From Agromyces sp. Root81 (GTDB lineage Bacteria; Actinomycetota; Actinomycetes; Actinomycetales; Microbacteriaceae), in the NCBI RefSeq assembly GCF_001429165.1, contig NZ_LMIR01000002.1, forward strand, positions 1,104,662-1,168,661: a stretch of DNA of 64,000 nucleotides, given 5' to 3'. A model generated the notes under the pieces. The model worked only from the letters and a program-made list of their open reading frames with translations. It made no database searches and had not been told where the DNA came from. Both the position numbers and the translations under genes were made by a program. Of the stretch, positions 1 to 64,000 are shown in pieces (within the stretch, counting starts at the first letter, position 1; each line of letters begins with the position of its first letter).

Positions 1-213
1 CCGAAGTACGTCTACAACTGGCTCGCCAGGGAGGAGTACTCGGTCGAGGCATCCGCACCGCTCTCACCGGGTGCGCACTCGATCGTGTTCGAGTTCGACT
101 ACGACGGCGGCGGCCTGCACCAGGGTGCCACCGGTCGCATCACGGTCGACGGCTCGACGGCGGATGTCGGAACAGACGCGTTCTCACCGGTCACCGACGA
201 CTACAGCCCCTCG
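1..213 (+). pseudogene. Arylsulfatase C-terminal remnant (runs in from the left edge)
   Basis: The frame starting at base 1 reads PKYVYNWLAREEYSVEAS, then FEFDYDGGGLHQGATG and DVGTDAFSPVTDDYS. This is the C-terminal beta-rich region of sulfatases of the PF00884 type. Only this end is in the window, so the catalytic domain cannot be judged. From memory of the family, about 20 residues normally lie between ITVDG and DVGTD, and a further 20-30 residues follow SDDY. Both are missing here. The frame stays open to base 1098 only because it runs antisense through the erm gene, so I stop the recognisable homology near base 213. I infer a decayed 3' end, probably damaged when the facing erm gene arrived. 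A functional truncated enzyme is possible if the upstream part is intact. Confidence 0.55.
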
Positions 214-1095
214 GTCGCCGCGCACCCCCGCCCAGAGCGCGGCCCACTGCGGCCCGGTGAGCCGGCTCGGCAGCACGTCGGCGGCGACCCCGACGGTGCG
301 CAGCAGCGCAGCGGCACGATCGGCGCTCAACGGCCGGGAGGTCCGGCGCAGGATCTGAGCGAGCCCCCGGCCACGGCCCCGGTACACCTCGGCGACGAAC
401 GCCTGGTAGACGCCGCGGTCGGCGGGTGCGACGAGCGGCTCCTGCCGCCGCTCGATCGTGAAGACACCGCCGTCGACCGACGGTGCCGGCTTGAACGCAC
501 GCGCCGGCACGCGCTCGTGCAGCCGGAACGAGAACCACGGGTCCCATTGCGCGGTGAGCAGGCTCGAACCGCCGACGCCGCAGCGCCGCCGCGCCACCTC
601 CCACTGCGTGAGCAGGATCGCATCGGTCCAGCCTCCCCGAGCGAGGAGGGAGCGCATGATCGCCGTCGTGAGGTGGAAGGGCACGTTGCCGACGACCGCG
701 TGCTGATCGGAGGGATACCGCCACGCGAGGGCGTCGGCCTCCACGATCGTCACATGGGGATCGTCCCCGAACTCACGACGGAGTGCGTCGGCTCGCCGAC
801 GGTCGATCTCGAGCGCGGAGAGCGGCCGGCCGAGCGCCGCGAGTTCGCGCGTGATCGCGCCGCTGCCGGCGCCGAGTTCGACGATCGGGCCGCGTGTGGC
901 GGCCGTCAGCGCGACGAACCGGTCGACGACGCGGCGGTCGACCAGGAAGTTCTGGCCGAGCTCGTGGCGGCCGCCGGCCGCCGGCGGCCGGGCGAGCGCC
1001 GAGGCCGGATTCGATGCCCGGTGGGAACGGGCGGATCGACCGGAACGGGAAGCAGAAGAAGAGAACGGAAGAGAGGAAGGGATGTGTGTACGCAA
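184..1095 (-). CDS. erm: Erm-family 23S rRNA (adenine-N6)-methyltransferase
   Basis: This enzyme would methylate A2058 of 23S rRNA using S-adenosylmethionine and so reduce binding of macrolides, lincosamides and streptogramin B. In the 303-residue product, GRHELGQNFL lies at about 42-51, the SAM motif VELGAGSG at 72-79, ALEID at 94-98, EADAL at 119-123 and the target-adenine motif NVPF at 137-140, all in family order. I chose the TTG start at 1095 because GGAG sits 6 nt upstream; no ATG fits. The first 40 residues are Ser/Arg/Pro-rich and unlike other Erm proteins. The last codons overlap the arylsulfatase remnant on the other strand. A 15-codon leader ORF and stem-loops lie upstream, so drug-inducible expression is likely. 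The KsgA family is related, but the motif wording is Erm. Confidence 0.9.
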   Translation of the reverse strand: MRTHIPSSLPFSSSASRSGRSARSHRASNPASALARPPAAGGRHELGQNFLVDRRVVDRFVALTAATRGPIVELGAGSGAITRELAALGRPLSALEIDRRRADALRREFGDDPHVTIVEADALAWRYPSDQHAVVGNVPFHLTTAIMRSLLARGGWTDAILLTQWEVARRRCGVGGSSLLTAQWDPWFSFRLHERVPARAFKPAPSVDGGVFTIERRQEPLVAPADRGVYQAFVAEVYRGRGRGLAQILRRTSRPLSADRAAALLRTVGVAADVLPSRLTGPQWAALWAGVRGDRGAVVVGDR

Positions 1096-1164
1096 TGAGA
1101 ACTCCGCTGGCGAGGATCGTCAGCCGGGCGCGCCGAAGCGGCACCGCGGCCAGGGTCATTGGCC

Positions 1165-1210
1165 GAGGCGGAGGGACGGATGAAAGGTTCGGTCGCTCCG
1201 CCTCAGGCGG
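1165..1210 (-). promoter_or_regulatory. Candidate attenuator upstream of erm (mutually exclusive stem-loops)
   Basis: On the transcribed (minus) strand, GAGGCGGAG (1196-1204) can pair with CTCCGCCTC (1165-1173): 9 perfect base pairs with a 22-nt loop. The same first arm can instead fold locally as CCGCC-TGA-GGCGG (1198-1210), whose loop is the stop codon of the leader ORF. A ribosome on that ORF would block the first arm, which is the usual logic of erm attenuation. The pairing is seen in the sequence; the regulatory role is inferred. Confidence 0.6.
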
Positions 1211-1250
1211 TGCGGGGCCGAATGATCATTGCCGTGTAATTGCAGGACAC
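1203..1250 (-). CDS. Leader peptide of erm (15 codons, MSCNYTAMIIRPRTA)
   Basis: A GTG at 1250 opens a 15-codon ORF ending with TGA at 1203-1205, about 110 nt before the erm start. An internal ATG at 1229 would give the octapeptide MIIRPRTA. A -10 hexamer 8 nt before the GTG suggests a leaderless message that begins with this ORF. The stop codon sits inside the attenuator hairpin. Short, charged leader peptides before erm genes stall ribosomes in the presence of macrolides. The particular sequence here is not one I recognise. Confidence 0.55.
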   Translation of the reverse strand: MSCNYTAMIIRPRTA

Positions 1251-1258
1251 GATCGTCG

Positions 1259-1264
1259 ACCCTA
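1259..1264 (-). promoter_or_regulatory. -10 element (TAGGGT) of the erm leader transcript
   Basis: TAGGGT on the minus strand ends 8 nt before the GTG of the leader ORF. A weak -35, TTCCGC, lies 17 nt further upstream. No ribosome binding site precedes the GTG, in keeping with a leaderless start. Confidence 0.45.
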
Positions 1265-1289
1265 GCAAACGAGCCCCGATCGCGGAAGC

Positions 1290-1844
1290 CTAGGCGCCCG
1301 ACGGCGGGTTCGCGAGCAGTTCGACCCGGTCGGCGAGGTAGCGGTCGAGCGGCGTGAGCGCGTCGGGCTGGGCCGGGCTCCAGCGCACGAACAGTTCGTC
1401 GCCGACGACCACGAGCGGGCCGGATGCCCCGGACCGAACGAGTTCGGCCGGGTCGACGGGCGACGCGTCGAAGTTCACGGTCTCGCCCTCGGCGAAGCCG
1501 CCCTTCACCGCGGCGGCCCGATAGGCGCGCTGCTCGGCGATCGCCGCGGCGGGCGTGCTCCGTCGCGCAGGGCGCTCGGCGCGCACCACACGGCCGGTCG
1601 CGAAGAGCCGGCCGTCGGCGTCGACGAGCAGCACCCCGAGCCGCCAGACGCGACCGAGCGGGGTCATCCGTGCAGCACGCGGGATGCCGAGGGTGCGTCG
1701 CTCGGGCACGTATTCGGCGAGCGCCTCGTCTCGGGCGGCGTGCCGGCCGAGTTCCGCTGCGGCAGCCGACGCGGCAGCGGCAAGCGCCTGCAGGACGGCC
1801 GGCTCGGCCGACGCGGCAGGCCCGGGCGCCGCGGCATCCGTCAT
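1290..1844 (-). CDS. Hypothetical protein, 184 aa, last gene of a three-gene operon
   Basis: The product begins MTDAAAPGPAAS at the ATG at 1844, which overlaps the stop of the upstream gene (ATGA), so translation is probably coupled. It has an Ala-rich N-terminal helix, no signal peptide and no membrane segment. The middle (GRVWRLGVLLVDADGRLFATGRVVRA) alternates hydrophobic strands in the manner of a small beta-sheet fold. The C-terminus is LDRYLADRVELLANPPSGA. I do not recognise a family with known function. Similar actinobacterial proteins sit in the same three-gene order with an endonuclease/exonuclease/phosphatase protein. A longer open frame upstream exists only because it runs out of phase over the preceding gene. 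Confidence 0.8.
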   Translation of the reverse strand: MTDAAAPGPAASAEPAVLQALAAAASAAAAELGRHAARDEALAEYVPERRTLGIPRAARMTPLGRVWRLGVLLVDADGRLFATGRVVRAERPARRSTPAAAIAEQRAYRAAAVKGGFAEGETVNFDASPVDPAELVRSGASGPLVVVGDELFVRWSPAQPDALTPLDRYLADRVELLANPPSGA

Positions 1845-2260
1845 CGCGATCGCTCGATCAGCTCGAGCAGGGCGAGGCCGTACGCCTCGGCGACGTCGGG
1901 ATGCTCGAAACGGCGGCTCTGGCCACCGAGCTCGATCTCGACCTCGAACGCGTCGTCGAGGCGCCGGAGCGCACGGAACGCCCCGCGCAGCAGCTCCCGC
2001 AGCTGGTCCTCGCGAGGCAGCCACACCGCGTCGCCGACCGAGACCGAGTCGAGCGCCCACTCGGTCGTGCCATTGAAGCCGAGGATCGTGTCGGTCGGGA
2101 ACTCCTGCGGCTCGATCGTCATCTCGCTGACCGTGAAGACCTCGGCCTCGACCTCGGCCTCGACGGACCCCGGCACATGGAGCTGGAACCGGTCGCCGGA
2201 CTCCGGGTTCCACGCGAGCCCGGCCTCCCGCAGTGCGAGTGCGAGCTCGCGACCGATCAC
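1841..2260 (-). CDS. Conserved hypothetical protein, 139 aa
   Basis: The product VIGRELALALREAG...LIERSR starts at a GTG (2260) that overlaps the stop of the upstream phosphatase-fold gene by GTGA, and its own stop overlaps the next start by ATGA. It is a soluble mixed alpha/beta protein with a conserved-looking core (EFPTDTILGFNGTTEWALD, then VWLPREDQLRELL). Homologues in actinomycetes have been labelled as pilus assembly protein CpaE. I see no P-loop or receiver motif to support that, so I give no function. The middle operon position suggests it works with its neighbours. Confidence 0.8.
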   Translation of the reverse strand: MIGRELALALREAGLAWNPESGDRFQLHVPGSVEAEVEAEVFTVSEMTIEPQEFPTDTILGFNGTTEWALDSVSVGDAVWLPREDQLRELLRGAFRALRRLDDAFEVEIELGGQSRRFEHPDVAEAYGLALLELIERSR

Positions 2261-2949
2261 GGCGCGCTCGCCGGCACCACGACGCTGTAGTCGGCGTCGA
2301 CGAGGATCGGCATGTGATCGGATGACCCGCGCGCGAGCGTCTCGACGCCGGCGATGTCGAGCCCGACCGAGGTCGCCAGATCGAAGTGCCCCCGGAAGAA
2401 CTTGTACCGCGTGTAGGTGCGCTTGTCGCTGAGCGTCAGGTCGTAGCCCGAGTCGCGCACCTTCTCGCCGAGGCTCTCCTTGAAGATCGGGTAGTTGTAG
2501 TCGCCGACCATGAGCGTCGGCAGGCCCGGGCCGAGGAACTGGAGTTCGCCGAGCGCCGACTTGATCTGGTGCCGTCGCAGCGAGTTCAGCGCCGTCAGCG
2601 GCGCGGCGTGGAACGAGGCGACGATGAGCTCGCGCTGCGCCTCGTTGTCGAAGAGGCGCACGCCGATGAGGCGTTCGTGGGCTGGCTGCAGCAGCCGGTC
2701 GTGCAACGACTTCTTGAGCGCGAACGCCTGGATGCGCACAGCTCGGAACCGCTCGGCGTCGTAGTACAGCGCGAGGCCGAGCCGGTTGCGCTGGGTCGCG
2801 TCGGCGAGCTGCAGGTCGTGGATCTGCTGCGGCAGGTCCTGCGTGTCGCACTCCTGCAGGCACAGGATGTCGGGCGAGTAGCGCTCGACGATGCCGACGA
2901 GCTCGCCGCTCGCCCGGTGCTTGCGGAGGTTGTAACTGATCACGCGCAT
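2257..2949 (-). CDS. Endonuclease/exonuclease/phosphatase-fold protein
   Basis: This 230-residue protein has the motif order of the DNase I / inositol-phosphatase superfamily: ISYNLR at 4-9, LQECD at 31-35 with the metal-binding Glu, GDYN at 149-152 and SDHMPI at 210-215 with the catalytic Asp-His. It is short for the superfamily but carries all key acidic and His residues, so it should be an active metal-dependent phosphodiesterase or phosphatase. The substrate cannot be told from sequence. There is no signal peptide. It is the first gene of a three-gene operon; a TAGGCT hexamer lies 9 nt before the ATG and may be the promoter. Confidence 0.87.
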   Translation of the reverse strand: MRVISYNLRKHRASGELVGIVERYSPDILCLQECDTQDLPQQIHDLQLADATQRNRLGLALYYDAERFRAVRIQAFALKKSLHDRLLQPAHERLIGVRLFDNEAQRELIVASFHAAPLTALNSLRRHQIKSALGELQFLGPGLPTLMVGDYNYPIFKESLGEKVRDSGYDLTLSDKRTYTRYKFFRGHFDLATSVGLDIAGVETLARGSSDHMPILVDADYSVVVPASAP

Positions 2950-3000
2950 GATTCGATCAGCCTACGTCTCCCAACTCGTGAGGGGCCCCGGAATTTCCGA

Positions 3001-4158
3001 TCAGATCGGCCGGCGGCCCGGCGCCACCCCGACCCGCACATGCAGGCCGGTCGCGGCCTCCTCGAGCGCGAGGTCGAGTTCGGTGAGCGGATGCGTCGCA
3101 CCCACGAGTTCGTCGAACGGCAGCGACTGCCACGAACGTTCGAGGAACTCGACGGCGCGCTCGAGCTGCCCGGCCGTGTAGTTGTGCACCCCGGTCACCG
3201 TGACGAGCCGTCGCACGACGGTCTCGGGGTCGAGGCTCACCTCCGACCCCGGTGAGACGCTGCCGACGAGCACGGCGACACCGCCGACCCCCACGACGTC
3301 GAGCACCGTGCGCACGGCCGCGGCGGTGCCGGATGCCTCGACGGCCACGAGCACCTCGCGGAGCCCTCTGGCTTCGAGACCGGCGAGCACGGCGTCGAGA
3401 CGTTCGGGCGAGGCGCCGCGGGCGAGCGGGTCGGCAGCGACGGCGCCGAGTCGGCGCACGAACTCGCGCCGCGAGGCATCCGGATCTGCGACGACGACGA
3501 CGGCGCCGGCCTCGATGGCCATCGCCGCGACGGAGAGTCCGATCATGCCGGCCCCGGTCACGAGCACGAGGGCGCCGTCGAGATCGACGGTCGCCGCGGC
3601 GGCGTCGAGGGCGGCGACCGCCGTCGCCGTCGCGCACGACGCGGGCGCCGCGATGGCCGCGGGCAGCGCCTCGGTGACGCGCACAGTCGCGGTGCCGGCG
3701 CGCAACTGCACGTGCGTGGCGAACCCGCCCGACAGCTCCCAGCCGCGGTGCACGCGCTCGTGCCCGTACTTCGCGAGCGTGCGGCACTTCTGCGTGAGGC
3801 CCCGTCGGCACCGGTCGCAGTCGCCGCAGCTGACCGTGACCGACCAGACGACGCGGTCGCCGAGCCCGAGCAATTCGCCGTCGGCCCGCACCGCGCCCTC
3901 ACCGACGGCGACGACCCGCCCCACCTGCTCGTGCCCGAGCACGAGCGGGGCGGGCGCGGAGCGGTGACCGCTCACCGTATGGACATCGGAGCCGCAGATC
4001 GTCGCGAGTTCGACCTCGACGAGCGCCTCGCCTTCGGCGAGCCGCACCCCCGGCGCCGCGAGCGCCTCGTGCGGTCGGCCCGGTTCGTACCAGACCATCG
4101 CCACGGGCGAGGGTTTCACGATGACGTCGAGCTCGCCGACCCGCACGACGGTGTGCAT
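3001..4158 (-). CDS. Zinc alcohol dehydrogenase of the phosphonate-catabolism type (HpnZ-like)
   Basis: This medium-chain dehydrogenase of 385 residues has catalytic zinc ligands in CGSDVH (55-60) and GHE (75-77), and a complete structural zinc site with cysteines at 111, 114, 117 and 125. Its nucleotide-binding GAGMIG lies at 202-207. The N-terminal MVWYEPGRPHEAL around 21-33 resembles the dehydrogenase that TIGRFAMs ties to phosphonate catabolism clusters. It follows the HAD hydrolase by 9 nt and is last in the phn operon. A later start at Met21 is possible. I infer that it oxidises or reduces an alcohol/aldehyde released from a phosphonate side chain; the true substrate is unknown. Confidence 0.85.
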   Translation of the reverse strand: MHTVVRVGELDVIVKPSPVAMVWYEPGRPHEALAAPGVRLAEGEALVEVELATICGSDVHTVSGHRSAPAPLVLGHEQVGRVVAVGEGAVRADGELLGLGDRVVWSVTVSCGDCDRCRRGLTQKCRTLAKYGHERVHRGWELSGGFATHVQLRAGTATVRVTEALPAAIAAPASCATATAVAALDAAAATVDLDGALVLVTGAGMIGLSVAAMAIEAGAVVVVADPDASRREFVRRLGAVAADPLARGASPERLDAVLAGLEARGLREVLVAVEASGTAAAVRTVLDVVGVGGVAVLVGSVSPGSEVSLDPETVVRRLVTVTGVHNYTAGQLERAVEFLERSWQSLPFDELVGATHPLTELDLALEEAATGLHVRVGVAPGRRPI

Positions 4159-4167
4159 CGCGGGCCC

Positions 4168-5022
4168 CTACTCGCCGCGGAGGCCGAGCAGCGCGGGCAG
4201 CTCGACGATGCTGTCGATGACGGCGTCGGCGCCGGCCGCCTCGAGCGCGTCGCGGTCATGGGCACCGCTCAGCACGCCGACGACGAAGCCGGCGCCCGCG
4301 TTGACGCCCGACTCGACATCGCTCACAGTATCGCCGACGACGACCATCGCGTCGACCGCGCTCGCGCCGGTGCGCAGCAGCGCGGTGAGCGGCAGGTCCG
4401 GGTGCGGACGGCCCCGGCCGGCGTCGGCCGGCGACAGCACGAGGTCGGCGAGCTCGTGCCAGCCGAGCGCGTCGATGATCGCGTCGCGGGTCTCCGGCGA
4501 GAAGCCGGTGGTGAGCACGACGGATGCCCCGGCGCCCCGCAACTCCCTGATGACGTCGGCCGCACCCGCGATCTCGGCGACGCCCTCGCTCGCGACGAGC
4601 TCGGCGTACGCCCCCTCGAAGGCCGAGTTCGCACGCTGCGCTGCATCCTCATCATCGTCGGCGAGCACCCGGAAGACCTCGATCTTCGACTGGCCCATCG
4701 TGTCGCGCACGTACTCGAGCGCGCTCTCGAAGGCCTCGCCGGTGGCGATGCCGCTGCGCTCGGCCGCGAGGGCGAACGCCCGCTCGACGACGCCGTCGTC
4801 GGCGACGGTCGTGCCGGCCATGTCGAGCACGATGAGCTCGATGTCGCCGGAGTCCTCGTCGTCGAAGTCGGCGTCGTCTTCGTCTTCGAGGTCGTCGAGT
4901 CGTTCGTCGAGCTGATCGGCGGAGAGCGCACGGAGGTCGACCTCGCCGGTCTCCGTCTGCTCGACCAGTTCGTCGCGCTCGGCGAGTTCGTCGGCGGAGA
5001 GGCCGGTGGTGGTGGAGGTCAT
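4168..5022 (-). CDS. Phosphonatase-like HAD hydrolase with acidic N-terminal extension
   Basis: This is a 284-residue HAD-superfamily protein. Motif I is LIVLDMAGTT with nucleophile Asp67, the DxAGT form typical of phosphonoacetaldehyde hydrolase relatives rather than DxDGT. Motif II is VVLTTGFSPETRD and the acidic motif is VVGDTVSDVESG. It probably cleaves a C-P bond or a phosphate ester produced from imported phosphonate. The first ~60 residues, ending in a run of Asp and Glu (45-60), precede the HAD fold and are not part of the family. The ATG at 5022 overlaps the upstream oxidoreductase stop (ATGA), so this start is well placed and the extension is probably real. Confidence 0.87.
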   Translation of the reverse strand: MTSTTTGLSADELAERDELVEQTETGEVDLRALSADQLDERLDDLEDEDDADFDDEDSGDIELIVLDMAGTTVADDGVVERAFALAAERSGIATGEAFESALEYVRDTMGQSKIEVFRVLADDDEDAAQRANSAFEGAYAELVASEGVAEIAGAADVIRELRGAGASVVLTTGFSPETRDAIIDALGWHELADLVLSPADAGRGRPHPDLPLTALLRTGASAVDAMVVVGDTVSDVESGVNAGAGFVVGVLSGAHDRDALEAAGADAVIDSIVELPALLGLRGE

Positions 5023-6188
5023 GATGCGCCTTTCTGCAGGGTGGTCGTGAGTGCCGGGTGTTCGCCGGTGAATCCCGCGACGACGTGGTCGGCGAGCCCG
5101 AGCCCGGTCGTCATGCCGATGCCGGTGGTCGCGCTTGCGAGGTGCACGCCGGGCTCGACCTCCTCGATGAGGAAGTCGTCGGGTGCGCTCGCATAGACGC
5201 CCTGCCACCGCTCGACGACGCGCAGCTCGTCGATGCCGAAGAGCGAACGGGCCTCGGCGACGAGCGACTCGAAGGCGAACTCGGCCTGGAAGGGCGTCAC
5301 CGTCTCGCCGCGCGAGTGGGTGTCGCCGACGATGAGGGTGCCGTCGGGCAGCCGCGTGTACATCTGGTTCAGGTCGAGGGCGGCGAGGTCGGGCCGCTCG
5401 GCGTGCAGCCGCTCCCGAAGAGCGGCCGCAGCCGGAGTCGCCGAGAAGGCGCCGTAGCGCACGAGCGACCACCCGGTGAGGAGCGGTGCGGTCAGCGGCA
5501 TCCGCAGTTCGGCGGAGACCCGCATCATGTCGAGCGCGCAGCGCACGATGCCGTGCCGCTCGGCGACCTCGGGGTAGAGCAGGTCGATGTCGTGGTTCAC
5601 CGCGACGACGACGCGGCCGACGTCGATCGGGCCGCGGCTCGTCTCGACGCGGCCGGGGCGCACGGCGCCGACCGCGGTGCGGCGACGGAACTCGACGCCC
5701 CCGCGCTCGAGGTGCGCCGCGAGCGCGGCCACGGCCTGGCGGGGGTTCGCCTGCAGGTCGCGCGGAAGGAACGCGCCGCCGACGGCCGTGCCCGGGGCGA
5801 GCGGCATCCGCTCGTCGGCCTCGGCGGCCGTGAGCAGCTGGACCTCCTCGCCACGAGAGGCGGCGAGATCGCGGAGCACGGCGAACTCGTCGTCGCGGCG
5901 GGCGGCCACGAGGGTGCCCGATTCCCGCAGCCAGACGCCGGCGTCGCGGGCGAGGCCGAGCCACAGTTCGCGCGAGGCGAGGGCGAACTCGCGGGCGAGC
6001 CCCGCCTGCGGTGTGAAGCACAGGTGACCGAAGTTGCGCACGGATGCCCCGGAGGGCTCGCTGCCCCGCTCGATCACGACGACCCGCTGCCCGCGCCGGT
6101 GGGCGGCGAGCGCGGCGCCGAGGCCGACGATGCCCGAGCCGACGACCGCGACGTCGAAGCCGGCCGCGCCGGCGCTCATCGGGCTCAT
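5019..6188 (-). CDS. FAD-dependent oxidoreductase of the phosphonate cluster (HpnW-like)
   Basis: A 389-residue DAO-family flavoprotein. The FAD-binding GSGIVG is at 17-22 after a beta strand, and VVVIERG gives the ribose-binding acidic residue. The C-terminal TTGIGMTTGLGLADHV is the second FAD contact typical of D-amino-acid and sarcosine oxidases. Proteins with this layout are repeatedly found with PhnCDE transporters and phosphonatase-like hydrolases. By analogy with PbfD- and PhnY*-type enzymes it may oxidatively remove the amine from an aminophosphonate such as 2-aminoethylphosphonate; this is inference. I start it at 6188, where ATGA overlaps the permease stop. It is coupled to the HAD gene downstream. 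Confidence 0.86.
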   Translation of the reverse strand: MSPMSAGAAGFDVAVVGSGIVGLGAALAAHRRGQRVVVIERGSEPSGASVRNFGHLCFTPQAGLAREFALASRELWLGLARDAGVWLRESGTLVAARRDDEFAVLRDLAASRGEEVQLLTAAEADERMPLAPGTAVGGAFLPRDLQANPRQAVAALAAHLERGGVEFRRRTAVGAVRPGRVETSRGPIDVGRVVVAVNHDIDLLYPEVAERHGIVRCALDMMRVSAELRMPLTAPLLTGWSLVRYGAFSATPAAAALRERLHAERPDLAALDLNQMYTRLPDGTLIVGDTHSRGETVTPFQAEFAFESLVAEARSLFGIDELRVVERWQGVYASAPDDFLIEEVEPGVHLASATTGIGMTTGLGLADHVVAGFTGEHPALTTTLQKGAS

Positions 6189-7990
6189 CGGAACACCCGC
6201 CGCATCCACATGGCGAGGCCCTCGACGATCAGCACCGTGACGAGGATCATCAGCACGATCGCGGTCACGACCGCGTAGTTCGAGCCCTGCCCGGCGTTCA
6301 GCAGGTAGTAGCCGATGCCGCCGCCGCCCACAATGCCGAGGATCGTCGCCGCGCGGATGTTGGTGTCGAGCAGGTAGAAGCTGTGGCCGATGAGCGCCCG
6401 CATGCCCTGCGGCAGCGTCGCCGAGGCGTACACCTGCCCGCGGCTCGCGCCGGTCGCGCGCAGCGCCCGCTCAGGGCCGGACTTCACCTCTTCGAAGGAG
6501 TCGGCGATGAGCTTGCCGAGCAGGCCGATGCCGCCGAAGGCGAGGGCGAGCGTGCCGGCCTGGCTGCCGAGGCCGGTGATGACGATGAGCACGATCGCGA
6601 GGATCACCTCGGGGATGCCGCGGATCACGACGAGCAGCAGTCGCATCGACGTGCGCACCGCGGCGTTCGGGGCGACGTTGCGGGCGGCGAGCGAGCCGAC
6701 GAACACCGAGACGACGAAGGCGAGCAGGGTCGCGGCGAGCGCGATGCCGATCGTCTGCAGCATCGCCCCGAACATCGTCGCGGCGTCGTAGTTGCCGAAG
6801 CTCGGCGGCCAGAACTGCACGGCGATCGCCGGCACCTTCGCCCAGAAGGTGATGAGGTCGCCCCACTGGATGTTGCACACGAGCACGCTGCCGACGACAA
6901 CCGCGAGGGCGATCCAGCCCCACACGGTGTTACGGATCCGCACGGCGTCCCACGGGCGGCGGAGCGCCGCTTCGAGCTGTGCACTCCCGCTGGTCGAGGA
7001 GCGCCCGACGGGGGAGGACGCGTCTCGAGACCCCGCCGGCTCTGCACCCGCGGTGGCGCTGCGCGTGCCCGAGACATCCGCTCGCCGGCGTGCGTTCTGC
7101 ACGCCGCGCACGACCCGGTCGCCGAGGCCCCGACCCGACGGCGCCCCACCGAGCATGGCCTGGCGCACGACGCTCGAGATGATCTCCATCACGACGCACA
7201 GCACGAACATCACGATCGCGATGCCGAGGCCGAGCGAGTAGTTCAGCGACTTGAAGGCGAACGACATGTCGTGGCCGAGCCCGACGACGCCGACGTAGCC
7301 GAGCACGACCGATCCGCGCAGGTTGATGTCGTTGCGGTGCAGCACGGTCGCGACCCATGACGGCAGCACCTGCGGCAGGATGCCGCTCGTGAACTCCTGG
7401 AGCTTCGAACCGCCGGCGGCGCGGATGGCGCGGCGCGGGCCCTCGTCGATCTGCTCGATCGCGTCGGCGAAGAGCTTGGAGATCATGCCGACCGAGTGGA
7501 TGCCGATCGCGAGGATGCCGGGCAGCGAGCCGAGCGAGAACATGAGCACGAAGACCATCGCGAGCACGACATCGGGGATCGCGCGGGTCAGCACCGTGAC
7601 GAAGCGGCCGAATGCCTGCCAGCCCGGCCCCGGCGTCGTGTTCGACGCGGCGAGGTAGGCGACCGGCACCGAGATGACCGCGGCGAGCAGCGTGCCGCAG
7701 AGCACGAGGCCGATCGTGAGGGCGGTCAGGTAGAGAAGCTCCCCCGGCTCGGGGAAGGTGATCGGGCCGACGCGGGCGAAGAACCGCTCGGCGTTGCCCC
7801 AGCTCTCGATCATGCTCGGGATCGAGATGCCCGAGTCGGCGAGGGCGATGACGGATGCCACGACGATCGCGCCGAGCGTCAGTGTCGCCGCGATCCGTTC
7901 CGGCGAGAGGCGGCGACGGGGCGCCCGTTCGGCGATCGAGGGTGATGGCGGCGGAGCCGACGGGGTCGGCGTCGCGGTGGCGAGGCTCAT
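6185..7990 (-). CDS. phnE: Phosphonate ABC transporter permease, PhnE1-PhnE2 fusion
   Basis: One uninterrupted 601-codon frame holds two complete PhnE-type permeases. The first spans about residues 30-280, with its EAA loop near 179-200. The second spans about 350-600, with its EAA loop near 499-520. In most bacteria these are separate phnE genes. A hydrophilic linker rich in Ser, Arg and Gly joins them at about 285-345, and residues 319-334 are encoded by a dispersed palindromic repeat. Both halves carry the multiple membrane segments and the SGP.RA(L/I)RA.G signature that docks to PhnC. The ATG at 7990 overlaps the phnC stop (ATGA). The protein would form both pore subunits of the PhnCDE importer in the membrane. 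Confidence 0.93.
   Translation of the reverse strand: MSLATATPTPSAPPPSPSIAERAPRRRLSPERIAATLTLGAIVVASVIALADSGISIPSMIESWGNAERFFARVGPITFPEPGELLYLTALTIGLVLCGTLLAAVISVPVAYLAASNTTPGPGWQAFGRFVTVLTRAIPDVVLAMVFVLMFSLGSLPGILAIGIHSVGMISKLFADAIEQIDEGPRRAIRAAGGSKLQEFTSGILPQVLPSWVATVLHRNDINLRGSVVLGYVGVVGLGHDMSFAFKSLNYSLGLGIAIVMFVLCVVMEIISSVVRQAMLGGAPSGRGLGDRVVRGVQNARRRADVSGTRSATAGAEPAGSRDASSPVGRSSTSGSAQLEAALRRPWDAVRIRNTVWGWIALAVVVGSVLVCNIQWGDLITFWAKVPAIAVQFWPPSFGNYDAATMFGAMLQTIGIALAATLLAFVVSVFVGSLAARNVAPNAAVRTSMRLLLVVIRGIPEVILAIVLIVITGLGSQAGTLALAFGGIGLLGKLIADSFEEVKSGPERALRATGASRGQVYASATLPQGMRALIGHSFYLLDTNIRAATILGIVGGGGIGYYLLNAGQGSNYAVVTAIVLMILVTVLIVEGLAMWMRRVFR
6991..7034. repeat. Dispersed GAGGAG/GTCTCGA palindrome inside phnE
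   Basis: The stretch has GGTCGAGGAGCG at one end and CGTCTCGAGACC at the other, an imperfect inverted repeat. It matches elements at 15157-15243, 20285-20319 and 23955-23989, which lie between genes. Here it is in frame and encodes part of the linker between the two PhnE halves. Confidence 0.65.
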
Positions 7991-8856
7991 GTCCGCAGCG
8001 CGCCGTCCGCGAGGCGGGTCTCGGCGGCGGCGTCGGCCGCGGCATCCGCCAGCTCGACCTCGATCGCCTCGAGTTCGGTGGTCGATGTGGCGACCCGGCC
8101 GTAGATCTCCATGACCTCGGCCTTGGAGAGGCCTTCGGCGGGCGTGTCGAGCACGACCTCGCCGTGGCGGAGCCCGACGATGCGATCGCCCCACGAGAGG
8201 GCGAGGTCGACCTGGTGCAGGCTGCAGACGACGGTCAGGCCCGCGTCCATCGCGATCTCGCGGATGAGCGACATGACCTGCTCGCTCGACTCGGGGTCGA
8301 GCGAGGCGACCGGCTCGTCGGCGAGGAGGATCTCGGGGTCCTGCATGAGGGCGCGCGCGATGGCGACCCGCTGCTGCTGGCCGCCCGAGAGGGTGTCGGC
8401 GCGCTGGTAGGCACGGTCGAGCAGACCGACCCGGTCGAGATGGCCGAGCGCCGTGAGCTTCAGACGCCGCGGGTAGCTCCAGAGCCCGAGCCGTGGCCCG
8501 CGCAGCTCGGAGAGCGCGCCGGTGAGCACGTTCTCGAGCACCGTGAGCGAGGGCACGAGGTCGAACTGCTGGAAGACGAAGCCCATGCGGCTGCGAAGGG
8601 CCCGGAGGTGCCGCCCCGTCAGGCGCGGCACCTCCTGGCCGAGCACGCGCACGGAGCCTGCGGTCGGCGTCTCGAGCCCGTCGAGGTGCCGCAGCAGCGT
8701 CGACTTGCCCGAGCCCGAGAGCCCGAGGAGCACCACGATCTCCCCCCGCGCGACCGTGAGCGACGCCCCTTGCAGCGCCACGGTGCGGCCGAACTCCTTC
8801 GTGAGTCCGGAGACCTCGATGACGACTGGATCCTCGTTGCCGGCTGGCGTGCTCAT
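7987..8856 (-). CDS. phnC: Phosphonate ABC transporter ATP-binding protein
   Basis: A 289-residue ABC ATPase. Walker A is GLSGSGKS (45-52), the Q-loop is VFQQFD (95-100), the signature is LSGGQ (157-161) and Walker B is ILLADEPVASLD (177-188). SLHQVDLA supplies the switch His. The long stretch between Q-loop and signature, and the DEPVASLDP wording, are typical of PhnC. A C-terminal tail of about 40 Ala/Glu-rich residues is an extra. It overlaps the fused permease gene by 4 nt and follows phnD by 56 nt, so it is part of the uptake operon. It powers import of phosphonate or phosphite-like ligands delivered by PhnD. Confidence 0.94.
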   Translation of the reverse strand: MSTPAGNEDPVVIEVSGLTKEFGRTVALQGASLTVARGEIVVLLGLSGSGKSTLLRHLDGLETPTAGSVRVLGQEVPRLTGRHLRALRSRMGFVFQQFDLVPSLTVLENVLTGALSELRGPRLGLWSYPRRLKLTALGHLDRVGLLDRAYQRADTLSGGQQQRVAIARALMQDPEILLADEPVASLDPESSEQVMSLIREIAMDAGLTVVCSLHQVDLALSWGDRIVGLRHGEVVLDTPAEGLSKAEVMEIYGRVATSTTELEAIEVELADAAADAAAETRLADGALRT

Positions 8857-8912
8857 GGGGTGCTCCGTGTTCCGTGTTCGTGCGTTCTTCGACCCTGGTC
8901 AGTACCGGGGCA

Positions 8913-9839
8913 TCAGCCCTGGCACTGCTCCGCGTTCGTCTTCTCGCAGATGTCGCGGATGGTGTCGTAGTACTCGTCGTCGACGGGCGACGTGGCGAAG
9001 AACACGCTGCGGAACGCGTCGGTGTCGGCGCTGTCGATGCCCGAGGCGATGATCTCGTCGATCGTGACCTCGCCGAGGATGTCGGCGAGCTGGGTACGCA
9101 GTTCCTCGGGCAGGGTGTCGGAGACGACGATCGGGGCGCCGGGCACCATGGTCTCGGCGATGATCTCGACCTTGTCGCTCTTGGCGACCTCGCTGTCCTC
9201 GGCGAAACCGGCCTCGCACTCGACGCCCTCACCGGTCTTGGTGACCGAGACGTCGTGCTTGCCCGCGAACACCGGCGTGACGTCGGCCTCGGGGTCGATG
9301 CCCTCGTTCAGCAGGTTGTAGCTCGGGAAGAGGTAGCCCGAGGTCGACGACGGGTCGACGAAGCAGACCTTCTTGCCCTTGAACCCGGCGAGGTCGGTGA
9401 TGTCGCTGCCCTTCGGCACGATCGCCTGCGAGAAGTAGCCGGGCTCCTGGCCCTCCTCGGTGATGATCGAGGAGATCGGGGTGATCGCGGCGCCGTTGTT
9501 CGTCGCGGTCACGTAGGTGAACCCCGAGAAGGAGGCGACGTCGATCTTGCCGGCGATGGCGGCTTCGATGAGCGCTGCGTAATCGGTGGACTCGTGGTAC
9601 TCGACCGTCTTGCCGGTCTCCTGCGCGATGTAGTCCATGAGCGGCTGGTAGTTCGTCTCGGTGTCGACCGAGTCGGGCACGACGCCGAAGACGAGGGTGT
9701 TCTCGTCGACGGCGAACTTCGCCTCAGCGGCATCAGCTGCGGAGTCGTCGGCCGCGGAGGGCGACGAACATGCGGCGAGGCCGACGGCGAGCAGGGCCGC
9801 CGCGGCGATCGCGGGCCAGGCCTTGGTGTTGAGCTTCAT
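8913..9839 (-). CDS. phnD: Phosphonate-binding lipoprotein
   Basis: A 308-residue substrate-binding protein. A positively charged N-terminus and hydrophobic stretch end in the lipobox LAAC (21-24), so it should be a surface lipoprotein. The mature part follows PhnD: LVFGVVPDSVDTE, then YHESTDYAALIEA and FSGFTYVTA, and ICFVDPSSTSGYLFP-like sequence, where Ser/Thr-rich loops bind the phosphonate group. The ATG at 9839 is preceded by AAAGG about 8 nt upstream. It is the first gene of the phn operon, with a 230-base upstream region shared with the divergent osmC-like gene. Confidence 0.94.
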   Translation of the reverse strand: MKLNTKAWPAIAAAALLAVGLAACSSPSAADDSAADAAEAKFAVDENTLVFGVVPDSVDTETNYQPLMDYIAQETGKTVEYHESTDYAALIEAAIAGKIDVASFSGFTYVTATNNGAAITPISSIITEEGQEPGYFSQAIVPKGSDITDLAGFKGKKVCFVDPSSTSGYLFPSYNLLNEGIDPEADVTPVFAGKHDVSVTKTGEGVECEAGFAEDSEVAKSDKVEIIAETMVPGAPIVVSDTLPEELRTQLADILGEVTIDEIIASGIDSADTDAFRSVFFATSPVDDEYYDTIRDICEKTNAEQCQG

Positions 9840-10073
9840 CGGAAACCTTTCGTGACCGCTGCGCCCGGTGCAGGCGCATGCTGTGTGTTCCGTTGGCCCA
9901 ACGTAGGCAGCGGCCGCCAACGCCGGGCGGCGGCATGGTTACCGGCAGGTGAACCGCGCACGGCGTTCTCGGACGGCGCGCACCCGCGCCCGACTCCTCG
10001 TCGTGTGACGATGCGTTGCGCCAGGTGACGCCGCGGCGAGCAGCCGCCCTCCGCCCGCCCGTATCGTTCGGAC
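9840..10073. promoter_or_regulatory. Divergent intergenic region, phnD and OsmC-like gene
   Basis: These 234 bases separate the two divergent genes and must hold the phn operon promoter. I see no strong Pho box, riboswitch or long palindrome. On the plus strand TATCGT ends 6 nt before the OsmC start. Confidence 0.4.
10062..10067 (+). promoter_or_regulatory. -10 element (TATCGT), likely leaderless OsmC transcript
   Basis: TATCGT ends 6 nt before the ATG at 10074, with no ribosome binding site between, as expected for a leaderless message. Confidence 0.45.
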
Positions 10074-10619
10074 ATGACCCTCCTGGACGACACCGCCACG
10101 ACCGCTTTCCCGCCCGCAGAACGCGCGGAACGACTCGCCGCAGCCGGCGCTTCGTGGGCCGACCGCATCGAGCGCAACCCCGACGCAGCCCACCTCACGT
10201 ACACCGTGACCGGCCGCGGCACCGGCGCTGTCGCGAGCGCGATCACCGCCGGCCGCCACCGCTTCGAGGTCGACGAACCCGCCGCCCTCGCCGGCGACGA
10301 CGTCGCCGCGAGTCCGGTCGAGTACGCCCTCGGGGCGCTCATCTCCTGTCAGATCGTGGTCTACCGGCTGTACGCCGGCGCACTCGGCATCCAGCTCGAC
10401 GACATCGAGATCACGGCAGAGGGCGACCTCGACGCGCGCAAGCTGTTCGGCATCGACGAGTCCGTGCGCGCGGGCTTCAACCAGGTGCGCCTCACGGTGA
10501 AGCTGCACGGCCCCGAGAGCGACGAGCGCTACGAGACCCTCCGCGAGACCGTCGACGCGCACTGCCCGGTGCTCGACCTCTTCGCGAACCCGGTGCCGAC
10601 GACTGTCGTGCTCGGCTGA
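10074..10619 (+). CDS. OsmC/Ohr-family peroxiredoxin-like protein
   Basis: A 181-residue OsmC-family protein. The two family cysteines are visible: Cys92 in SPVEYALGALISCQ and Cys164 in DAHCPVLDLF. OsmC and Ohr proteins use such a pair to reduce organic hydroperoxides with a dihydrolipoyl partner. The N-terminal 35 residues are a charged extension. It stands alone, divergent from phnD. OsmC and Ohr cannot be separated with confidence from sequence by eye. Leaderless start proposed. Confidence 0.88.
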   Translation: MTLLDDTATTAFPPAERAERLAAAGASWADRIERNPDAAHLTYTVTGRGTGAVASAITAGRHRFEVDEPAALAGDDVAASPVEYALGALISCQIVVYRLYAGALGIQLDDIEITAEGDLDARKLFGIDESVRAGFNQVRLTVKLHGPESDERYETLRETVDAHCPVLDLFANPVPTTVVLG

Positions 10620-10629
10620 GCGGGACGCG

Positions 10630-10824
10630 TCAGCGGCGGATGCGCGCCGGACCCATCGCGGCTCCGAGGCCGACGATGATGATGCCCGCGAAGAGCCAGC
10701 CGTAGCGGGCCGAGACGACGCCGACCAGGGCGAGCACGATGCCGACGGCGACGACGATGCGCGAGAGGATGCGCCGGAACTTCGGCCGCGCGAAGAGCGG
10801 CGGTCGCTCCGCCGGCTCGCTCAT
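10630..10824 (-). CDS. Small two-helix membrane protein, 64 aa
   Basis: This 64-residue product starts at ATG 10824, overlapping the upstream dehydrogenase stop by ATGA. After a basic N-terminus (FARPKFRRILSR) it has two hydrophobic segments, about 23-37 and 42-57, and a basic tail RIRR, so both ends probably face the cytoplasm. No family is recognised. It ends 10 nt from the convergent OsmC gene, leaving almost no room for a terminator. Confidence 0.75.
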   Translation of the reverse strand: MSEPAERPPLFARPKFRRILSRIVVAVGIVLALVGVVSARYGWLFAGIIIVGLGAAMGPARIRR

Positions 10825-11756
10825 GCCCTGACCCTGAACTCGGTGCCGGTGGCGTCTTCGGCGAACGCCCAGAAGCGGGCGCCGATCGCGGCATCCGTCG
10901 AGGTGCGCGTCGGACGCTGCAGCGTCGGCTCGCCCTTCGTCGACCAGCGCGGGCCCCAGAACTGGCCGCCCTCGACGCCGGGTGCCGTGAGCGCGTGCAG
11001 CGTCACCTCGGCGCCGCGATGCTTGCCCTGCGCCCACGCCGCCTGCAGCGCGTCGGCGAACCGGCCGCCGGCCGTCGGCTCGTTGACCCCCGGCACGCGC
11101 GGGGTCCTGCCGCTGATGGAGTAGCCCGGGTGGGCGACGAGGCTCGAGACCGGTACCGGTCGAGTGGGCACGGTCGCCGCCCGCAGTCGCCGGTCGAGTT
11201 CGAAGGCGAGCACCTGCGCCGCGATCTTCGACTGGGCGTAGGCCCGCCAGAAGTCGTAGCCGCGCTCGAGCTGCAGGTCGTCGACGCGGAACGTCGAGAG
11301 CCGGCTCGACAGCGAGCCGAGCGCGACGATGCGCGCGCCCGGCGCGAGGTGCGGCAGCAGCCGGGCGAGCAGGGCGAAGTGGCCGAGCACGTTCGTCGCG
11401 AGCACGAGCTCGTTGCCGTCGGGCGATTCGAGCCGCGCGCCCGGCGTGTGCACCATGCCCGCGTTCGTCACCACGCCGTCGAGCGGCGGCCGGTGCAGCA
11501 GGCGGGCGGCGCCGGCCCGAACCGAGTCGAGCGAGGCCACGTCGATGACGAGCGGTTCGACGGATGCCTCGGGGCGCGCGCCGCGGATCGCGGCCATCGC
11601 CGCCTCGAGCCGCTCGGGGCTGCGCCCGACGAGCACGACGTGCGCGCCCGCGCCGGCGAGCCGCGCCGCCGTGAAGAAGCCGAGCCCGGCGTTCGCGCCG
11701 GTCACGAGGTACCGCTTGCCCGCTTGCGACGGCATGGCCGTCGGGTACCAGCTCAC
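10821..11756 (-). CDS. Short-chain dehydrogenase/reductase
   Basis: A 311-residue SDR. The NAD(P)-binding TGANAGLG lies at 19-26, the NAG motif at 97-99, a catalytic Ser region GSLSS near 146-150 and the catalytic YAQSK at 172-176. The length and the TGANAGLGF wording resemble the retinol-dehydrogenase-like/oxidoreductase branch. The substrate is unknown. The GTG at 11756 is chosen; an ATG seven codons later is an alternative. It is coupled by ATGA to the small membrane protein downstream. Confidence 0.85.
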   Translation of the reverse strand: MSWYPTAMPSQAGKRYLVTGANAGLGFFTAARLAGAGAHVVLVGRSPERLEAAMAAIRGARPEASVEPLVIDVASLDSVRAGAARLLHRPPLDGVVTNAGMVHTPGARLESPDGNELVLATNVLGHFALLARLLPHLAPGARIVALGSLSSRLSTFRVDDLQLERGYDFWRAYAQSKIAAQVLAFELDRRLRAATVPTRPVPVSSLVAHPGYSISGRTPRVPGVNEPTAGGRFADALQAAWAQGKHRGAEVTLHALTAPGVEGGQFWGPRWSTKGEPTLQRPTRTSTDAAIGARFWAFAEDATGTEFRVRA

Positions 11757-11780
11757 CGCGCTGTGCTCACAGTTCCGGGC

Positions 11781-12122
11781 TCACAGTTCGTCGACGGTGC
11801 CCGGCGCACCCGCGCCGTTGGCGAGCTCCTCGTGGTGCTGGATCACCTCGGCGACGACGAAGTTGAACCACTTCTCGGCGAAGGCGGGGTCGAGGTGCGC
11901 GTCGATCGCGAGGTTTCTCAGCCGGGCGATCTGACGCCGCTCGCGGTCGGGGTCGCTCGGCGGCAGCCCGTGGGTCGCCTTCAACCGGCCGACCTGCTGC
12001 GTGAACTTGAAGCGCTCGGCGAGCAGGTGGATGAGGGCCGCGTCGATGTTGTCGATGCTGGATCGGATACCGAGCAGCTCGCTCATCGCGGCATCACGTT
12101 CGTCGAAGGACCCGTCACTCAT
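11781..12122 (-). CDS. Chorismate mutase (AroQ class)
   Basis: A 113-residue all-helical protein with the AroQ pattern: an N-terminal helix LLGIRSSIDNIDAALIHLLAERF, then QQVGRLKA and a C-terminal helix ending in FNFVVAEVIQHHEE. It converts chorismate to prephenate, the entry to phenylalanine and tyrosine. The extra N-terminal dozen residues are acidic. A TACGCT hexamer 6 nt before the ATG lies inside the end of the preceding sigma factor gene, so it may be transcribed separately and without a leader. Confidence 0.9.
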   Translation of the reverse strand: MSDGSFDERDAAMSELLGIRSSIDNIDAALIHLLAERFKFTQQVGRLKATHGLPPSDPDRERRQIARLRNLAIDAHLDPAFAEKWFNFVVAEVIQHHEELANGAGAPGTVDEL

Positions 12123-13380
12123 GCTTCGAGCGTACTTCCATCCGCACGGCCCGGTCTTCCAGGTACTGCTGCTCGATGAGGTTGCCGGTCATCGCCGCGG
12201 CGGCCCTGAACTCCTCGCCGGCGAGCTCGTGGTCGCCTGCGCGTCCCAGGAGATGAGCGCGGACCGCACGCACCCGGCCGCTCACGAGCGGGTCCTCCGA
12301 GAGGCCGTGCGCCCGGTCGAGGTCGCCGAGCAGGGCGAGCCCGCGCTCCGCGCCGTAGGCATGGGCGACGGCGACCACCCGCGAGAGTCGCACGGGAGCG
12401 GTGGGTTCGAGCTGTTCGAGCCCGAGGTAGAGCGCGGCGATCTGCGGCCAGTCGGTCTCGGCGGCTGAGGCGGCCTCGACGTGCACGGCGGCGATCGCGG
12501 CCTGCAACTGGTACGTCCCGACGCTGCGGCGCCGCCACGCATGCTCGATGAGCGACTGTCCTTCCGCGAGCAGGTCCGCATCCCACCGGCCGCGATCCTG
12601 CTCGGCCATCGGCACGAGTTCGCCCGAGGCATCCGTTCGCGCCGCCCGTCTGGCCTCGGTGAGCAGCATCAGTGCGGTGAGCCCCTCGGGCTCCGGCTCG
12701 TCCGGCAGCATGCGCTGCAGCATCCGGGACAGCCGGATCGCCTCCTCGGCGAGGTCGCGACGTCCGAGCTCGGCGCCGGAGCTGACGGTGTACCCCTCGT
12801 TGAAGACGAGGTAGAGCACCCGCATGACGGCCTCGATCCGGGAACGGCGGTCGCCGTCGGGCGGCAGCTCGAACCGCGCGCCGGCCTTCCTCAGTTGCTG
12901 CTTGGCGCGGCTGATGCGCACGGCCATGGTCGGTTCGGAGACGCCGTAGGCGTGCGCGATCTCCGCCGTCGTGAGGCCGCCGACGGCGCGCAGGGTCAAC
13001 GCGATCTGCGAGGCCGCGCTGAGCGCGGGGTGGCAGCACAGCACGAGCAGGTGCAGGCTGTCGTCGTGGTCGACGACCGCCGGTCCCGGCGCGGTCGGGT
13101 CGAAGAGCGAGGGGTCGGATGCCGCGGCCTCCTCCTCCCGGCGATGCGCCGCCTGCTCGGAGCGCAGCAGGTCGATCATCCTGCGGTAGGCGACGCGGAT
13201 GAGCCAGCTGCGCGGCTCGGTTGGAACGCCGTCGGCCGGCCACTGCCGACTCGCGGCGATGAGCGCCTCCTGCACGGCGTCCTCGGCCACGTCGAAGCGG
13301 CCGAAGCGTCGAACGATCGCGCCGAGCACCTGCGGCGCCTCGGAGCGCAGCAGGTGCTCGATCGCCCGGTCGCCGGGCAT
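12115..13380 (-). CDS. ECF42-type RNA polymerase sigma factor with TPR-like C-terminal domain
   Basis: A 421-residue sigma factor. Region 2 is at about 22-75 (RFDVAEDAVQEAL, SWLIRVAYRRMIDLLR) and region 4 at about 115-160 (GGLTTAEIAHAYGVSEPTMAVRISRAK). A long C-terminal domain of about 250 residues follows, with helical repeats including the conserved RLYLVFNEGY-type segment near 190-200. This architecture defines the ECF42 group, which works without an anti-sigma factor and is found with DGPF-domain proteins. The gene just upstream is exactly such a protein and overlaps by one base (TGATG). Its own regulon is not predictable from this window. Confidence 0.92.
   Translation of the reverse strand: MPGDRAIEHLLRSEAPQVLGAIVRRFGRFDVAEDAVQEALIAASRQWPADGVPTEPRSWLIRVAYRRMIDLLRSEQAAHRREEEAAASDPSLFDPTAPGPAVVDHDDSLHLLVLCCHPALSAASQIALTLRAVGGLTTAEIAHAYGVSEPTMAVRISRAKQQLRKAGARFELPPDGDRRSRIEAVMRVLYLVFNEGYTVSSGAELGRRDLAEEAIRLSRMLQRMLPDEPEPEGLTALMLLTEARRAARTDASGELVPMAEQDRGRWDADLLAEGQSLIEHAWRRRSVGTYQLQAAIAAVHVEAASAAETDWPQIAALYLGLEQLEPTAPVRLSRVVAVAHAYGAERGLALLGDLDRAHGLSEDPLVSGRVRAVRAHLLGRAGDHELAGEEFRAAAAMTGNLIEQQYLEDRAVRMEVRSKHE
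12129..12134 (-). promoter_or_regulatory. -10 element (TACGCT) of chorismate mutase gene
   Basis: TACGCT on the minus strand ends 6 nt before the ATG at 12122. It lies within the last codons of the upstream sigma factor gene. Confidence 0.4.
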
Positions 13381-13748
13381 CAGGCGAAGTCGTCGCCCAT
13401 GATCGGGCGGATCTCCATCGGTTCGCCGAGCACGGCGACCATTCGGCTGACGATGTCACGCGCGCGTTCGAGGCTCGCGACGTCGATCACGGCGAAGCTC
13501 GCGAGCACCTCCTTCAGCTCGGCGAACGGACCGTCGGTGGCGACCACGCCAGACTCGGTCCTGCGCACCGTGGTGGTCACAGCGGGGTGGCCGAGCCCTT
13601 CGCTCGTCACGAACTCCCCGGTCTCCCGCAGTTCGGCTTCGAACTCCTGGTAGGCGGCGAAGGCGGCGAGCGCCTCCTCGGTCGGGGCATCGGCGGTCGC
13701 CGCATCCCAGCTCGCGGCCGGGGTGTAGCTCAGCACGAGGAACTTCAT
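13380..13748 (-). CDS. YCII/DGPF-domain protein paired with the sigma factor
   Basis: A 122-residue ferredoxin-like-fold protein of the YciI-related family, with the signature ATDGPFAELKE at 70-80. It begins MKFLVLSYTP, as the family does. In ECF42 loci these DGPF proteins are usually encoded next to, and are likely targets or effectors of, the sigma factor; their biochemistry is unclear. Its stop shares one base with the sigma factor ATG, so the two are translated together. Confidence 0.9.
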   Translation of the reverse strand: MKFLVLSYTPAASWDAATADAPTEEALAAFAAYQEFEAELRETGEFVTSEGLGHPAVTTTVRRTESGVVATDGPFAELKEVLASFAVIDVASLERARDIVSRMVAVLGEPMEIRPIMGDDFA

Positions 13749-13813
13749 GATGTGTCCTTTCAGACGGCGCGGTCGACGCCACGCTATTCGAATCGATGAT
13801 GGGGATCGAGGGG

Positions 13814-14479
13814 TCACGCGGCCCGTCGGAGTCTCAGCGCGACCACCGTCGTCCATGTGAAGGCGACGACGCCGGTGAGCGCGACCTGCACGCTCGCACT
13901 CTCGGGGGTGACGGGCAGCAGCAGCACCAGGGCGGTCACGCCGTTGCCGATGGCGGGCCACAGGGCCCGGCGACGGATGTCCCGCACGAGGAGCACGATG
14001 CACGCGACCGCGAGCGCCGTGAAGGCGAGTGCAGCCGCGGTCGAGTGCACGACCGAGTGCCACGACATCGAGACGACACCCTCGGGTGCTCCGGCTGGAA
14101 ATCCGAGCTGCGGGTCCATGATGAAGAAGCCGGCGGCAATCAGCCCGGCGCCGAAGATGCCGATGAACAGCGGTGCCGCCCGCCGGCCGAGCCCGTCGAC
14201 GACGACCCGGCGGTGCACGATCGCGAGGGCGATCACGCCGAGGCCCGTGAGCACGAATGTCGCGATCTGGATCCAGCCGAGCGCCCCGGTGGAGAGCTGA
14301 CTGATGGGGTGCACCCGCAGATCGAAGCCGGGGCGGGTGAGCATCTGGATGATCGCCGAGGCGTAGAAGAGCGGGCCGGCGAGCGCGGCGGCCACGGCGA
14401 GGCGGCGAGTGGACTCGCGGCGAGCGCCGGTCGGTGCAGCGCTCGACGTCGAGGCGTCGTTGCGGATGTGTGCGGTCAT
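13814..14479 (-). CDS. DUF998-family membrane protein
   Basis: A 221-residue protein with six predicted hydrophobic segments and the DUF998 motifs near the start (ALAGPLFYASAIIQ, HPISQLSTGALGWIQ). The ATG at 14479 has GGGAGGAC 7 nt upstream. DUF998 proteins are integral membrane proteins of unknown function. It is divergent from the 14664 gene across a palindromic region. Confidence 0.88.
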   Translation of the reverse strand: MTAHIRNDASTSSAAPTGARRESTRRLAVAAALAGPLFYASAIIQMLTRPGFDLRVHPISQLSTGALGWIQIATFVLTGLGVIALAIVHRRVVVDGLGRRAAPLFIGIFGAGLIAAGFFIMDPQLGFPAGAPEGVVSMSWHSVVHSTAAALAFTALAVACIVLLVRDIRRRALWPAIGNGVTALVLLLPVTPESASVQVALTGVVAFTWTTVVALRLRRAA

Positions 14480-14541
14480 GATGTCCTCCCGATGGGTTCG
14501 AAACGGTGTTGTACCGCTACCTCGGAGCGGCCGACGCCGCC

Positions 14542-14594
14542 TTGACATCACCGGAGGAACTTCTTCGAACGAAACTCCTCGGCTCGGATGTCAA
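14542..14594. promoter_or_regulatory. Interrupted 53-bp palindrome in a divergent promoter region
   Basis: TTGACATC at 14542 is mirrored by GATGTCAA ending at 14594, with further partial symmetry inward (CCGGAGG against CTCCTCGG, and TTC-GAAC-GAA at the centre). The outer arms resemble -35 boxes facing both ways. It could be an operator shared by the DUF998 gene and the 14664 gene. Confidence 0.45.
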
Positions 14595-14663
14595 TGACGC
14601 GATCCCGGCTCCGAGGTATCCGTGACGGCGCCGACCGAGGCACCGCGAACGAGAGGAACGACC

Positions 14664-15143
14664 ATGAACGACCACATCGCGCAGGATGTCACCGCGAGCG
14701 ACATCGACGCCGCCGGCCTCGGCGAGCAGCCCGAGCCCTCGCCCGAGGTGCGCGCGCTCGACCGGCTCGTCGGCACCTGGACGCTGACCGGTGGCGCGGA
14801 AGGCACCGTGCGCTACGAGTGGATGCCGGGCGGGCACTTCCTGCTGCAGCACGTCGAGCTCACTCAGTTCGGGGAGCGGATCACCGGCCTCGAGGTCATC
14901 GGCCGGCTGCACCCGTTCGGCGAGCCGGTCGGCGCCGACGTCGTCTCGCGCTTCTACGACTCCGCGGGCAACACCCTCGACTACGTCTACGAGCTCATCG
15001 GCGACGTGCTCACGATCTGGGGCGGCGCGAAGGGCAGCCCGGCGTACTTCCAGGGCACGTTCAGCGCAGACGACCGGGTCGTCGACGGGGCCTGGGTCTA
15101 CCCGGGCGATGGCGGCTACCCCTCGACGATGACGCGCGCCTGA
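14664..15143 (+). CDS. DUF1579-like lipocalin-fold protein
   Basis: A 159-residue protein. From about residue 28 it reads EVRALDRLVGTWTLTGGAEGTVRYEWMPGG, the opening of DUF1579/lipocalin-like proteins with the GxW element of the first strand. It then alternates short strands to the end. I start it at the ATG with AGAGGAA 7 nt upstream; an upstream in-frame ATG at 14622 has no such site. Function unknown, possibly a small hydrophobic-ligand binder. Confidence 0.8.
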   Translation: MNDHIAQDVTASDIDAAGLGEQPEPSPEVRALDRLVGTWTLTGGAEGTVRYEWMPGGHFLLQHVELTQFGERITGLEVIGRLHPFGEPVGADVVSRFYDSAGNTLDYVYELIGDVLTIWGGAKGSPAYFQGTFSADDRVVDGAWVYPGDGGYPSTMTRA

Positions 15144-15156
15144 TCGCCCCTTCCGT

Positions 15157-15243
15157 GGGTTGAGGAGCGAGCGAAGCGACTGTCTCGAAACCGCTCGTTC
15201 GATCGAGGGGGTTTCGGGACGGCGCCGGCGCGCTCCTCAACCC
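15157..15243. terminator. Long inverted repeat between convergent genes
   Basis: GGGTTGAGGAGCG (15157-15169) pairs perfectly with CGCTCCTCAACCC (15231-15243). Inside, GTCTCGAAACC (15182-15192) pairs with GGTTTCGGGAC. It separates two convergent genes and could end transcription from both sides. It belongs to the same dispersed family as the repeats at 6991, 20285 and 23955. Confidence 0.65.
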
Positions 15244-15251
15244 GCAGGAGC

Positions 15252-16568
15252 TCAGCCCGCCGCCGCCCGCTCGAGCATCGGCTTCGTCGCGAGCAGGCCC
15301 AGCCACACCACGCCGATGCCGGAGGCGAGCACACCGGCGATGACCGCGAGCGAGAGCGGCGCGACGATGATCGCTGCGCCCGTGAGGGGCAGCATCACGA
15401 CGGCTGCGGTCACCGCGGAGCCGATCGCGGTGATGCGCAGCGGCGACATGACCGCTCGGCGCCGCGCCGTGTCCATGGTCGGCGTCGGCATGCCGAGCAT
15501 GTCGAGCGAGCGGTAGAGCTCGCCGCGGTCGAGGATGCCGGCGGCCTGGTTCACGCCGACCGAGCACGCGACCATGAGGAACGAACCGACGACCGTGATC
15601 AGGATGCCGGTGCGGATGTCGGCGAACAGCTGCATCGCCTCGACGTCGCCGGCCTCGCCGAACGAACCGAGCAGCGCGATGCCGGTGCCGGCGAAGACGG
15701 CCATGAAGCTCGTCATCGCGACGCCGGAGACCTGCCGCCAGGCCGCCTTCGGCGACTCGAGCACGGAACGGGCGGCGAGGAGGCGGGCCGGCGTCTTCGC
15801 GCGTCGCGCCTGCGACTGCGCGACGAGGCGGATGACCCACGGCCCGATGAGGTTCAAGACGGCGATGGTGCCGCCGAACGCCGCACCGAGCATCGCGAGG
15901 ATGACCAGCATCGAACCCGCCACCTGCAGCACGCTCATCATGAGGAACGCGATCGCGATGACCGCGATGCCGATGACGATGCGGAGCCAGTGCAGCTTCG
16001 GCGCCTCCTGCTTCGTGCGCACGCCGAGCGGCGAAATGACGACCTGCCGGAGGCCGAGCACGGCGCTTCCGGCAGCGAGCAGCGCGACCCCGGCGACCAC
16101 GCCGGCGAGCGCGGGCACGCCGAGCAGCACGCCGTCGATGCCGAGCGCCTCGCCGCGGAACGGGATGAGCGCGATGAGCGGCACGAGCGCGAAGTAGAGC
16201 ACCACGCCGGCGAGGGCGCCGGCGACGGCGAGTACCACGGACTCGAGCACGGCGAGCGCCGACACCGTCGCGGGGGTGGCGCCGAGCAGCCGCAGGGTCG
16301 CGAGCCGGTCGTCGCGCCGACGGGCCGAGAGTCGGGCTGCCGCACCGCCGAGCGAGGCGAGGGGCACCACGAGCAGCACGAGGGCGACGACCGCGAGCGC
16401 CTGGTAGGTCACGCCGAAGTCGTCGGTCCACGTCCAGAACGTCTGGGCGCCGCCGAGCACGGTCAGGAGCAGCGACGTGACGATCGCGAAGGCGGTGACG
16501 GGCAGGAGGCTCGCTGCGGCACCGGAGGTGCCCGGTCGGGCGAGCAGCCACGCGACGCGGGCGATCAC
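15252..16568 (-). CDS. FtsX-like ABC transporter permease
   Basis: A 438-residue permease with about eight hydrophobic segments arranged in two FtsX-type blocks: residues ~70-210 (LSARRRDDRLATLRLLGATPATV is the first cytoplasmic FtsX loop) and ~330-430 (ELYRSLDMLGMPTPTM is the second). It lacks a large extracytoplasmic domain, so it resembles antibiotic-export or lipid permeases rather than MacB. The GTG at 16568 overlaps the ATPase stop by GTGA. It forms an exporter with the next gene; the substrate is unknown. Confidence 0.87.
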   Translation of the reverse strand: MIARVAWLLARPGTSGAAASLLPVTAFAIVTSLLLTVLGGAQTFWTWTDDFGVTYQALAVVALVLLVVPLASLGGAAARLSARRRDDRLATLRLLGATPATVSALAVLESVVLAVAGALAGVVLYFALVPLIALIPFRGEALGIDGVLLGVPALAGVVAGVALLAAGSAVLGLRQVVISPLGVRTKQEAPKLHWLRIVIGIAVIAIAFLMMSVLQVAGSMLVILAMLGAAFGGTIAVLNLIGPWVIRLVAQSQARRAKTPARLLAARSVLESPKAAWRQVSGVAMTSFMAVFAGTGIALLGSFGEAGDVEAMQLFADIRTGILITVVGSFLMVACSVGVNQAAGILDRGELYRSLDMLGMPTPTMDTARRRAVMSPLRITAIGSAVTAAVVMLPLTGAAIIVAPLSLAVIAGVLASGIGVVWLGLLATKPMLERAAAG

Positions 16569-17266
16569 GCGGTCACCCCTGGCACCCGCTCGCCGACGAT
16601 GCGGCCGTCGCGCATGTCCACGATGCGCGAGCAGCGGCCTGCGACATCCGCGTCGTGCGTGACGACCACGAGCGTGCGGCCCTGGCCGGTGGTGGAGTCG
16701 AGCAGCGCCTGCATGACCTCGGCCGAGGTGGCCGAGTCGAGCGCACCGGTCGGCTCGTCGGCGAAGACGACGGATGCCCCGGTCACCTGCGCCCGCGCGA
16801 TCGCGACGCGCTGCGCCTGGCCGCCCGAGAGCTGGCCGATGCGGCGGTCCTCCATGCCGGCGAGGCCGAGGGCCGCGAGCCACCCGCGCCCGTACTCCTC
16901 GGCGCGGGCGCGCGGCATGCCGTTCAGCATGAGCGCCAGCGCGACGTTCTCGACCGCGGTGAGCTCGGGAATGAGGAGCCCCTGCTGGAAGACGAAGCCG
17001 TACGCCTCGCGGCGGAGCCGCGAGCGTTCGCGCTCCCCCAGCGCCGTGACCTCGACCCGCCCGGCGCCGGACTGGAAGCCGACCGTGCCGGCGTCGGGTC
17101 GGGTGATGCCGGCGAGGCAGTGCAGCAGCGTCGTCTTGCCCGACCCCGAGGCGCCCATGATGGCGATCGCCTCCCCGGTGCGCACCTGGAGGTCGACGCC
17201 CGCGAGCGCGTGCGTCTGGCCGAATGACTTGCTGAGGCCGGATGCCTCGATCACGAAGGAACTCAT
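16565..17266 (-). CDS. ABC transporter ATP-binding protein (LolD/MacB type)
   Basis: A 233-residue ATPase. Walker A is MGASGSGKTT (about 35-44), the Q-loop is FVFQQGLL, the signature is LSGGQAQRVAIARA and Walker B is VVFADEPTGALDS, the wording of ATPases that partner FtsX permeases. It starts at ATG 17266; an upstream in-frame ATG lies across the spacer and lacks support. It is coupled to the permease gene. This operon is separated from the next ABC system by a strong hairpin. Confidence 0.9.
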   Translation of the reverse strand: MSSFVIEASGLSKSFGQTHALAGVDLQVRTGEAIAIMGASGSGKTTLLHCLAGITRPDAGTVGFQSGAGRVEVTALGERERSRLRREAYGFVFQQGLLIPELTAVENVALALMLNGMPRARAEEYGRGWLAALGLAGMEDRRIGQLSGGQAQRVAIARAQVTGASVVFADEPTGALDSATSAEVMQALLDSTTGQGRTLVVVTHDADVAGRCSRIVDMRDGRIVGERVPGVTA

Positions 17267-17375
17267 ACCCTCGAGCCTGCCCGGGCGGCCCGGTGCGGCG
17301 CGTCGGTCGCGCGTCGTATTCACGCGACGGCGCCGTCATCCTCCCGGATGACGGCCTGCCCCTGCGCAGACGGAT

Positions 17376-17413
17376 GCGGCGCGGCATCCGACCCCCATCG
17401 GATGCCGCGCCGC
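17376..17413. terminator. Strong hairpin terminator, 15-bp stem
   Basis: GCGGCGCGGCATCCG and CGGATGCCGCGCCGC form a perfect 15-bp stem with an 8-nt loop. It lies just after the stop of the membrane protein gene at 17432 and ends that operon. There is no T-run, as is usual in actinobacteria. Confidence 0.75.
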
Positions 17414-17431
17414 GGCTGTGAACCCGCTCGA

Positions 17432-18202
17432 TCAGCGGGGCGTCGCCCGCCGGATGACGAAGTAGCCGACGATCGCGGAAACCACCGCGAGGGCCAGCAC
17501 CACGCTGAAGACGCCGGCGATGCCGATCGCGGCGAACCATGCGAACAGCGACGGCCACGAACCGGCCAAGGTGATCGCAGCGATCGCGACCAGCAGCAGG
17601 GCGATCGTGCTGAACAGGAGGATCATCATGCCGCGCATGCGCCAGCGCATGTAGACGGTCGTGATGCTCGCACCGATGAAGAGCACGAGGAGCTGCAAGG
17701 CGAAGCTCGTGTAGAAGTCGAGCAGCCAGTTCTGCCCGTACCAGAGGGCATCGAACATGTGCGCGCCGAGCCACCAGCCGTCGGTGGCGATCTCGATCTG
17801 CACGAGCGTCGCGATCGCGACCGCGTACATGACCGCGGTGAGCACGAACATGAGCGAGGTGCCGAGCCAGTAGTCGCGGCGCGTGGTGCCGAACCCGAGC
17901 GCGAACGAGAACGTGTAGGCGATCGCCTGCACGCCGACCGCGACGAGGTACCACTGCGGCGAGAGCACGGCCCAGCTGTAACGCATGTTGTCGAGGTCTT
18001 CGGTGGTCACGTCGCCGCCGGAACCCGCCCGGATGATGAGCGTGATGATGATCGAGACCGCCCATGCGGCACCGAGGATCATCCACGGGATGCCGAAGAA
18101 AATCGACGGGTTGACGGTGTGCAGGCGCACGATGCGCCAGATCTCGTGAGCCCGCGAGCGGGCTTCGGTGCGCACGACGGGTGCGGTCGCGACGGCGGTC
18201 AT
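17432..18202 (-). CDS. ABC transporter membrane subunit (ABC-2-like), 256 aa
   Basis: A 256-residue integral membrane protein with six hydrophobic segments (about 38-60, 83-105, 120-142, 165-190, 197-220, 225-248). The N-terminal RAHEIWRIVRLHTVNPSIFFGIPW is typical of ABC-2-type exporters encoded with a YtrA repressor. The ATG at 18202 overlaps the ATPase stop by ATGA. It is the last of the three-gene GntR-ATPase-permease operon and ends at a strong hairpin. Confidence 0.85.
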   Translation of the reverse strand: MTAVATAPVVRTEARSRAHEIWRIVRLHTVNPSIFFGIPWMILGAAWAVSIIITLIIRAGSGGDVTTEDLDNMRYSWAVLSPQWYLVAVGVQAIAYTFSFALGFGTTRRDYWLGTSLMFVLTAVMYAVAIATLVQIEIATDGWWLGAHMFDALWYGQNWLLDFYTSFALQLLVLFIGASITTVYMRWRMRGMMILLFSTIALLLVAIAAITLAGSWPSLFAWFAAIGIAGVFSVVLALAVVSAIVGYFVIRRATPR

Positions 18203-19104
18203 GCTGCGGCCTCCTGTTCGGTCGAGCCGGCGAGGTCGGTGCCGGTCATGTGGACGATGAGCTGCTGGAGCGAGACGGGCGCGAGCTCGAGGCCGAGTTC
18301 GGCCGCCTGGATGCGGTCGCGCTGGTCGAGACGACCGTCGATCGTGACGGATGCCAGTCCGCCGAGGCCGTCCCGTCCGATGACGGGCCGGTCGGCGACG
18401 AAGGACTCGACGACCGCCCGGGGCCCGGCGACGGTGGTCGCGGAGCCGCGCACTTCGTCGGCATCGCGGTCGAGGAGGATTCGTCCCTGGTCGATGAGGA
18501 TCACGTGCTCGAGCAGGTTCGCGACCTCGTCGATCAGGTGGGTCGAGAGCACGATCGTGCGGGGGTGCTGGGCGTAGTCCTCGAGCAGCCGGTCGTAGAA
18601 GATGTGCCTGGCGACCGCGTCGAGACCGAGGTAGGGCTCGTCGAAGAACGTGATCGGGGCACGTGAGGCGAGTCCGACGATGACGCCGACGGCCGAGAGC
18701 TGGCCGCGGGAGAGCTTCTTGATGCGCCGTTTCACCGGGAGGCGGAAGTCGGCGACGAGCTGCTCGGCGAACGCGGCATCCCAGTGCTCGAAGAACCACG
18801 GGGCGGACTTGAAGACGTGCGCCGGCGTGAAGTCCTCGGGGTAGCGCTGCGACTCCGCGATGAAGCACATGCGGCGCAGCACGTCGGCGTGCTCGGCCGG
18901 CTCGCGGCCGAAGACCTCGAGCCGCCCGGCGTTCGCGAAGAGCTGGCCGGTGAGCAGCTGCATGATCGTGGTCTTGCCAGCGCCGTTCCGGCCGAGCAGG
19001 CCGTAGATGCGGTTCTCCTCGAGGGAGAAGTCGACCGCGTCGACGGCCGTGAATGAGCCGTAGCGCTTCGTGAGGCCGGTGGCGCGCACCACTGTGCCGG
19101 TCAT
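18199..19104 (-). CDS. ABC transporter ATP-binding protein (export type)
   Basis: A 301-residue ATPase. Walker A is LLGRNGAGKTT (about 36-46). The signature reads LSRGQLSAV, an unusual variant of LSGGQ. Walker B is ITFFDEPYLGLD and the switch His is in LSTHLIDEV. About 80 residues after the ATPase core form a regulatory tail. The SRGQ variant and the length match the YtrB/CcmA-like exporters regulated by YtrA-type GntR proteins. It is coupled by ATGA to both neighbours. Likely role: envelope-stress or antibiotic-linked export. Confidence 0.9.
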   Translation of the reverse strand: MTGTVVRATGLTKRYGSFTAVDAVDFSLEENRIYGLLGRNGAGKTTIMQLLTGQLFANAGRLEVFGREPAEHADVLRRMCFIAESQRYPEDFTPAHVFKSAPWFFEHWDAAFAEQLVADFRLPVKRRIKKLSRGQLSAVGVIVGLASRAPITFFDEPYLGLDAVARHIFYDRLLEDYAQHPRTIVLSTHLIDEVANLLEHVILIDQGRILLDRDADEVRGSATTVAGPRAVVESFVADRPVIGRDGLGGLASVTIDGRLDQRDRIQAAELGLELAPVSLQQLIVHMTGTDLAGSTEQEAAA

Positions 19105-19460
19105 GATTGGATCCTTTCCGCGCGGAGCATGCCCGCGAGTTCGTCGATGCCGATGCCGAGCTTCTCGGCCTCGATGATGAGTGGTCTGAGGAATTCGGCG
19201 GCGAAGCCCGCCCGCCGGCGTTCGACGAGCCGTTCGCGGGCGCCGGTCGTCACGAACATGCCGATGCCCCTTCGCTTCTCCACGATGCCGTCGTCGACAA
19301 GGCGGGTCACCCCTTTCAGTGCTGTGGCCGGGTTGACGCGCAGGAACGCGGCGAACTCGTTCGTCGAGGGGATCTGGCCGCCTTCCGGCAGCGACCCGTC
19401 GATGATGTCGTTCTCGATCTGTTCTGCGATCTGGATGAAGATCGGACGCGATTCGTCCAT
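19101..19460 (-). CDS. GntR-family repressor, YtrA subfamily
   Basis: A 119-residue regulator. The winged helix-turn-helix at 8-75 (PIFIQIAEQIENDIIDGSL, then STNEFAAFLRVNPATALKGVTRLVDDGIVEKRRGIGMFV) is GntR, and the short C-terminal helix pair is the YtrA type. It is the first gene of the exporter operon and overlaps the ATPase by ATGA. A near-perfect palindrome lies 26 nt upstream of the start, so autoregulation of the operon is very likely. The inducer cannot be told; YtrA relatives respond to cell-wall antibiotics. Confidence 0.92.
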   Translation of the reverse strand: MDESRPIFIQIAEQIENDIIDGSLPEGGQIPSTNEFAAFLRVNPATALKGVTRLVDDGIVEKRRGIGMFVTTGARERLVERRRAGFAAEFLRPLIIEAEKLGIGIDELAGMLRAERIQS

Positions 19461-19485
19461 GCCCGCCCTTTACTGCAAGAACCTT

Positions 19486-19517
19486 GGTTGGTTCATTACT
19501 TGTGTAACTAACCAACC
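19486..19517. promoter_or_regulatory. Operator of the GntR/YtrA repressor
   Basis: Outer arms GGTTGGTT (19486-19493) and AACCAACC (19510-19517) enclose an inner pair TTAC (19496-19499) and GTAA (19504-19507) on the same axis. The AT-rich site stands out from the GC-rich surroundings and lies between the repressor start and the divergent gene at 19568. Confidence 0.75.
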
Positions 19518-19555
19518 ATGCTCGCGTGCGGGTGTCAACCCCTGAGTTCCACGAG

Positions 19556-19561
19556 TAGGCT
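19556..19561 (+). promoter_or_regulatory. -10 element (TAGGCT) of DUF402 gene, leaderless
   Basis: TAGGCT ends 6 nt before the ATG at 19568, with no ribosome binding site between. Confidence 0.45.
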
Positions 19562-19567
19562 CCCGGG

Positions 19568-20281
19568 ATGACGCTCAGAGACGATGCGACCGCCGATGCA
19601 CCGCAGACGCCCTCCGGGAACGCGAGCGAGCCCGCCCCGTTCGAACGCGGCACGGCCGTCGCGATCCGCGGCATCCACTCGTACGGGCAGCACGGCACCA
19701 TCGTCGGGTTCGCGGTCGCCGGCATCGTCGTGGCCGACTCCGACGACCTGACGGTGGTCTGCACCCCGGCCGGATCGGCGGTACGCGCCAGGGGCGGATC
19801 GGGAAACGGGCCGAACGGCCGACTCGTGCTGGCCGACGACTGGAACGGCACGCACGATGCACGCCCCTGGGACGGCGATGCGGTGGTGCGAGTGCACCGC
19901 CGCGGCGAGCCGTGGTCCGTGTGGCGCTGGCACGACGGCCGCGACTGGAGCAGCGTGTGGTACGGGAACCTCGAGGAGCCGTGGCGCCGCTCCGCCGTCG
20001 GTTTCGACACGGAGGACTGGACGCTCGACGTCGTGGGCGAGGGCGACCCGATCGACGGGCCCTGGGAGGTCGGGTACAAGGACGAGGACGAGCTCGCGTG
20101 GCTCCTCGAGGTCGGGGCCATGTCGTCTGGCGAGGCGGAACGCGCTCGCCTCGCCGGGGAGCGGCTGACCGCCATCGCGCAGGGTGCGACGTGGCCGTTC
20201 GACGCCGACTGGACTCCGTGGGTGCCCGACGAGGCGTGGGGCGCCGTTCCGATGCCGGTGGACTGGCGCCGACTGAACTGA
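19568..20281 (+). CDS. DUF402-domain protein
   Basis: A 237-residue protein. After a variable N-terminus, the region from about residue 90 (DDWNGTHDARPWDGDAVVRV, WSVWRWHDGRDWSSVWYGNLEEPWRR, DTEDWTLDVV) carries the Trp- and Asp-rich DUF402 pattern. A Glu/Asp cluster follows (GYKDEDELAWLLEVG). DUF402 proteins such as FomD are small metal-dependent nucleotide phosphohydrolases; this activity is inferred from the family only. It is divergent from the GntR gene, across its operator. Confidence 0.85.
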   Translation: MTLRDDATADAPQTPSGNASEPAPFERGTAVAIRGIHSYGQHGTIVGFAVAGIVVADSDDLTVVCTPAGSAVRARGGSGNGPNGRLVLADDWNGTHDARPWDGDAVVRVHRRGEPWSVWRWHDGRDWSSVWYGNLEEPWRRSAVGFDTEDWTLDVVGEGDPIDGPWEVGYKDEDELAWLLEVGAMSSGEAERARLAGERLTAIAQGATWPFDADWTPWVPDEAWGAVPMPVDWRRLN

Positions 20282-20284
20282 GCG

Positions 20285-20319
20285 AGAGTCTCGATACGCT
20301 TCTTCGTCGCTACTCGACC
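20285..20319. repeat. Dispersed GTCTCGA...CTCGACC element
   Basis: GAGTCTCGATACGC and GCTACTCGACC flank this short palindromic element between two convergent genes. It overlaps the last codons of the EamA transporter gene. It is related to the copies at 6991, 15157 and 23955. Confidence 0.55.
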
Positions 20320-21338
20320 GGCCGTCGCTCCTCGACCGACGCGAGCCGCGCGCGGCGCGGCAGGCGCAGGCGACCCTGCGCGAGCAGGATGCCGAGGAGC
20401 ACGAGCACGGCCCCGATCGGCTCGTGCCACGAGAAGCGCTCGCCGAGCAGCAGCACCCCGAGGGCCACGCCGACCACGGGCGTGACGTAGGTCACCGTCG
20501 ACGCGTTGGTCGGGCCCCAGGCACGCAGCACGTTGATGTTCCAGATGTAGGCGAGGCCCGTGCCGAGCACCCCGAGAGCGAGCAGCGAGCCGACGATCGC
20601 GAGGTCGAGCTCGACCGGCTGCCACGCGATCACGGGCGTCAGCACGAGCATGATCGCGCCCGCGATGCCGATGTTCAGGAATGCGAAGGTCGCCGGCGCG
20701 ATCGGCCGGGTGCTCAGGAACTTGCGGGTGTACCCGAAGGTGAAGCCGTAGCAGACGGCCGCACCGAGGCACGCGAGCTGGCCGAGCAGGCTCCCGGTGA
20801 GTGCCGCGTACTGCCACGGCCCGATGATCACGACGACGCCCGCGATGCCGACGATCACGCCCGCCCACTGCGCGGCGGCGAGCTTCTCGACCCGGAACGC
20901 GAGCGTCGCCATGAGCGCCGTCGTGATGGGGGTGACGGCGTTGTAGATCGAGGCGAGGCTCGACGAGACGTGCAGTTCGGCCCAGGCGAAGAGCATGTGG
21001 GGCACGACGCATCCGCTGATCGCGATGACCGCGAAGTGCAGCCACACGATCGGCTGCCTGGGCAGCACCGGGCCGCGCTCCCCCGTCGGCGTCGCCACGC
21101 GCGGGCGCATGAGGAGCACGATGAGGCCGAGGGTGAGGCCGCCGAGCACGAGCCGCGACCACGCCACCTGCGTGAAGCCGACGCCCTCGAGGGCGACCTT
21201 CATGAACAGGAAGCTGGCACCCCAGATGACGCCCATGCCGAGGAACTGCAGCCACGTCGACAGCCGGTTCGGCTGCGACGAAGCTGATGCCGCGGCGGCC
21301 GTGCCGGCCGGGGCGCTCGGGGTGGTGCTGGTGCTCAC
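20310..21338 (-). CDS. EamA/DMT-family transporter
   Basis: A 342-residue transporter with ten hydrophobic segments in two EamA halves. The first opens with [24 protein letters not shown] and the second with [21 protein letters not shown]; both show the family pattern. These proteins move amino acids or other metabolites. The start is GTG at 21338; the first 25 residues are Ser/Ala-rich. The C-terminal tail VEERRPVE is encoded within a dispersed repeat element, so the original end may have been altered. Confidence 0.9.
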
Positions 21339-21468
21339 CGGTCGAGCGTACGCCCGGCCACCGACCCGCCGTCAGGCCCGCCGGGGTGCATGTCCGGAAT
21401 CCGCCGAAGGACGGCAGCCGCGGCATCCGCTGCCCTCGATGCCCTCCCGCTCCAGGGGGCTGCGAGCC

Positions 21469-21474
21469 TAGGCT
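21469..21474 (+). promoter_or_regulatory. -10 element (TAGGCT) of lpdA, leaderless
   Basis: TAGGCT ends 7 nt before the ATG at 21482. No Shine-Dalgarno sequence lies between. Confidence 0.45.
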
Positions 21475-21481
21475 GAACGCC

Positions 21482-22882
21482 ATGACCAGCCATTTCGATG
21501 TCGTCGTCCTCGGCGCGGGTCCCGGCGGCTACGTCGCCGCGGTGCGCGCCGCCCAACTCGGTCTCCGCGTGGCGGTGATCGAGGAGAAGTACTGGGGCGG
21601 GGTGTGCCTGAACATCGGGTGCATCCCCTCGAAGGCGCTGCTGCGCAACGCCGAGCTCGCCCACATCTTCACGACGCAGGCCGCCACGTTCGGCATGACG
21701 GGCGAGGTGAGCTTCGACTACGGCGTCGCCTACGAGCGCAGCCGTCAGGTCGCCGAAGGGCGCGTCAAGGGCGTGCACTACCTGATGAAGAAGAACGGGA
21801 TCACCGAGGTCGACGGACGCGGCACGTTCCGCGATGCGAACACCATCGACGTGGCGAAGGCCGACGGGTCGACCGAGACCCTGACGTTCGACAACGCGAT
21901 CATCGCGACCGGCTCGCGGGTGAAGCTGCTGCCCGGCGTCGAGCTCTCGCCGAACATCGTCACGTACGCGACGCAGATCATGGACCGCGACCTCCCGCGT
22001 TCGATCGCGGTCATCGGGGCCGGCGCGATCGGCATGGAGTTCGCCTACATCGTGCGCAACTTCGGCGTCGACGTCACCATCATCGAGTTCCTCGACCGGG
22101 CGCTGCCCAACGAGGACGTCGACGTCTCGAAGGAGATCACGAAGCAGTACCGCAAGCTCGGCGTGCCGATCCTCACCTCGACGAAGGTGCAGACGGTCAC
22201 CGACAACGGCTCGTCGGTCACCGTGGCCTACACCGGTGCCGACGGACAACCCGGATCGCTCGAGGTCGAGCGCGTGCTCATGGCCGTGGGCTTCGCGCCG
22301 AACGTCGACGACTTCGGCCTGGAGGCCACCGGCGTGGAGCTCACCGACCGCAGCGCGATCGGCATCGACGAGTTCATGCGCACCAACGTGCCGCACATCT
22401 TCGCGATCGGCGACGTGACCGCGAAGCTCATGCTCGCCCACGTCGCCGAGGCGATGGGCGTCGTCGCGGCCGAGACCATCGGCGGCGCAGAGACCATGGA
22501 ACTCGGCGACTACCGCATGATGCCGCGAGCCACGTTCTGCGCGCCGCAGGTCGCGAGCTTCGGGCTGACCGAGCAGCAGGCGCGCGACGAGGGGTACGAC
22601 GTGAAGGTGTCGACCTTCCCGTTCTCCGCGAACGCGAAGGCGCACGGGTTGGGCGACCCCACGGGCTTCGTCAAGCTGATCGCCGACGGGAAGCACCTCG
22701 AGCTGCTCGGCGGGCACCTGATCGGGCCGGATGTCTCCGAGCTGCTGCCCGAGCTGACCCTCGCGCAGAAGTGGGACCTCGGCGCCCTCGAGCTCGGCCG
22801 CAACGTGCACACCCACCCCACGCTGTCGGAGGCGCTGCAGGAGGCGTTCCACGGCCTCGCGGGCCACATGATCAACATGTGA
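21482..22882 (+). CDS. lpdA: Dihydrolipoyl dehydrogenase (E3)
   Basis: A 466-residue flavoprotein disulfide reductase. FAD-binding GAGPGG is at 11-16, the redox-active cysteines are 42 and 47 in [11 protein letters not shown], the NAD motif [10 protein letters not shown] is near 180, the second FAD motif IFAIGDV near 305, and the catalytic His is in HTHPTLSE near 443. It reoxidises dihydrolipoamide in the pyruvate and 2-oxoglutarate dehydrogenase complexes. The gene stands alone and ends at a strong hairpin. Mycothione reductase and mercuric reductase are excluded by the CLNIGC and HPTLSE wording. Confidence 0.95.
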
Positions 22883-22883
22883 T

Positions 22884-22927
22884 CGGATGCCGCGGCGCCA
22901 CGCTTCGGCGTTGCGCCGCGGCATCCG
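22884..22927 (+). terminator. Hairpin terminator of lpdA
   Basis: A perfect 15-bp stem, CGGATGCCGCGGCGC with GCGCCGCGGCATCCG, with a 14-nt loop, starting 2 nt after the lpdA stop. The stem contains the over-represented GGATGCC heptamer twice. Confidence 0.8.
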
Positions 22928-22953
22928 CTCGATTCGACTGAGATCATCAGCGC

Positions 22954-23952
22954 ATGTCGTCAGTGGCAGGCCTGCTCATCCCGGCGAACCGCCGCAACCC
23001 GGCGGTCGAACTGCTCGACCAGCTCGACCTCGATCACGGCGACGTGCGGGCGAAGCGCACGGGGTTCATCATCATGCTCGTGCTGTCGGCGATCATCGCG
23101 ATCGCCGGCATCATCGGGGATTCCACGGCGACCGTGATCGGGGCCATGATCATCGCCCCGCTCTCGACGCCGATCCTCGGCATCGCCGCCGGCATCGTGA
23201 CCGGCAGGGCCTCGCTCGTCGGCCGCTCGGTGCTCTGGCTCGCCGGGGGCATGGCCGCCGTCATCGTGCTCGGCGTGCTGCTCTCGTTCACCGTGCCCGA
23301 CCCCCAGCAGCTCACGACGAACCCGCAGGTCACGAGCCGCACCGCGCCCACCCTGATGGACCTGCTCGCGGCCTTCGCGACGGGCCTCGCCGGGGCGTTC
23401 GCGATGTGCCGGCGCGACCTCAGCAACATCCTGCCCGGCGTCGCGATCTCGATCTCGCTCGTGCCGCCGCTCGGCGTCGTGGGCGTGAGCCTCGGCCAGG
23501 GGCAGTTCGAGGCGGCGTTCGGCGCGTCGATGCTGTTCCTCTCGAACGTCGTCGCGCTCATCATCGCCGGGTCGCTCGTCTTCACCCTCGCCGGCTACCC
23601 GCGCGACCCCGAGGCCGTCGTCGACGCGAACCGCCGTCGCGCGTACACGATCGTCGGCGTGCTCACCGCGGTGGTCGCGATCCCGCTCGTCGTGAACTCC
23701 CTCATCATCGCCTTCGTGGCCTCGTGGACCGTGACCCTGCACTCCGTCACGAACGACTGGCTCGAGGGCACGAAGGGTGCCTCGGTCACGGGCGTCAGCT
23801 GGAACGGGCTCCAGGCCACGGTCGGCGTCGAGAGCCCCGGCGGCGAGCTGCCACCGCTCGAGACGTACCGCGACGACCTCGCCGGCAAGCTGCCGTCGTA
23901 CATCTCGGTGAACCTCGACGTGAAGTCGGGCGCCCAGGTCGACGTGCGCTGA
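22954..23952 (+). CDS. DUF389-family membrane protein
   Basis: A 332-residue protein. Six hydrophobic segments between about 45 and 250 include the DUF389 hallmark DSTATVIGAMIIAPLSTPILG near 57-77 and LSNILPGVAISISLVPPLGVVG near 155-177. The C-terminal ~75 residues form a soluble domain. The function of the family is unknown; some members are called TIGR00341. It has its own gap from lpdA and is followed by two hairpins. Confidence 0.88.
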   Translation: MSSVAGLLIPANRRNPAVELLDQLDLDHGDVRAKRTGFIIMLVLSAIIAIAGIIGDSTATVIGAMIIAPLSTPILGIAAGIVTGRASLVGRSVLWLAGGMAAVIVLGVLLSFTVPDPQQLTTNPQVTSRTAPTLMDLLAAFATGLAGAFAMCRRDLSNILPGVAISISLVPPLGVVGVSLGQGQFEAAFGASMLFLSNVVALIIAGSLVFTLAGYPRDPEAVVDANRRRAYTIVGVLTAVVAIPLVVNSLIIAFVASWTVTLHSVTNDWLEGTKGASVTGVSWNGLQATVGVESPGGELPPLETYRDDLAGKLPSYISVNLDVKSGAQVDVR

Positions 23953-23954
23953 GC

Positions 23955-23989
23955 TGTTTCGAGACGGCGCTGGCGCGCCTCCTCAACCA
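23955..23989. repeat. Dispersed TTTCGAGAC...CCTCAACC element
   Basis: TGTTTCGAGACGGCGC at the left and GCGCGCCTCCTCAACCA at the right form the same type of element as at 15157-15243, here immediately after the DUF389 stop. Confidence 0.55.
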
Positions 23990-23997
23990 ACGGGATC

Positions 23998-24034
23998 GGG
24001 CGGATGCCGCAGCGTGCTGCTGCGACATCCGCCC
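23998..24034 (+). terminator. Hairpin terminator of DUF389 gene
   Basis: GGGCGGATG (23998-24006) pairs with CATCCGCCC (24026-24034), with an inner GCAGC/GCTGC pair. Confidence 0.6.
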
Positions 24035-24086
24035 GTTCCATCGACGACGCGGCACGGGCAGGCATTCCCGCCGCGTCGAAGTGGTT

Positions 24087-24118
24087 CCCGGCGGCGGGTG
24101 GGACTTCCCGCCGCCGGG
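24087..24118 (-). terminator. Hairpin terminator of the symporter operon
   Basis: CCCGGCGGCGGG and CCCGCCGCCGGG form a perfect 12-bp stem with an 8-nt loop, 7 nt beyond the stop of the symporter gene. Confidence 0.75.
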
Positions 24119-24124
24119 AGGTTC

Positions 24125-25738
24125 TCAGTGCTGGGTCGCCTTCTCGGCTCCGACACCGGTGAGCGAGCGCACCTCCATCTCGGACTGCTTCGCGGGGTCC
24201 TCCTTCTGCTTGTCGAGCACCGTGCCGAGCCAGCCCAGGAAGAAGGCCAGCGGGATCGAGACGATGCCCGGGTTCGAGAGCGGGAAGATCGCGAAGTCGA
24301 TGGACTCGGTCTTCAGCATCGAGGTCTCGGAGCCCGAGACGACCGGCGAGAAGATGATGAGGATGATCGCCGACGCGAGGCCGCCGTACATGCTCCAGAG
24401 CGCGCCCTGGGTGGTGAAGCGCTTCCAGAAGAGCGAGTACACGATCGTTGGCAGGTTGGCGGATGCCGCGACCGCGAACGCGAGCGCCACGAGGAACGCC
24501 ACGTTCTGGCCGTTGGCCCCGATGCCGCCGATGATCGCCACGATGCCGATGATCACGACGGTACGGCGCGCGACCTTGACCTCGGCGCCCGGCGCGGGCT
24601 TGCCCTTCTTCACCACGCTCGCGTAGATGTCGTGGGCGAAGGAGGCCGCCGCCGTGATCGTGAGCCCGGCGACCACCGCGAGGATCGTCGCGAACGCGAT
24701 CGCCGAGATGAGGCCGAGGAGCAGCGGGCCGCCGAGTTCGAACGCGAGCAGCGGGGCTGCCGAGTTCGGGCCGCCGGGTGCCGCCGCGATGACGTCGGCG
24801 CCGACGAGCGCAGCTGCGCCGTAGCCGAGGACGAGCGTGAACACGTAGAAGATGCCGATGAGCCAGATCGCCCAGACCACCGACTTCCGGGCCTCCTTCG
24901 CGGTGGGCACCGTGTAGAAACGCATGAGCACGTGCGGCAGCGCCGCGGTGCCGAGCACGAGGGCGAGGCCGAGCGAGAGGAAGTCGACCTTCGCGATCTC
25001 GGAGACCCCGTACTTGAGGCCCGGGTTCAGGATCTCGGGGTTGCCCGTCGCCGCAACCGCGTTGTCGAGCAGCGTCGAGAAGTTGAACCCGTTGATCGCG
25101 AGCACCCAGACCGTCATCACGCCGGCGCCGGCGATGAGCAGGATCGCCTTGATGATCTGCACCCAGGTGGTGCCCTTCATGCCGCCGATGAGCACGTACA
25201 GGATCATGAGCGCGCCGACGACGGTGATGACGAGCGCCTGGCCGAGCTGGTCGCCCACGCCGAGCAGGAGCGAGACGAGGCCGCCGGCTCCGGCCATCTG
25301 GGCGAGCAGGTAGAAGAAGCAGACGACGAGCGTCGTCGTCGCCGCGGCGATGCGCACGGGCTTCTGCTTCAGCCGGAACGACAGCACATCGGCCATCGTG
25401 AACTTGCCCGTGTTGCGGAGCAGCTCGGCGACGAGCAGCAGCGCCACGAGCCAGGCGACGAGGAAGCCGATCGAGTAGAGGAACCCGTCGTATCCCGTGA
25501 TCGCGATGGCACCGACGATGCCGAGGAACGACGCCGCCGAGAGGTAGTCGCCGGCGATGGCCGAGCCGTTCTGACCGCCCGTGAACGAGCGGCCGGCGGC
25601 GTAGTAGTCGGCGGCGGTCTTGTTGTTGCGGCTCGCACGGAACACGATGATCATCGTGATCGCGACGAAGGCGCCGAAGATGGCGATGTTCAGCCAGGGC
25701 TCGCCGGGCGAGGCGCTCGCGGCTTCGAAGTGCAGCAT
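24125..25738 (-). CDS. Cation/acetate-type sodium:solute symporter
   Basis: A 537-residue SSS-family symporter with 13 hydrophobic segments. Family signatures include DYYAAGRSFTGGQNGSAIAGDYLSAASFLG near 44-75 and GTAALPHVLMRFYTVPTAKEARKS near 275-300, the latter typical of ActP/MctC-like monocarboxylate carriers. It shares one base with the upstream DUF485 gene (TGATG), the usual partner of ActP. Likely substrates are acetate, pyruvate or propionate. A LytS/LytTR system and a second symporter lie across the divergent region, suggesting shared regulation. Confidence 0.93.
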   Translation of the reverse strand: MLHFEAASASPGEPWLNIAIFGAFVAITMIIVFRASRNNKTAADYYAAGRSFTGGQNGSAIAGDYLSAASFLGIVGAIAITGYDGFLYSIGFLVAWLVALLLVAELLRNTGKFTMADVLSFRLKQKPVRIAAATTTLVVCFFYLLAQMAGAGGLVSLLLGVGDQLGQALVITVVGALMILYVLIGGMKGTTWVQIIKAILLIAGAGVMTVWVLAINGFNFSTLLDNAVAATGNPEILNPGLKYGVSEIAKVDFLSLGLALVLGTAALPHVLMRFYTVPTAKEARKSVVWAIWLIGIFYVFTLVLGYGAAALVGADVIAAAPGGPNSAAPLLAFELGGPLLLGLISAIAFATILAVVAGLTITAAASFAHDIYASVVKKGKPAPGAEVKVARRTVVIIGIVAIIGGIGANGQNVAFLVALAFAVAASANLPTIVYSLFWKRFTTQGALWSMYGGLASAIILIIFSPVVSGSETSMLKTESIDFAIFPLSNPGIVSIPLAFFLGWLGTVLDKQKEDPAKQSEMEVRSLTGVGAEKATQH

Positions 25739-26112
25739 CAGCGGGTCGCCTCCTCGGTCGTGAACGTCGCGCCGGTCTCGATCTCCTCGCGGATCTCCTC
25801 GGCGACGGGGTCGAGCTCCTTGCCCGCGTAGCGCACGTACCAGGTGGTCACGGCGAACGTCGTCACGACCTGCAAGAGGCCGAGCAGGATGGCGACGTTG
25901 ACGCTGCCGAACACGGGCGTCGACATGAAGTCGTGCGCGTAGCCGGCCAGCAGCACGTAGGCGAGGTACCAGACGAGGCACGCGGCCAGCACGGGGAAGA
26001 CGAACCTCCGGTGCTTCGAACGCAGTCGCTGGAACTCTTCGGATTGTTGCACCGCGCGGTAGTCGACGGGTGGGGCCGTCTCGGTCTCCGCGCTCAGGGC
26101 TTCGTTGCCCAT
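25738..26112 (-). CDS. DUF485-family membrane protein (YjcH-like)
   Basis: A 124-residue protein. After a polar N-terminus come FQRLRSKHRRFVFPVLAACL and two membrane helices, about 38-58 and 70-92, with FMSTPVFGSVNVAILLGLLQVV between them, as in DUF485. These proteins are encoded just before ActP symporters and are thought to assist them. It is the first gene of the operon and shares a base with the symporter start. Confidence 0.92.
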   Translation of the reverse strand: MGNEALSAETETAPPVDYRAVQQSEEFQRLRSKHRRFVFPVLAACLVWYLAYVLLAGYAHDFMSTPVFGSVNVAILLGLLQVVTTFAVTTWYVRYAGKELDPVAEEIREEIETGATFTTEEATR

Positions 26113-26210
26113 GGCGAGTCTCCTTCAGGGGGTCGTGCCGGGCTCTGGGCCAGGCTGCTGCCGGTTGCAGTGGGGCAACTCTCGCGCGCCCGCATTCCGG
26201 CGTGGGGCGG

Positions 26211-26258
26211 CTGCCGTTCGTCGTCGCCGAACGGCGTACACGGTGCGACGAACGGCAG
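26211..26258. promoter_or_regulatory. Cluster of CGTTCGTCG inverted repeats between symporter operons
   Basis: CTGCCGTTCGTCG (26211-26223) is matched by CGACGAACGGCAG (26246-26258), a perfect 13-bp inverted repeat. A further GAACGGC half-site lies at 26229-26235, and GACGACGAACG follows at about 26264-26274. The cluster lies between the two divergent operons, next to the LytTR regulator gene. It is a plausible operator. Confidence 0.5.
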
Positions 26259-26306
26259 GTGGGCGACGACGAACGAGCGTCGGAGGGCGCGGTGGATGCG
26301 AGCGGT

Positions 26307-26312
26307 TACGCT
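26307..26312 (+). promoter_or_regulatory. -10 element (TACGCT) of the histidine kinase gene
   Basis: TACGCT ends 7 nt before the ATG at 26320. An in-frame ATG at 26296 lies upstream of it, so the hexamer supports the later start. Confidence 0.4.
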
Positions 26313-26319
26313 GTCGTGC

Positions 26320-27531
26320 ATGCCCGAGTCGATGCTGCTCGCCGCCGCCCTCGGCGTGGTCGGCGGGGCGCTCGCGGTCGGGCTCGTGGTGTTCCTGCGC
26401 CGCATCGTGCTGACCTCGAAGGAGCTCGGCACCGACGCCGAGCAGGCGACCTACCAGACCCTGCACCTCGCCTCCCAGGCGGCGAAGCACCTGCGCGGCG
26501 GCATCGACGAGCTCGACGCGGCTCGCGCGGGCAAGCACCTCCGCGCACTGCTCGGCTGCGACAGCCTCGCGATCGTCGATCGCTCCGGCACCATCGCGAT
26601 CGACGGCGACGAGGCCGTGCGACCCGTCGCAGAGCGGCTCGCCGCCGCGGCGATCGCCGGCGGCCGCCAGCAGGTGCAGCGCCGGATCCCGATCGGGGCA
26701 TGGGAGACGGATGCGGTCGTGGCTCCGATCCTCGGCAGCACCGGCCCGCTCGGCGCGATCGTCGCCTTCGCCTCCCCCGTGCGATCCGGCCTCGTGCGCG
26801 CGACCGGCGAGGTCGCCGACTGGGTGGCCGCACAGGTCGAGCTCGGCGAGCTCGACGCCTCGCGCGCGGCACTCGCCGAGGCCGAGGTGCGGGCGCTCCG
26901 TGCACAGATCAGCCCGCACTTCATCTACAACTCGCTGAACGCGATCGCCTCGTTCATCAACACCGACCCCGCGCAGGCGCGCGAGCTCGTGCTCGAGTTC
27001 GCCGACTTCACCCGCTACTCCTTCCGCCGCCACGGCGACTTCACGACCGTCGCCGAGGAGCTGCGGTCGATCGACAGCTACCTTCGGCTCGAGCGCGCGC
27101 GCTTCGGCGAGCGCCTGAAGGTCACACTGCAGATCGCGCCCGAGGTGCTCTCGACCGTGGTGCCGTTCCTCTCGATCCAGCCGCTCGTCGAGAACGCGGT
27201 GCGGCACGGCCTCGAGTCGAAGGAGGGCGGCGGGCGCATCACGATCACGGCGGCCGACTCCGGCGCGTTCGCCGAGATCAGCGTGGAGGACGACGGCGTC
27301 GGCATCGACCCCGAGGTGCTCGCCGCGGTGCTCGCGGGCGGCCCCGCCGACGCCGAGCACGTCGGGCTCCGCAACGTCGACGCACGCCTCCGCCAGGTCT
27401 ACGGCGACGAACTCGGCCTCGTGGTCGAGACGAACGTGGGCGCCGGCACGCTCGTGCGCATGCGGGTGCCGAAATCGGGGCCGCGACGCCCCTCGTCGGC
27501 CGGAACCCCCGATGGGAGACTTGAGCCATGA
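26320..27531 (+). CDS. LytS-type sensor histidine kinase
   Basis: A 403-residue kinase. One N-terminal membrane helix (about 5-26) anchors a GAF-like cytoplasmic domain (about 60-175). The His_kinase domain has its phosphoacceptor His200 in QISPHFIYNSLNAI, and the ATPase domain shows PLVENAVRHG, DDGVGID and GLRNVDARL. The multi-helix LytS input domain is absent, so the signal is probably sensed inside the cell or by a partner. Its stop overlaps the response regulator start (ATGA). By analogy with BtsSR and YpdAB it may sense pyruvate or a related acid and control the flanking symporters. Confidence 0.92.
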   Translation: MPESMLLAAALGVVGGALAVGLVVFLRRIVLTSKELGTDAEQATYQTLHLASQAAKHLRGGIDELDAARAGKHLRALLGCDSLAIVDRSGTIAIDGDEAVRPVAERLAAAAIAGGRQQVQRRIPIGAWETDAVVAPILGSTGPLGAIVAFASPVRSGLVRATGEVADWVAAQVELGELDASRAALAEAEVRALRAQISPHFIYNSLNAIASFINTDPAQARELVLEFADFTRYSFRRHGDFTTVAEELRSIDSYLRLERARFGERLKVTLQIAPEVLSTVVPFLSIQPLVENAVRHGLESKEGGGRITITAADSGAFAEISVEDDGVGIDPEVLAAVLAGGPADAEHVGLRNVDARLRQVYGDELGLVVETNVGAGTLVRMRVPKSGPRRPSSAGTPDGRLEP

Positions 27532-28274
27532 TCTCCGTGCTCATCGCCGATGACGAGCAGCCCGCGATCGACGAGCTCGCGTTCCTGCTCGGGCAGGACC
27601 CGCGCATCGGCGTGATCCACCAGGCCTCGTCGGGTGCGGAGGCGATCCGCCTGCTCACGCGGGAGCCCGTCGATGCCGCGTTCCTCGACATCCACATGCC
27701 GGGGCTCACGGGATTCGACCTCGCCAGGGCGCTCGCCCGGTTCGAGCACCGCCCCGTGCTCGTCTTCGTCACCGCCGATGAGGAGGGCGCCCTCGAGGCG
27801 TTCGACCTCGCCGCGGTCGACTACCTGCTGAAGCCCGTGCGCACGGAGCGGCTGCACCGCTCCGTCGGCCGCATCGTCGAGGCGCTGAAGGCCGCGTCCG
27901 CGAGCCAGACGACGCACGGGACATCCGCCGAACCCGAGATGATCGCCGTCACCCTCGGCGGCACGACCCGAATGATCCGCCGCGACGACGTGCGCTACGT
28001 GCAGGCGCAGGGCGACTACGCGCGGCTGCACACCGAGGAGGCGAGCTACCTCGTGCGGGTGCCGCTGAGCGACCTCGAGCGGCAGTGGGCCGATGCGGGC
28101 TTCGTGCGGGTGCACCGCTCGTACCTCGTGTCGCTCGCGCACCTCAGCCGCATCCGGCTGGGCTCCGACCACCCGAGCGTCACCGTCGGCCAGGCCGAGC
28201 TGCCCGTGAGCCGGCGGCTGCTGCCCGCGCTCCGCGACCGCCTCGACCAGACGGTCATCCGTCCGAGGCCGTGA
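27528..28274 (+). CDS. LytTR-family response regulator
   Basis: A 248-residue regulator. The receiver domain (1-120) has the acidic pair Asp8/Asp9, phosphoacceptor Asp54 in FLDIHMPG and Lys102 in LLKPV. The LytTR DNA-binding domain (about 140-240) reads DDVRYVQAQGDYARLHT and FVRVHRSYLVSLAHLSRIR, as expected. It is coupled to the kinase by ATGA and to the next gene by GTGA, so kinase, regulator and the second symporter form one operon. It probably binds the repeat cluster upstream of its own operon. Confidence 0.93.
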   Translation: MISVLIADDEQPAIDELAFLLGQDPRIGVIHQASSGAEAIRLLTREPVDAAFLDIHMPGLTGFDLARALARFEHRPVLVFVTADEEGALEAFDLAAVDYLLKPVRTERLHRSVGRIVEALKAASASQTTHGTSAEPEMIAVTLGGTTRMIRRDDVRYVQAQGDYARLHTEEASYLVRVPLSDLERQWADAGFVRVHRSYLVSLAHLSRIRLGSDHPSVTVGQAELPVSRRLLPALRDRLDQTVIRPRP

Positions 28275-28675
28275 ACGAGTCGTCGAGCGGGCGAGCGGAT
28301 GCCGCGGGGCCGCCGCCCCGGGTCCGCGTCACCGCTCCCCGACCGGGCGGGGGCGCGGCATCCGCTCGCCCATCGCTGCCGCACGGCGGCGGGCCGACGA
28401 GCGACATCGCGGGCGTCTACGTGCGCTCGCTCATCCGCTCGCAGCTGCGGCTCGCGGTCGTCTTCGCCATCGGCTTCGCGGTGGCCACCGCGCTCTTCGT
28501 ACTCGCCATCGCGCTCGTGCCCGCACTCGACTCGAGCTTCGTGTTCGGGGTGCCGGCGTCGTGGCTGCTGCTCGGCGCCGGCGTCTACCCGCTCGCGCTG
28601 ACGGTCGCCGGGCTCTACGTGCGCGCCGCTGCGCGCAACGAGGCGCGCTACCGCTCGCTCACGGAGGCGGAGTGA
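28271..28675 (+). CDS. Small two-helix membrane protein preceding the second symporter
   Basis: A 134-residue protein from GTG 28271. The first 45 residues are Pro/Gly/Arg-rich and probably disordered. Then VYVRSLIRSQLRLAVVFAIGFAVATALFVLAI and WLLLGAGVYPLALTVAGLYV give two membrane helices. The place and layout match the DUF485 partner of the other symporter, although the residues are divergent. Overlaps on both sides (GTGA and GTGA) tie it to the regulator and the symporter. I infer an accessory subunit of the second symporter. Confidence 0.85.
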   Translation: MNESSSGRADAAGPPPRVRVTAPRPGGGAASARPSLPHGGGPTSDIAGVYVRSLIRSQLRLAVVFAIGFAVATALFVLAIALVPALDSSFVFGVPASWLLLGAGVYPLALTVAGLYVRAAARNEARYRSLTEAE

Positions 28676-30141
28676 ACCCCGTCATCGGCTACGTCGCGAT
28701 CGCCGCCGTGGCCCTCGCCTCGGCGCTCATCGGCTTCTACGGGTTGCGGGTCTCGCGCACGACGAGCGACTTCTACGTCGCCTCGCGCACCGTGCGTCCG
28801 TGGTGGAACGCGTCGGCCATCGGGGGCGAGTACCTCTCGGCGGCGTCGTTCCTCGGCATCGCGGGGCTCATCCTGCTCCAAGGGTCGGGCGGGCTGTGGT
28901 TCCCGATCGGCTACACCGCCGGATATCTCATGCTCCTGCTCTTCGTGGCGGCGCCGCTCCGCCGCTCCGGCGCCTACACGATCCCCGACTTCACCGAGGC
29001 GCGCCTCGAGTCGACGTCGGCCCGGCGCGTGACCTCGACGCTCGTCATCGTCATCGGCTGGTTCTACATCGTGCCGCAGTTGCAGGGCGCGGCCCTCACC
29101 GTGCGCATCACCACGGGACTCCCGTCGTGGGTCGGCTCCGTCGCGGTCGCCGTACTCGTCGCGGTCATCGTCGCCGCGGGCGGCATGCGCTCGATCACCT
29201 TCGTGCAAGCCTTCCAGTTCTGGCTGAAGCTCACTGCGATCGCGGTGCCGGTCGTGGCGCTGCTGCTCATCGTCGGCGGCGGCGAACCGCCCGCCCAGCT
29301 CACGCCCGCCGAGGCGTTCCCTCCGGCTGCCGGCCCGGGCGACCTCGACGTCTATCGCACGGTCTCGCTCATGGTGGCACTCCTCCTCGGCACCCTCGGG
29401 CTGCCGCACGTGCTCGTGCGCTTCTACACGAACCCCGACGGCGTCGCCGCCCGCCGCACGACCGTCATCGTGCTCGCCCTGCTCTCGGTGTTCTACCTCT
29501 TCCCGACCGCGTTCGGCCTCCTCGGGCGGGCCTTCGCACCCGACCTCGCGGCGCCGGGCGAGGCCGACGCGCTCATCCTGCTGCTGCCCGGCCGGCTCGT
29601 ACCGGGCATCTGGGGCGAACTGCTGACGGCTCTCGTCATCGCCGGCGCCTTCGGCGCGTTCCTCTCGACGTCGTCGGGGCTCGTCGTCTCGCTCGCCGGC
29701 GTGATCAGCCAGGACCTGCTCGGCGGCAGCGTGCGCGGGTTCCGCATCGCCGCCGTCGCCTCCTCGCTCATCCCGCTCCTCGTCGCCCTCACGACCGAGT
29801 CGGCGGGCCTCGCCGGCAGCGTCGGACTCGTCTTCGCGTTCACCGCGTCGACCCTCTGCCCCATCCTGATCCTCGGCATCTGGTGGCGCGGCCTCACCGC
29901 GCGGGGCGCGGTCGCGGGCATGCTCACGGGCGGCGTGCTCTCGGGGGTCGCCATCCTCGGCGGCCCGGTGCTCTCCGCAGCGCTCCCCGCGCTCCGCCCG
30001 TTCCTCGAGCAGCCCGCGGCGTGGACGGTTCCGGTGGCCGTGCTCGTGACGGTGCTCGTCTCCCGCGGCGACCACCGCGGCGTCCCGCGCGGCACCGACG
30101 CCTTCCTCACCCGCCTCCATGTTCCGGAGGCCCGCAGGTAG
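28672..30141 (+). CDS. Sodium:solute symporter, second copy
   Basis: A 489-residue SSS-family protein with about 13 hydrophobic segments. It shows TTSDFYVASRTVRPWWNASAIGGEYLSAASFLG near 25-58 and GTLGLPHVLVRFYTNPDGVAARRT near 237-260, paralogous to the 24125 gene. It is about 50 residues shorter, with differences at both ends. The GTG start at 28672 overlaps the accessory gene stop. It lies in the kinase/regulator operon, so it is the most likely direct target of that system. Confidence 0.92.
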   Translation: MNPVIGYVAIAAVALASALIGFYGLRVSRTTSDFYVASRTVRPWWNASAIGGEYLSAASFLGIAGLILLQGSGGLWFPIGYTAGYLMLLLFVAAPLRRSGAYTIPDFTEARLESTSARRVTSTLVIVIGWFYIVPQLQGAALTVRITTGLPSWVGSVAVAVLVAVIVAAGGMRSITFVQAFQFWLKLTAIAVPVVALLLIVGGGEPPAQLTPAEAFPPAAGPGDLDVYRTVSLMVALLLGTLGLPHVLVRFYTNPDGVAARRTTVIVLALLSVFYLFPTAFGLLGRAFAPDLAAPGEADALILLLPGRLVPGIWGELLTALVIAGAFGAFLSTSSGLVVSLAGVISQDLLGGSVRGFRIAAVASSLIPLLVALTTESAGLAGSVGLVFAFTASTLCPILILGIWWRGLTARGAVAGMLTGGVLSGVAILGGPVLSAALPALRPFLEQPAAWTVPVAVLVTVLVSRGDHRGVPRGTDAFLTRLHVPEARR

Positions 30142-30144
30142 ACT
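30139..30144 (+). promoter_or_regulatory. -10 element (TAGACT) of TauE-type gene, leaderless
   Basis: TAGACT ends 6 nt before the GTG at 30151. Its first three bases are the stop codon of the symporter gene. Confidence 0.45.
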
Positions 30145-30150
30145 CGCCCG

Positions 30151-30891
30151 GTGCTCCTGCCCGTCGCCGTCTCCGTGCTCGTCGGCGCACTGGCACAGCG
30201 CGTCACCGGCATGGGCTTCGCCCTCATCGCCGCACCGGCGCTCGTGATCCTGCTCGGCCCGTTCGACGGCGTCGTGCTCGTGAACCTCTGCGCCGTGCTC
30301 TCCTCGCTCCTCATCCTGCCGCGGGTCTGGCGGCACATCGAGTGGCGGCGATTCGGATGGCTCGTGGTGCCCGCCCTGGTCGGCACCGTCGCCGGAGCGC
30401 TCGTCGCGGCACGCCTGCCGGGGCCCGTGCTCCAGCTCGGCGTCGGCGTGCTCGTCGTCGTGGCGCTCACGGTGTCGCTCATCGTGACCCGCACCGACCA
30501 CGTCGCGACGGGTCGCACTCCGGCGATCATGGCCGGCGCGGCATCCGGATTCATGAACGCCTCGGCCGGCGTGGGCGGCCCGGCGCTCAGCGTCTACGCC
30601 GTCGCGACCCGGTGGCCGCAGGCCGGCTTCGCCGCCACCGCCCAGCCCTACTTCGTGGTCATCGGCGTGGCATCGCTCGTCGGCAAGCTCGGCGCCACCG
30701 GATGGGCACTGCCCGAGCTCGAGCCGGGCGCGTGGCCGTTCGTCATCGGGGCGCTGCTCGTCGGCCTCGGGCTCGGTGAGCTGCTGCACCAGCGCATCCC
30801 GCACCACGCCGCACGCCTCGCCGTGATCGTGATCGCATACGCCGGCGGCGCGGCCGCGATCGTCGACGGCGCGCTGAAGCTCTGGGGCTAG
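30151..30891 (+). CDS. TauE/SafE-family membrane transporter
   Basis: A 246-residue protein with eight hydrophobic segments. The two half-motifs of the family are visible: GALAQRVTGMGFALIAAPAL near 11-30 and GAASGFMNASAGVGGPALSVY near 130-150. TauE/SafE proteins export or take up sulfite, sulfoacetate or other small organic anions. It follows the symporter by 9 nt and appears to have its own leaderless promoter. Confidence 0.9.
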   Translation: MLLPVAVSVLVGALAQRVTGMGFALIAAPALVILLGPFDGVVLVNLCAVLSSLLILPRVWRHIEWRRFGWLVVPALVGTVAGALVAARLPGPVLQLGVGVLVVVALTVSLIVTRTDHVATGRTPAIMAGAASGFMNASAGVGGPALSVYAVATRWPQAGFAATAQPYFVVIGVASLVGKLGATGWALPELEPGAWPFVIGALLVGLGLGELLHQRIPHHAARLAVIVIAYAGGAAAIVDGALKLWG

Positions 30892-30903
30892 CCGGACTCG
30901 TGG

Positions 30904-31548
30904 CTAGCGCCTGACGTCCACCTCGACGGGCCGGTCGCCGAACGCGGCGAGCCGCCCTTCGAGGCCGGCCCGCACGGCCGGCCACTCGTCGATGATGACC
31001 GAGTACACGGCGCTGTCGCGCCAGCTTCCGTCGGCTCGGGGCTTGTCGCGTCGCATGATGCCGTCGAGCTTGGCCCCGAGCTTCTCGATGGCGGCGCGAG
31101 ACCGCGCGTTGATCGCGTCAGCCTGGATCTTCACGCGGCCGAAGCCGTTGCGGAACGCGAGGTCGAGCAGCAGCAGTTTCACCTCGGGGTTGACCGCCGA
31201 ACCCCAGACTCCGGGATCGTAGGCGGTCCACCCGATGTGCGCCGACTCGTTCGGCAGGTCGAGGTCGCCGAGCTTGGTCGCGCCCACGACGCGACCGTCA
31301 TCGGGGCCGCCGCTCACCCGCACGGTCCATGGCAGCACCGCCTCGCCGCCCGAGTAGTACGAGCGCGCGAACGCGTCGTAGGCATCGGCATCGGCGGGCA
31401 ACCCCGCCGGCCCGCCGCCGTACCCGCCGGCGAACACCTCGGGCCTGCAGAGTGCCCGGTACAGCTCGGGGATGTCGGCGGTGTCGAACGGGCGCAGGCG
31501 GATGAATCGGCCGACGAGTTCGTCGGTGGCAGGGCGCGTCGCGGTCAC
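30904..31548 (-). CDS. GNAT-family N-acetyltransferase (RimJ/RimL type)
   Basis: A 214-residue acetyltransferase of the Acetyltransf_3 type. LVGRFIRLRPFDTADIPELYRAL opens the fold. AHIGWTAYDPGVWGSAVNPEVKLLLLDLAF covers the acetyl-CoA-binding region, and NARSRAAIEKLGAKLDGIMRRD matches the conserved helix and strand near the C-terminus. The start is a GTG at 31548. The substrate is unknown. It is convergent with the TauE-type gene. Confidence 0.87.
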   Translation of the reverse strand: MTATRPATDELVGRFIRLRPFDTADIPELYRALCRPEVFAGGYGGGPAGLPADADAYDAFARSYYSGGEAVLPWTVRVSGGPDDGRVVGATKLGDLDLPNESAHIGWTAYDPGVWGSAVNPEVKLLLLDLAFRNGFGRVKIQADAINARSRAAIEKLGAKLDGIMRRDKPRADGSWRDSAVYSVIIDEWPAVRAGLEGRLAAFGDRPVEVDVRR

Positions 31549-31692
31549 TGTTCGAGTGTGCCATGCGCCGGTGACGCGCACGTGACCGGTCGGCGACGGG
31601 ATGGGTCGTCCCGTGCCGCAGACCTTCCCCTCGACGGGCCGCGCCCCTACGATGACGGGAGCAGGACCAACGTCGAAGGAAAGGTGGGGGCC

Positions 31693-31914
31693 ATGAGTTC
31701 TCTGGACGACATCACGAAGAAGGCGCAAGACTTCATCGAAGACAACAAGGACAAGATCTCCGACGCGCTCAACAGCGAGCAGGCCGAGGACATCAGCGAC
31801 AAGCTGCTCGACGGCGTCACGGAGGCCGCGAAGAAGGTTGTGCCCGAGGAGCACCACGACAAGGTCGATGGTGTCCGCGGGCACGTCGACGGGGCCATCG
31901 GCACCGAGAAGTAG
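31693..31914 (+). CDS. Small helical protein, Rv0909/MT0933 antitoxin-like
   Basis: A 73-residue, Lys/Asp/Glu-rich helical protein (DDITKKAQDFIEDNKDKISD, then TEAAKKVVPEEHHDKVDGVRGH). It resembles the MT0933_antitox family, whose Mycobacterium member has been put in a toxin-antitoxin pair. No toxin gene lies beside it here, so it may be a stress-response or DNA-associated protein instead. AAGGTGGGGG precedes the ATG. A strong terminator follows. Confidence 0.75.
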   Translation: MSSLDDITKKAQDFIEDNKDKISDALNSEQAEDISDKLLDGVTEAAKKVVPEEHHDKVDGVRGHVDGAIGTEK

Positions 31915-31925
31915 TCGTCACGGAA

Positions 31926-31962
31926 CGAAGGGGGCGGATGTCACTGGCATCCGCCCCCTTCG
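31926..31962 (+). terminator. Hairpin terminator, 15-bp stem
   Basis: CGAAGGGGGCGGATG and CATCCGCCCCCTTCG form a perfect stem with a 7-nt loop, 11 nt after the stop of the small protein. Confidence 0.8.
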
Positions 31963-32073
31963 TCGTCGGTGCGCACCTCGGCCCGCCGACGCATCCGCAC
32001 CGCCCTTGCGTGCAGCTGGTCGCGTTGCCACGATGGCGGGAGACGATCTTCGCCGATGAAGGGGGATTCATCC

Positions 32074-33942
32074 ATGGATCACAAGCCGGCTTCGGACACC
32101 ATTCGGGCCCAGCAGGCCGCGGCGCTCGCACAGCTGCCGTTCGACGACGCGCGGGACTTCGACGACGCCGACCGCGGCTTCATCGCCGCGCTCGAGCCCG
32201 GTGTGGTGCGGAACGATGCCGGTGAGATCGTGTGGGACAACGACAGTTACGCCTTCCTCGAGGGCGAGGCGCCGTCCACGGTGCATCCGAGCCTGTGGCG
32301 GCAATCGCAGCTCGTCGCGAGGCAGGGACTCTACGAGGTCGTCGAGGGCATCTACCAGGTGCGCGGGCTCGACCTCTCGAACATGACGATCGTCGAGGGC
32401 GACACGGGCGTCATCGTGCTCGACCCGCTCATCTCGACCGAGACCGCCGCCGCCGCGCTCGCGCTGTACCGCGCGAACCGCGGCGATCGCAAGGTCGTCG
32501 CCGTCATCCACACCCACTCGCACGTCGACCACTTCGGCGGGATCTTCGGCGTGACGACGCAGGCCGAGGTCGACGCCGGCATGGTGCAGATCATCGCTCC
32601 AGAGGGCTTCGTCGAGCACGCGGTCGCCGAGAACGTCTACGCCGGAACGGCGATGGCGAGGCGCGCCGGCTACATGTACGGCGCCGCACTCGAGCGCGGG
32701 CCGCAGGGCGCCGTGGGCGCGGGCCTCGGCCAGACCACGTCGACCGGTGTCATCGGCATGATCGTGCCGACGCTCGAGATCACCACGACCGGCGAGACGC
32801 ACACCGTCGACGGCATCGAGATCGAGTTCCAGATGGCGCCCGGCACCGAAGCGCCGTCGGAGATGCACTTCTACTTCCCGCGGTACCGGGCACTCTGCAT
32901 GGCCGAGAACGCCACCCACAACCTGCACAACCTGCTGACGCTGCGGGGTGCCGTGGTGCGCGACCCGCACGTGTGGTCGCAGTACCTGACCGAGGCGATC
33001 ACCCGGTTCGCCGACCGCACCGACGCCGTCTTCGCCTCGCACCACTGGCCGACCTGGGGCCGCGAGAACATCGTCGGGTTCCTGTCGGTGCAGCGCGACC
33101 TCTACGCCTACCTGCACGACCAGACCCTGCGTCTCGTCAACCGCGGGTACACCGCCGCCGAGGCAGCGGAGATGTTCGAGATGCCGCCCGCGCTCGAACA
33201 GGCCTGGAGCACGCGCGGCTACTACGGCTCGGTCAGCCACAACGTCAAGGCGATCGTGCAGCGCTACCTCGGCTGGTTCGACGGCAACCCGGCCCGGCTC
33301 TGGCCGCACCCGCCGGCAGCGATCGCGACCCGGTACGTCGACGCGATCGGCGGCATCGACCGCGTGGTCGAGCTCGCGCAGGCCGCATTCGACGGCGGCG
33401 ACTACCGTTGGGCGGCGACCCTGCTCGACCACGCGGTCTTCGTCGACGAGCACCACGAGGCCGCACGTGCCCTCTATGCCGACACGCTCGAGCAGCTCGC
33501 CTACGGCTCGGAGAACGGCACCTGGCGCAACTTCTTCCTCTCGGGTGCGACCGAGCTGCGCGTCGGCAACTTCGGCACGCCGACGAAGACCTCGGCGCCG
33601 TCGATGCTCGCCCAGCTCAGTCCTGAGCAGCTGCTCGACGCCATCGCGATCAAGGTCGACGGCCCGAAGGCCTGGGACCTCGACCTGTCGTTCGCGATCG
33701 AGCTGACCGACCTCGACCGGCGATTCCGGGTGACACTGCGCAACGGCGTGCTGATCTACCTCGAGGACGGCGCGGGCGACGTCGCGCTCACGCTCCGGCT
33801 CACGAAGGGCCGGCTGCTCGCCCTGCTCGGCGGTGACTCGACCTCTGCCGGCGTTGAGACCGACGGCGACGCATCCGTGCTCGACCGGCTCCTCGGCGTC
33901 ATCGACCCCGGCGACGACGCGTTCGACATCGTCACGCCGTAG
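32074..33942 (+). CDS. Alkyl sulfatase, SdsA/BDS1-type metallo-beta-lactamase fold
   Basis: A 622-residue secondary/primary alkyl sulfatase. The zinc-binding motif HTHSHVDHFGG is at 146-156. Family motifs NMTIVEGDTGVIVLDPL and AENATHNLHNLLTLRGA are present. The alkylsulfatase dimerisation domain (about 390-510) and the C-terminal SCP2-like hydrophobic-binding domain (about 520-620) follow. It hydrolyses sulfate esters such as dodecyl sulfate. No export signal is visible. The ATG at 32074 has AAGGGGGA 7 nt upstream; a Met six codons earlier lacks one. Monocistronic, between two strong hairpins. Confidence 0.94.
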   Translation: MDHKPASDTIRAQQAAALAQLPFDDARDFDDADRGFIAALEPGVVRNDAGEIVWDNDSYAFLEGEAPSTVHPSLWRQSQLVARQGLYEVVEGIYQVRGLDLSNMTIVEGDTGVIVLDPLISTETAAAALALYRANRGDRKVVAVIHTHSHVDHFGGIFGVTTQAEVDAGMVQIIAPEGFVEHAVAENVYAGTAMARRAGYMYGAALERGPQGAVGAGLGQTTSTGVIGMIVPTLEITTTGETHTVDGIEIEFQMAPGTEAPSEMHFYFPRYRALCMAENATHNLHNLLTLRGAVVRDPHVWSQYLTEAITRFADRTDAVFASHHWPTWGRENIVGFLSVQRDLYAYLHDQTLRLVNRGYTAAEAAEMFEMPPALEQAWSTRGYYGSVSHNVKAIVQRYLGWFDGNPARLWPHPPAAIATRYVDAIGGIDRVVELAQAAFDGGDYRWAATLLDHAVFVDEHHEAARALYADTLEQLAYGSENGTWRNFFLSGATELRVGNFGTPTKTSAPSMLAQLSPEQLLDAIAIKVDGPKAWDLDLSFAIELTDLDRRFRVTLRNGVLIYLEDGAGDVALTLRLTKGRLLALLGGDSTSAGVETDGDASVLDRLLGVIDPGDDAFDIVTP

Positions 33943-33957
33943 CCGACGGCGACGACA

Positions 33958-33995
33958 CGAAGGGGGGCGGATGTCACGGACATCCGCCCCCTTCG
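33958..33995. terminator. Hairpin terminator after the alkyl sulfatase
   Basis: CGAAG plus a G-run, GCGGATGT, pairs with ACATCCGCCCCCTTCG with one bulged G. The arms extend outward as GCCGACGGCG and CGCCGTCGGC. It resembles the terminator at 31926 closely and could serve both this gene and the convergent purA. Confidence 0.75.
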
Positions 33996-34041
33996 CCGTC
34001 GGCCGCGCCGGAGCCCGGCTCGCGGGCGGGCGGGCGGGCGG

Positions 34042-35328
34042 TCAGCCGAGCAGGTCGTGCAGCGTGACGATCTCTTCGCGGCCGGGGCCGACGCCGATCG
34101 CCGAGATGCGGGAGCCGCTCATCGCCTCGAGTTCGCGCACGTACGCCTGGGCGTTCGCGGGCAGGTCGGAGAACTCTCGGGCACCCGAGATGTCTTCGGT
34201 CCAGCCGGGGAACTCCTCGTAGATCGGCTTCGCGTGGTGGAAGTCGGACTGCGAGACGGGCACCTCGTCGAAGCGTTCGCCGTCGACGTCGTAGGCGACG
34301 GCGACGGGGATGCGCTCGATGCCGGTGAGCACGTCGAGCTTCGTGAGCACGAAGTCGGTGACGCCGTTGATGCGCGCCGAGTACCGGGCGATCGGAGCGT
34401 CGTACCAGCCGGTGCGGCGCTTGCGCCCCGTCGTGGTGCCGAATTCGTGGCCCTGCTCGGTGAGGAAGTCGCCCCACTCGTCGAAGAGCTCGGTCGGGAA
34501 GGGCCCGGCGCCGACGCGGGTCGTGTACGCCTTGATCACCGCGATGACCCGGTCGATCCGGTTCGGCGCGATGCCGGAGCCCGTGACCGCGCCGCCGCTC
34601 GTCGCGTTCGACGAGGTGACGAAGGGGTAGGTGCCGTGATCGACGTCGAGCATCGTGGCCTGGCCGCCCTCGAAGAGCACCGTCTCGCCCGCGTCGAGGG
34701 CGCGGTGCAGCAGCAGCGCGGTGTCGGTGACCATCGGTCGGAGCCGCTCGACGTAGCCGAGCAGCTCGTCGACGACCTCGTCGACGCCGATGGCGCGTCG
34801 GTTGTAGATCTTCACGAGCAGGTGGTTCTTCTGGTCGAGGGCGCCCTCGACCTTCTGCCGCAGGATGTTCTCGTCGAACAGGTCCTGCATGCGGATGCCG
34901 ACGCGGTTGATCTTGTCGGCGTAGGCGGGGCCGATGCCGCGACCGGTCGTGCCGATCTGCCGCTTGCCGAGGAATCGCTCCGTCACCTTGTCGAGGGTGC
35001 GGTGGTACTGGGTGATGAGGTGGGCGTTGGCCGAGATGCGCAGCTTCGAGACGTCGACGCCGCGCGCCTCGAGGCCCTCGAGCTCCTCGAAGAGCACCTC
35101 GACGTCGACGACCACGCCGTTGCCGATGACCGGCGTGACCCCCGGCGTCAGGATGCCCGACGGCAGCAGGTGCAGGGCGTACTTCTCATCGCCGATGACG
35201 ACGGTGTGCCCGGCGTTGTTGCCGCCGTTGAACTTGACGACGTAGTCGAGGCGCGAGCCGAGCAGGTCGGTCGCCTTGCCCTTGCCCTCGTCGCCCCACT
35301 GTGCACCGATCAGTACGGCTGCGGGCAT
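34042..35328 (-). CDS. purA: Adenylosuccinate synthetase
   Basis: A 428-residue enzyme that joins IMP and aspartate with GTP in AMP synthesis. The P-loop GDEGKGK lies at 12-18, the catalytic Asp13 and His41 (GHT) are present, [16 protein letters not shown] is near 123-138, and [12 protein letters not shown] is near 297-308. The length is normal for the family. Its ATG follows the DUF3151 stop by one base, so the two are co-translated. Confidence 0.97.
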
Positions 35329-35329
35329 G

Positions 35330-37390
<2,061 letters not shown>

Positions 37391-37409
37391 CAGCCCGGCA
37401 TTCGACGAA

Positions 37410-37438
37410 GCGGCCGCCCTCACATCGAGGGTGGCCGC
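37410..37438. terminator. Bidirectional hairpin between argG and the TetR gene
   Basis: GCGGCC-CCCTC (37410-37421) pairs with GAGGG-GGCCGC (37427-37438), with one base bulged on each side and a 5-nt loop. It overlaps the last codons of the TetR gene. Confidence 0.65.
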
Positions 37439-37986
37439 TCCGTCGTCATGCCGATGAACTCTTCGATCGCGGCCTCGGCCGTGTCGACGGCATCCGTTCC
37501 ACTCAGCTCACCGGTGATGACACGGGCCGAGAGCCCGTCGGCCAACGCGATGAGGCTGCGGGCGATGAAGTCGAGCCTGGTCGACGGCACGACGGCCGAG
37601 AGGTTCTGCGCCAACTCGCGCTCCTGCCCGGCCTTGGCCGCTCGCAGCAGCGCGGCGAGTTCGTCGTCGCCGACGGATGCCGCGAGGTAACCGTGCCAGA
37701 CGACCACGGCGTCGCGTGCCGGTACAGAGGTCGGGATGGCGTGGGAGACGAGATGGCGGATCGCCTCCAGCGGTGACAGGTCGGCGGCACTAAACGCGGT
37801 GGCGGAGCCCTCGATCATCGCCGCCGCGCTCGCGCGGACGAGGTCCTCCTTGGTGGGGTGGTAGTGCTGCACGAGGCCGACCGAGACTCCGGCAGCCTCT
37901 GCGACGGCGCGGAACGAGACACCGGCGATTCCCCGCTGCAGGATGCAGTGCCAGACGCCGTGGATGATGTCGATGCGTCGGTCCAC
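37420..37986 (-). CDS. TetR-family transcriptional regulator
   Basis: A 188-residue regulator. The N-terminal helix-turn-helix (IAGVSFRAVAEAAGVSVGLVQHYHPTKEDLV) is TetR-like with the Y/H-H..K.DL ending. The ligand-binding part is all helical. I start it at the GTG at 37986, with GAAGAAGG upstream; the frame is open further but crosses the operator. Divergent from the hydrolase gene, with a perfect 16-bp palindrome between, so it most likely represses the hydrolase and itself. Confidence 0.9.
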   Translation of the reverse strand: MDRRIDIIHGVWHCILQRGIAGVSFRAVAEAAGVSVGLVQHYHPTKEDLVRASAAAMIEGSATAFSAADLSPLEAIRHLVSHAIPTSVPARDAVVVWHGYLAASVGDDELAALLRAAKAGQERELAQNLSAVVPSTRLDFIARSLIALADGLSARVITGELSGTDAVDTAEAAIEEFIGMTTERPPSM

Positions 37987-38028
37987 CCGGGCCTTCTTCC
38001 GTCTCGGTGCGCGTCTTGCTACTCTGAA

Positions 38029-38044
38029 CAATACGATCGTATTG
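38029..38044. promoter_or_regulatory. Perfect 16-bp palindrome, TetR operator
   Basis: CAATACGATCGTATTG is fully symmetric and AT-rich against the background. It lies midway in the 73-bp gap between the divergent TetR and hydrolase genes. Confidence 0.8.
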
Positions 38045-38059
38045 CAAACTGGAGGCACC

Positions 38060-38962
38060 GTGCGACTCGGAACGTTCCGCACCGAACATGGCCGGGCGCG
38101 GTTCATCGCCGCCTACGAAGCTGCGATGGCTGAGCTCGAGACGCCCGACCGCGTCGCCGATGTGCCGACCTCGTTCGGATGCGTCCGCTCATACACCTGG
38201 CACGGCGACGACACCACTGCGCCGCCGCTCGTGCTCCTGCCGGGCAAGACCGCCGGCGCGCCGATGTGGGCTGAGAACCTTCCCGGCTTCCGCGAGACCG
38301 GACGGACGATCATCGCGTTCGACGCGCTCGGGGACGCCGGCCTTTCGGTGCAACGCGTCCCGATCCGCACGCCGGCGGACCAGGCGCTCTGGCTCGACGA
38401 GGCGATCACCGCACTCGGCCACGACCTGGTGCACACGGTCGGGCACTCGTTCGGCGGCGCGACCGCGGCGAACCACGCGGTGCGGCATCCGCAGCGGCTC
38501 GCGTCGCTCACGCTGCTCGAACCGGTGTTCACGTTCGGGTGGCCGCCGCCGTCGCTGTTCGGCTGGGCGGCGCTGGCGACCCTGCCGGTGCCGCAGCGTT
38601 GGCGCGAGCACGCACTCGCGTCGATCGGCGGAGTGTCGCCTGAAGAGGTCAGAACTGCCGGGCCGACGGGCACGCTCATCGCCGTCGCATCCGAGACATT
38701 CGTCAGCAGGCTCCCGACGCCGCGGCCCCTCACCACCGCCCAGATGCAGATGCTGCGCATGCCGGCGTACGTCGCGATCGCCGGAAGTCACTCGCTCGCC
38801 GGCGGCACGCCTGCGGCGACCCGCGCCGAAGCGCGCCTGCCGAATGCCGCCGTCGAGATCTGGCCCGACACGACGCACTCGCTGCCGATGCAGGTGCGCG
38901 AACCCCTCTCCGCACGCCTGCGCTCGTTCTGGAGCACGGCGGATGCCACGGCGCCCGTGTGA
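38060..38962 (+). CDS. Alpha/beta hydrolase
   Basis: A 300-residue alpha/beta-hydrolase-fold protein. The nucleophile elbow is GHSFGG at 128-133 with Ser130, LVLLPGKTAGAPMW forms the oxyanion region, and the catalytic His is in DTTHSLPM near 277. It starts at a GTG at 38060 after GGAGG. It is probably an esterase or lactonase; the substrate is unknown. Controlled by the divergent TetR regulator. Confidence 0.9.
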   Translation: MRLGTFRTEHGRARFIAAYEAAMAELETPDRVADVPTSFGCVRSYTWHGDDTTAPPLVLLPGKTAGAPMWAENLPGFRETGRTIIAFDALGDAGLSVQRVPIRTPADQALWLDEAITALGHDLVHTVGHSFGGATAANHAVRHPQRLASLTLLEPVFTFGWPPPSLFGWAALATLPVPQRWREHALASIGGVSPEEVRTAGPTGTLIAVASETFVSRLPTPRPLTTAQMQMLRMPAYVAIAGSHSLAGGTPAATRAEARLPNAAVEIWPDTTHSLPMQVREPLSARLRSFWSTADATAPV

Positions 38963-39096
38963 GGCGACGCGCAGAATCGCGAGGCACCGCGTACGTCGCG
39001 GAGTCGTGCACGTTCGGGAGATCACTCGGGCGAGCCGTCCCCCCGGGCGGCCCACCCGAGCGCGTCGATCGCTTCCCCCTGCTGATCGACCGCCGA

Positions 39097-39120
39097 ACCG
39101 GGCTGAGATCTCAACCCGGT
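39097..39120. other. 24-bp interrupted palindrome, intergenic
   Basis: ACCGGG-ct-GAGATCTC-aa-CCCGGT is symmetric about 39108/39109. It lies in the 281-bp gap between the hydrolase and the DUF4440-type gene and may end hydrolase transcription or be a protein site. The rest of the gap shows no gene. Confidence 0.4.
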
Positions 39121-39225
39121 GCACGCTTCTCGACGTGAAGCGCATCGCGCACACCTGAAGGGTAGGCCGATGCCGCGCGGACGGCGTACCCCAAACCGGG
39201 GGACGCGGCGCCCGCCGCTGTGCGT

Positions 39226-39243
39226 CCGGCGGGAAACCGCCGG
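39226..39243 (-). terminator. Hairpin with GAAA tetraloop
   Basis: CCGGCGG-GAAA-CCGCCGG on the plus strand is a perfect 7-bp stem. It directly abuts the stop codon of the minus-strand gene at 39244. Confidence 0.6.
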
Positions 39244-39612
39244 TCAGGCGGCGGTCTGCTGGTGCGCAGCCACCCGCCACGCGCCGCCCTCGATGAGGTA
39301 GGTCGTCGACATGCGCAGGTTCACGGTGTCGCCGCCGCGGCGGGCCTCTGCGCGGTAGACGAGGATGCCGGCGCGTTCGCCGAGCCGGATCACGGCCGGT
39401 TCGTGCAGGTGGTACTCGTCCCACGGCGGAGCGCTCCGCATCGCCGTGAGGATCTCGTCGCGCCCGAATGCGGCGCCGTCGACGATCATGAGGGCGTCGC
39501 GGGTCATCGCACGCTGGTAGTGCTCGCCACCCCGACCCTCGACGATCGCCCGCCATCCGGCGTGTTCCTCGTGCATCAGTCGGGCGGGCAGATCGTCAGT
39601 GATCTCGGTCAT
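39244..39612 (-). CDS. DUF4440/SnoaL-like (NTF2-fold) protein
   Basis: A 122-residue protein with the DUF4440 pattern: an N-terminal helix pair (LMHEEHAGWRAIVEGRGGEHYQRAM), then TRDALMIVDGAAFGRDEILTAM and a final strand region YLIEGGAWRVAAHQQ. Proteins of this fold bind small ligands or act as simple enzymes. A TACCGT hexamer 6 nt before the ATG suggests leaderless transcription. Confidence 0.85.
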   Translation of the reverse strand: MTEITDDLPARLMHEEHAGWRAIVEGRGGEHYQRAMTRDALMIVDGAAFGRDEILTAMRSAPPWDEYHLHEPAVIRLGERAGILVYRAEARRGGDTVNLRMSTTYLIEGGAWRVAAHQQTAA

Positions 39613-39618
39613 GCCCCA

Positions 39619-39624
39619 ACGGTA
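39619..39624 (-). promoter_or_regulatory. -10 element (TACCGT), leaderless
   Basis: TACCGT on the minus strand ends 6 nt before the ATG at 39612. Confidence 0.4.
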
Positions 39625-39667
39625 ACCGCGATCGGATGCCGCGGGAAGAGCCGGGCGACCTTCAGAT

Positions 39668-40684
39668 TCAGAGCCAGCCCTTGCGCTTGAAGATCACGTA
39701 CAGCGTGCCGGCGAACCCGAACATGAGCACGAGGGCGAACGGGTAACCCCAGGCCTGGCCGAGCTCGGGCATGTAGGTGAAGTTCATGCCGTAGATGCCC
39801 GCCACGAGCGAGGGCGCGAAGATGATGGCCGCCCAGCTGGAGATCTTCTTCGACTGCTCGCTCTGCGCGAGCGCGGTCTCGGAGAGCGTCCTGGTCTCCT
39901 CGTTCTGTCGCTGCGCGACGAGCGTGGAGTGCACCTGCAGCGCGTTCTGCAGCAGCTGCCGGAACGTGTCGCCGCGCTCGACGATGCGGATCACGTGGTC
40001 CTTCACATCGCGCAGGTACCGCTGCAGCTCGAGGTCGACGGCGTACTTCTCGAATCCGCGCTCGAGCGCGTCGAACATGCCGACGAGCGGCCGGGTCGCG
40101 CGCTGGAACTCCATGACCTCGCTCGCGAGGTCGTAGATGCGCCGGGTGACCACGGGGTCGCCCGAGAAGAGCTGCTCCTCGATCTCGTCGATGTCGTTCT
40201 CGAGCCCAAGGTCGACCGGCGAGTATTCGTCGACGACCTCGTCGAGCACGGCGTAGAGCACCGCCTCCGGCCCCTTCGCGAGCAGTTCGGGCAAGGCTTC
40301 GAGCCGATGACGCACCCGCGAGAGGTGCGGCGCCTCCGCGTGGCGGATCGTGATCGCGAAGTCGGGGCCGATGAACACGTGCAGCTCGCCGAACTCCACC
40401 TGCTCGACATCGTCGAGATAGCGCGCCGGGCGCAGCACCACGAAGAGCGTGTCGCCGTAGCGCTCGAGCTTGGCGCGCTGATGGCCCTTGCGCGTGTCCT
40501 CGACGGCGAGCGTGTGCAGGCCGAACTCCTGGGCCAGCGTGTCGAGCTCCGCATCGGTGGGCCGGTAGAGCCCGATCCACGCGAAGCCGCCGTGCTCGGC
40601 GCGCAGTTCGAACGTCTCGTCGAGGGTCGCCGGAGTCGCGACGCGCGTGCCGTCGCGGTAGATCGCGTTGTCGATGACCGTCAT
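39668..40684 (-). CDS. corA: CorA-family magnesium/cobalt channel protein
   Basis: A 338-residue CorA protein. The cytoplasmic funnel domain takes up about 1-285, with LAVEDTRKGHQRAKLERYGDTLFVVLR near 73-99. The first pore helix (AAIIFAPSLVAGIYGMNF) ends in the invariant GMN at 299-301, and a second helix (FALVLMFGFAGTLYVIF) precedes a basic tail. It forms a pentameric divalent-cation channel. Adjacent to, and 14 nt from, the methyltransferase gene. Confidence 0.94.
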   Translation of the reverse strand: MTVIDNAIYRDGTRVATPATLDETFELRAEHGGFAWIGLYRPTDAELDTLAQEFGLHTLAVEDTRKGHQRAKLERYGDTLFVVLRPARYLDDVEQVEFGELHVFIGPDFAITIRHAEAPHLSRVRHRLEALPELLAKGPEAVLYAVLDEVVDEYSPVDLGLENDIDEIEEQLFSGDPVVTRRIYDLASEVMEFQRATRPLVGMFDALERGFEKYAVDLELQRYLRDVKDHVIRIVERGDTFRQLLQNALQVHSTLVAQRQNEETRTLSETALAQSEQSKKISSWAAIIFAPSLVAGIYGMNFTYMPELGQAWGYPFALVLMFGFAGTLYVIFKRKGWL

Positions 40685-40697
40685 CGGCCCAAGTCTG

Positions 40698-41342
40698 TCA
40701 GGCCGAGGGCACGGCGTGCGAGAGCACCCACGAGTGCATGGCGATCGCGGCCGCCGCGCTCGCGTTGAGAGAGCGGGTGGAGCCGTACTGCGTGATCTCG
40801 ACGATCGCGTCGGCGGCGGCCGTCGCCTCGGGCGACAGCCCCGGCCCCTCCTGCCCGAAGAGCAGCACACAACGCTCGGGCCAGGCGAACGCCTCGATCG
40901 GCACGGCGCCCTCGACGTTGTCGACGGCGATGACGGGCACGGATGCCTCGTGCGCCCACTCGGCGAAGGCCGCGACATCCGGGTGGTAGACGACGTGCTG
41001 GTAGCGGTCGGTGACCATCGCGCCCCGCTTGTTCCAGCGCCGGCGGCCGATGATGTGCACGGTGTCGGCGGCGAACGCGTTGGCACTGCGCACGATCGAG
41101 CCGATGTTCATGTCGTGCTGCCAGTTCTCGATGGCCACGTGGAACGGATGCCGGTGCTCGTCGAGGTCGGCGACGATCGCGTCCATGCGCCAGTACCGGT
41201 ACCGGTCGATGACGTTGCGCGTGTCGCCCAGCTCGAGCAGCTCGGGGTCGAAATGCGGTTCGTCGGGCCACTCGGCCTCGCCGCCCGGCCACGGGCCGAC
41301 GCCGTGGGTCGGAGCGGACTCTGGAGTCGATTCGGCATCCAC
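40698..41342 (-). CDS. TrmH/SpoU-family RNA methyltransferase
   Basis: A 214-residue SPOUT enzyme. The three SpoU motifs are present: NIGSIVRSANAFAADTVHIIG near 80-100, VLLFGQEGPGLSPEA near 163-177 and ITQYGSTRSLNASAAAAIAMH near 184-204. It 2'-O-methylates tRNA or rRNA with SAM. The N-terminal 40 residues are Pro/Glu-rich. The start is a GTG at 41342 with a TACCCT hexamer 6 nt upstream. Confidence 0.92.
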   Translation of the reverse strand: MDAESTPESAPTHGVGPWPGGEAEWPDEPHFDPELLELGDTRNVIDRYRYWRMDAIVADLDEHRHPFHVAIENWQHDMNIGSIVRSANAFAADTVHIIGRRRWNKRGAMVTDRYQHVVYHPDVAAFAEWAHEASVPVIAVDNVEGAVPIEAFAWPERCVLLFGQEGPGLSPEATAAADAIVEITQYGSTRSLNASAAAAIAMHSWVLSHAVPSA

Positions 41343-41348
41343 CCTGCA

Positions 41349-41354
41349 AGGGTA
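41349..41354 (-). promoter_or_regulatory. -10 element (TACCCT), leaderless methyltransferase gene
   Basis: TACCCT on the minus strand ends 6 nt before the GTG at 41342. Confidence 0.4.
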
Positions 41355-41535
41355 CGGCCCGATGCGTGCGCACCTGGCCGCATCGTGGTCCGACTCCTCC
41401 GGTTCCTCGCCAGTGAGGCTGACGGGGATGATCCCTTCTCCCGGATCGGTTCGTCGGATCGGTAGTATCTGAAAACCGACGCAGCGCGTTCGGGTGTGCG
41501 TTCACTGCTGAACTCGGTCGATGGGGAGACAAGAG

Positions 41536-43809
41536 ATGGTGACCGCTGAACGCGAGCTCAGGGACCTGATCCTCGAAGTCAAGACCACAGGTCCTGACTT
41601 CGATCGCGGCTTCGTGCACCGCGAGGACCTCATCGAGAGTGTCAGGTCCGGTCCGTCCCGGCTGGTCACCGTCACCGCGCCCGCGGGCTACGGGAAGACC
41701 TCGTTCCTCGCCGAGTGGCGACAGCGCGAAGACCGCGCCACCGGCTGGCTCACGCTGAGCAGCGACGACGACGACCCCGCAGCACTCATGCGTCTCCTGA
41801 CCCGTGCCTGCTCGCCCTTCACACCCGTCGCCGCTTCACTCGACGACCAGATCTCGACCGCCGATCGTGGTGTGCTCGGCCGGATCGCACCGGTGCTCGC
41901 GCGCGCCCTCTCCCAGTGCGAGCAGCCGTTCGTGCTCTTCATCGACGACACCCACGTGCTGGGCGCCCTCGACTCGATCGACGCGCTCAACGTCGTGCTG
42001 GCAGGCGTGCCGGCGCGCTCCCAGGTCGTGCTGGCCAGCCGGCACCGGCCGACCTCGTTCGCCCGCGGACGCGTCGCAGCATCAGCGGCCCACGTCACGG
42101 CGGAAGATCTCCGCATCGATCTCTCCGGGGCTGCCAGGATCGCCGAGGGTGCAGGCGCACAGGTCTCCCCCGAGATGCTCGGGAGCTGGGTCGAGCAGAG
42201 CGGCGGCTGGGCGGCGGGCCTGCACATGTGCGCTCTCCTGTCCCGGAGCAGGCCGTTGGCATCGATCGGGGGCCAGGATCTGCTCGCCGACTATCTCTAC
42301 CGCGAGTGCGTGCGCGAGCTGCCCCACGACATCCGCCGGTTCCTCGTCTCCACCTCCATTCTGACGTCGCTCGTTCCCGCGATGTGCGATGCGGTGCTCG
42401 AACGCTCCGATTCCGCGAGCGTCCTCCGTGATCTCGAAGCGCGTCAGCTCTTCATCACCGCGGATCCCCAGCGCCGCTCCTATCGACTTCACCCGTTGTT
42501 CGGCGAGTACCTGCAGGCCGAACTCCATCTCGACGCCGGTTCGACGGTTCCCGACCTGCACCGGCGGGCATCCGGCTGGTGCCAGGAGCATGGCCTGCTC
42601 CCGGAGGCGATCAACCACTCGATCGCAGGAGGTGATTTCGCGAGTGCCTCCTCGCTCGTGGCGCTCGCTGCGCTCAATACGTATACCGCAGGCGAAACGA
42701 CGACCCTCGGGCGGTGGATCGAGCAGATCGGCGACGCGAACCTCCTCGCCAACCCGTTCGCCGTCGTGGTCGTCACGTGGTATTCGCTGCTGTCCGGCAC
42801 CGACGACGCCGCGCAGAAGTGGGCGTCGCTGCTCGACAGCATGCCGGACGGCGCCCCACGGGTCGATGGCATCGATCTTTCGTCGGCGAAGGCCATGGTG
42901 CGAGCCATCACCATGAAACGCGGAATGCGGGAAGCCCTTGCAGACGCCGAGTTCGGTGTTCAGGCTGAGGCCGTCGAAAGTCCGTGGCGTGATCCCGCGC
43001 TCCAGATCCTGGGAAGCACGCTCCTCCATACGGGACACGAGACCCGCGCGCGCGAAGTCCTGCGGGAGGCCATCCACACGGCGGAGGCGCACGGCAACCC
43101 CGCCACGATCGTCATGTGCGAGATCGAACTCGCGCAGCTCGCCATCGACGGTGACGACTGGGCGACGGCCGACGCGCACGTGCAGCGAGCACTCGACACG
43201 ATACGGACAGGCAACATCGACGGCTACATCATGTGCGCCTATGCGCATGCGGCCGCGGCCTATTCCGCGCTGCACGCCGGGCGGCGCACAACCGGGCAGA
43301 AGTTCCTCGCGCTGGCGATGTCCGAGCGCGGCCGGTGCGGAAGTGCGGTGCCCCTGATCAGCATCCCCACCCGTCTCTTCCTCATCCACGCGAATCTGCA
43401 GATGGGCGATATCGAGGCCGCCCGGATGCTGTCACGCGAGATCAACGAGATCCTGCCGCCGCGCGCGGGCCGTGAGGCGTTGGACGCTCGCGTGGCTGCG
43501 GCGGTACTCGCCATCGATGAGAAGGACCGCCTCGGCCGACACGCTGCGTCGACGGCACTCACGGTTGCCGAGCAGCGCGTCCTCCCCTACCTCCAGACTC
43601 ACCTCACCCTCGCGGAGATCGGGAAGCGGCTCTACGTCTCGAGGAACACCATCGGCAGCCACGTGTCCTCGATCTTCCGCAAGCTCGCGGCATCGACCAG
43701 GGCGGAGGCCGTGGAGAACGCAACCGCTCTGGGGCTGCTCGGCGGCCTGAGACCCGCATCGTTCGAAGAGCATGCGTCGGTGAGAACGGCGCCGAACTCC
43801 GTCATGTGA
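41536..43809 (+). CDS. MalT-like LuxR-family STAND regulator
   Basis: A 757-residue regulator. A STAND ATPase module at about 25-300 has Walker A APAGYGKTS (48-56), Walker B FVLFIDDTH and sensor VVLASR. A middle TPR-like region of about 300-650 follows, and a C-terminal LuxR HTH near 675-735 (LTLAEIGKRLYVSRNTIGSHVSSIFRKL). Such proteins sense a ligand through the TPR region and activate nearby genes. The ATG at 41536 has GGGGAGA 6 nt before it. Codon use has more A/T in third positions than neighbouring genes, which hints at acquisition. Its target is not evident; a 190-bp upstream gap has a TAGTAT at 41463. Confidence 0.9.
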   Translation: MVTAERELRDLILEVKTTGPDFDRGFVHREDLIESVRSGPSRLVTVTAPAGYGKTSFLAEWRQREDRATGWLTLSSDDDDPAALMRLLTRACSPFTPVAASLDDQISTADRGVLGRIAPVLARALSQCEQPFVLFIDDTHVLGALDSIDALNVVLAGVPARSQVVLASRHRPTSFARGRVAASAAHVTAEDLRIDLSGAARIAEGAGAQVSPEMLGSWVEQSGGWAAGLHMCALLSRSRPLASIGGQDLLADYLYRECVRELPHDIRRFLVSTSILTSLVPAMCDAVLERSDSASVLRDLEARQLFITADPQRRSYRLHPLFGEYLQAELHLDAGSTVPDLHRRASGWCQEHGLLPEAINHSIAGGDFASASSLVALAALNTYTAGETTTLGRWIEQIGDANLLANPFAVVVVTWYSLLSGTDDAAQKWASLLDSMPDGAPRVDGIDLSSAKAMVRAITMKRGMREALADAEFGVQAEAVESPWRDPALQILGSTLLHTGHETRAREVLREAIHTAEAHGNPATIVMCEIELAQLAIDGDDWATADAHVQRALDTIRTGNIDGYIMCAYAHAAAAYSALHAGRRTTGQKFLALAMSERGRCGSAVPLISIPTRLFLIHANLQMGDIEAARMLSREINEILPPRAGREALDARVAAAVLAIDEKDRLGRHAASTALTVAEQRVLPYLQTHLTLAEIGKRLYVSRNTIGSHVSSIFRKLAASTRAEAVENATALGLLGGLRPASFEEHASVRTAPNSVM

Positions 43810-43940
43810 AGCCCTGAGGTGGGTGACGAGCGTGTGCTCCCGCCGATCACCGGACTCGAGCCGCCGGTCGTCACCGCAGTGCGACAGCTGCGGCTCGCTG
43901 GCGACGACGGCAAACCTCACGAATGCGGGCGCGCAGGACT

Positions 43941-43984
43941 TTTCGGTGCGCCGAAATATTGATAGGTTTTCGGTATGCCGAAAA
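43941..43984. promoter_or_regulatory. Two MntR-type operators over the mntH promoter and start codon
   Basis: TTTCGG-TGCG-CCGAAA (43941-43956) and TTTTCGG-TATG-CCGAAAA (43967-43984) are tandem palindromes of the same type. The second includes the mntH ATG at 43975, and TAGGTT at 43963-43968 is the -10 element, 6 nt before the ATG. Binding would cover the whole promoter. The regulator gene mntR lies just downstream. Confidence 0.75.
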
Positions 43985-45378
43985 CGCTCGACGATGAGAC
44001 CACCACGAACGGACCCACGCCCGACGGCGCCGCCGACGAGCGACGCGGGCGCGCGGCATCCGTGCCCCGTGTGGCCTGGCTGATCGGTCCGGCGCTCGTC
44101 GCTGGCGTCGCCTACCTCGACCCCGGCAACGTCGCGAGCAACATGACCGCCGGGGCGCAGTACGGCTACCTGCTCGTGTGGGTCGTCGTGCTCGGCAACG
44201 TCATGGCCTGGCTCATCCAGTACCTCTCGGCGAAGCTCGGCATCGTGACCGGCCGGAGCCTGCCCGAGGTGCTCGGCGGCCGGATCCGCAACCGCTGGGG
44301 CCGTCGCGCCTACTGGCTGCAGGCCGAGCTCGTCGCGATGGCGACCGACCTCGCCGAGGTGATCGGCGGCGCCGTCGCCCTCAACCTGCTCTTCGGCGTG
44401 CCGCTCGTGTGGGGCGGGCTCATCACCGGCGCCGTCTCGATCGGGCTGCTCGTGCTGCAGTCGCGGCGCGGGCCGCGCACCTTCGAGTTCGTCATCATGG
44501 GGCTGCTCATCATCATCGCGATCGGCTTCACCGTCGGTGTCTTCGTGGCCCCGCCCGACCCGGCCGGCCTCCTCGGCGGGCTCGTGCCCCGCTTCGCCGA
44601 CGCGAACTCGGTGCTGCTCGCCGCGTCCATCCTCGGCGCCACGATCATGCCGCACGCGATCTACGCGCACTCCGCCCTCAGCCGCGACCGCTTCGTCACG
44701 CGCCGTGCCGCGTCGCTGTCGACCTCCCCCGCAGCGGCGACGCCGAAGCCCGCGTGGCACGGCTTCGGCATCAGCCGCCGCTCCGAGGCCCCCGCGCTCC
44801 TGCCCGGCACGGCGACCGACGTGCCGACCGGGCTGCTGCTGCGCGCGACCCGCTGGGACGTCTCGATCGCCATGGCGATCGCCGGCACTGTGAACCTCTG
44901 CATCCTGCTGCTCGCCGCCGTCAACCTCGCGGGCGTCGAGGGCACCGACAGCCTCGAGGGCGCCTACGCCGCGCTCGGCGTCGCACTCGGGCCGGTCATC
45001 GCGACCCTCTTCGCCGTCGGCCTGCTCGCCTCGGGCCTCGCCTCGACCTCGGTCGGCGCGTACGCGGGCGCCGAGATCATGCACGGGCTGCTGCACATCC
45101 GGGTGCCGCTGATCTTCCGCCGTCTCGTGACGCTCATCCCCGCGCTCACGATCCTCTGGCTCGGATTCGACCCGACCCTCTCGCTCGTGCTCAGCCAGGT
45201 CGTGCTCTCGTTCGGCATCCCCTTCGCCCTCGTGCCGCTCGTGGCGCTCACCGCGAAGGCCGGCGTGCTCGGCCGCTGGAAGAACCACTGGGCGACGACG
45301 ACCGCCGGCATCGCGGCATCCGTGTTCCTGATCACGCTGAACGGCGTGCTGCTCTGGCTCGTGTTCACGGGAGCCTGA
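43975..45378 (+). CDS. mntH: Nramp-family manganese transporter
   Basis: A 467-residue Nramp protein with 11 hydrophobic segments. The metal-binding DPGN of helix 1 is at 49-52 and MPH of helix 6 at 225-227, with a Q/N-compatible environment for Mn2+. A hydrophilic insert of about 45 residues between helices 6 and 7 (near 240-285) is longer than usual. It imports Mn2+ (or Fe2+) with protons. The message seems to be leaderless, starting inside operator 2, so repression by MntR would block transcription start. Confidence 0.95.
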   Translation: MPKTLDDETTTNGPTPDGAADERRGRAASVPRVAWLIGPALVAGVAYLDPGNVASNMTAGAQYGYLLVWVVVLGNVMAWLIQYLSAKLGIVTGRSLPEVLGGRIRNRWGRRAYWLQAELVAMATDLAEVIGGAVALNLLFGVPLVWGGLITGAVSIGLLVLQSRRGPRTFEFVIMGLLIIIAIGFTVGVFVAPPDPAGLLGGLVPRFADANSVLLAASILGATIMPHAIYAHSALSRDRFVTRRAASLSTSPAAATPKPAWHGFGISRRSEAPALLPGTATDVPTGLLLRATRWDVSIAMAIAGTVNLCILLLAAVNLAGVEGTDSLEGAYAALGVALGPVIATLFAVGLLASGLASTSVGAYAGAEIMHGLLHIRVPLIFRRLVTLIPALTILWLGFDPTLSLVLSQVVLSFGIPFALVPLVALTAKAGVLGRWKNHWATTTAGIAASVFLITLNGVLLWLVFTGA

Positions 45379-45381
45379 CGC

Positions 45382-45398
45382 CCGGGCGGGGCGCCCGG
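45382..45398 (+). terminator. Hairpin between mntH and mntR
   Basis: CCGGGCG-ggg-CGCCCGG forms a 7-bp stem right after the mntH stop. Confidence 0.5.
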
Positions 45399-45419
45399 CG
45401 ATGCGGGTGTGGCGCCCGA

Positions 45420-45425
45420 TAGTCT
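45420..45425 (+). promoter_or_regulatory. -10 element (TAGTCT) of mntR, leaderless
   Basis: TAGTCT ends 7 nt before the ATG at 45433. Confidence 0.4.
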
Positions 45426-45432
45426 GGGGCCG

Positions 45433-46092
45433 ATGCCCAGCAGCAAGAACCCCGCGATCGAGGACTACCTGAAGACGGTGTATTCGCACACCGAGTGGCA
45501 GCCCGACCCCATCACCCCGTCCGTGCTCGCCGGAAAACTCGGCGTCGCCCCGTCGTCGGTGACCGAGATGGTGAAGAAGATGGCCGCGCAGGGCCTCGTC
45601 TCCCACGTGCCCTACGGCGCGGTACGGCTCACCGAGGCCGGCGCCGTGCGTGCGCTGGCCGTGGTGCGCCGCCACCGGCTCATCGAGACGTGGCTCGTGC
45701 AGGAGATGGGCTACGGCTGGGACGAGGTGCACGACGAGGCCGAGATCCTCGAACACGCCATCTCCGACCGCCTGCTCGAGGCCATCGACGCGCGACTCGG
45801 GCGACCGCTGCGCGACCCGCACGGAGACGCCATCCCCACTGCGGACGGCTCGATCGCCGCCGAGCCGTTCGTGCGCGCCGACGAGGCCACCGACGGGCAT
45901 CGCGGACGGGTGATCCGCATCAGCGATCGCGACCCCGGCCTGCTGCGAGACCTCCAGTCGGCCGGCGTGCACCCGGGAGTGGTGCTCGAGATCGAAGCCG
46001 TCGACGACGATGCGAACGCGCGGGTGCGGATCGCCGGCGAGACCCACGAGCTGCCGAACGGCGCAGCCAGCGCGATCTGGCTGTCCGCGTGA
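45433..46092 (+). CDS. mntR: DtxR/MntR-family metalloregulator
   Basis: A 219-residue DtxR-family repressor. The N-terminal winged HTH (AIEDYLKTVYSHTEW, VLAGKLGVAPSSVTEMVKKMAAQGLVSH) and dimerisation/metal domain (RHRLIETWLVQEMGYGWDEVHDEAEILEHAIS, with E-x-x-H and H-D-E residues for metal) are clear. A C-terminal SH3/FeoA-like domain covers about 145-219. Closest by layout to manganese regulators of actinobacteria. It sits after mntH, whose promoter has two palindromic operators. Its stop overlaps the HSP90-like gene start (GTGA). Confidence 0.92.
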   Translation: MPSSKNPAIEDYLKTVYSHTEWQPDPITPSVLAGKLGVAPSSVTEMVKKMAAQGLVSHVPYGAVRLTEAGAVRALAVVRRHRLIETWLVQEMGYGWDEVHDEAEILEHAISDRLLEAIDARLGRPLRDPHGDAIPTADGSIAAEPFVRADEATDGHRGRVIRISDRDPGLLRDLQSAGVHPGVVLEIEAVDDDANARVRIAGETHELPNGAASAIWLSA

Positions 46093-47930
46093 CGGGCGGG
46101 CAGGCGCCCGACGTGCGCCCGTTCCTCGTCGACCTGCGCGGCGTGGTCGACCTCCTGAGTCGCCACATCTACTCCGGCCCGCACGTGTTCCTCCGCGAAC
46201 TCATCCAGAACGGGCGCGACGCCATCACCGCTCGCACCGAGCACGAGGGTCGCCGGGATGCCGCGTGGGGCGTCCGCATCCACCCGCCGACGGCCGGCGA
46301 GCCGGCGCTCCGCTTCGAGGACGACGGCGTCGGCCTCACCGCCGACGAGGTCGGCGAGCTGCTCGCCACGGTCGGCCGCAGTTCGAAGCGCGACCTGTTC
46401 GACCTGCCCCGTGCCGGGTTCCTCGGGCAGTTCGGCATCGGCCTGCTCAGTTGCTTCATGATCGCCGACCGCATCGTCGTGCGCTCCCGCTCCGCACGCG
46501 GCGGCGAGCCCGTCGAGTGGGTCGGCAGCACCGACGGCACGTTCACGGTGCGGGTGCTCGAAGGTGCAGAGGCATCCGGAATCGCCGTCGGCACCACCGT
46601 CTCGCTCGTCCCGCGCGCCGACGAGGCGGAACTCTGCACGCCGACGAGCCTTCGGGAGCTCGCACGCCGCTACGCCGAGTACCTGCCGATCGCGATCCTC
46701 GTGGGCACCGGCGACGGGCGCTTCGACAGCGTCGGCCGGCCCGCCGTGTTCGCCCTCACGGGCGAGGCGCGCACCGGGGCCCTGGAGGCCATCGCGGAAC
46801 TCGGGCGCGAGGTCGTCGGCGCCACACCGTTCGACGTCATCGAGGTGCACTCCACGGCCACCGACACGCACGGCACCGCCTACGTGCTGCCGTTCCCGCC
46901 GACGCCGGGCGCCCGCCAGGCGAACCGCGTCTACCTCGGCGGCATGCTCGTCGACCCGCGCGCCGACGAGCTGCTGCCCGATTGGGCCTTCTTCGCGCGA
47001 GCGGTCGTGGATTCGAACGGACTGCGGCCGACCGCGTCGCGCGAGCACCTCATCGAGGACGAATCGCTCGAGGCGACCCGAGGCGAGCTCGGCGCGGCGA
47101 TCCGCGCCTGGGTGATGCGGCTCGCGGTGGAGCGCCCCGCCCGCCTCGCCGAATTCGTCGGCATCCACCACCTCGGGCTGAAGTCGCTCCTGCTGCACGA
47201 CGACGAGCTCGCCGGCTTCATCACCCGCTGGCTCACGGTGGAGACCTCGGTCGGGGTGATGACCATCGACGAGCTCGTGCGGGCCCACCCGCACGTGCGG
47301 TTCACCGAGACCGTCGACGAGTTCCGGCAGATCGCGGGCATCGTGCCGGCGTCGCGCGCCGTGGTCAACGGCGGCTACGTGCACGAGGCCGACATCCTGC
47401 GCCGCCTGCCGCTGCTCTTCGACGGCGTCACGGTCGAACGGGTGACCGTCTCGAGCGAACTCGACTCGCTGGACGTGCCGCCGCTGGCCGATCGCGCCGT
47501 CGCGCTCGCGCTCGAGGACCGCGCCGGCGCCGTGCTCGCCGAGGTCGGTTGCGAACCGAGCGTGCGCCGCTTCGCGCCGGGCGACCTCGCGAGCCTCTAC
47601 CTCGCCGACGCCGAGGTGCTGCGGTCGATCACCCGCGGCGCAGCACGCGACCTCACCGGCCCGCTCTGGAGCGGCGTGCTCGGCAGGATCGACGAGAGCC
47701 TGCCGAACCTCGCCGGCGGTGGCGCCGCGGGCGCGAAGCTCTGCCTCAACTGGGACAACGCCCTCGTGCGCACTCTCGCCGGCGACGTCGACGATGCCGT
47801 GTTCGACCGCACCATCCGGTTGCTCTACGTGCAGGCGCTGCTCGCCGGCCATCGACCACTGCGCGCGAGCGAACGGGCCATGCTGACCGATGCGCTCACC
47901 GACCTCGTCGCGCTGAGCCTCGCGCGCTGA
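46089..47930 (+). CDS. HSP90-family ATPase (HtpG-like, divergent)
   Basis: A 613-residue HSP90-like protein. The ATP-binding fold is intact: FLRELIQNGRDAI near 34-46 (catalytic Glu37, Asn41), EDDGVGLTADEV near 77-88 and GFLGQFGIGLLSCFMIAD near 110-127. The middle domain shows RVYLGGMLVD...LPDWAFFARAVVDSNGLRPTASRE, with the conserved Arg/Thr-Ser-Arg. The C-terminal domain is divergent and has no MEEVD. It starts at GTG 46089, overlapping mntR. Such proteins are a second HSP90 group in actinomycetes, distinct from HtpG, and often lie beside a large TPR protein, as here. Client unknown. Confidence 0.9.
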   Translation: MTGGQAPDVRPFLVDLRGVVDLLSRHIYSGPHVFLRELIQNGRDAITARTEHEGRRDAAWGVRIHPPTAGEPALRFEDDGVGLTADEVGELLATVGRSSKRDLFDLPRAGFLGQFGIGLLSCFMIADRIVVRSRSARGGEPVEWVGSTDGTFTVRVLEGAEASGIAVGTTVSLVPRADEAELCTPTSLRELARRYAEYLPIAILVGTGDGRFDSVGRPAVFALTGEARTGALEAIAELGREVVGATPFDVIEVHSTATDTHGTAYVLPFPPTPGARQANRVYLGGMLVDPRADELLPDWAFFARAVVDSNGLRPTASREHLIEDESLEATRGELGAAIRAWVMRLAVERPARLAEFVGIHHLGLKSLLLHDDELAGFITRWLTVETSVGVMTIDELVRAHPHVRFTETVDEFRQIAGIVPASRAVVNGGYVHEADILRRLPLLFDGVTVERVTVSSELDSLDVPPLADRAVALALEDRAGAVLAEVGCEPSVRRFAPGDLASLYLADAEVLRSITRGAARDLTGPLWSGVLGRIDESLPNLAGGGAAGAKLCLNWDNALVRTLAGDVDDAVFDRTIRLLYVQALLAGHRPLRASERAMLTDALTDLVALSLAR

Positions 47931-47986
47931 GCCGGGTACGCCCGCTCCGAGCCAGACCTCCGATCACCGACCGCTAGGGGAGAACC

Positions 47987-50845
47987 GTGTCCGAAACCAT
48001 CCGTATCGACGAACTGCTCGAGCAGGTCGACCAGACGCCATTCGGACCAGAGGAGCGCGCGCTGATCGACGACGCGATCGCGCTCGCGGTCGAGTCCGGC
48101 GACGAGTTCTCCGAGTACCGCGCGCGTATGCGCCTCGCGTCGTCGGCCAACATGACCGGCGACACCGATGCGCTGCTGAGCTCCTTCGCCTGGTGCCTCG
48201 GCAAGCACGACGCCGACGCGGCCCGCTTCCCGGCGAAGCCGGACGACAGCGCCGCCGACCTGCTCTGGCAGTACAAGTGGATGGCGGGAACGCTCTCGGC
48301 GAGCCCCGCGTTCCCGGCCGCCGACATCCGCGCCGTGCTCGACGACATGCAGTCGCGCTACGAACGTGCCGGCGTCGGCCAGAGCGGGGTCGCGATGGCG
48401 CGCTTCGGTGCGGCGTACGCGAACGGATGGCTCGACGAGGCCGCAGCCGCATACCGCGTGCTGACCACCATCGAGCGCGACGACTACAGCCACTGCGACG
48501 CCTGTGTGCGCAGCGAGAGCGCGGCCTACCTCGCCGCGACCGGACGCGCGGACGAGGCCATCGCCCTCTACGAGGAGATCGTCGATGGCGGGTTCAGCTG
48601 CGGCGAGGAGCCGGAGCACGCCCTCTCCGACGCGCTGCTGCCGTACCTCCGCGCCGGCCGACTCGACCGGGCGAAGTCCTTCCACCTGCGCAGCTACCGC
48701 GACGCCCGCGGCAACGCCGACAACATCGGCATCATCGCGAACCACCTGGTCTTCTGCGCGATCACCGGCAACGAGGCCCGCGGCCTCGCGATGCTCGAGC
48801 GCCACATCGCCTGGATCGCTCACGACCGGCTCAACCAGCGCGGGCAATTCGGTGCGCTGGCCGCGACCGGGCTGCTGCTCGACACCGTCATCGACGCCGG
48901 ACACGGCGACACCGTCGTGCGCGGCGCCGACGCCGCCGAGCTCGAGCCGTTCTTCGGCTCGCACGACGGCCCCTGGACCGCAGCGGAGCTCAGCCCCGTC
49001 GCGTGGGCCGCCGCCGCCGCCATCGGCGATGAGTTCGACCGCCGGAACGGCAACTGCCACCTCGCCGACCGACTGGAGGCCACGCGCGCGCTCCGCGCCG
49101 AGCGCTACGACGTGCCGATCGCCGGCGAGGCGTTCGCAGCGCCCGCGCCCGTCGCAGCAGCCGAGCCGGTCGACGCCGCCGGGTGGCTCGACCGCGCCCG
49201 CGAACTCGCGGTGCTCGGCGAGATCGACCCGGCACTCGCCGCGGTCGACCGCGGGCTCGCCGCGATCGACGCGGACCCGGTGCCCGAGCACGGTACCGCC
49301 GAGGCATCCGTCGCGAACGCCCGACGGGCGGAGTTCATCGGCATCCGCCTCGGCGTGCTGGCCGCCTCGCAGCGGCTCGACGAGGCGGAGCAGGAGCTTC
49401 CCGCCCGCATCGCCGCCGTGCGCGCGACAGGCGACGATGCGCACGCCGATGCGCTCGCACGCCTTGGCCTCCTGTTCACCGGAGCCGCCACGGCGGCCGA
49501 CCTGCCGGTGCTCGAGCAGGAGCTCGGCGCCGCGCTGCAGGCGGGCGCCGACGAACTCGCGGCCCGCATCGCGCTGCGCATCACCGCGGTCCGCGCCGAG
49601 GCCGGTGACCTCGAAGCGGCCGGCACGGCGGCCGACACGGCCATCGCCGTGCTCGACCGGACGACCGAACCCGATTCGGCGCTCCTGGGCGCGGCGTTCC
49701 AGCTGGCGGCCTACCTCGCGGCACAGGGCGACGATCCCGCGACCGCACTCCCCCTCCTCGACCGGGCGACCACCGTCGAACCGACGCGGGCCCGCCGAGC
49801 CGAGTCGCACCGGCTCCGTGCACGGCTGCTCGCCGGCAGCGGCGACCTCGAGGGCGCCCTGGCCGCGTCCGAAGCGGCACTCGAACTCGACCTCGCCATC
49901 GACGCGAGGATGCGCGTCATCGAGGACTGCCAGCTCTCCGCCGCGATCCTCGACGACGTCGCGCGGCCCGACGACGCCGTCGCGAGGCTCCGCCTCGCGG
50001 TGCAGCACGCCGAGCTCGCGGAGTCGCCCGGGCTCGTCGGCGTGCGCTACGGCCTCGGCCGGCAGCTCCTCCGCGCCGGTCGCTCCGGCGAGGCCGTCGA
50101 GCTGCTCCAGGGGGTCTTCGAAGCCGAGGATGCCGCGGGAGCCCCGCCGGCCGCCCGCGCCGAGACCCTGCACCTGCTCGGCACCGCGCTTCGCGGCGAA
50201 GAGGAGTTCGGTGCGGCATCCGGTGCCTGGCACGCGGCCGCCGAGCTGTTCGAGGAGGCCGAGGCCTGGCCGGGCGCCGTCGCCGTGCTGCTCGACCTCG
50301 GCCGGCTCTTCGCGGGTCTCGGCTACCCGGAGGAGGCGATCGAGGTGCTCGAACGCGCCGTCGCCGATGCCCGCCGCGACCCCGAGACGGTCGCGTCGCT
50401 CGCGGATGCGCTGCACCTGCTCGGTCAGGTCAGCCTCGAACACGGCGAACCGACCGGCCTCGACCGGCTCGACGAGGTCGCCGCGCTCGCTCGCGAGCAC
50501 GGCGCCGACTGGTTGCTCGCCGACGTGACGGACTCGCGCGCACGCGGCCTCGCCTCGCTCTCCCGCCCCGAAGACGCAGTGTCGACCGCGCTCACCGCGG
50601 CCGAGCTCTTCGAGGCCGCCGGTGCGACCCGACCCGCGGGCGGGTCGATGCTGTTCGCCGGCCGCGTGCTGCAGTCGGAGGGCCGGCACGAGGAGTCGCT
50701 CGTGCTCATCGGCCAGGCGATCGAGCGGTTCGACGGGCAGGCCGACGCCGTGTCGATCGGCCGGATCGCCCTCGCCGACTCGCTCGAGGCCCTCGGGCGT
50801 CTCGGCGAGGCGGCAGAGGCCCGGCGGCTCGCCGAAGAGGTCTGA
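47987..50845 (+). CDS. Large TPR protein partnered with the HSP90-like ATPase
   Basis: A 952-residue, all-helical, Ala/Leu/Glu-rich protein with tetratricopeptide-like repeats throughout: for example WLDEAAAAYRVLTTIERDD (about 145-163), GRADEAIALYEEIVDGG (about 185-200), GDLEGALAASEAALELD (about 620-636) and RPEDAVSTALTAAELFEAAG (near 865-884). There is no catalytic domain or membrane segment. A Cys-rich pair (HCDACVRSES) lies near 165-174. It starts at a GTG with GGGGAGAA 2 nt before it, 56 nt after the HSP90-like gene. TPR proteins are the classic HSP90 cofactors in eukaryotes; a bacterial parallel is inferred. Confidence 0.87.
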   Translation: MSETIRIDELLEQVDQTPFGPEERALIDDAIALAVESGDEFSEYRARMRLASSANMTGDTDALLSSFAWCLGKHDADAARFPAKPDDSAADLLWQYKWMAGTLSASPAFPAADIRAVLDDMQSRYERAGVGQSGVAMARFGAAYANGWLDEAAAAYRVLTTIERDDYSHCDACVRSESAAYLAATGRADEAIALYEEIVDGGFSCGEEPEHALSDALLPYLRAGRLDRAKSFHLRSYRDARGNADNIGIIANHLVFCAITGNEARGLAMLERHIAWIAHDRLNQRGQFGALAATGLLLDTVIDAGHGDTVVRGADAAELEPFFGSHDGPWTAAELSPVAWAAAAAIGDEFDRRNGNCHLADRLEATRALRAERYDVPIAGEAFAAPAPVAAAEPVDAAGWLDRARELAVLGEIDPALAAVDRGLAAIDADPVPEHGTAEASVANARRAEFIGIRLGVLAASQRLDEAEQELPARIAAVRATGDDAHADALARLGLLFTGAATAADLPVLEQELGAALQAGADELAARIALRITAVRAEAGDLEAAGTAADTAIAVLDRTTEPDSALLGAAFQLAAYLAAQGDDPATALPLLDRATTVEPTRARRAESHRLRARLLAGSGDLEGALAASEAALELDLAIDARMRVIEDCQLSAAILDDVARPDDAVARLRLAVQHAELAESPGLVGVRYGLGRQLLRAGRSGEAVELLQGVFEAEDAAGAPPAARAETLHLLGTALRGEEEFGAASGAWHAAAELFEEAEAWPGAVAVLLDLGRLFAGLGYPEEAIEVLERAVADARRDPETVASLADALHLLGQVSLEHGEPTGLDRLDEVAALAREHGADWLLADVTDSRARGLASLSRPEDAVSTALTAAELFEAAGATRPAGGSMLFAGRVLQSEGRHEESLVLIGQAIERFDGQADAVSIGRIALADSLEALGRLGEAAEARRLAEEV

Positions 50846-50862
50846 CCGGTCTCGACCGACCG

Positions 50863-50892
50863 CCGCGGTGCGCCACGACCGGTGCACCGCGG
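50863..50892 (+). terminator. Hairpin terminator after the TPR gene
   Basis: CCGCGGTGC and GCACCGCGG form a 9-bp stem with a 12-nt loop, 17 nt after the stop. Confidence 0.6.
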
Positions 50893-50973
50893 CGAGCGGC
50901 GCCGCCGCGAAGCGCGCCCGGGCGGCGCGGCTGCGCGACATCCGCCCGACATCACGCCGTGACCTGCGCACCC

Positions 50974-50979
50974 TAGGCT
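50974..50979 (+). promoter_or_regulatory. -10 element (TAGGCT) of HAD-IIA gene
   Basis: TAGGCT ends 6 nt before the ATG at 50986. Confidence 0.45.
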
Positions 50980-50985
50980 GGGAGC

Positions 50986-51783
50986 ATGTCACGACGTGAA
51001 GAAGTCGAGTGCTGGCTGACCGACATGGACGGCGTGCTCGTGCACGAGAACCACGCGCTGCCGGGCGCAGCCGAGCTGCTGCAGCAGTGGGAGGACGCCG
51101 GCACGCCCTACCTCGTGCTCACGAACAACTCGATCTTCACCGCGCGCGACCTCTCCGCACGCCTCCGCTCGTCGGGCCTCAACGTGCCCGAGGACCGCAT
51201 CTGGACGAGCGCCCTCGCGACGGCCGACTTCTTGAAGTCGCAGCTGCCGGGCGGCACCGCGTTCGTGATCGGCGAGGCCGGCATCCTCACGGCGCTCCAC
51301 GACGCCGGGTTCGTGATGACCGAGACCGCGCCCGACTTCGTCGTCGTCGGCGAGACCCGCAACTACTCGTTCGAGGCGATCACGAAGGCGATCCGCCTGA
51401 TCGGCAACGGCGCCCGATTCATCGTGACCAACCCCGACGCCACCGGCCCTTCGGCCGACGGCCCCCTGCCCGCGACGGGCGCGATCGCAGCGCTCATCAC
51501 GAAGGCCACGGGCAAGGAGCCCTACGTGGTCGGCAAGCCGAACCCGATGATGTTCCGCTCGGCGCTCAACAAGATCGGGGCGCACTCCGAGAACACCGCG
51601 ATGATCGGCGACCGCATGGACACCGACATCGTCGCGGGCATCGAGGCGGGCCTGCACACGATCCTCGTGCTGACCGGCATCAGCGACCAGGCCGAGATCG
51701 AGAAGTACCCGTTCCGGCCCGACGAGATCCTCGGGGGCGTGGCCGACCTCCTCGTGAAGACCCCGGTCGAGACCGAGCTCTAG
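50986..51783 (+). CDS. HAD-IIA (NagD-type) sugar/nucleotide phosphatase
   Basis: A 265-residue class IIA HAD hydrolase. Motif I DMDGVLVH has nucleophile Asp13 and acid Asp15, motif II is LVLTNNS, Lys180 lies in VVGKPNPMMF and motif IV is MIGDRMDTDI. The cap domain inserted between motifs II and III is of the NagD type. It dephosphorylates small sugar phosphates or nucleotides; the exact substrate is unknown. It has a leaderless-type promoter and seems single. Confidence 0.9.
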   Translation: MSRREEVECWLTDMDGVLVHENHALPGAAELLQQWEDAGTPYLVLTNNSIFTARDLSARLRSSGLNVPEDRIWTSALATADFLKSQLPGGTAFVIGEAGILTALHDAGFVMTETAPDFVVVGETRNYSFEAITKAIRLIGNGARFIVTNPDATGPSADGPLPATGAIAALITKATGKEPYVVGKPNPMMFRSALNKIGAHSENTAMIGDRMDTDIVAGIEAGLHTILVLTGISDQAEIEKYPFRPDEILGGVADLLVKTPVETEL

Positions 51784-51829
51784 GGTTGCGATCAGCCTCC
51801 AGGACCGTGCCCGAGACGAGGAGATCATC

Positions 51830-52351
51830 ATGATCGAGCTGACCGACATCGACTACGACGACGACGGCGAACTCGTCGCCGCGGCCGTGCTGCCGGGCGA
51901 GCGTCACGTCGCCGTGCTGTTCGCGGGCGACGACGAGCCCGTCGAACAGGCCGAGATGCGCGCCATCGCCGAGCGGGCGCTCAGCCGACCGACCGCCGAC
52001 GACCTCTCGCGCATCGACGACGAGGTCGTGCACGAGCTCACCGACTCGGCCTACGAGGGCACCGGTCATGCGGTCACGGCCGACGACTACGACCTCCTCG
52101 CGCGGGAACTCGAGCTACAGGGCGTCATCGTCACCGCCGACGCCACGCTCGTGCTCATCTACGAGGCGCCGAGCCAGTACCCCGACATGGTCGTGTACTG
52201 CCAGCTCGACGAGCAGCTCGCGATCGACGACCTGAGCGTCGCGGAGGCCGACGGGGACGACGACGCCGACGGGGCCGAGACCGTCGAGTTCGATTCCGTC
52301 GAGGCGCTCCTCGACTCCATCAGCGCCGAACCGCCACGCGACGCCGACTAG
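51830..52351 (+). CDS. Acidic hypothetical protein, 173 aa
   Basis: A strongly acidic protein (IELTDIDYDDDGELVAAAVLPGE... to SAEPPRDAD). The first 130 residues look folded with alternating strands and helices. The last 40 are an Asp/Glu tail. No family is recognised. CGAGGAGAT lies before the ATG. It follows the phosphatase by 46 nt and may share its transcript. The ~250 bp after it, up to 52599, show no gene; a GAGCCC/GGGCTC hairpin at about 52388-52401 may be a terminator. Confidence 0.7.
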   Translation: MIELTDIDYDDDGELVAAAVLPGERHVAVLFAGDDEPVEQAEMRAIAERALSRPTADDLSRIDDEVVHELTDSAYEGTGHAVTADDYDLLARELELQGVIVTADATLVLIYEAPSQYPDMVVYCQLDEQLAIDDLSVAEADGDDDADGAETVEFDSVEALLDSISAEPPRDAD

Positions 52352-52599
52352 ACGATCTCGGGCTCCGCCCGACGCTTCACCTCAGGCCGAGCCCCGGGCT
52401 CGCCCGCGAACCCGGATGCCTCAGTGCCTGCCCTGATCAGAACTCCCGGGCGAACCCCGACGCAGAGCGCCGGCCGCGTCCGTAGCGTCGCACGGGTTGC
52501 GTCCGGCTCTCCACAGAGAACGACCGGTTCCCCTGCACAGCGAGCACCGCCCGGCGACCCCGGGCCCGTTGACCCTACTCGACGAATGCGGCTCGACCC

Positions 52600-53493
52600 A
52601 TGCGAACCTCCCGAACGACTCTCCGCCGTGCCCTGCTCGGGTTCGGCGTGCTCCTCATCGCCTCGACCTCGGTCCAGGTGTCGGCCGTCATCTCGCACGG
52701 CATGTTCGATCGACTGGGCCCGCTCGGCGTGAGCGGGCTGCGCTTCGCGATCGCGGCGGTGCTCGCCGCCGCAGTCATCCGCCCGCGACTGGCCGGCAGG
52801 ACTCGGGCCGAATGGCTCGCCCTCCTCGCCTACGGCACCTCGATCGCGGCGATGAACGTGTGCTTCCACGTGGCGCTCGAGTTCGTGCCGCTCGGGGTCG
52901 CGATCACCGTCGAGTTCCTCGGCCCCTTCCTTCTGGCCGCCCTCGGGGTGCGGCGGCTGCGCCTCGTCGTCTTCCCGCTGCTCGGCCTCGGCGGAGTCGC
53001 CCTCATCGCCCGCCCGACGCCCGACGTGAACCCGATCGGCCTGATCGCCGCCGGCGTGGCGGGCGTCTCGCTCGCCTCGTACACACTGCTCGCCGAGCGC
53101 ATCGGGCGCACCACGCCCGCCGATCGTCCGCGTTCCAACCCGCTGCACGACCTCACGATCGCCGTCGTCGTGGCTGCGGTGCTCACGGCGCCGTTCGGCG
53201 TCGCCGCGCTGCCCTCGGTCGAGACGGGCGATCTCGCACCGCTCGGCGTCGCCGCGGTCCTCGGCGTCCTGATCGCGTTCGGTTGCGACATGCTCGCAGT
53301 GCGGCTGACCTCCGCCCGCACGGTCGCCGTGCTGTTCTCCTTCGACCCGGCCCTCGCCGCGATCATCGGCATGCTGCTGCTCGGCCAGCTCCTCGATCCG
53401 CTCACCATCGCGGGCATCGTGCTGGTCTGCGTGGCCGGAGCCGCGACGATCCATCTCGCGAGCTCCGTGCAGCGGCCGGCAGCCGACGGCTGA
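52600..53493 (+). CDS. EamA/RhtA-type exporter
   Basis: A 297-residue DMT transporter with ten hydrophobic segments in two EamA halves (GFGVLLIASTSVQVSAVISH and GLIAAGVAGVSLASYTLLAERIG). The pattern is closest to RhtA threonine/homoserine exporters. A tandem 22-bp repeat encloses its stop codon. TTGACC lies 31 nt upstream, but I see no good -10. Confidence 0.9.
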   Translation: MRTSRTTLRRALLGFGVLLIASTSVQVSAVISHGMFDRLGPLGVSGLRFAIAAVLAAAVIRPRLAGRTRAEWLALLAYGTSIAAMNVCFHVALEFVPLGVAITVEFLGPFLLAALGVRRLRLVVFPLLGLGGVALIARPTPDVNPIGLIAAGVAGVSLASYTLLAERIGRTTPADRPRSNPLHDLTIAVVVAAVLTAPFGVAALPSVETGDLAPLGVAAVLGVLIAFGCDMLAVRLTSARTVAVLFSFDPALAAIIGMLLLGQLLDPLTIAGIVLVCVAGAATIHLASSVQRPAADG

Positions 53494-53520
53494 CCCATCG
53501 GCAGCCGACGGCTGACCCAT
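53477..53520 (+). repeat. Tandem 22-bp direct repeat across the eamA stop codon
   Basis: The 22-mer starting CGGCAGCCGACGG and ending TGACCCAT occurs at 53477-53498 and again at 53499-53520, with a further CGGC. The TGA in the first copy is the stop of the transporter gene; the second copy carries the same TGA. Confidence 0.85.
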
Positions 53521-53561
53521 CGGCGCTTGCCGCCGGGGCCGAACGGCGACACACTCGAGGC

Positions 53562-53996
53562 ATGGACGACGAAACCGATGAACGTCCCCCGACCACGCAC
53601 CTGTCGGAGGACGAATGCTGGCAGCGCATCGCCGATGCGCCGTACGGTCGTATCGCGGCGACCGCAGCGGGACAGATCGACATCTTCCCGGTCAACCACG
53701 CGGTCGACGGTCGCACGATCGTGTTCCGCACTGCTCCAGGCACGAAGCTGCTCGAGTTGACGATCCACGGCTCGGTGGCGTTCGAGGTCGACGGCGCGAG
53801 CGCGACGGAGGCGTTCAGCGTCGTGGTCAAGGGCGTCGCAGCGGAGTTCGACCATCAGGGCGAGGTCGCCGCGGCGGAACGGCTCGGCATCACCCCGTGG
53901 GCGCCGGAGCCGAAGGATCGCTGGGTGCGGATCACACCGACCGAAGTGCACGGCCGCGCCTTCGAGCGGCCCCGGTCGGTGGGATCCGCCGGCTGA
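53562..53996 (+). CDS. Pyridoxamine 5'-phosphate oxidase-like flavin-fold protein
   Basis: A 144-residue protein with the split-barrel fold: LSEDECWQRIADAPYGRIAATAAGQIDIFPVNHAVDGRTIVFRTAPGTKLLEL, where FPVNHAVDG and FRTAPG are typical FMN/F420-binding strands of the PNPOx-like family. Probably a flavin- or F420-dependent reductase or a nitroimidazole-reductase-like protein. The ATG at 53562 gives the standard length. Confidence 0.88.
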   Translation: MDDETDERPPTTHLSEDECWQRIADAPYGRIAATAAGQIDIFPVNHAVDGRTIVFRTAPGTKLLELTIHGSVAFEVDGASATEAFSVVVKGVAAEFDHQGEVAAAERLGITPWAPEPKDRWVRITPTEVHGRAFERPRSVGSAG

Positions 53997-54055
53997 GGGC
54001 TACGGCATCTGCTCGTCAGTCGCGGCGGTCGCGCTCAGCTCGGTCGCGCTCGGCT

Positions 54056-54235
54056 TCAGAAGCCCGACCAGAAGCGGCCCTGCTCCTTGCCGCGCTCGAC
54101 GTCGATCATCGCGTCGGCGGCCTCCCGGTCGGCGCCGCGTCGTTTCTCGGAGTGCCGCCGCAGCGAGAACACCCACTGCGTCACGCCCCACAGCACGGCG
54201 ATGCCGACGATGCCCAGCCAGAAGGTCCAGTCCAC
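54056..54235 (-). CDS. Small single-helix membrane protein, 59 aa
   Basis: A 59-codon ORF beginning VDWTFWLGIVGIAVLWGVTQ and ending KEQGRFWSGF. It has one N-terminal membrane helix followed by a charged cytoplasmic tail (SLRRHSEKRRGADREAADAM). GAAGGGGA lies 7 nt before the GTG at 54235. The next gene upstream encodes a protein of the same design, so the ORF is credible despite its size. No family recognised. Confidence 0.75.
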   Translation of the reverse strand: MDWTFWLGIVGIAVLWGVTQWVFSLRRHSEKRRGADREAADAMIDVERGKEQGRFWSGF

Positions 54236-54268
54236 GGTCGTCCCCTTCTCGATGCCTCAGACGATACC

Positions 54269-54454
54269 TCAGACGATCCATCCGCCGTCGCGACGGCCCT
54301 GATCCTTGAGACGTTCGGCTTCGGCCTTCGCCGCGTCGCCGTCGGGCTGGGCGCCGAGCCGCTTGCCGGTGACCCGGAGGATCACGATGGCGAGCACCGA
54401 CGCCGCGGCGACCACGATGATGACGACGATCCCGATCCAGACGGCCGAGTCCAT
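54269..54454 (-). CDS. Small single-helix membrane protein, 61 aa
   Basis: A 61-residue protein with an N-terminal helix (MDSAVWIGIVVIIVVAAASV) and a charged tail (KAEAERLKDQGRRDGGWIV). GGAGGGGGAA lies 4 nt before the ATG. It is followed 33 nt later by a second gene of the same layout (54056). Function unknown; such tiny proteins often attach to membrane complexes. Confidence 0.8.
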   Translation of the reverse strand: MDSAVWIGIVVIIVVAAASVLAIVILRVTGKRLGAQPDGDAAKAEAERLKDQGRRDGGWIV

Positions 54455-54531
54455 GGCTTCCCCCTCCCGATACCGGTCACCCTACGCACCGTCGGAAGCG
54501 CCGGTCAGGCGATTCCGGACGTTCGGCCGGG

Positions 54532-55464
54532 CTACGCGAGCCGGGCGACGGATGCCGCGACGCCCGCCCAGAACCGGTCGACGTCGAGGCCGACCGCGAC
54601 CCACGCGTTGGGCTCCCGCCCGAGCATGCCGTCGAGGTCGACGCTCGTCGCGCCGGCGGTCTCGATGCCGAGGAGCTCGACGTCGAGGCGGGTCCGGCGC
54701 ACCTCGACGCACCCGGGGTCGGCGAGCACCGCGACGGCGACGGGGTCGTGCAGCGGCCCGTCGGGCATGCCGAAGACCTCGTCGTTCATGCGGCAGAAGA
54801 AGTCGAAGAGCTCCGCGCCGAAGTCCGCCGTGGCGGTGCCGAGCGACGCGATCTGCTCGCGCACGCCGGAGGTGACGAGCGCGAGGTGCGTGACGTTCAG
54901 GCCGACCATCGTGAACCGCACGCCGCTCCGTACGACGAGGTCGAGCGCCTCGGGGTCGACGAGGGCGTTGAACTCGGCGTACGGCGTCGCGTTGCCGCGC
55001 TCGGTCGATCCGCCCATCCAGACGATCTCGCGGATGCGGCCGGCGAGCTCGGGCCGATCGCGCAGCAGGATCGCGACGTTGGTGATCGGCCCCGTCGCGA
55101 TGATCGCGACGGGCTCCGCCGACGCCGTGAGGGCGTCGGCGATGAGCTCGGTCGCCGAGCGCGGATCGAGCGGTACGGTCGGTTCGGGCAGTTCGGGGCC
55201 GCCGAGTCCGTTCTCGCCGTGGATCCACTCGGCGGTCTGCAGCGGTCGCACGAGCGGGCGGGCAGCACCGGCCGCGACCGGCACGCCGGTCACCCCGGCG
55301 ACCGACAGCGCGATCCGGGCGTTGCGGGTCGTGTGCTCGAGCGGCACGTTGCCGCCGACGGTCGTGACGGCGACGAGGTCGAGCGCCGGATGCCCCGCGG
55401 CGAGCCACAACGCGAAGACGTCGTCGTGCCCGGGGTCGCAGTCGATGATCACGGGGATGGGCAT
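54532..55464 (-). CDS. Inosine-uridine-preferring nucleoside hydrolase
   Basis: A 310-residue nucleoside hydrolase. The calcium-binding DCDPGHDD is at 8-15, TTVGGNVPLEHTTRNA near 34-49 binds ribose, and IATGPITNVAILL near 120-132 and the active-site His of HDPVAVA near 238-244 follow. It splits nucleosides into base and ribose. It lies directly after ribokinase in the operon, which would phosphorylate the ribose, giving a simple salvage route. Confidence 0.94.
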   Translation of the reverse strand: MPIPVIIDCDPGHDDVFALWLAAGHPALDLVAVTTVGGNVPLEHTTRNARIALSVAGVTGVPVAAGAARPLVRPLQTAEWIHGENGLGGPELPEPTVPLDPRSATELIADALTASAEPVAIIATGPITNVAILLRDRPELAGRIREIVWMGGSTERGNATPYAEFNALVDPEALDLVVRSGVRFTMVGLNVTHLALVTSGVREQIASLGTATADFGAELFDFFCRMNDEVFGMPDGPLHDPVAVAVLADPGCVEVRRTRLDVELLGIETAGATSVDLDGMLGREPNAWVAVGLDVDRFWAGVAASVARLA

Positions 55465-55542
55465 GCGGGTCTCGTTCTCTCGTCGGGTCGGCAGGCGGTC
55501 GGAGGTAACCGGCTCAGGGGGGTGCGCGGCTTGCGCGGCCGC

Positions 55543-56508
55543 TCAGTCGGCGACGCCGGCCTCCGCGAGCACGACGGCGCGCGGCGAATAGGAGTCGACC
55601 GTGCCGCGCACCTGCACCGCGAGGGCACCGGCGGCGACCGCGATGGCGAGGGCCTCCGGCAGTGGCCGTCCCTCGGCGATGCACGCCGCGAGTGTGCCGG
55701 TGAACCCGTCGCCGGCTCCGGTCGTGTCGACCGCGGTCACCTGCGGCGCGGCCACGACCCACGAGCCCCTGGCGTCGGCGGCGACGGCACCGGCCGCGCC
55801 GAGCGTCACGACCACCGAGCGGGCGATGCCGCCGGCAGCGGATGCCGCGAGGGCGCGCCACTCGTCGAGGGTGGTGCCGGCCGGGGCATCCGTGCCGATG
55901 CCGACCGCCCGCGCCTCGTGCTCGTTCAGCACGAGCGGGTCGGCGGCGCCGAGCGTGGCGGCGGAGACCGGTGCCGGCGGCGCGAGGTTCAGCACGAAGC
56001 GGGTGCCGAGTTCCGTCGCGACGGCCGCGAGGCGATCGATGGTGGCCGCCGGGAGCTCGCCCTGCGTGAGCACCACGGTCGCGGCGGCGACCCGCTCGCG
56101 CGCCGCGTCGACGACGGCCGGGGTGAGCGCGAGGTTCGCGCCGCCGGTGACGATCACGGTGTTCTCGCCCGAGTCGGCGACGGTGATCTGGGCGACGCCG
56201 GTCGGGGCATCCGGACTGCGCTGGATCGCGTCGGTCGGCAGGCCCAGGCGTTCGAGGGTGTCGCACGCGAACGCGCCGCTCGCGTCGTCGCCGATGCAGG
56301 CGACGAACTCGACCGGAACGCCGGCGACGTGCGCCGCGACCGCCTGGTTCGCGCCCTTGCCGCCGAGCGCCACCTGGAATCCATGCGCGCGGATCGTCTC
56401 GCCCGGCGTCGGGAACGCGGCGACGTAGCTCGTCGAGTCGACGTTCAGCGAGCCGATGACGACGACCCGGCCGCGCGAGTCGCCGGCGCCGTCGTCATCC
56501 GGGGCCAT
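55543..56508 (-). CDS. rbsK: Ribokinase
   Basis: A 321-residue PfkB-family sugar kinase. GSLNVDSTSYVAAFPTPGETI opens the fold, GGKGANQAVAA is at 49-59 and the C-terminal VDTTGAGDGFTGTL holds the catalytic Asp near 268. The wording is that of ribokinase. It phosphorylates ribose to ribose-5-phosphate. The nucleoside hydrolase gene follows 78 nt later, suggesting nucleoside salvage. The first 13 residues are an acidic tail and the start may lie a little later. Confidence 0.94.
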   Translation of the reverse strand: MAPDDDGAGDSRGRVVVIGSLNVDSTSYVAAFPTPGETIRAHGFQVALGGKGANQAVAAHVAGVPVEFVACIGDDASGAFACDTLERLGLPTDAIQRSPDAPTGVAQITVADSGENTVIVTGGANLALTPAVVDAARERVAAATVVLTQGELPAATIDRLAAVATELGTRFVLNLAPPAPVSAATLGAADPLVLNEHEARAVGIGTDAPAGTTLDEWRALAASAAGGIARSVVVTLGAAGAVAADARGSWVVAAPQVTAVDTTGAGDGFTGTLAACIAEGRPLPEALAIAVAAGALAVQVRGTVDSYSPRAVVLAEAGVAD

Positions 56509-56511
56509 GTG

Positions 56512-59500
56512 TCAGACCGTCGGGCCGGGGCCGTTGATCGCCGCGGTCAGCGGCTCGCCGCCGGCGCGATTCGCGAAACAGTAGTAGTTGCGCTGGCCGT
56601 CGGCCCACTGCTCCTCGGTGACGGGGAAGCTACCCTGCACCTGCAGGTCGGGGATGCCCGCCACGAGTGCGGGGTCGAAGACGCCGACGGCCCGGCACAA
56701 CGCCGGCATCTGCTCGGCGAGGGCGGCCTCACCCGGGAAGGGCGCCGCCTCATCGCCCGGCAGCGTGCCGCGATACACGAGCTGGGCGGCATGCGGCGCC
56801 GCGCAGTCGACGACGGTGAACTCCTCGGCCCAGACCGAGTCGAACGGGTCGATGCACTCGCCGCCGAACAGGGTGTTCCACGCGTGCACGCCGGCGGGCT
56901 GCGGCGCGGTCGGTTCGACGACCGGCGTTTCGGAGGAGCTCGCGGACGGGCCTCCGCTCGCCTGCGCCCCTCCCCCGCCGGAGAGCTGGGTGCCGAGGTA
57001 GTAGAGCCCTGCGAGCACGAGCAGCACGACGAGTCCGCCGGCGACCCAGATCAGCGTGCGCTTGGTGCGCTTGTCGCTCGCCGGGGTCTTGGGTGCTCCC
57101 CCGCCTGCCCCGCCGGTGCCGCCGGGGCCGCGACCTGACCCGCCGTTGCCACCCGCGCCGCCGTTGCCTCCGGCGCCGCCGGCGCGCTGCGGACCGATGC
57201 CGCCGTTCGCCGGGCCGGTGATCGGCGTGGTCGCGAAGCCGCCTGCCGCCGGCGAATCGGCCGGGGCGGCGAACGGGTCGTTCGCTGCACGCCGGCCGCC
57301 GAACGGGTCGTTTCCGGTCGACGTGGCGGCGGAGCCCCCGAAGAGCGCGCTCAGCGAATCGTCATCGGATGCCTCGAACGGCTCCGGCCGCACCGACGTC
57401 GCGTCGGCGAGTTCATCGCTGCTGAACGGCGCGGTGTCACCGGGGAACGACCACTCGGGCTCGACGCCGGCGGGCTCGGGCTCGACGCCGGCGGGCGCGA
57501 GCTCTGGCCCATCGCGCCGGTCGTCGGTGTCGTCGAAGCTACCGGCCGGCACTGATGCCCCGGCTGCCGCCTCCGCCAGGAAGGCGGTCGCGACCGCCTC
57601 AGGGCTGTCTTTGGGGTCGGTCGCCGTCGGGTCGGGCGTCAGGTTCCAGAAGTATCCGGTCTCGGCCATCTCGCGTGCAATCGACGAGTCGTCGTCATCG
57701 ACATCGGGTTCGAGGTCGGCGGTGCCACGGCCGAAGAACCGGCCGCGGATGCCCGATGCCTCGCGGTCGTCGTCTGCCGCGGGTCGATCGTCGGCGTCGT
57801 CGTCGGCGTCATCCGCCTCGCCGTCGAAACCGAGCCCGAGTGCGTCGAGACCCGACGAGACGGGCGCCGTCGGCGGGTTCGCGGCGGAACCACCGGATCC
57901 AGCGCCGGCCGCAGGCGGTACGGCGCCGCGGTCCCGCGGAGCGGCGCCGCCGAGCGAGGCGAGCAGGTCGTCGACGGGGGCCGGAGGCTCGCGTGTGGGA
58001 TCGTCGTCGCCACCGGAGGCCGAGGCGAAGGCGGGGAACGGCGTGGTGTTGAACGCACTCGCCTCGCGCACGGGAGCACCGATCGTCGCGTTCTCCTGCT
58101 CGCGGGCGCTGCCGCGAACCTCGAGGAACGGGAAGCCGCTGCGGGCATCGGGCTCGGCTTCGGCCGGGGCGGTGCGCTCCGGCTCCTGCCGGGGTGTCGC
58201 GGGCGCAGCTTGCTGCACCGGTACGGCGCGCGTCTCGGTGAGGGCGGCGAACGGGTCGGTGGTGTCGGCGGCGAACGCGGCGAACCGGTCGCGCTCGGCA
58301 CGTGGCGGGGCCTCCGGCTCCGCGGGCAGGGCGGGCGCGACCGTGGGGATCGATGCGGCCGGAGCAGGCGGAGCGGCTGGAGCGGGCTGCGCGGCCGGAG
58401 CGGACTGCTGGAACGCGGGCTGCTCGGGCTCGTTGAGTGCGGCCCACAGCTCGTCGTCGAACGGTGCGGCCGCGGGTGCCGGAGCGGGAGTGCGCGGGCG
58501 ACGATCGTCCCAACCGGCAGGAGCGGCGGGCGGCGCGGTCGGATGCACCGGCACGACCGGTTCCGCTGCTGCGACCGGCTCGGCCGGAGTCGGTGCCGGA
58601 GTCGGAACCGGAGTGAAGGACTGACGCGCAACGGGCGGCGGGGCGAATCCGGCGAACGGCGATTCGGCGGCCGGCGCTACGGGCGGGGCCGGGGGCGCAG
58701 CGGGCGGGGCGACCGGCGCAGCGGGCGGGGCCGCCTGAGCAGCCGGCGGGGCCGCGGCGGGCGCCACTGGCGCAGCGGATGCTCCGTCGCCGGCGCTCGA
58801 CGGTTCGGAGAGGCTGCGGAACGCCGCCCGGATCGCGTCCTCCGACTCGAGCTCGTTCGCATCCCAGGTGAGTGCGAACGGCGCGGTCGGCGTCACCGGG
58901 CCGGGAGGAGTCGCGAGCGCAGCGGGCTGGGCCATGGTCGGAGGCAGCTGCGCGGGCGTTTGCGGCGGGAGGGGAGCCGGCGCGGCAGATTGCCATGCGG
59001 CGGCGGGCACCGCGGGAGCGGCGGGAACCACTGGTGCAGCGGGCGGCCACGCAGCGGCGGCGGCCGGTGCGGCCGGTGCAGCGGCGGCAGCAGGTGCGAC
59101 CGGTGCGGCGGGCGGCCAGGCCGGGGCAGCGGGCGGCGCGGCCGGAGCGGTCGGCGGCATCGTGCCGACCGGCGGCTCGACCTCGGTCAGGTAGACGGGA
59201 GCGGCGGCCGGCGGTTGGGGCTGGCTGACGGCGAACGGCGGGGTCCACGTCGGCAATGCGCCCGGCGCTCCAGGCGCAGGGGCTGCGGGTGCGGGCGGCA
59301 TCGGGGCGGCCGGCGACTGCGCGGCCGGCGATCCGACGACGGGGAGCGCGCGGGTTGCGGCATCCGGTTCAGGGGCAGGCGCTTCGGAGAACCAGTCGAG
59401 CACTTCTTCACGGCGCGGAGCCGGAGTGCGCGGCGCAGCGGGCGATGCCGGAGCGATCCGCTGCACCGGCTGAGCCGGCGATGCCACGGGGGGTGCGACG

Positions 59501-59601
59501 GGCGGCGGCTGGACATCGCGGCGCGACACATCGCCGCCCGCCAACTGGGCGAGCAGCCAATCGGCTCCGTCGCCTCCCAGGCCCTGCCCGTCGCCGCTCA
59601 T
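56512..59601 (-). CDS. Large Pro/Ala-rich membrane protein with septum-formation domain
   Basis: A 1029-residue protein. Residues ~20-830 are a low-complexity cytoplasmic region very rich in Pro, Ala, Glu and Asp, with a Gly-rich stretch just before the membrane. One membrane helix lies at about 847-867 (LIWVAGGLVVLLVLAGLYYLG). The outside C-terminal ~140 residues read WNTLFGGECIDPFDSVWAEEFTVVDCAAPHAAQLVYRGTL, the septum-formation domain (PF13845) with its Cys pair. It starts at 59601, sharing a base with the pyrE stop (TGATG). Possibly a division- or envelope-associated scaffold. The frame is open throughout and the composition stays regular, so it appears intact. Confidence 0.88.
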   Translation of the reverse strand: MSGDGQGLGGDGADWLLAQLAGGDVSRRDVQPPPVAPPVASPAQPVQRIAPASPAAPRTPAPRREEVLDWFSEAPAPEPDAATRALPVVGSPAAQSPAAPMPPAPAAPAPGAPGALPTWTPPFAVSQPQPPAAAPVYLTEVEPPVGTMPPTAPAAPPAAPAWPPAAPVAPAAAAAPAAPAAAAAWPPAAPVVPAAPAVPAAAWQSAAPAPLPPQTPAQLPPTMAQPAALATPPGPVTPTAPFALTWDANELESEDAIRAAFRSLSEPSSAGDGASAAPVAPAAAPPAAQAAPPAAPVAPPAAPPAPPVAPAAESPFAGFAPPPVARQSFTPVPTPAPTPAEPVAAAEPVVPVHPTAPPAAPAGWDDRRPRTPAPAPAAAPFDDELWAALNEPEQPAFQQSAPAAQPAPAAPPAPAASIPTVAPALPAEPEAPPRAERDRFAAFAADTTDPFAALTETRAVPVQQAAPATPRQEPERTAPAEAEPDARSGFPFLEVRGSAREQENATIGAPVREASAFNTTPFPAFASASGGDDDPTREPPAPVDDLLASLGGAAPRDRGAVPPAAGAGSGGSAANPPTAPVSSGLDALGLGFDGEADDADDDADDRPAADDDREASGIRGRFFGRGTADLEPDVDDDDSSIAREMAETGYFWNLTPDPTATDPKDSPEAVATAFLAEAAAGASVPAGSFDDTDDRRDGPELAPAGVEPEPAGVEPEWSFPGDTAPFSSDELADATSVRPEPFEASDDDSLSALFGGSAATSTGNDPFGGRRAANDPFAAPADSPAAGGFATTPITGPANGGIGPQRAGGAGGNGGAGGNGGSGRGPGGTGGAGGGAPKTPASDKRTKRTLIWVAGGLVVLLVLAGLYYLGTQLSGGGGAQASGGPSASSSETPVVEPTAPQPAGVHAWNTLFGGECIDPFDSVWAEEFTVVDCAAPHAAQLVYRGTLPGDEAAPFPGEAALAEQMPALCRAVGVFDPALVAGIPDLQVQGSFPVTEEQWADGQRNYYCFANRAGGEPLTAAINGPGPTV

Positions 59602-60173
59602 CAGGCCAGCCCCAGGTCTTCCAGCCCGATGGCGTACAGGTAGGGCACGCCCTCGGCCTCGATGATCTCGCGGGCACCGGTCGCCCGGTCGACCACGACG
59701 GCGACGCCGACGACTTCTGCGCCGACCTTGCGGAGCGCCTCGATCGCCTTGATCGGCGAACCGCCGGTGGTCGAGGTGTCTTCGAGCACGATGACGCGCT
59801 TGCCGGCGAGGTCGGGTCCTTCGACCTGCTTGCCGCGGCCGTGGTCCTTCGGCTCCTTGCGCACCACGAACGCGTCGTAGGCGAGGCCCTGGGCCGCGCC
59901 CTGGTGCAGGATCGCCGAGGCGATGGGGTCGGCGCCCATGGTCATGCCGCCGACGGCGACCACGTCGGGCACGTCCTTGATGAGATCGATCATGACCTGT
60001 CCGATGAGCGGGGCCACTCGGTGGTCGAGGCTCACCTTGCGGAGGTCCACGTAGTACGTGGCCTTCTTGCCGCTCGTCAGGGTGAAGTCCCCGTGGAACA
60101 CGGCGTCGGCCGTGATGAAGTCGATCAACTGTGCGCGCACGGCGTCGATGGGCTGAGGCTCTCGGAGGGTCAC
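59601..60173 (-). CDS. pyrE: Orotate phosphoribosyltransferase
   Basis: A 190-residue enzyme of UMP synthesis. The PRPP-binding motif VIVLEDTSTTGGS is at 127-139, FTLTSGKKATYYVDLRKVSLD near 30-50 and KEPKDHGRGKQVEG near 107-120 are the family signature loops. The GTG at 60173 has a TAGAGT hexamer 6 nt upstream, so it looks leaderless. It overlaps the large septum-formation-domain gene by one base. Confidence 0.95.
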   Translation of the reverse strand: MTLREPQPIDAVRAQLIDFITADAVFHGDFTLTSGKKATYYVDLRKVSLDHRVAPLIGQVMIDLIKDVPDVVAVGGMTMGADPIASAILHQGAAQGLAYDAFVVRKEPKDHGRGKQVEGPDLAGKRVIVLEDTSTTGGSPIKAIEALRKVGAEVVGVAVVVDRATGAREIIEAEGVPYLYAIGLEDLGLA

Positions 60174-60179
60174 CCGAAT

Positions 60180-60185
60180 ACTCTA
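60180..60185 (-). promoter_or_regulatory. -10 element (TAGAGT) of pyrE, leaderless
   Basis: TAGAGT on the minus strand ends 6 nt before the GTG at 60173. It overlaps the last codon and stop of the upstream exporter gene. Confidence 0.45.
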
Positions 60186-61607
60186 CGACCCGGTTGCCTG
60201 AGAGGAAGGGGCGGATTTCTCAGCGAGGGGCGGCGGCACCGGGGCATCCGCTCGCCCTGCAGGCGATGGATCGCGGCGTCGGCCGCCCCAGAACGAGCGG
60301 GGCGTGCCCGGCAGGAGGCGGGCCCAGAACGGCGGAGTCTCCTCCTCGGTGAGCGCCGCGGGCACGTCGATGTGGAAGTCGGCGATCTCCTCGGCACCCA
60401 GGTGCACGACCCGGTAGAGGGCGGTGCCGATGAGCACGCCCAGCGCGATCGACATGATCGAGATGAGGGCGTCCGCGAAGTCCTCGTAGCCGCGCGAGGT
60501 GCCGATCGCCTCCGTCAGGCCGACGAGACCGGCGGCGCCCGGCACGAGCAGCCAGAACGCCGGGAGGAACGTGAGCTGCGACGGTGCGCCGTGCCGCAGG
60601 GTGGCGATCCACAGCACGACGGGCGTCATGGCGAGGGCGCCGATGAACCCGCTCACGGACGCGCCGATCAGCGCGCCGCCGACCACCTGGCCGGAGTAAG
60701 CGACGAGCAGCACGAGCAGCACCCAGCCGAAGGTGCGGGGCGGCGCGGAGAAATGCAGGTAGTTGCCGATCGCGAAGAGCAGCACCCCGAACACCGCGGT
60801 CCACCACGGGAAGCCGTCGCCCGAGTCGAGCGGCACGTAGGAGGAGCTGCCGACGCCGACGAGCGTGCCCGCCGCCAGGATGCCGAACGCGAGCAGCGAG
60901 AGCTGCACGAGCCCGAACACGAGTCGAGAGGCGCCCGCGAGCATCTGGCCGGCTGCGAGCTCGACGACCGCGGTCGTCAGCACGCCGCCGGGAAGGAAGG
61001 TCGCGAGCGGGGCGATGAGCAGCCTGATGGGGTCGCCCACCGCGAAGTACGGGGCGATGAGGAAGACGGCGGTGGCGCAGGCGAACGCCGCGAACACCGG
61101 GAAGACGATCTGCAGCGTCGGCGAGCGCACGAGCTTGGCGACGCCGATGAACGCGCCGAGCACGAAGGCGACGAGCGCGCCCTCCCACGTCGGCGCGAGC
61201 AGGAGCGCGAGCCCCGTGGTCAGCACGGCATGGCCGAAAGTGCGCACGACCCAGCCGTGCGACGGCTTCATCGCGCCGATCTCGTTCAGGCGATTGATGC
61301 CGTCGAGCGGGGCGATCTCGGCGCGCTCGGCTGCGTCGATCAGTCGGTAGAGCGCCGCAATCTGGTCGAAGCGGAACGAGGCGTTCACCGAGGACCGGAT
61401 CGCGACCCTGCCCGAGTCGCCCGCGCCCGTCTCGATGAGGATCACGGTCGGCAGCACGACGATGTCGGTGTCGTCGCGGCCGTAGGCGCCCGAGATCTTC
61501 ACGAGCGCGTCGCGGATCTTGTCCGTCGAGTCGGCGGCCGCGTTCATGCCCTCCGCGAGCCCGAGGAGGAACCTGCGGAGGAGTGCCTGGTCGGCCGCCT
61601 CCGCCAT
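60183..61607 (-). CDS. Threonine/serine exporter (ThrE, DUF1212 + ThrE_2 fusion)
   Basis: A 474-residue ThrE-family protein. The N-terminal half holds the DUF1212-type soluble region (LLGLAEGMNAAADSTDKIRDAL, then INRLNEIG) and the first five membrane helices. The second half repeats a five-helix ThrE_2 block (about 265-400). A C-terminal cytoplasmic tail of about 60 residues is Pro-rich. It shares one base with the DcuA gene stop (TGATG), so it is the third gene of the PepE-DcuA-ThrE operon. It exports threonine and serine by the family; the true substrate is not proven. Confidence 0.92.
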   Translation of the reverse strand: MAEAADQALLRRFLLGLAEGMNAAADSTDKIRDALVKISGAYGRDDTDIVVLPTVILIETGAGDSGRVAIRSSVNASFRFDQIAALYRLIDAAERAEIAPLDGINRLNEIGAMKPSHGWVVRTFGHAVLTTGLALLLAPTWEGALVAFVLGAFIGVAKLVRSPTLQIVFPVFAAFACATAVFLIAPYFAVGDPIRLLIAPLATFLPGGVLTTAVVELAAGQMLAGASRLVFGLVQLSLLAFGILAAGTLVGVGSSSYVPLDSGDGFPWWTAVFGVLLFAIGNYLHFSAPPRTFGWVLLVLLVAYSGQVVGGALIGASVSGFIGALAMTPVVLWIATLRHGAPSQLTFLPAFWLLVPGAAGLVGLTEAIGTSRGYEDFADALISIMSIALGVLIGTALYRVVHLGAEEIADFHIDVPAALTEEETPPFWARLLPGTPRSFWGGRRRDPSPAGRADAPVPPPLAEKSAPSSQATGS

Positions 61608-62962
61608 CAGACGATGACGAAGGAGAGCGCCACGCCCACGAGGATCGCGACGACGACGTAGACGAGGTTCGGCAGCTGGAACGAGTGGTCGAAGACGAAC
61701 TTGCCCATCTTGGTCGTGCCGGTCTGGTCGAAGGCGACCGTCGCGACCTGGCTGCCGTTGGCGGGCAGCGTGTAGATGCCCATCGCCGCCGGCCAGAGCC
61801 CGACGAGGAGCGGTGCCGGCAGGCCGATCGTGATGCCGATCGGCACGATCGCGTTCGTGGCGCTCGACTGGCTCGTCGTGAGCATCGCGACGAGGAAGAG
61901 CGCCAGCGCGAAGAGCAGGGCGCCGAGGAATGCCGACGACCCGGAGACGAGCGAGCCCAGCCCGTCGACGATGAGCGTGTTGTTCGCGGCGACGAAGGTG
62001 TTCGCGAGCCACGCGATGCCGAAGAGGGCGATCGCGCCGACCATGCCGGCCGGGAAGGTCGACTGCTTCGGGACATCCGCTGCCTTGACCTTGCAGGTCA
62101 CGAAGATGAGCGCCGCGATGACGCCCATGATGACCTCGATGATGACCGTGATGCTCACGCGCACGGGGTCGCCGTCGTCATTGGTGCCGATCACCGGGCG
62201 GAGGCCCTCGAAGAGGCCGAAGAGCACGATCACGCCGACGCCGGTGAGGAAGATCGACGCCGAGAGCACGGCGCTGCGCGGCAGCTTCTTGTCGGCGTCG
62301 ACCACGACGGCGGGCTTGACGAGGTGCTCGGCGAGACGGCGCTGGAACTCGGGGTCGTCCTCGAGCTCCTTGCCGTGCTTCACCATGACGAGCGCGGCGA
62401 TCCCGAGGCCCACGATCGAGGCGGGCCACATGATGAGCAGGAGCTTGCCGAGGTCCACGCCCTGCGGCGCGAGCAGCACGACCATCGACGCGGTGGCCGC
62501 GGAGACCGGGCTGCAGAGGATGCCCACTTGCGAGGCGACCGCGGAGACCGACAGCGCCCGCTCCGGACGGATCTTCTGCTGGTACGAGACGTCGTAGATG
62601 ACGGGCAGCAGCGGATAGAAGATGTTGCCGGTGCCGGCGCCGACCGTGAAGAGGAACGACATCGCAGGCGCCAGGAAGACGACCGACCTCGGCCGCTTCT
62701 TGATGACCTTCGACGCGACCGAGACCATCCAGTCGATGCCGCCGGCCGCCTGCATGACGGATGCCGCGGTGATGACCGTGATGACGATGAACACGGCGTC
62801 GACCGGGGCGTTGCCCGGCGCTTCGCCGAACACGAAGACGAGCACCGCGACACCGACGAGGCCCCAGACTCCGAGGCCGATCCCGCTCGTGCGGGTGCCC
62901 ATGTAGATCGCGAGGATGACGACGATCAGCTCGGCGACGAGGATCCAGACGTTGTCGTTCAC
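61607..62962 (-). CDS. dcuA: DcuA/DcuB-family C4-dicarboxylate transporter
   Basis: A 451-residue transporter with about 12 hydrophobic segments. Family sequences include VVILAIYMGTRTSGIGLGVWG near 11-31, FTVGAGTGNIFYPLLPVIYDVSY near 105-127 and GVTATLPANGSQVATV-like wording near 400. Dcu proteins exchange or take up fumarate, malate, succinate and aspartate. The start is a GTG at 62962 overlapping the PepE stop (GTGA). The peptide and amino-acid genes on both sides suggest aspartate handling. Confidence 0.92.
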   Translation of the reverse strand: MNDNVWILVAELIVVILAIYMGTRTSGIGLGVWGLVGVAVLVFVFGEAPGNAPVDAVFIVITVITAASVMQAAGGIDWMVSVASKVIKKRPRSVVFLAPAMSFLFTVGAGTGNIFYPLLPVIYDVSYQQKIRPERALSVSAVASQVGILCSPVSAATASMVVLLAPQGVDLGKLLLIMWPASIVGLGIAALVMVKHGKELEDDPEFQRRLAEHLVKPAVVVDADKKLPRSAVLSASIFLTGVGVIVLFGLFEGLRPVIGTNDDGDPVRVSITVIIEVIMGVIAALIFVTCKVKAADVPKQSTFPAGMVGAIALFGIAWLANTFVAANNTLIVDGLGSLVSGSSAFLGALLFALALFLVAMLTTSQSSATNAIVPIGITIGLPAPLLVGLWPAAMGIYTLPANGSQVATVAFDQTGTTKMGKFVFDHSFQLPNLVYVVVAILVGVALSFVIV

Positions 62963-63699
62963 GACGAGGGGCCCTTCACGATGGGGCCGGTACTCGCGAG
63001 CACCTGAGTCGGGAGCGGCGTCTCGACGATCCGGCCGTCGATCGCCTCGACCTTGAGGGCGAGCGGGTCCTCGACGGGACTGATCGCGGTGACGAACTCG
63101 GAGCCCTCGAAGTGCAGCGACTGGAGGTTGCCGACGGCGTAGCCCGTGGCCAGCTCGCCGCTGAGGAGCGAGGCGTGGAACAGCGGCTGGCGCTGGTCCT
63201 CGGCGTCGTAGTGCGGGCAGAAGCTGCCGTGCAGGAAGCCGAGGCCCTCGGGCAGCACCTGCAGGGTGGGCCCGTAGCTGTCGGTCGTGCCGCCCTCGAA
63301 CCAGCAGATGCCGCCGGCGGAGCCGCCGGTGAAGACCGTGTTCGAGTTCGGGTCCTCCCACATCTCGCGCATGATCTCGTCGAGGCCCTGGCGCTTCCAG
63401 ACGTCGAGCATGTTGGCGGTGTTGCCGCCGCCGACATGGATGACGTCGAAGCCCTTCACGAAGCCCGCGAGGTCGTCGACCGCCCGGTGGAAGAGCGGCA
63501 GGTGATGCGGTGCGCAGCGATCGGAGTCGTACGTCGTGTAGAAGCTCACGATGTACGCGGCGTCATCGCCGGTCGCCGTGCCGACGAAGAGCACGCGTGG
63601 GCGCTCCTTGCCCGTGAGCTTCAAGATGTAATCGTGCGTCGGGTCGGCCCGACGCTCCATCATCGCCTTGCCTGCGCCGGTCGCGACCACATGCGCCAT
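62959..63699 (-). CDS. pepE: Peptidase E (alpha-aspartyl dipeptidase, S51)
   Basis: A 246-residue S51-family peptidase. The nucleophile Ser127 lies in TGGSAGGICWFEGG, GGGNTANMLDVW at 90-101 is the family motif and the catalytic His is in SFCPHYDAED near 159-168. It hydrolyses dipeptides with N-terminal Asp. First gene of the operon with a C4-dicarboxylate (aspartate) transporter and a Thr/Ser exporter. The ATG at 63699 has GAGGGGGA 4-5 nt upstream; a Met ten codons earlier is less likely. Confidence 0.92.
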   Translation of the reverse strand: MAHVVATGAGKAMMERRADPTHDYILKLTGKERPRVLFVGTATGDDAAYIVSFYTTYDSDRCAPHHLPLFHRAVDDLAGFVKGFDVIHVGGGNTANMLDVWKRQGLDEIMREMWEDPNSNTVFTGGSAGGICWFEGGTTDSYGPTLQVLPEGLGFLHGSFCPHYDAEDQRQPLFHASLLSGELATGYAVGNLQSLHFEGSEFVTAISPVEDPLALKVEAIDGRIVETPLPTQVLASTGPIVKGPSS

Positions 63700-63724
63700 C
63701 GATCCCCCTCGCGTCGTACCCCTG

Positions 63725-63761
63725 GGCACACGCTAGCGGCCCTTCGGCACACGCTAGCGGC
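63725..63761. repeat. Two 16-bp direct repeats in the PepE promoter region
   Basis: GGCACACGCTAGCGGC occurs at 63725-63740 and 63746-63761, exactly 21 bp apart (two helical turns). On the minus strand each copy contains TAGCGT, which fits a -10 element. It may be a duplicated promoter or a two-site operator. Confidence 0.6.
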
Positions 63762-63823
63762 AGATCGGCGGCGGTGTCGAGCAACACGGCGGCCGTGTCG
63801 CAGGGGCTGTCGCAGGGCGTATC

Positions 63824-63881
63824 CGTGCGCATCGGGATCCCCCCATCGCATCCCGATACGCACGAAGAATACGCACGAAGA
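63824..63881. other. Palindrome with tandem 13-mer
   Basis: CGTGCG-c-ATCGGGAT (63824-63838) pairs with ATCCCGAT-a-CGCACG (63850-63864) around an 11-nt loop. ATACGCACGAAGA repeats in tandem at 63856-63868 and 63869-63881. It lies in the 259-bp gap between PepE and the edge gene, which holds no credible ORF. Confidence 0.5.
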
Positions 63882-63882
63882 A

Positions 63883-63922
63883 GGGCCGCCCCGCGGGGTG
63901 TCCCTCCCCCGCGCGGCGGCCC
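63883..63922 (-). terminator. Hairpin downstream of the edge gene
   Basis: GGGCCGCC (63883-63890) pairs with GGCGGCCC (63915-63922). It lies about 37 nt beyond the stop of the minus-strand gene that enters from the right edge. Confidence 0.45.
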
Positions 63923-63958
63923 TGCATCCGGGGAACGGACCCCCGGGATTCGCGGCTC

Positions 63959-64000
63959 CTAGACGGTGCGCGCGAACGTCTCTCGCGGCTGACGACGGTA
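63959..64000 (-). CDS. C-terminal end of an unidentified gene (partial, right edge)
   Basis: The minus strand reads YRRQPRETFARTV and a TAG stop at 63959-63961. Only 13 codons lie in the window, too few to name a family. A hairpin follows, which supports a real gene end. Confidence 0.4.
   Translation of the reverse strand, partial: YRRQPRETFARTV

Follow-up and report, generated by a model that had tools for sequence, protein, structure and literature searches.

The short open reading frame upstream of the erm gene of the soil bacterium Agromyces sp. Root81 is likely to be a macrolide-triggered translational attenuator, and the transcript from which it would be translated is predicted to be leaderless. 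The window, namely the whole stretch of 64,000 nucleotides of contig NZ_LMIR01000002.1 that was analysed, had been the object of an original prediction of a leaderless, drug-sensing erm leader with mutually exclusive stems, and this view is now supported by comparison and computation, in particular by the fixed spacing of the -10 box, the position of an Arg-X-Arg motif and a 9-bp stem. To that prediction the present analysis adds a known arrest motif, the Shine-Dalgarno (SD) partner of one of the RNA segments (segment 2) and an account of how widely the design occurs. Similarly built leader frames precede the majority of the related actinobacterial erm genes that were examined; they are predicted to stall ribosomes with bound drug and would thereby probably turn resistance on.

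The erm locus and its leader frame

All of the features described below are on the minus strand, and their coordinates are those of the window. With a score of 260 bits, the erm gene (1095-184), encoding a 23S rRNA methyltransferase, exceeds the cut-off of 212 bits of NCBIfam model NF000499 for Erm, and its product is 88% identical to an Agromyces cerinus protein. The TTG start that had been proposed for it (1095-1093), located 6 nt 3' of GGAG (1105-1102), is borne out by the sequence, being the sole ATG, GTG or TTG start in the frame before the conserved GRHELGQNF motif. The assignment is sound because the codon aligned to it in relatives is TTG, GTG or ATG and because the SD sequence GCGGAG (1107-1102) contains a CGGAG that is invariant in the 22 Agromyces sequences. 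The 3' end of the gene (220-351) is part of a 132-nt direct repeat, whose other copy, 84% identical, is found outside the window at a downstream distance of about 430 nt; the repeat regions examined were 1-351 of the window and 2052-2613 of L129. A short coding-like fragment between the two copies appears to resemble the end of an arylsulfatase.

Upstream of the gene the elements follow one another in the order TAGGGT (1264-1259), 8 nt, leader frame (1250-1203), 95 nt, GCGGAG, 6 nt and the TTG at 1095. The TAGGGT hexamer, preceded by TGC as in the extended -10 type, is the -10 element that had been placed 8 nt before the GTG of the leader; it was found at exactly that place, its spacing is kept in all of the 22 leaderless Agromyces leaders, and it falls within the 6-8 nt between -10 box and start codon by which leaderless mRNAs are recognised. 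In the region 900-1400, neither a sigma-70-like two-hexamer site nor a -35 element was recognised, so that it is the -10 box that carries the promoter call.

The leader frame itself has 15 codons and a GTG start (GTG TCC TGC AAT TAC ACG GCA ATG ATC ATT CGG CCC CGC ACC GCC TGA, encoding MSCNYTAMIIRPRTA), exactly at the coordinates originally given for it. It is therefore a short ORF on the same strand and shortly upstream of erm, as in macrolide-inducible erm leader attenuators, and, as also in that class, it contains a known macrolide arrest motif. The peptide ends in Arg-Pro-Arg-Thr-Ala, in which Arg-Pro-Arg (1220-1212) is a predicted arrest site of the '+X+' type (motif from the accessible text of PMC8298421), with the Pro codon (1217-1215) four codons before the stop. 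The original prediction had not recognised this peptide among the described Erm leaders; its end does carry the known motif, which is not new in itself, and it is the fixed position of the motif and the leaderless layout that are additions. A pattern search with the leader end returned a single match in the genome, the erm leader.

According to the accessible text of PMC8298421, ketolides predominantly stall ribosomes at Arg/Lys-X-Arg/Lys, and +X+ motifs are conserved in the uORFs of macrolide-resistance genes (citing Sothiselvam et al.). In the ErmDL leader described there, the arrested ribosome has X in its P site and the second Arg in its A site, and a change of either Arg abolishes arrest by telithromycin; with erythromycin, +X+ is dispensable and residues further upstream matter.

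Recurrence and range of the layout

In a scan of named genomes, 287 encoded an Erm relative, and the best 80 of these 287 loci were used. Under the layout rule, a TANNNT box had to be followed after 4-9 nt by the start codon of an ORF that is no longer than 35 aa and ends in R.R plus 0-2 residues, with all of these elements no more than 400 nt upstream of the RHELGQNF motif. The rule held in 72 of the 79 anchored loci (window included) and in 53 of the 60 non-redundant ones, both counts being drawn from the best 80 of the 287 relatives. After dinucleotide shuffling, the layout appeared in a mean of 0.26 and a maximum of 2 of the 60 loci, and other 400-nt stretches of the same loci, on both strands, contained it in 5 of 1662 cases. 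That the leader is a chance ORF, as its shortness and the absence of an SD before it could suggest, has in our view a negligible probability, since the layout occurs in 53 of 60 loci, whereas shuffling yields about 0.3 of 60 and the control stretches 5 of 1662, and this candidate was rejected.

The seven non-redundant loci outside the rule are L015, L025, L028, L035, L047, L048 and L075; in two of them (L025 and L047) such a frame is present and its -10 box lies beyond the 400-nt limit. Two further loci without an anchor, L049 and L063, were left outside the counts, and the leader is present in both. The spacing from TANNNT to the start codon was 6-8 nt in all of the 53 non-redundant matches, though 4-9 nt were permitted: 7 nt in 33, 8 nt in 11 and 6 nt in 9.

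The peptide end is similarly constrained, with the X of R-X-R four codons before the stop in 51 of the 53 non-redundant leaders. The first Arg is encoded by AGG in 21 of the 53, CGC in 14, CGG in 13 and CGT in 5, and X is D (14), P (13), I (9), L (8), T (6) or, once each, A, N and Y. Since the first Arg is kept while its codon varies, the sequences point to selection on the leader peptide. The same constancy bears on a very improbable reading, namely that the WhiB7 response drives erm at the promoter and the leader is a passenger. M. tuberculosis erm(37) does belong to the WhiB7 regulon (accessible text of PMC4128351), and promoter control by WhiB7 could coexist with control by the leader; against a passenger role, Arg-X-Arg is kept at a fixed distance from the stop despite the varied Arg codons.

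Some Streptomyces leaders have features of their own. In L016, L025, L030, L050 and L065 the residues before the Arg-X-Arg end are nearly all Cys and Ala, e.g. MSACSCACAACACAACAAMTRIRRP. In Streptomyces poonensis (L031, 2707-2991) two tandem leader-like frames are found upstream of erm, the second of which ends in L-R-R-F, followed by TAG and CGGCGG, and is without the first Arg of the motif. The Streptomyces relatives L024, L032 and L037 have leaders ending in MRLRRS or MRLRRA, and the published pikR2 leader is reportedly of this kind. An identical leader, MGNLICVFAATHTLAVRDRRA, precedes erm in six records (L039, L040, L042, L044, L045 and L046) from actinobacteria that differ considerably (Homoserinimonas, Kocuria, Propioniciclava and others), which suggests that this leader moves together with a mobile erm gene.

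Within the genus, 25 of 60 Agromyces genomes had an Erm match at E 1e-30 or better, and an Arg-X-Arg leader was found before all 25 of these genes, in 22 cases of the leaderless type ending in RPRTA. The other three (L105-L107) belong to diverged erm genes (45-46% identity) with shorter Arg-X-Arg-Thr-Ala leaders, MHASIRQRTA, MAYYIRLRTA and MFASIRLRTA, in which an SD-like sequence upstream, GGAGGG, GAGGAG or GGGGAG, replaces the -10 box at 6-8 nt; they offer a natural contrast between led and leaderless forms of the leader.

Across the phylum the picture is different. In an even sample of 396 genomes, Erm matches with an E-value of 1e-50 or lower came from 21, including that of Root81, and the erm loci of the other 20 were anchored by tblastn. 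At 48% identity or more, 4 of 4 had a leader with a basic-X-basic end, three of them fitting the exact rule and L118 falling outside it because three residues follow its R-K-R. At 42% identity or less, such leaders were found in 2 of 16, namely L119 and L112 (K-L-R, with a 10-nt spacer); L124, with only 48 nt of upstream sequence, was too short to judge, and L120, L127 and L128 have frames with basic-X-basic ends and no preceding -10 box. Universality across the phylum is therefore ruled out, the distant Erm subfamilies being mostly without the leader, which, on this sequence sample, belongs to the RHELGQNF-type Erm subfamily and is not found before every erm-like gene of the phylum.

Conserved pairings and folding models

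The stop codon of the leader lies, as originally described, in the loop of a hairpin, 1:1' (CCGCC-TGA-GGCGG, 1210-1198). Stop-in-loop hairpins with an arm of at least 5 bp were present in 49 of the 53 leaders, compared with 4.6% of 1200 random TGA/TAG sites. Segment 1' (GAGGCGGAG, 1204-1196), the putative anti-anti-SD, is complementary along the full 9 bp to segment 2 (CTCCGCCTC, 1173-1165), and the alternative pairing that had been proposed with the latter is thus present in the sequence; 98.5% of cells are paired across the 22 Agromyces leaders. Segment 2 includes the anti-SD CTCCGC (1173-1168), which is complementary to the erm SD GCGGAG, and this 2:SD pairing is likewise kept in 98.5% of cells across the 22 sequences. 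In these sequences neither the 1':2 nor the 2:SD helix displays covariation, being too conserved. Between segment 2 and the SD there is a small hairpin, GGCC-AATGACCCT-GGCC (1164-1148), in which 17 to 22 of the 22 sequences are paired per position, with one double change. No Rfam element reached the gathering threshold in the window.

Outside Agromyces, alignments A2 and A3 held 21 and 25, respectively, of 59 leaders, identical sequences having been dropped and near-duplicates and leaders with unusual gap lengths or starts having been left out by hand. The sister group, 21 sequences of which 15 are from Microbacterium or Amycolatopsis, has TGA-stop leaders, mostly R-X-RRA, and a switch with more segments: a 9-bp helix with double changes in 4 pairs shares a strand with a 5-bp hairpin with double changes in 3 pairs. 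For each of these structures the double-change cells, the percentage paired and the covariation score exceeded all of the 500 shuffles, whereas the number of pairs with double changes was equalled or surpassed in 106 and 268 of the 500. For one of the two structures the further pair types were likewise no more frequent than in shuffles (reached by 499 of 500). In this group, these sequence data are evidence for mutually exclusive structures that would control the SD, and by homology of layout the same arrangement may carry over to Agromyces. In a third group (group C, 25 sequences with mostly TAG stops) the pairing of segment 2 with the SD is kept in 87.4% of cells, which is not in excess of shuffles.

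The conserved pairings also weigh on two other explanations. It is unlikely that the drug-sensing leader controls transcription, with the stalled ribosome keeping transcription from ending early, through Rho or otherwise, within the 107 nt that separate leader and erm. Transcription attenuation by a uORF is known in actinobacteria for lmrC and whiB7 (accessible texts of PMC8546547 and PMC4128351), but no terminator-like site was found in 900-1400, the SD is the conserved partner of segment 2, and the SD-hiding helix of the sister group is paired in 97.6% of cells. An attenuator with an intrinsic terminator was rejected, a hairpin with a U run between leader and gene being absent in 900-1400. 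Less probable still is that the stalled ribosome mainly shields the transcript from decay and that the alternative stems matter little: the accessible text of PMC5118997, on the correlation of erm expression with mRNA stability, would favour such a role, while the conserved stop-in-loop hairpins, the complementarity to the SD and the covarying exclusive helices of the sister group speak against it.

Folding of 1264-1096, which the original prediction had named as a check, gave -78 kcal/mol (z -3.97, with 1 of 200 shuffles as good) and is stable in comparison with shuffles, although the stretch includes the probably untranscribed promoter. In toeprinting practice, the distance from the P-site codon to the ribosome edge is 16 nt, and in our ribosome-masked folding everything between the 5' end and the position 16 nt beyond the first base of the P-site codon was kept unpaired. 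In 20 of the 22 Agromyces sequences and 13 of the 19 from group C, the SD was less paired with a stalled than with a terminating ribosome, and the 2:SD pairing was higher upon termination in 21 of 22 and 18 of 19, respectively; 6 of the 25 group C sequences, in which segment 2 was not found by the regular expression, were left out of this comparison. Codon-by-codon folding, with a wider expression for segment 2, covered 24 of the 25.

In the 22 Agromyces sequences, 1':2 had about 7 expected base pairs as long as the P site was seven to five codons short of the stop; it still had 5.5 with the P site at codon -4 and fell to 1.3 at codon -3, where segment 2 moved to the SD with 3.0 pairs and then about 5. 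The 24 TAG-stop-type sequences followed the same flip pattern, and the results at 30 and 37 C agree. In these models the arrest codon X, codon -4, is the last before the flip from 1':2 to 2:SD, which points to an OFF state kept by ribosomes at the stop that would cover 1' and to an ON state kept by ribosomes held by the drug at R-X-R.

The accessibility of the SD was low in every modelled state (0.15-0.33 in Agromyces), and a rise from bare to stalled RNA was seen in no more than 13 of 22 sequences in Agromyces, 9 of 21 in the sister group and 15 of 25 in group C. Bare RNA favours 1':2, with 6.4 expected pairs against 0.3 for 2:SD. A simple opening, by stalling, of an SD that is closed in bare RNA is hence unsupported by equilibrium folding, and the comparison between stalled and terminating ribosomes was used instead. 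Folding was given limited weight, because an equilibrium model takes no account of the sequence in which transcription and translation proceed. For the SD-hiding alternative pairings, complementarity is conserved and masked folding goes in the same direction, while opening from bare to stalled RNA is predicted inconsistently; the SD-opening step is one that we infer.

Proposed mechanism and significance

In the translational attenuator that we favour, a ribosome would, without drug, run to the leader stop and cover segment 1' (1204-1196); segment 2 (1173-1168) would then pair with the erm SD (1107-1102), and erm would be off. A ribosome carrying a macrolide or ketolide would halt earlier, its P site on the Pro codon and its A site on the second Arg codon. 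It would then extend no further forward than about the end of the stop codon, and segment 1', left free, would take segment 2, so that the SD would be released and erm would be on. The broader proposition of a one-codon ruler, i.e., of a class of leaderless drug sensors common to actinobacteria in which the drug is read as the position of a ribosome at a single codon, stands in our judgement at even chances, and so does its construction from an Arg-X-Arg locked four codons before a stop that is cradled in a hairpin loop. A ribosome at the arrest codon would leave the anti-anti-SD just exposed and one codon further would cover it, and the mRNA, needing no SD, could load intact 70S ribosomes.

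The proposed switch can be set beside several known systems, as the accessible texts of the sources describe them. ErmDL-ermD (PMC8298421) likewise has a short Arg-X-Arg leader before erm, in that case Arg-Leu-Arg; the leader studied here begins 8 nt 3' of a -10 box, carries its motif four codons ahead of the stop and has that stop in a hairpin loop. In ErmCL-ermC (PMC13410324), drug arrest on the leader refolds the mRNA and exposes the ribosome-binding site of erm, as proposed here, but the arrest motif is of another kind, and the OFF state proposed here is a ribosome at the leader stop. Inducible erm-type methyltransferases of actinobacteria are represented by pikR1 and pikR2 of Streptomyces venezuelae (PMC6685928). 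The leaderless cysteine attenuators of Mycobacterium smegmatis (PMC9031893) are also small leaderless frames in which ribosome speed regulates a downstream gene; they sense the supply of cysteine at contiguous Cys codons, whereas here Arg-X-Arg precedes a resistance gene. The window leader has one Cys codon and no contiguous ones, and a cysteine attenuator was rejected. Antibiotic-linked uORF control in actinobacteria is shared with the whiB7 and lmrC attenuators (PMC4128351, PMC8546547), which, unlike the present proposal, involve transcription termination, and the whiB7 uORF has an SD.

A survey of erm uORFs (PMC11264731) examined about 250 bp upstream and, in its accessible text, reports that no conservation pattern is common to all families; its main text contains neither 'leaderless' nor 'Streptomyces'. 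Our literature search, which had most subscription journals outside its reach, returned no description of a leaderless erm leader or of this conserved layout in the texts accessible to it. Compared with the lack of a universal pattern across families in the accessible text of PMC11264731, a conservation pattern has been found here within a large actinobacterial Erm subfamily.

The leader joins two subjects that have been studied separately, namely drug-stalled leader peptides and leaderless translation, and the fixed distance between arrest codon and stop is a sharp prediction. Actinobacteria are the main makers of macrolides and probably one source of mobile erm genes. A leader recognisable from its sequence would predict which actinobacterial erm genes are inducible and by which drugs, and leaders with +X+ should answer to ketolides too.
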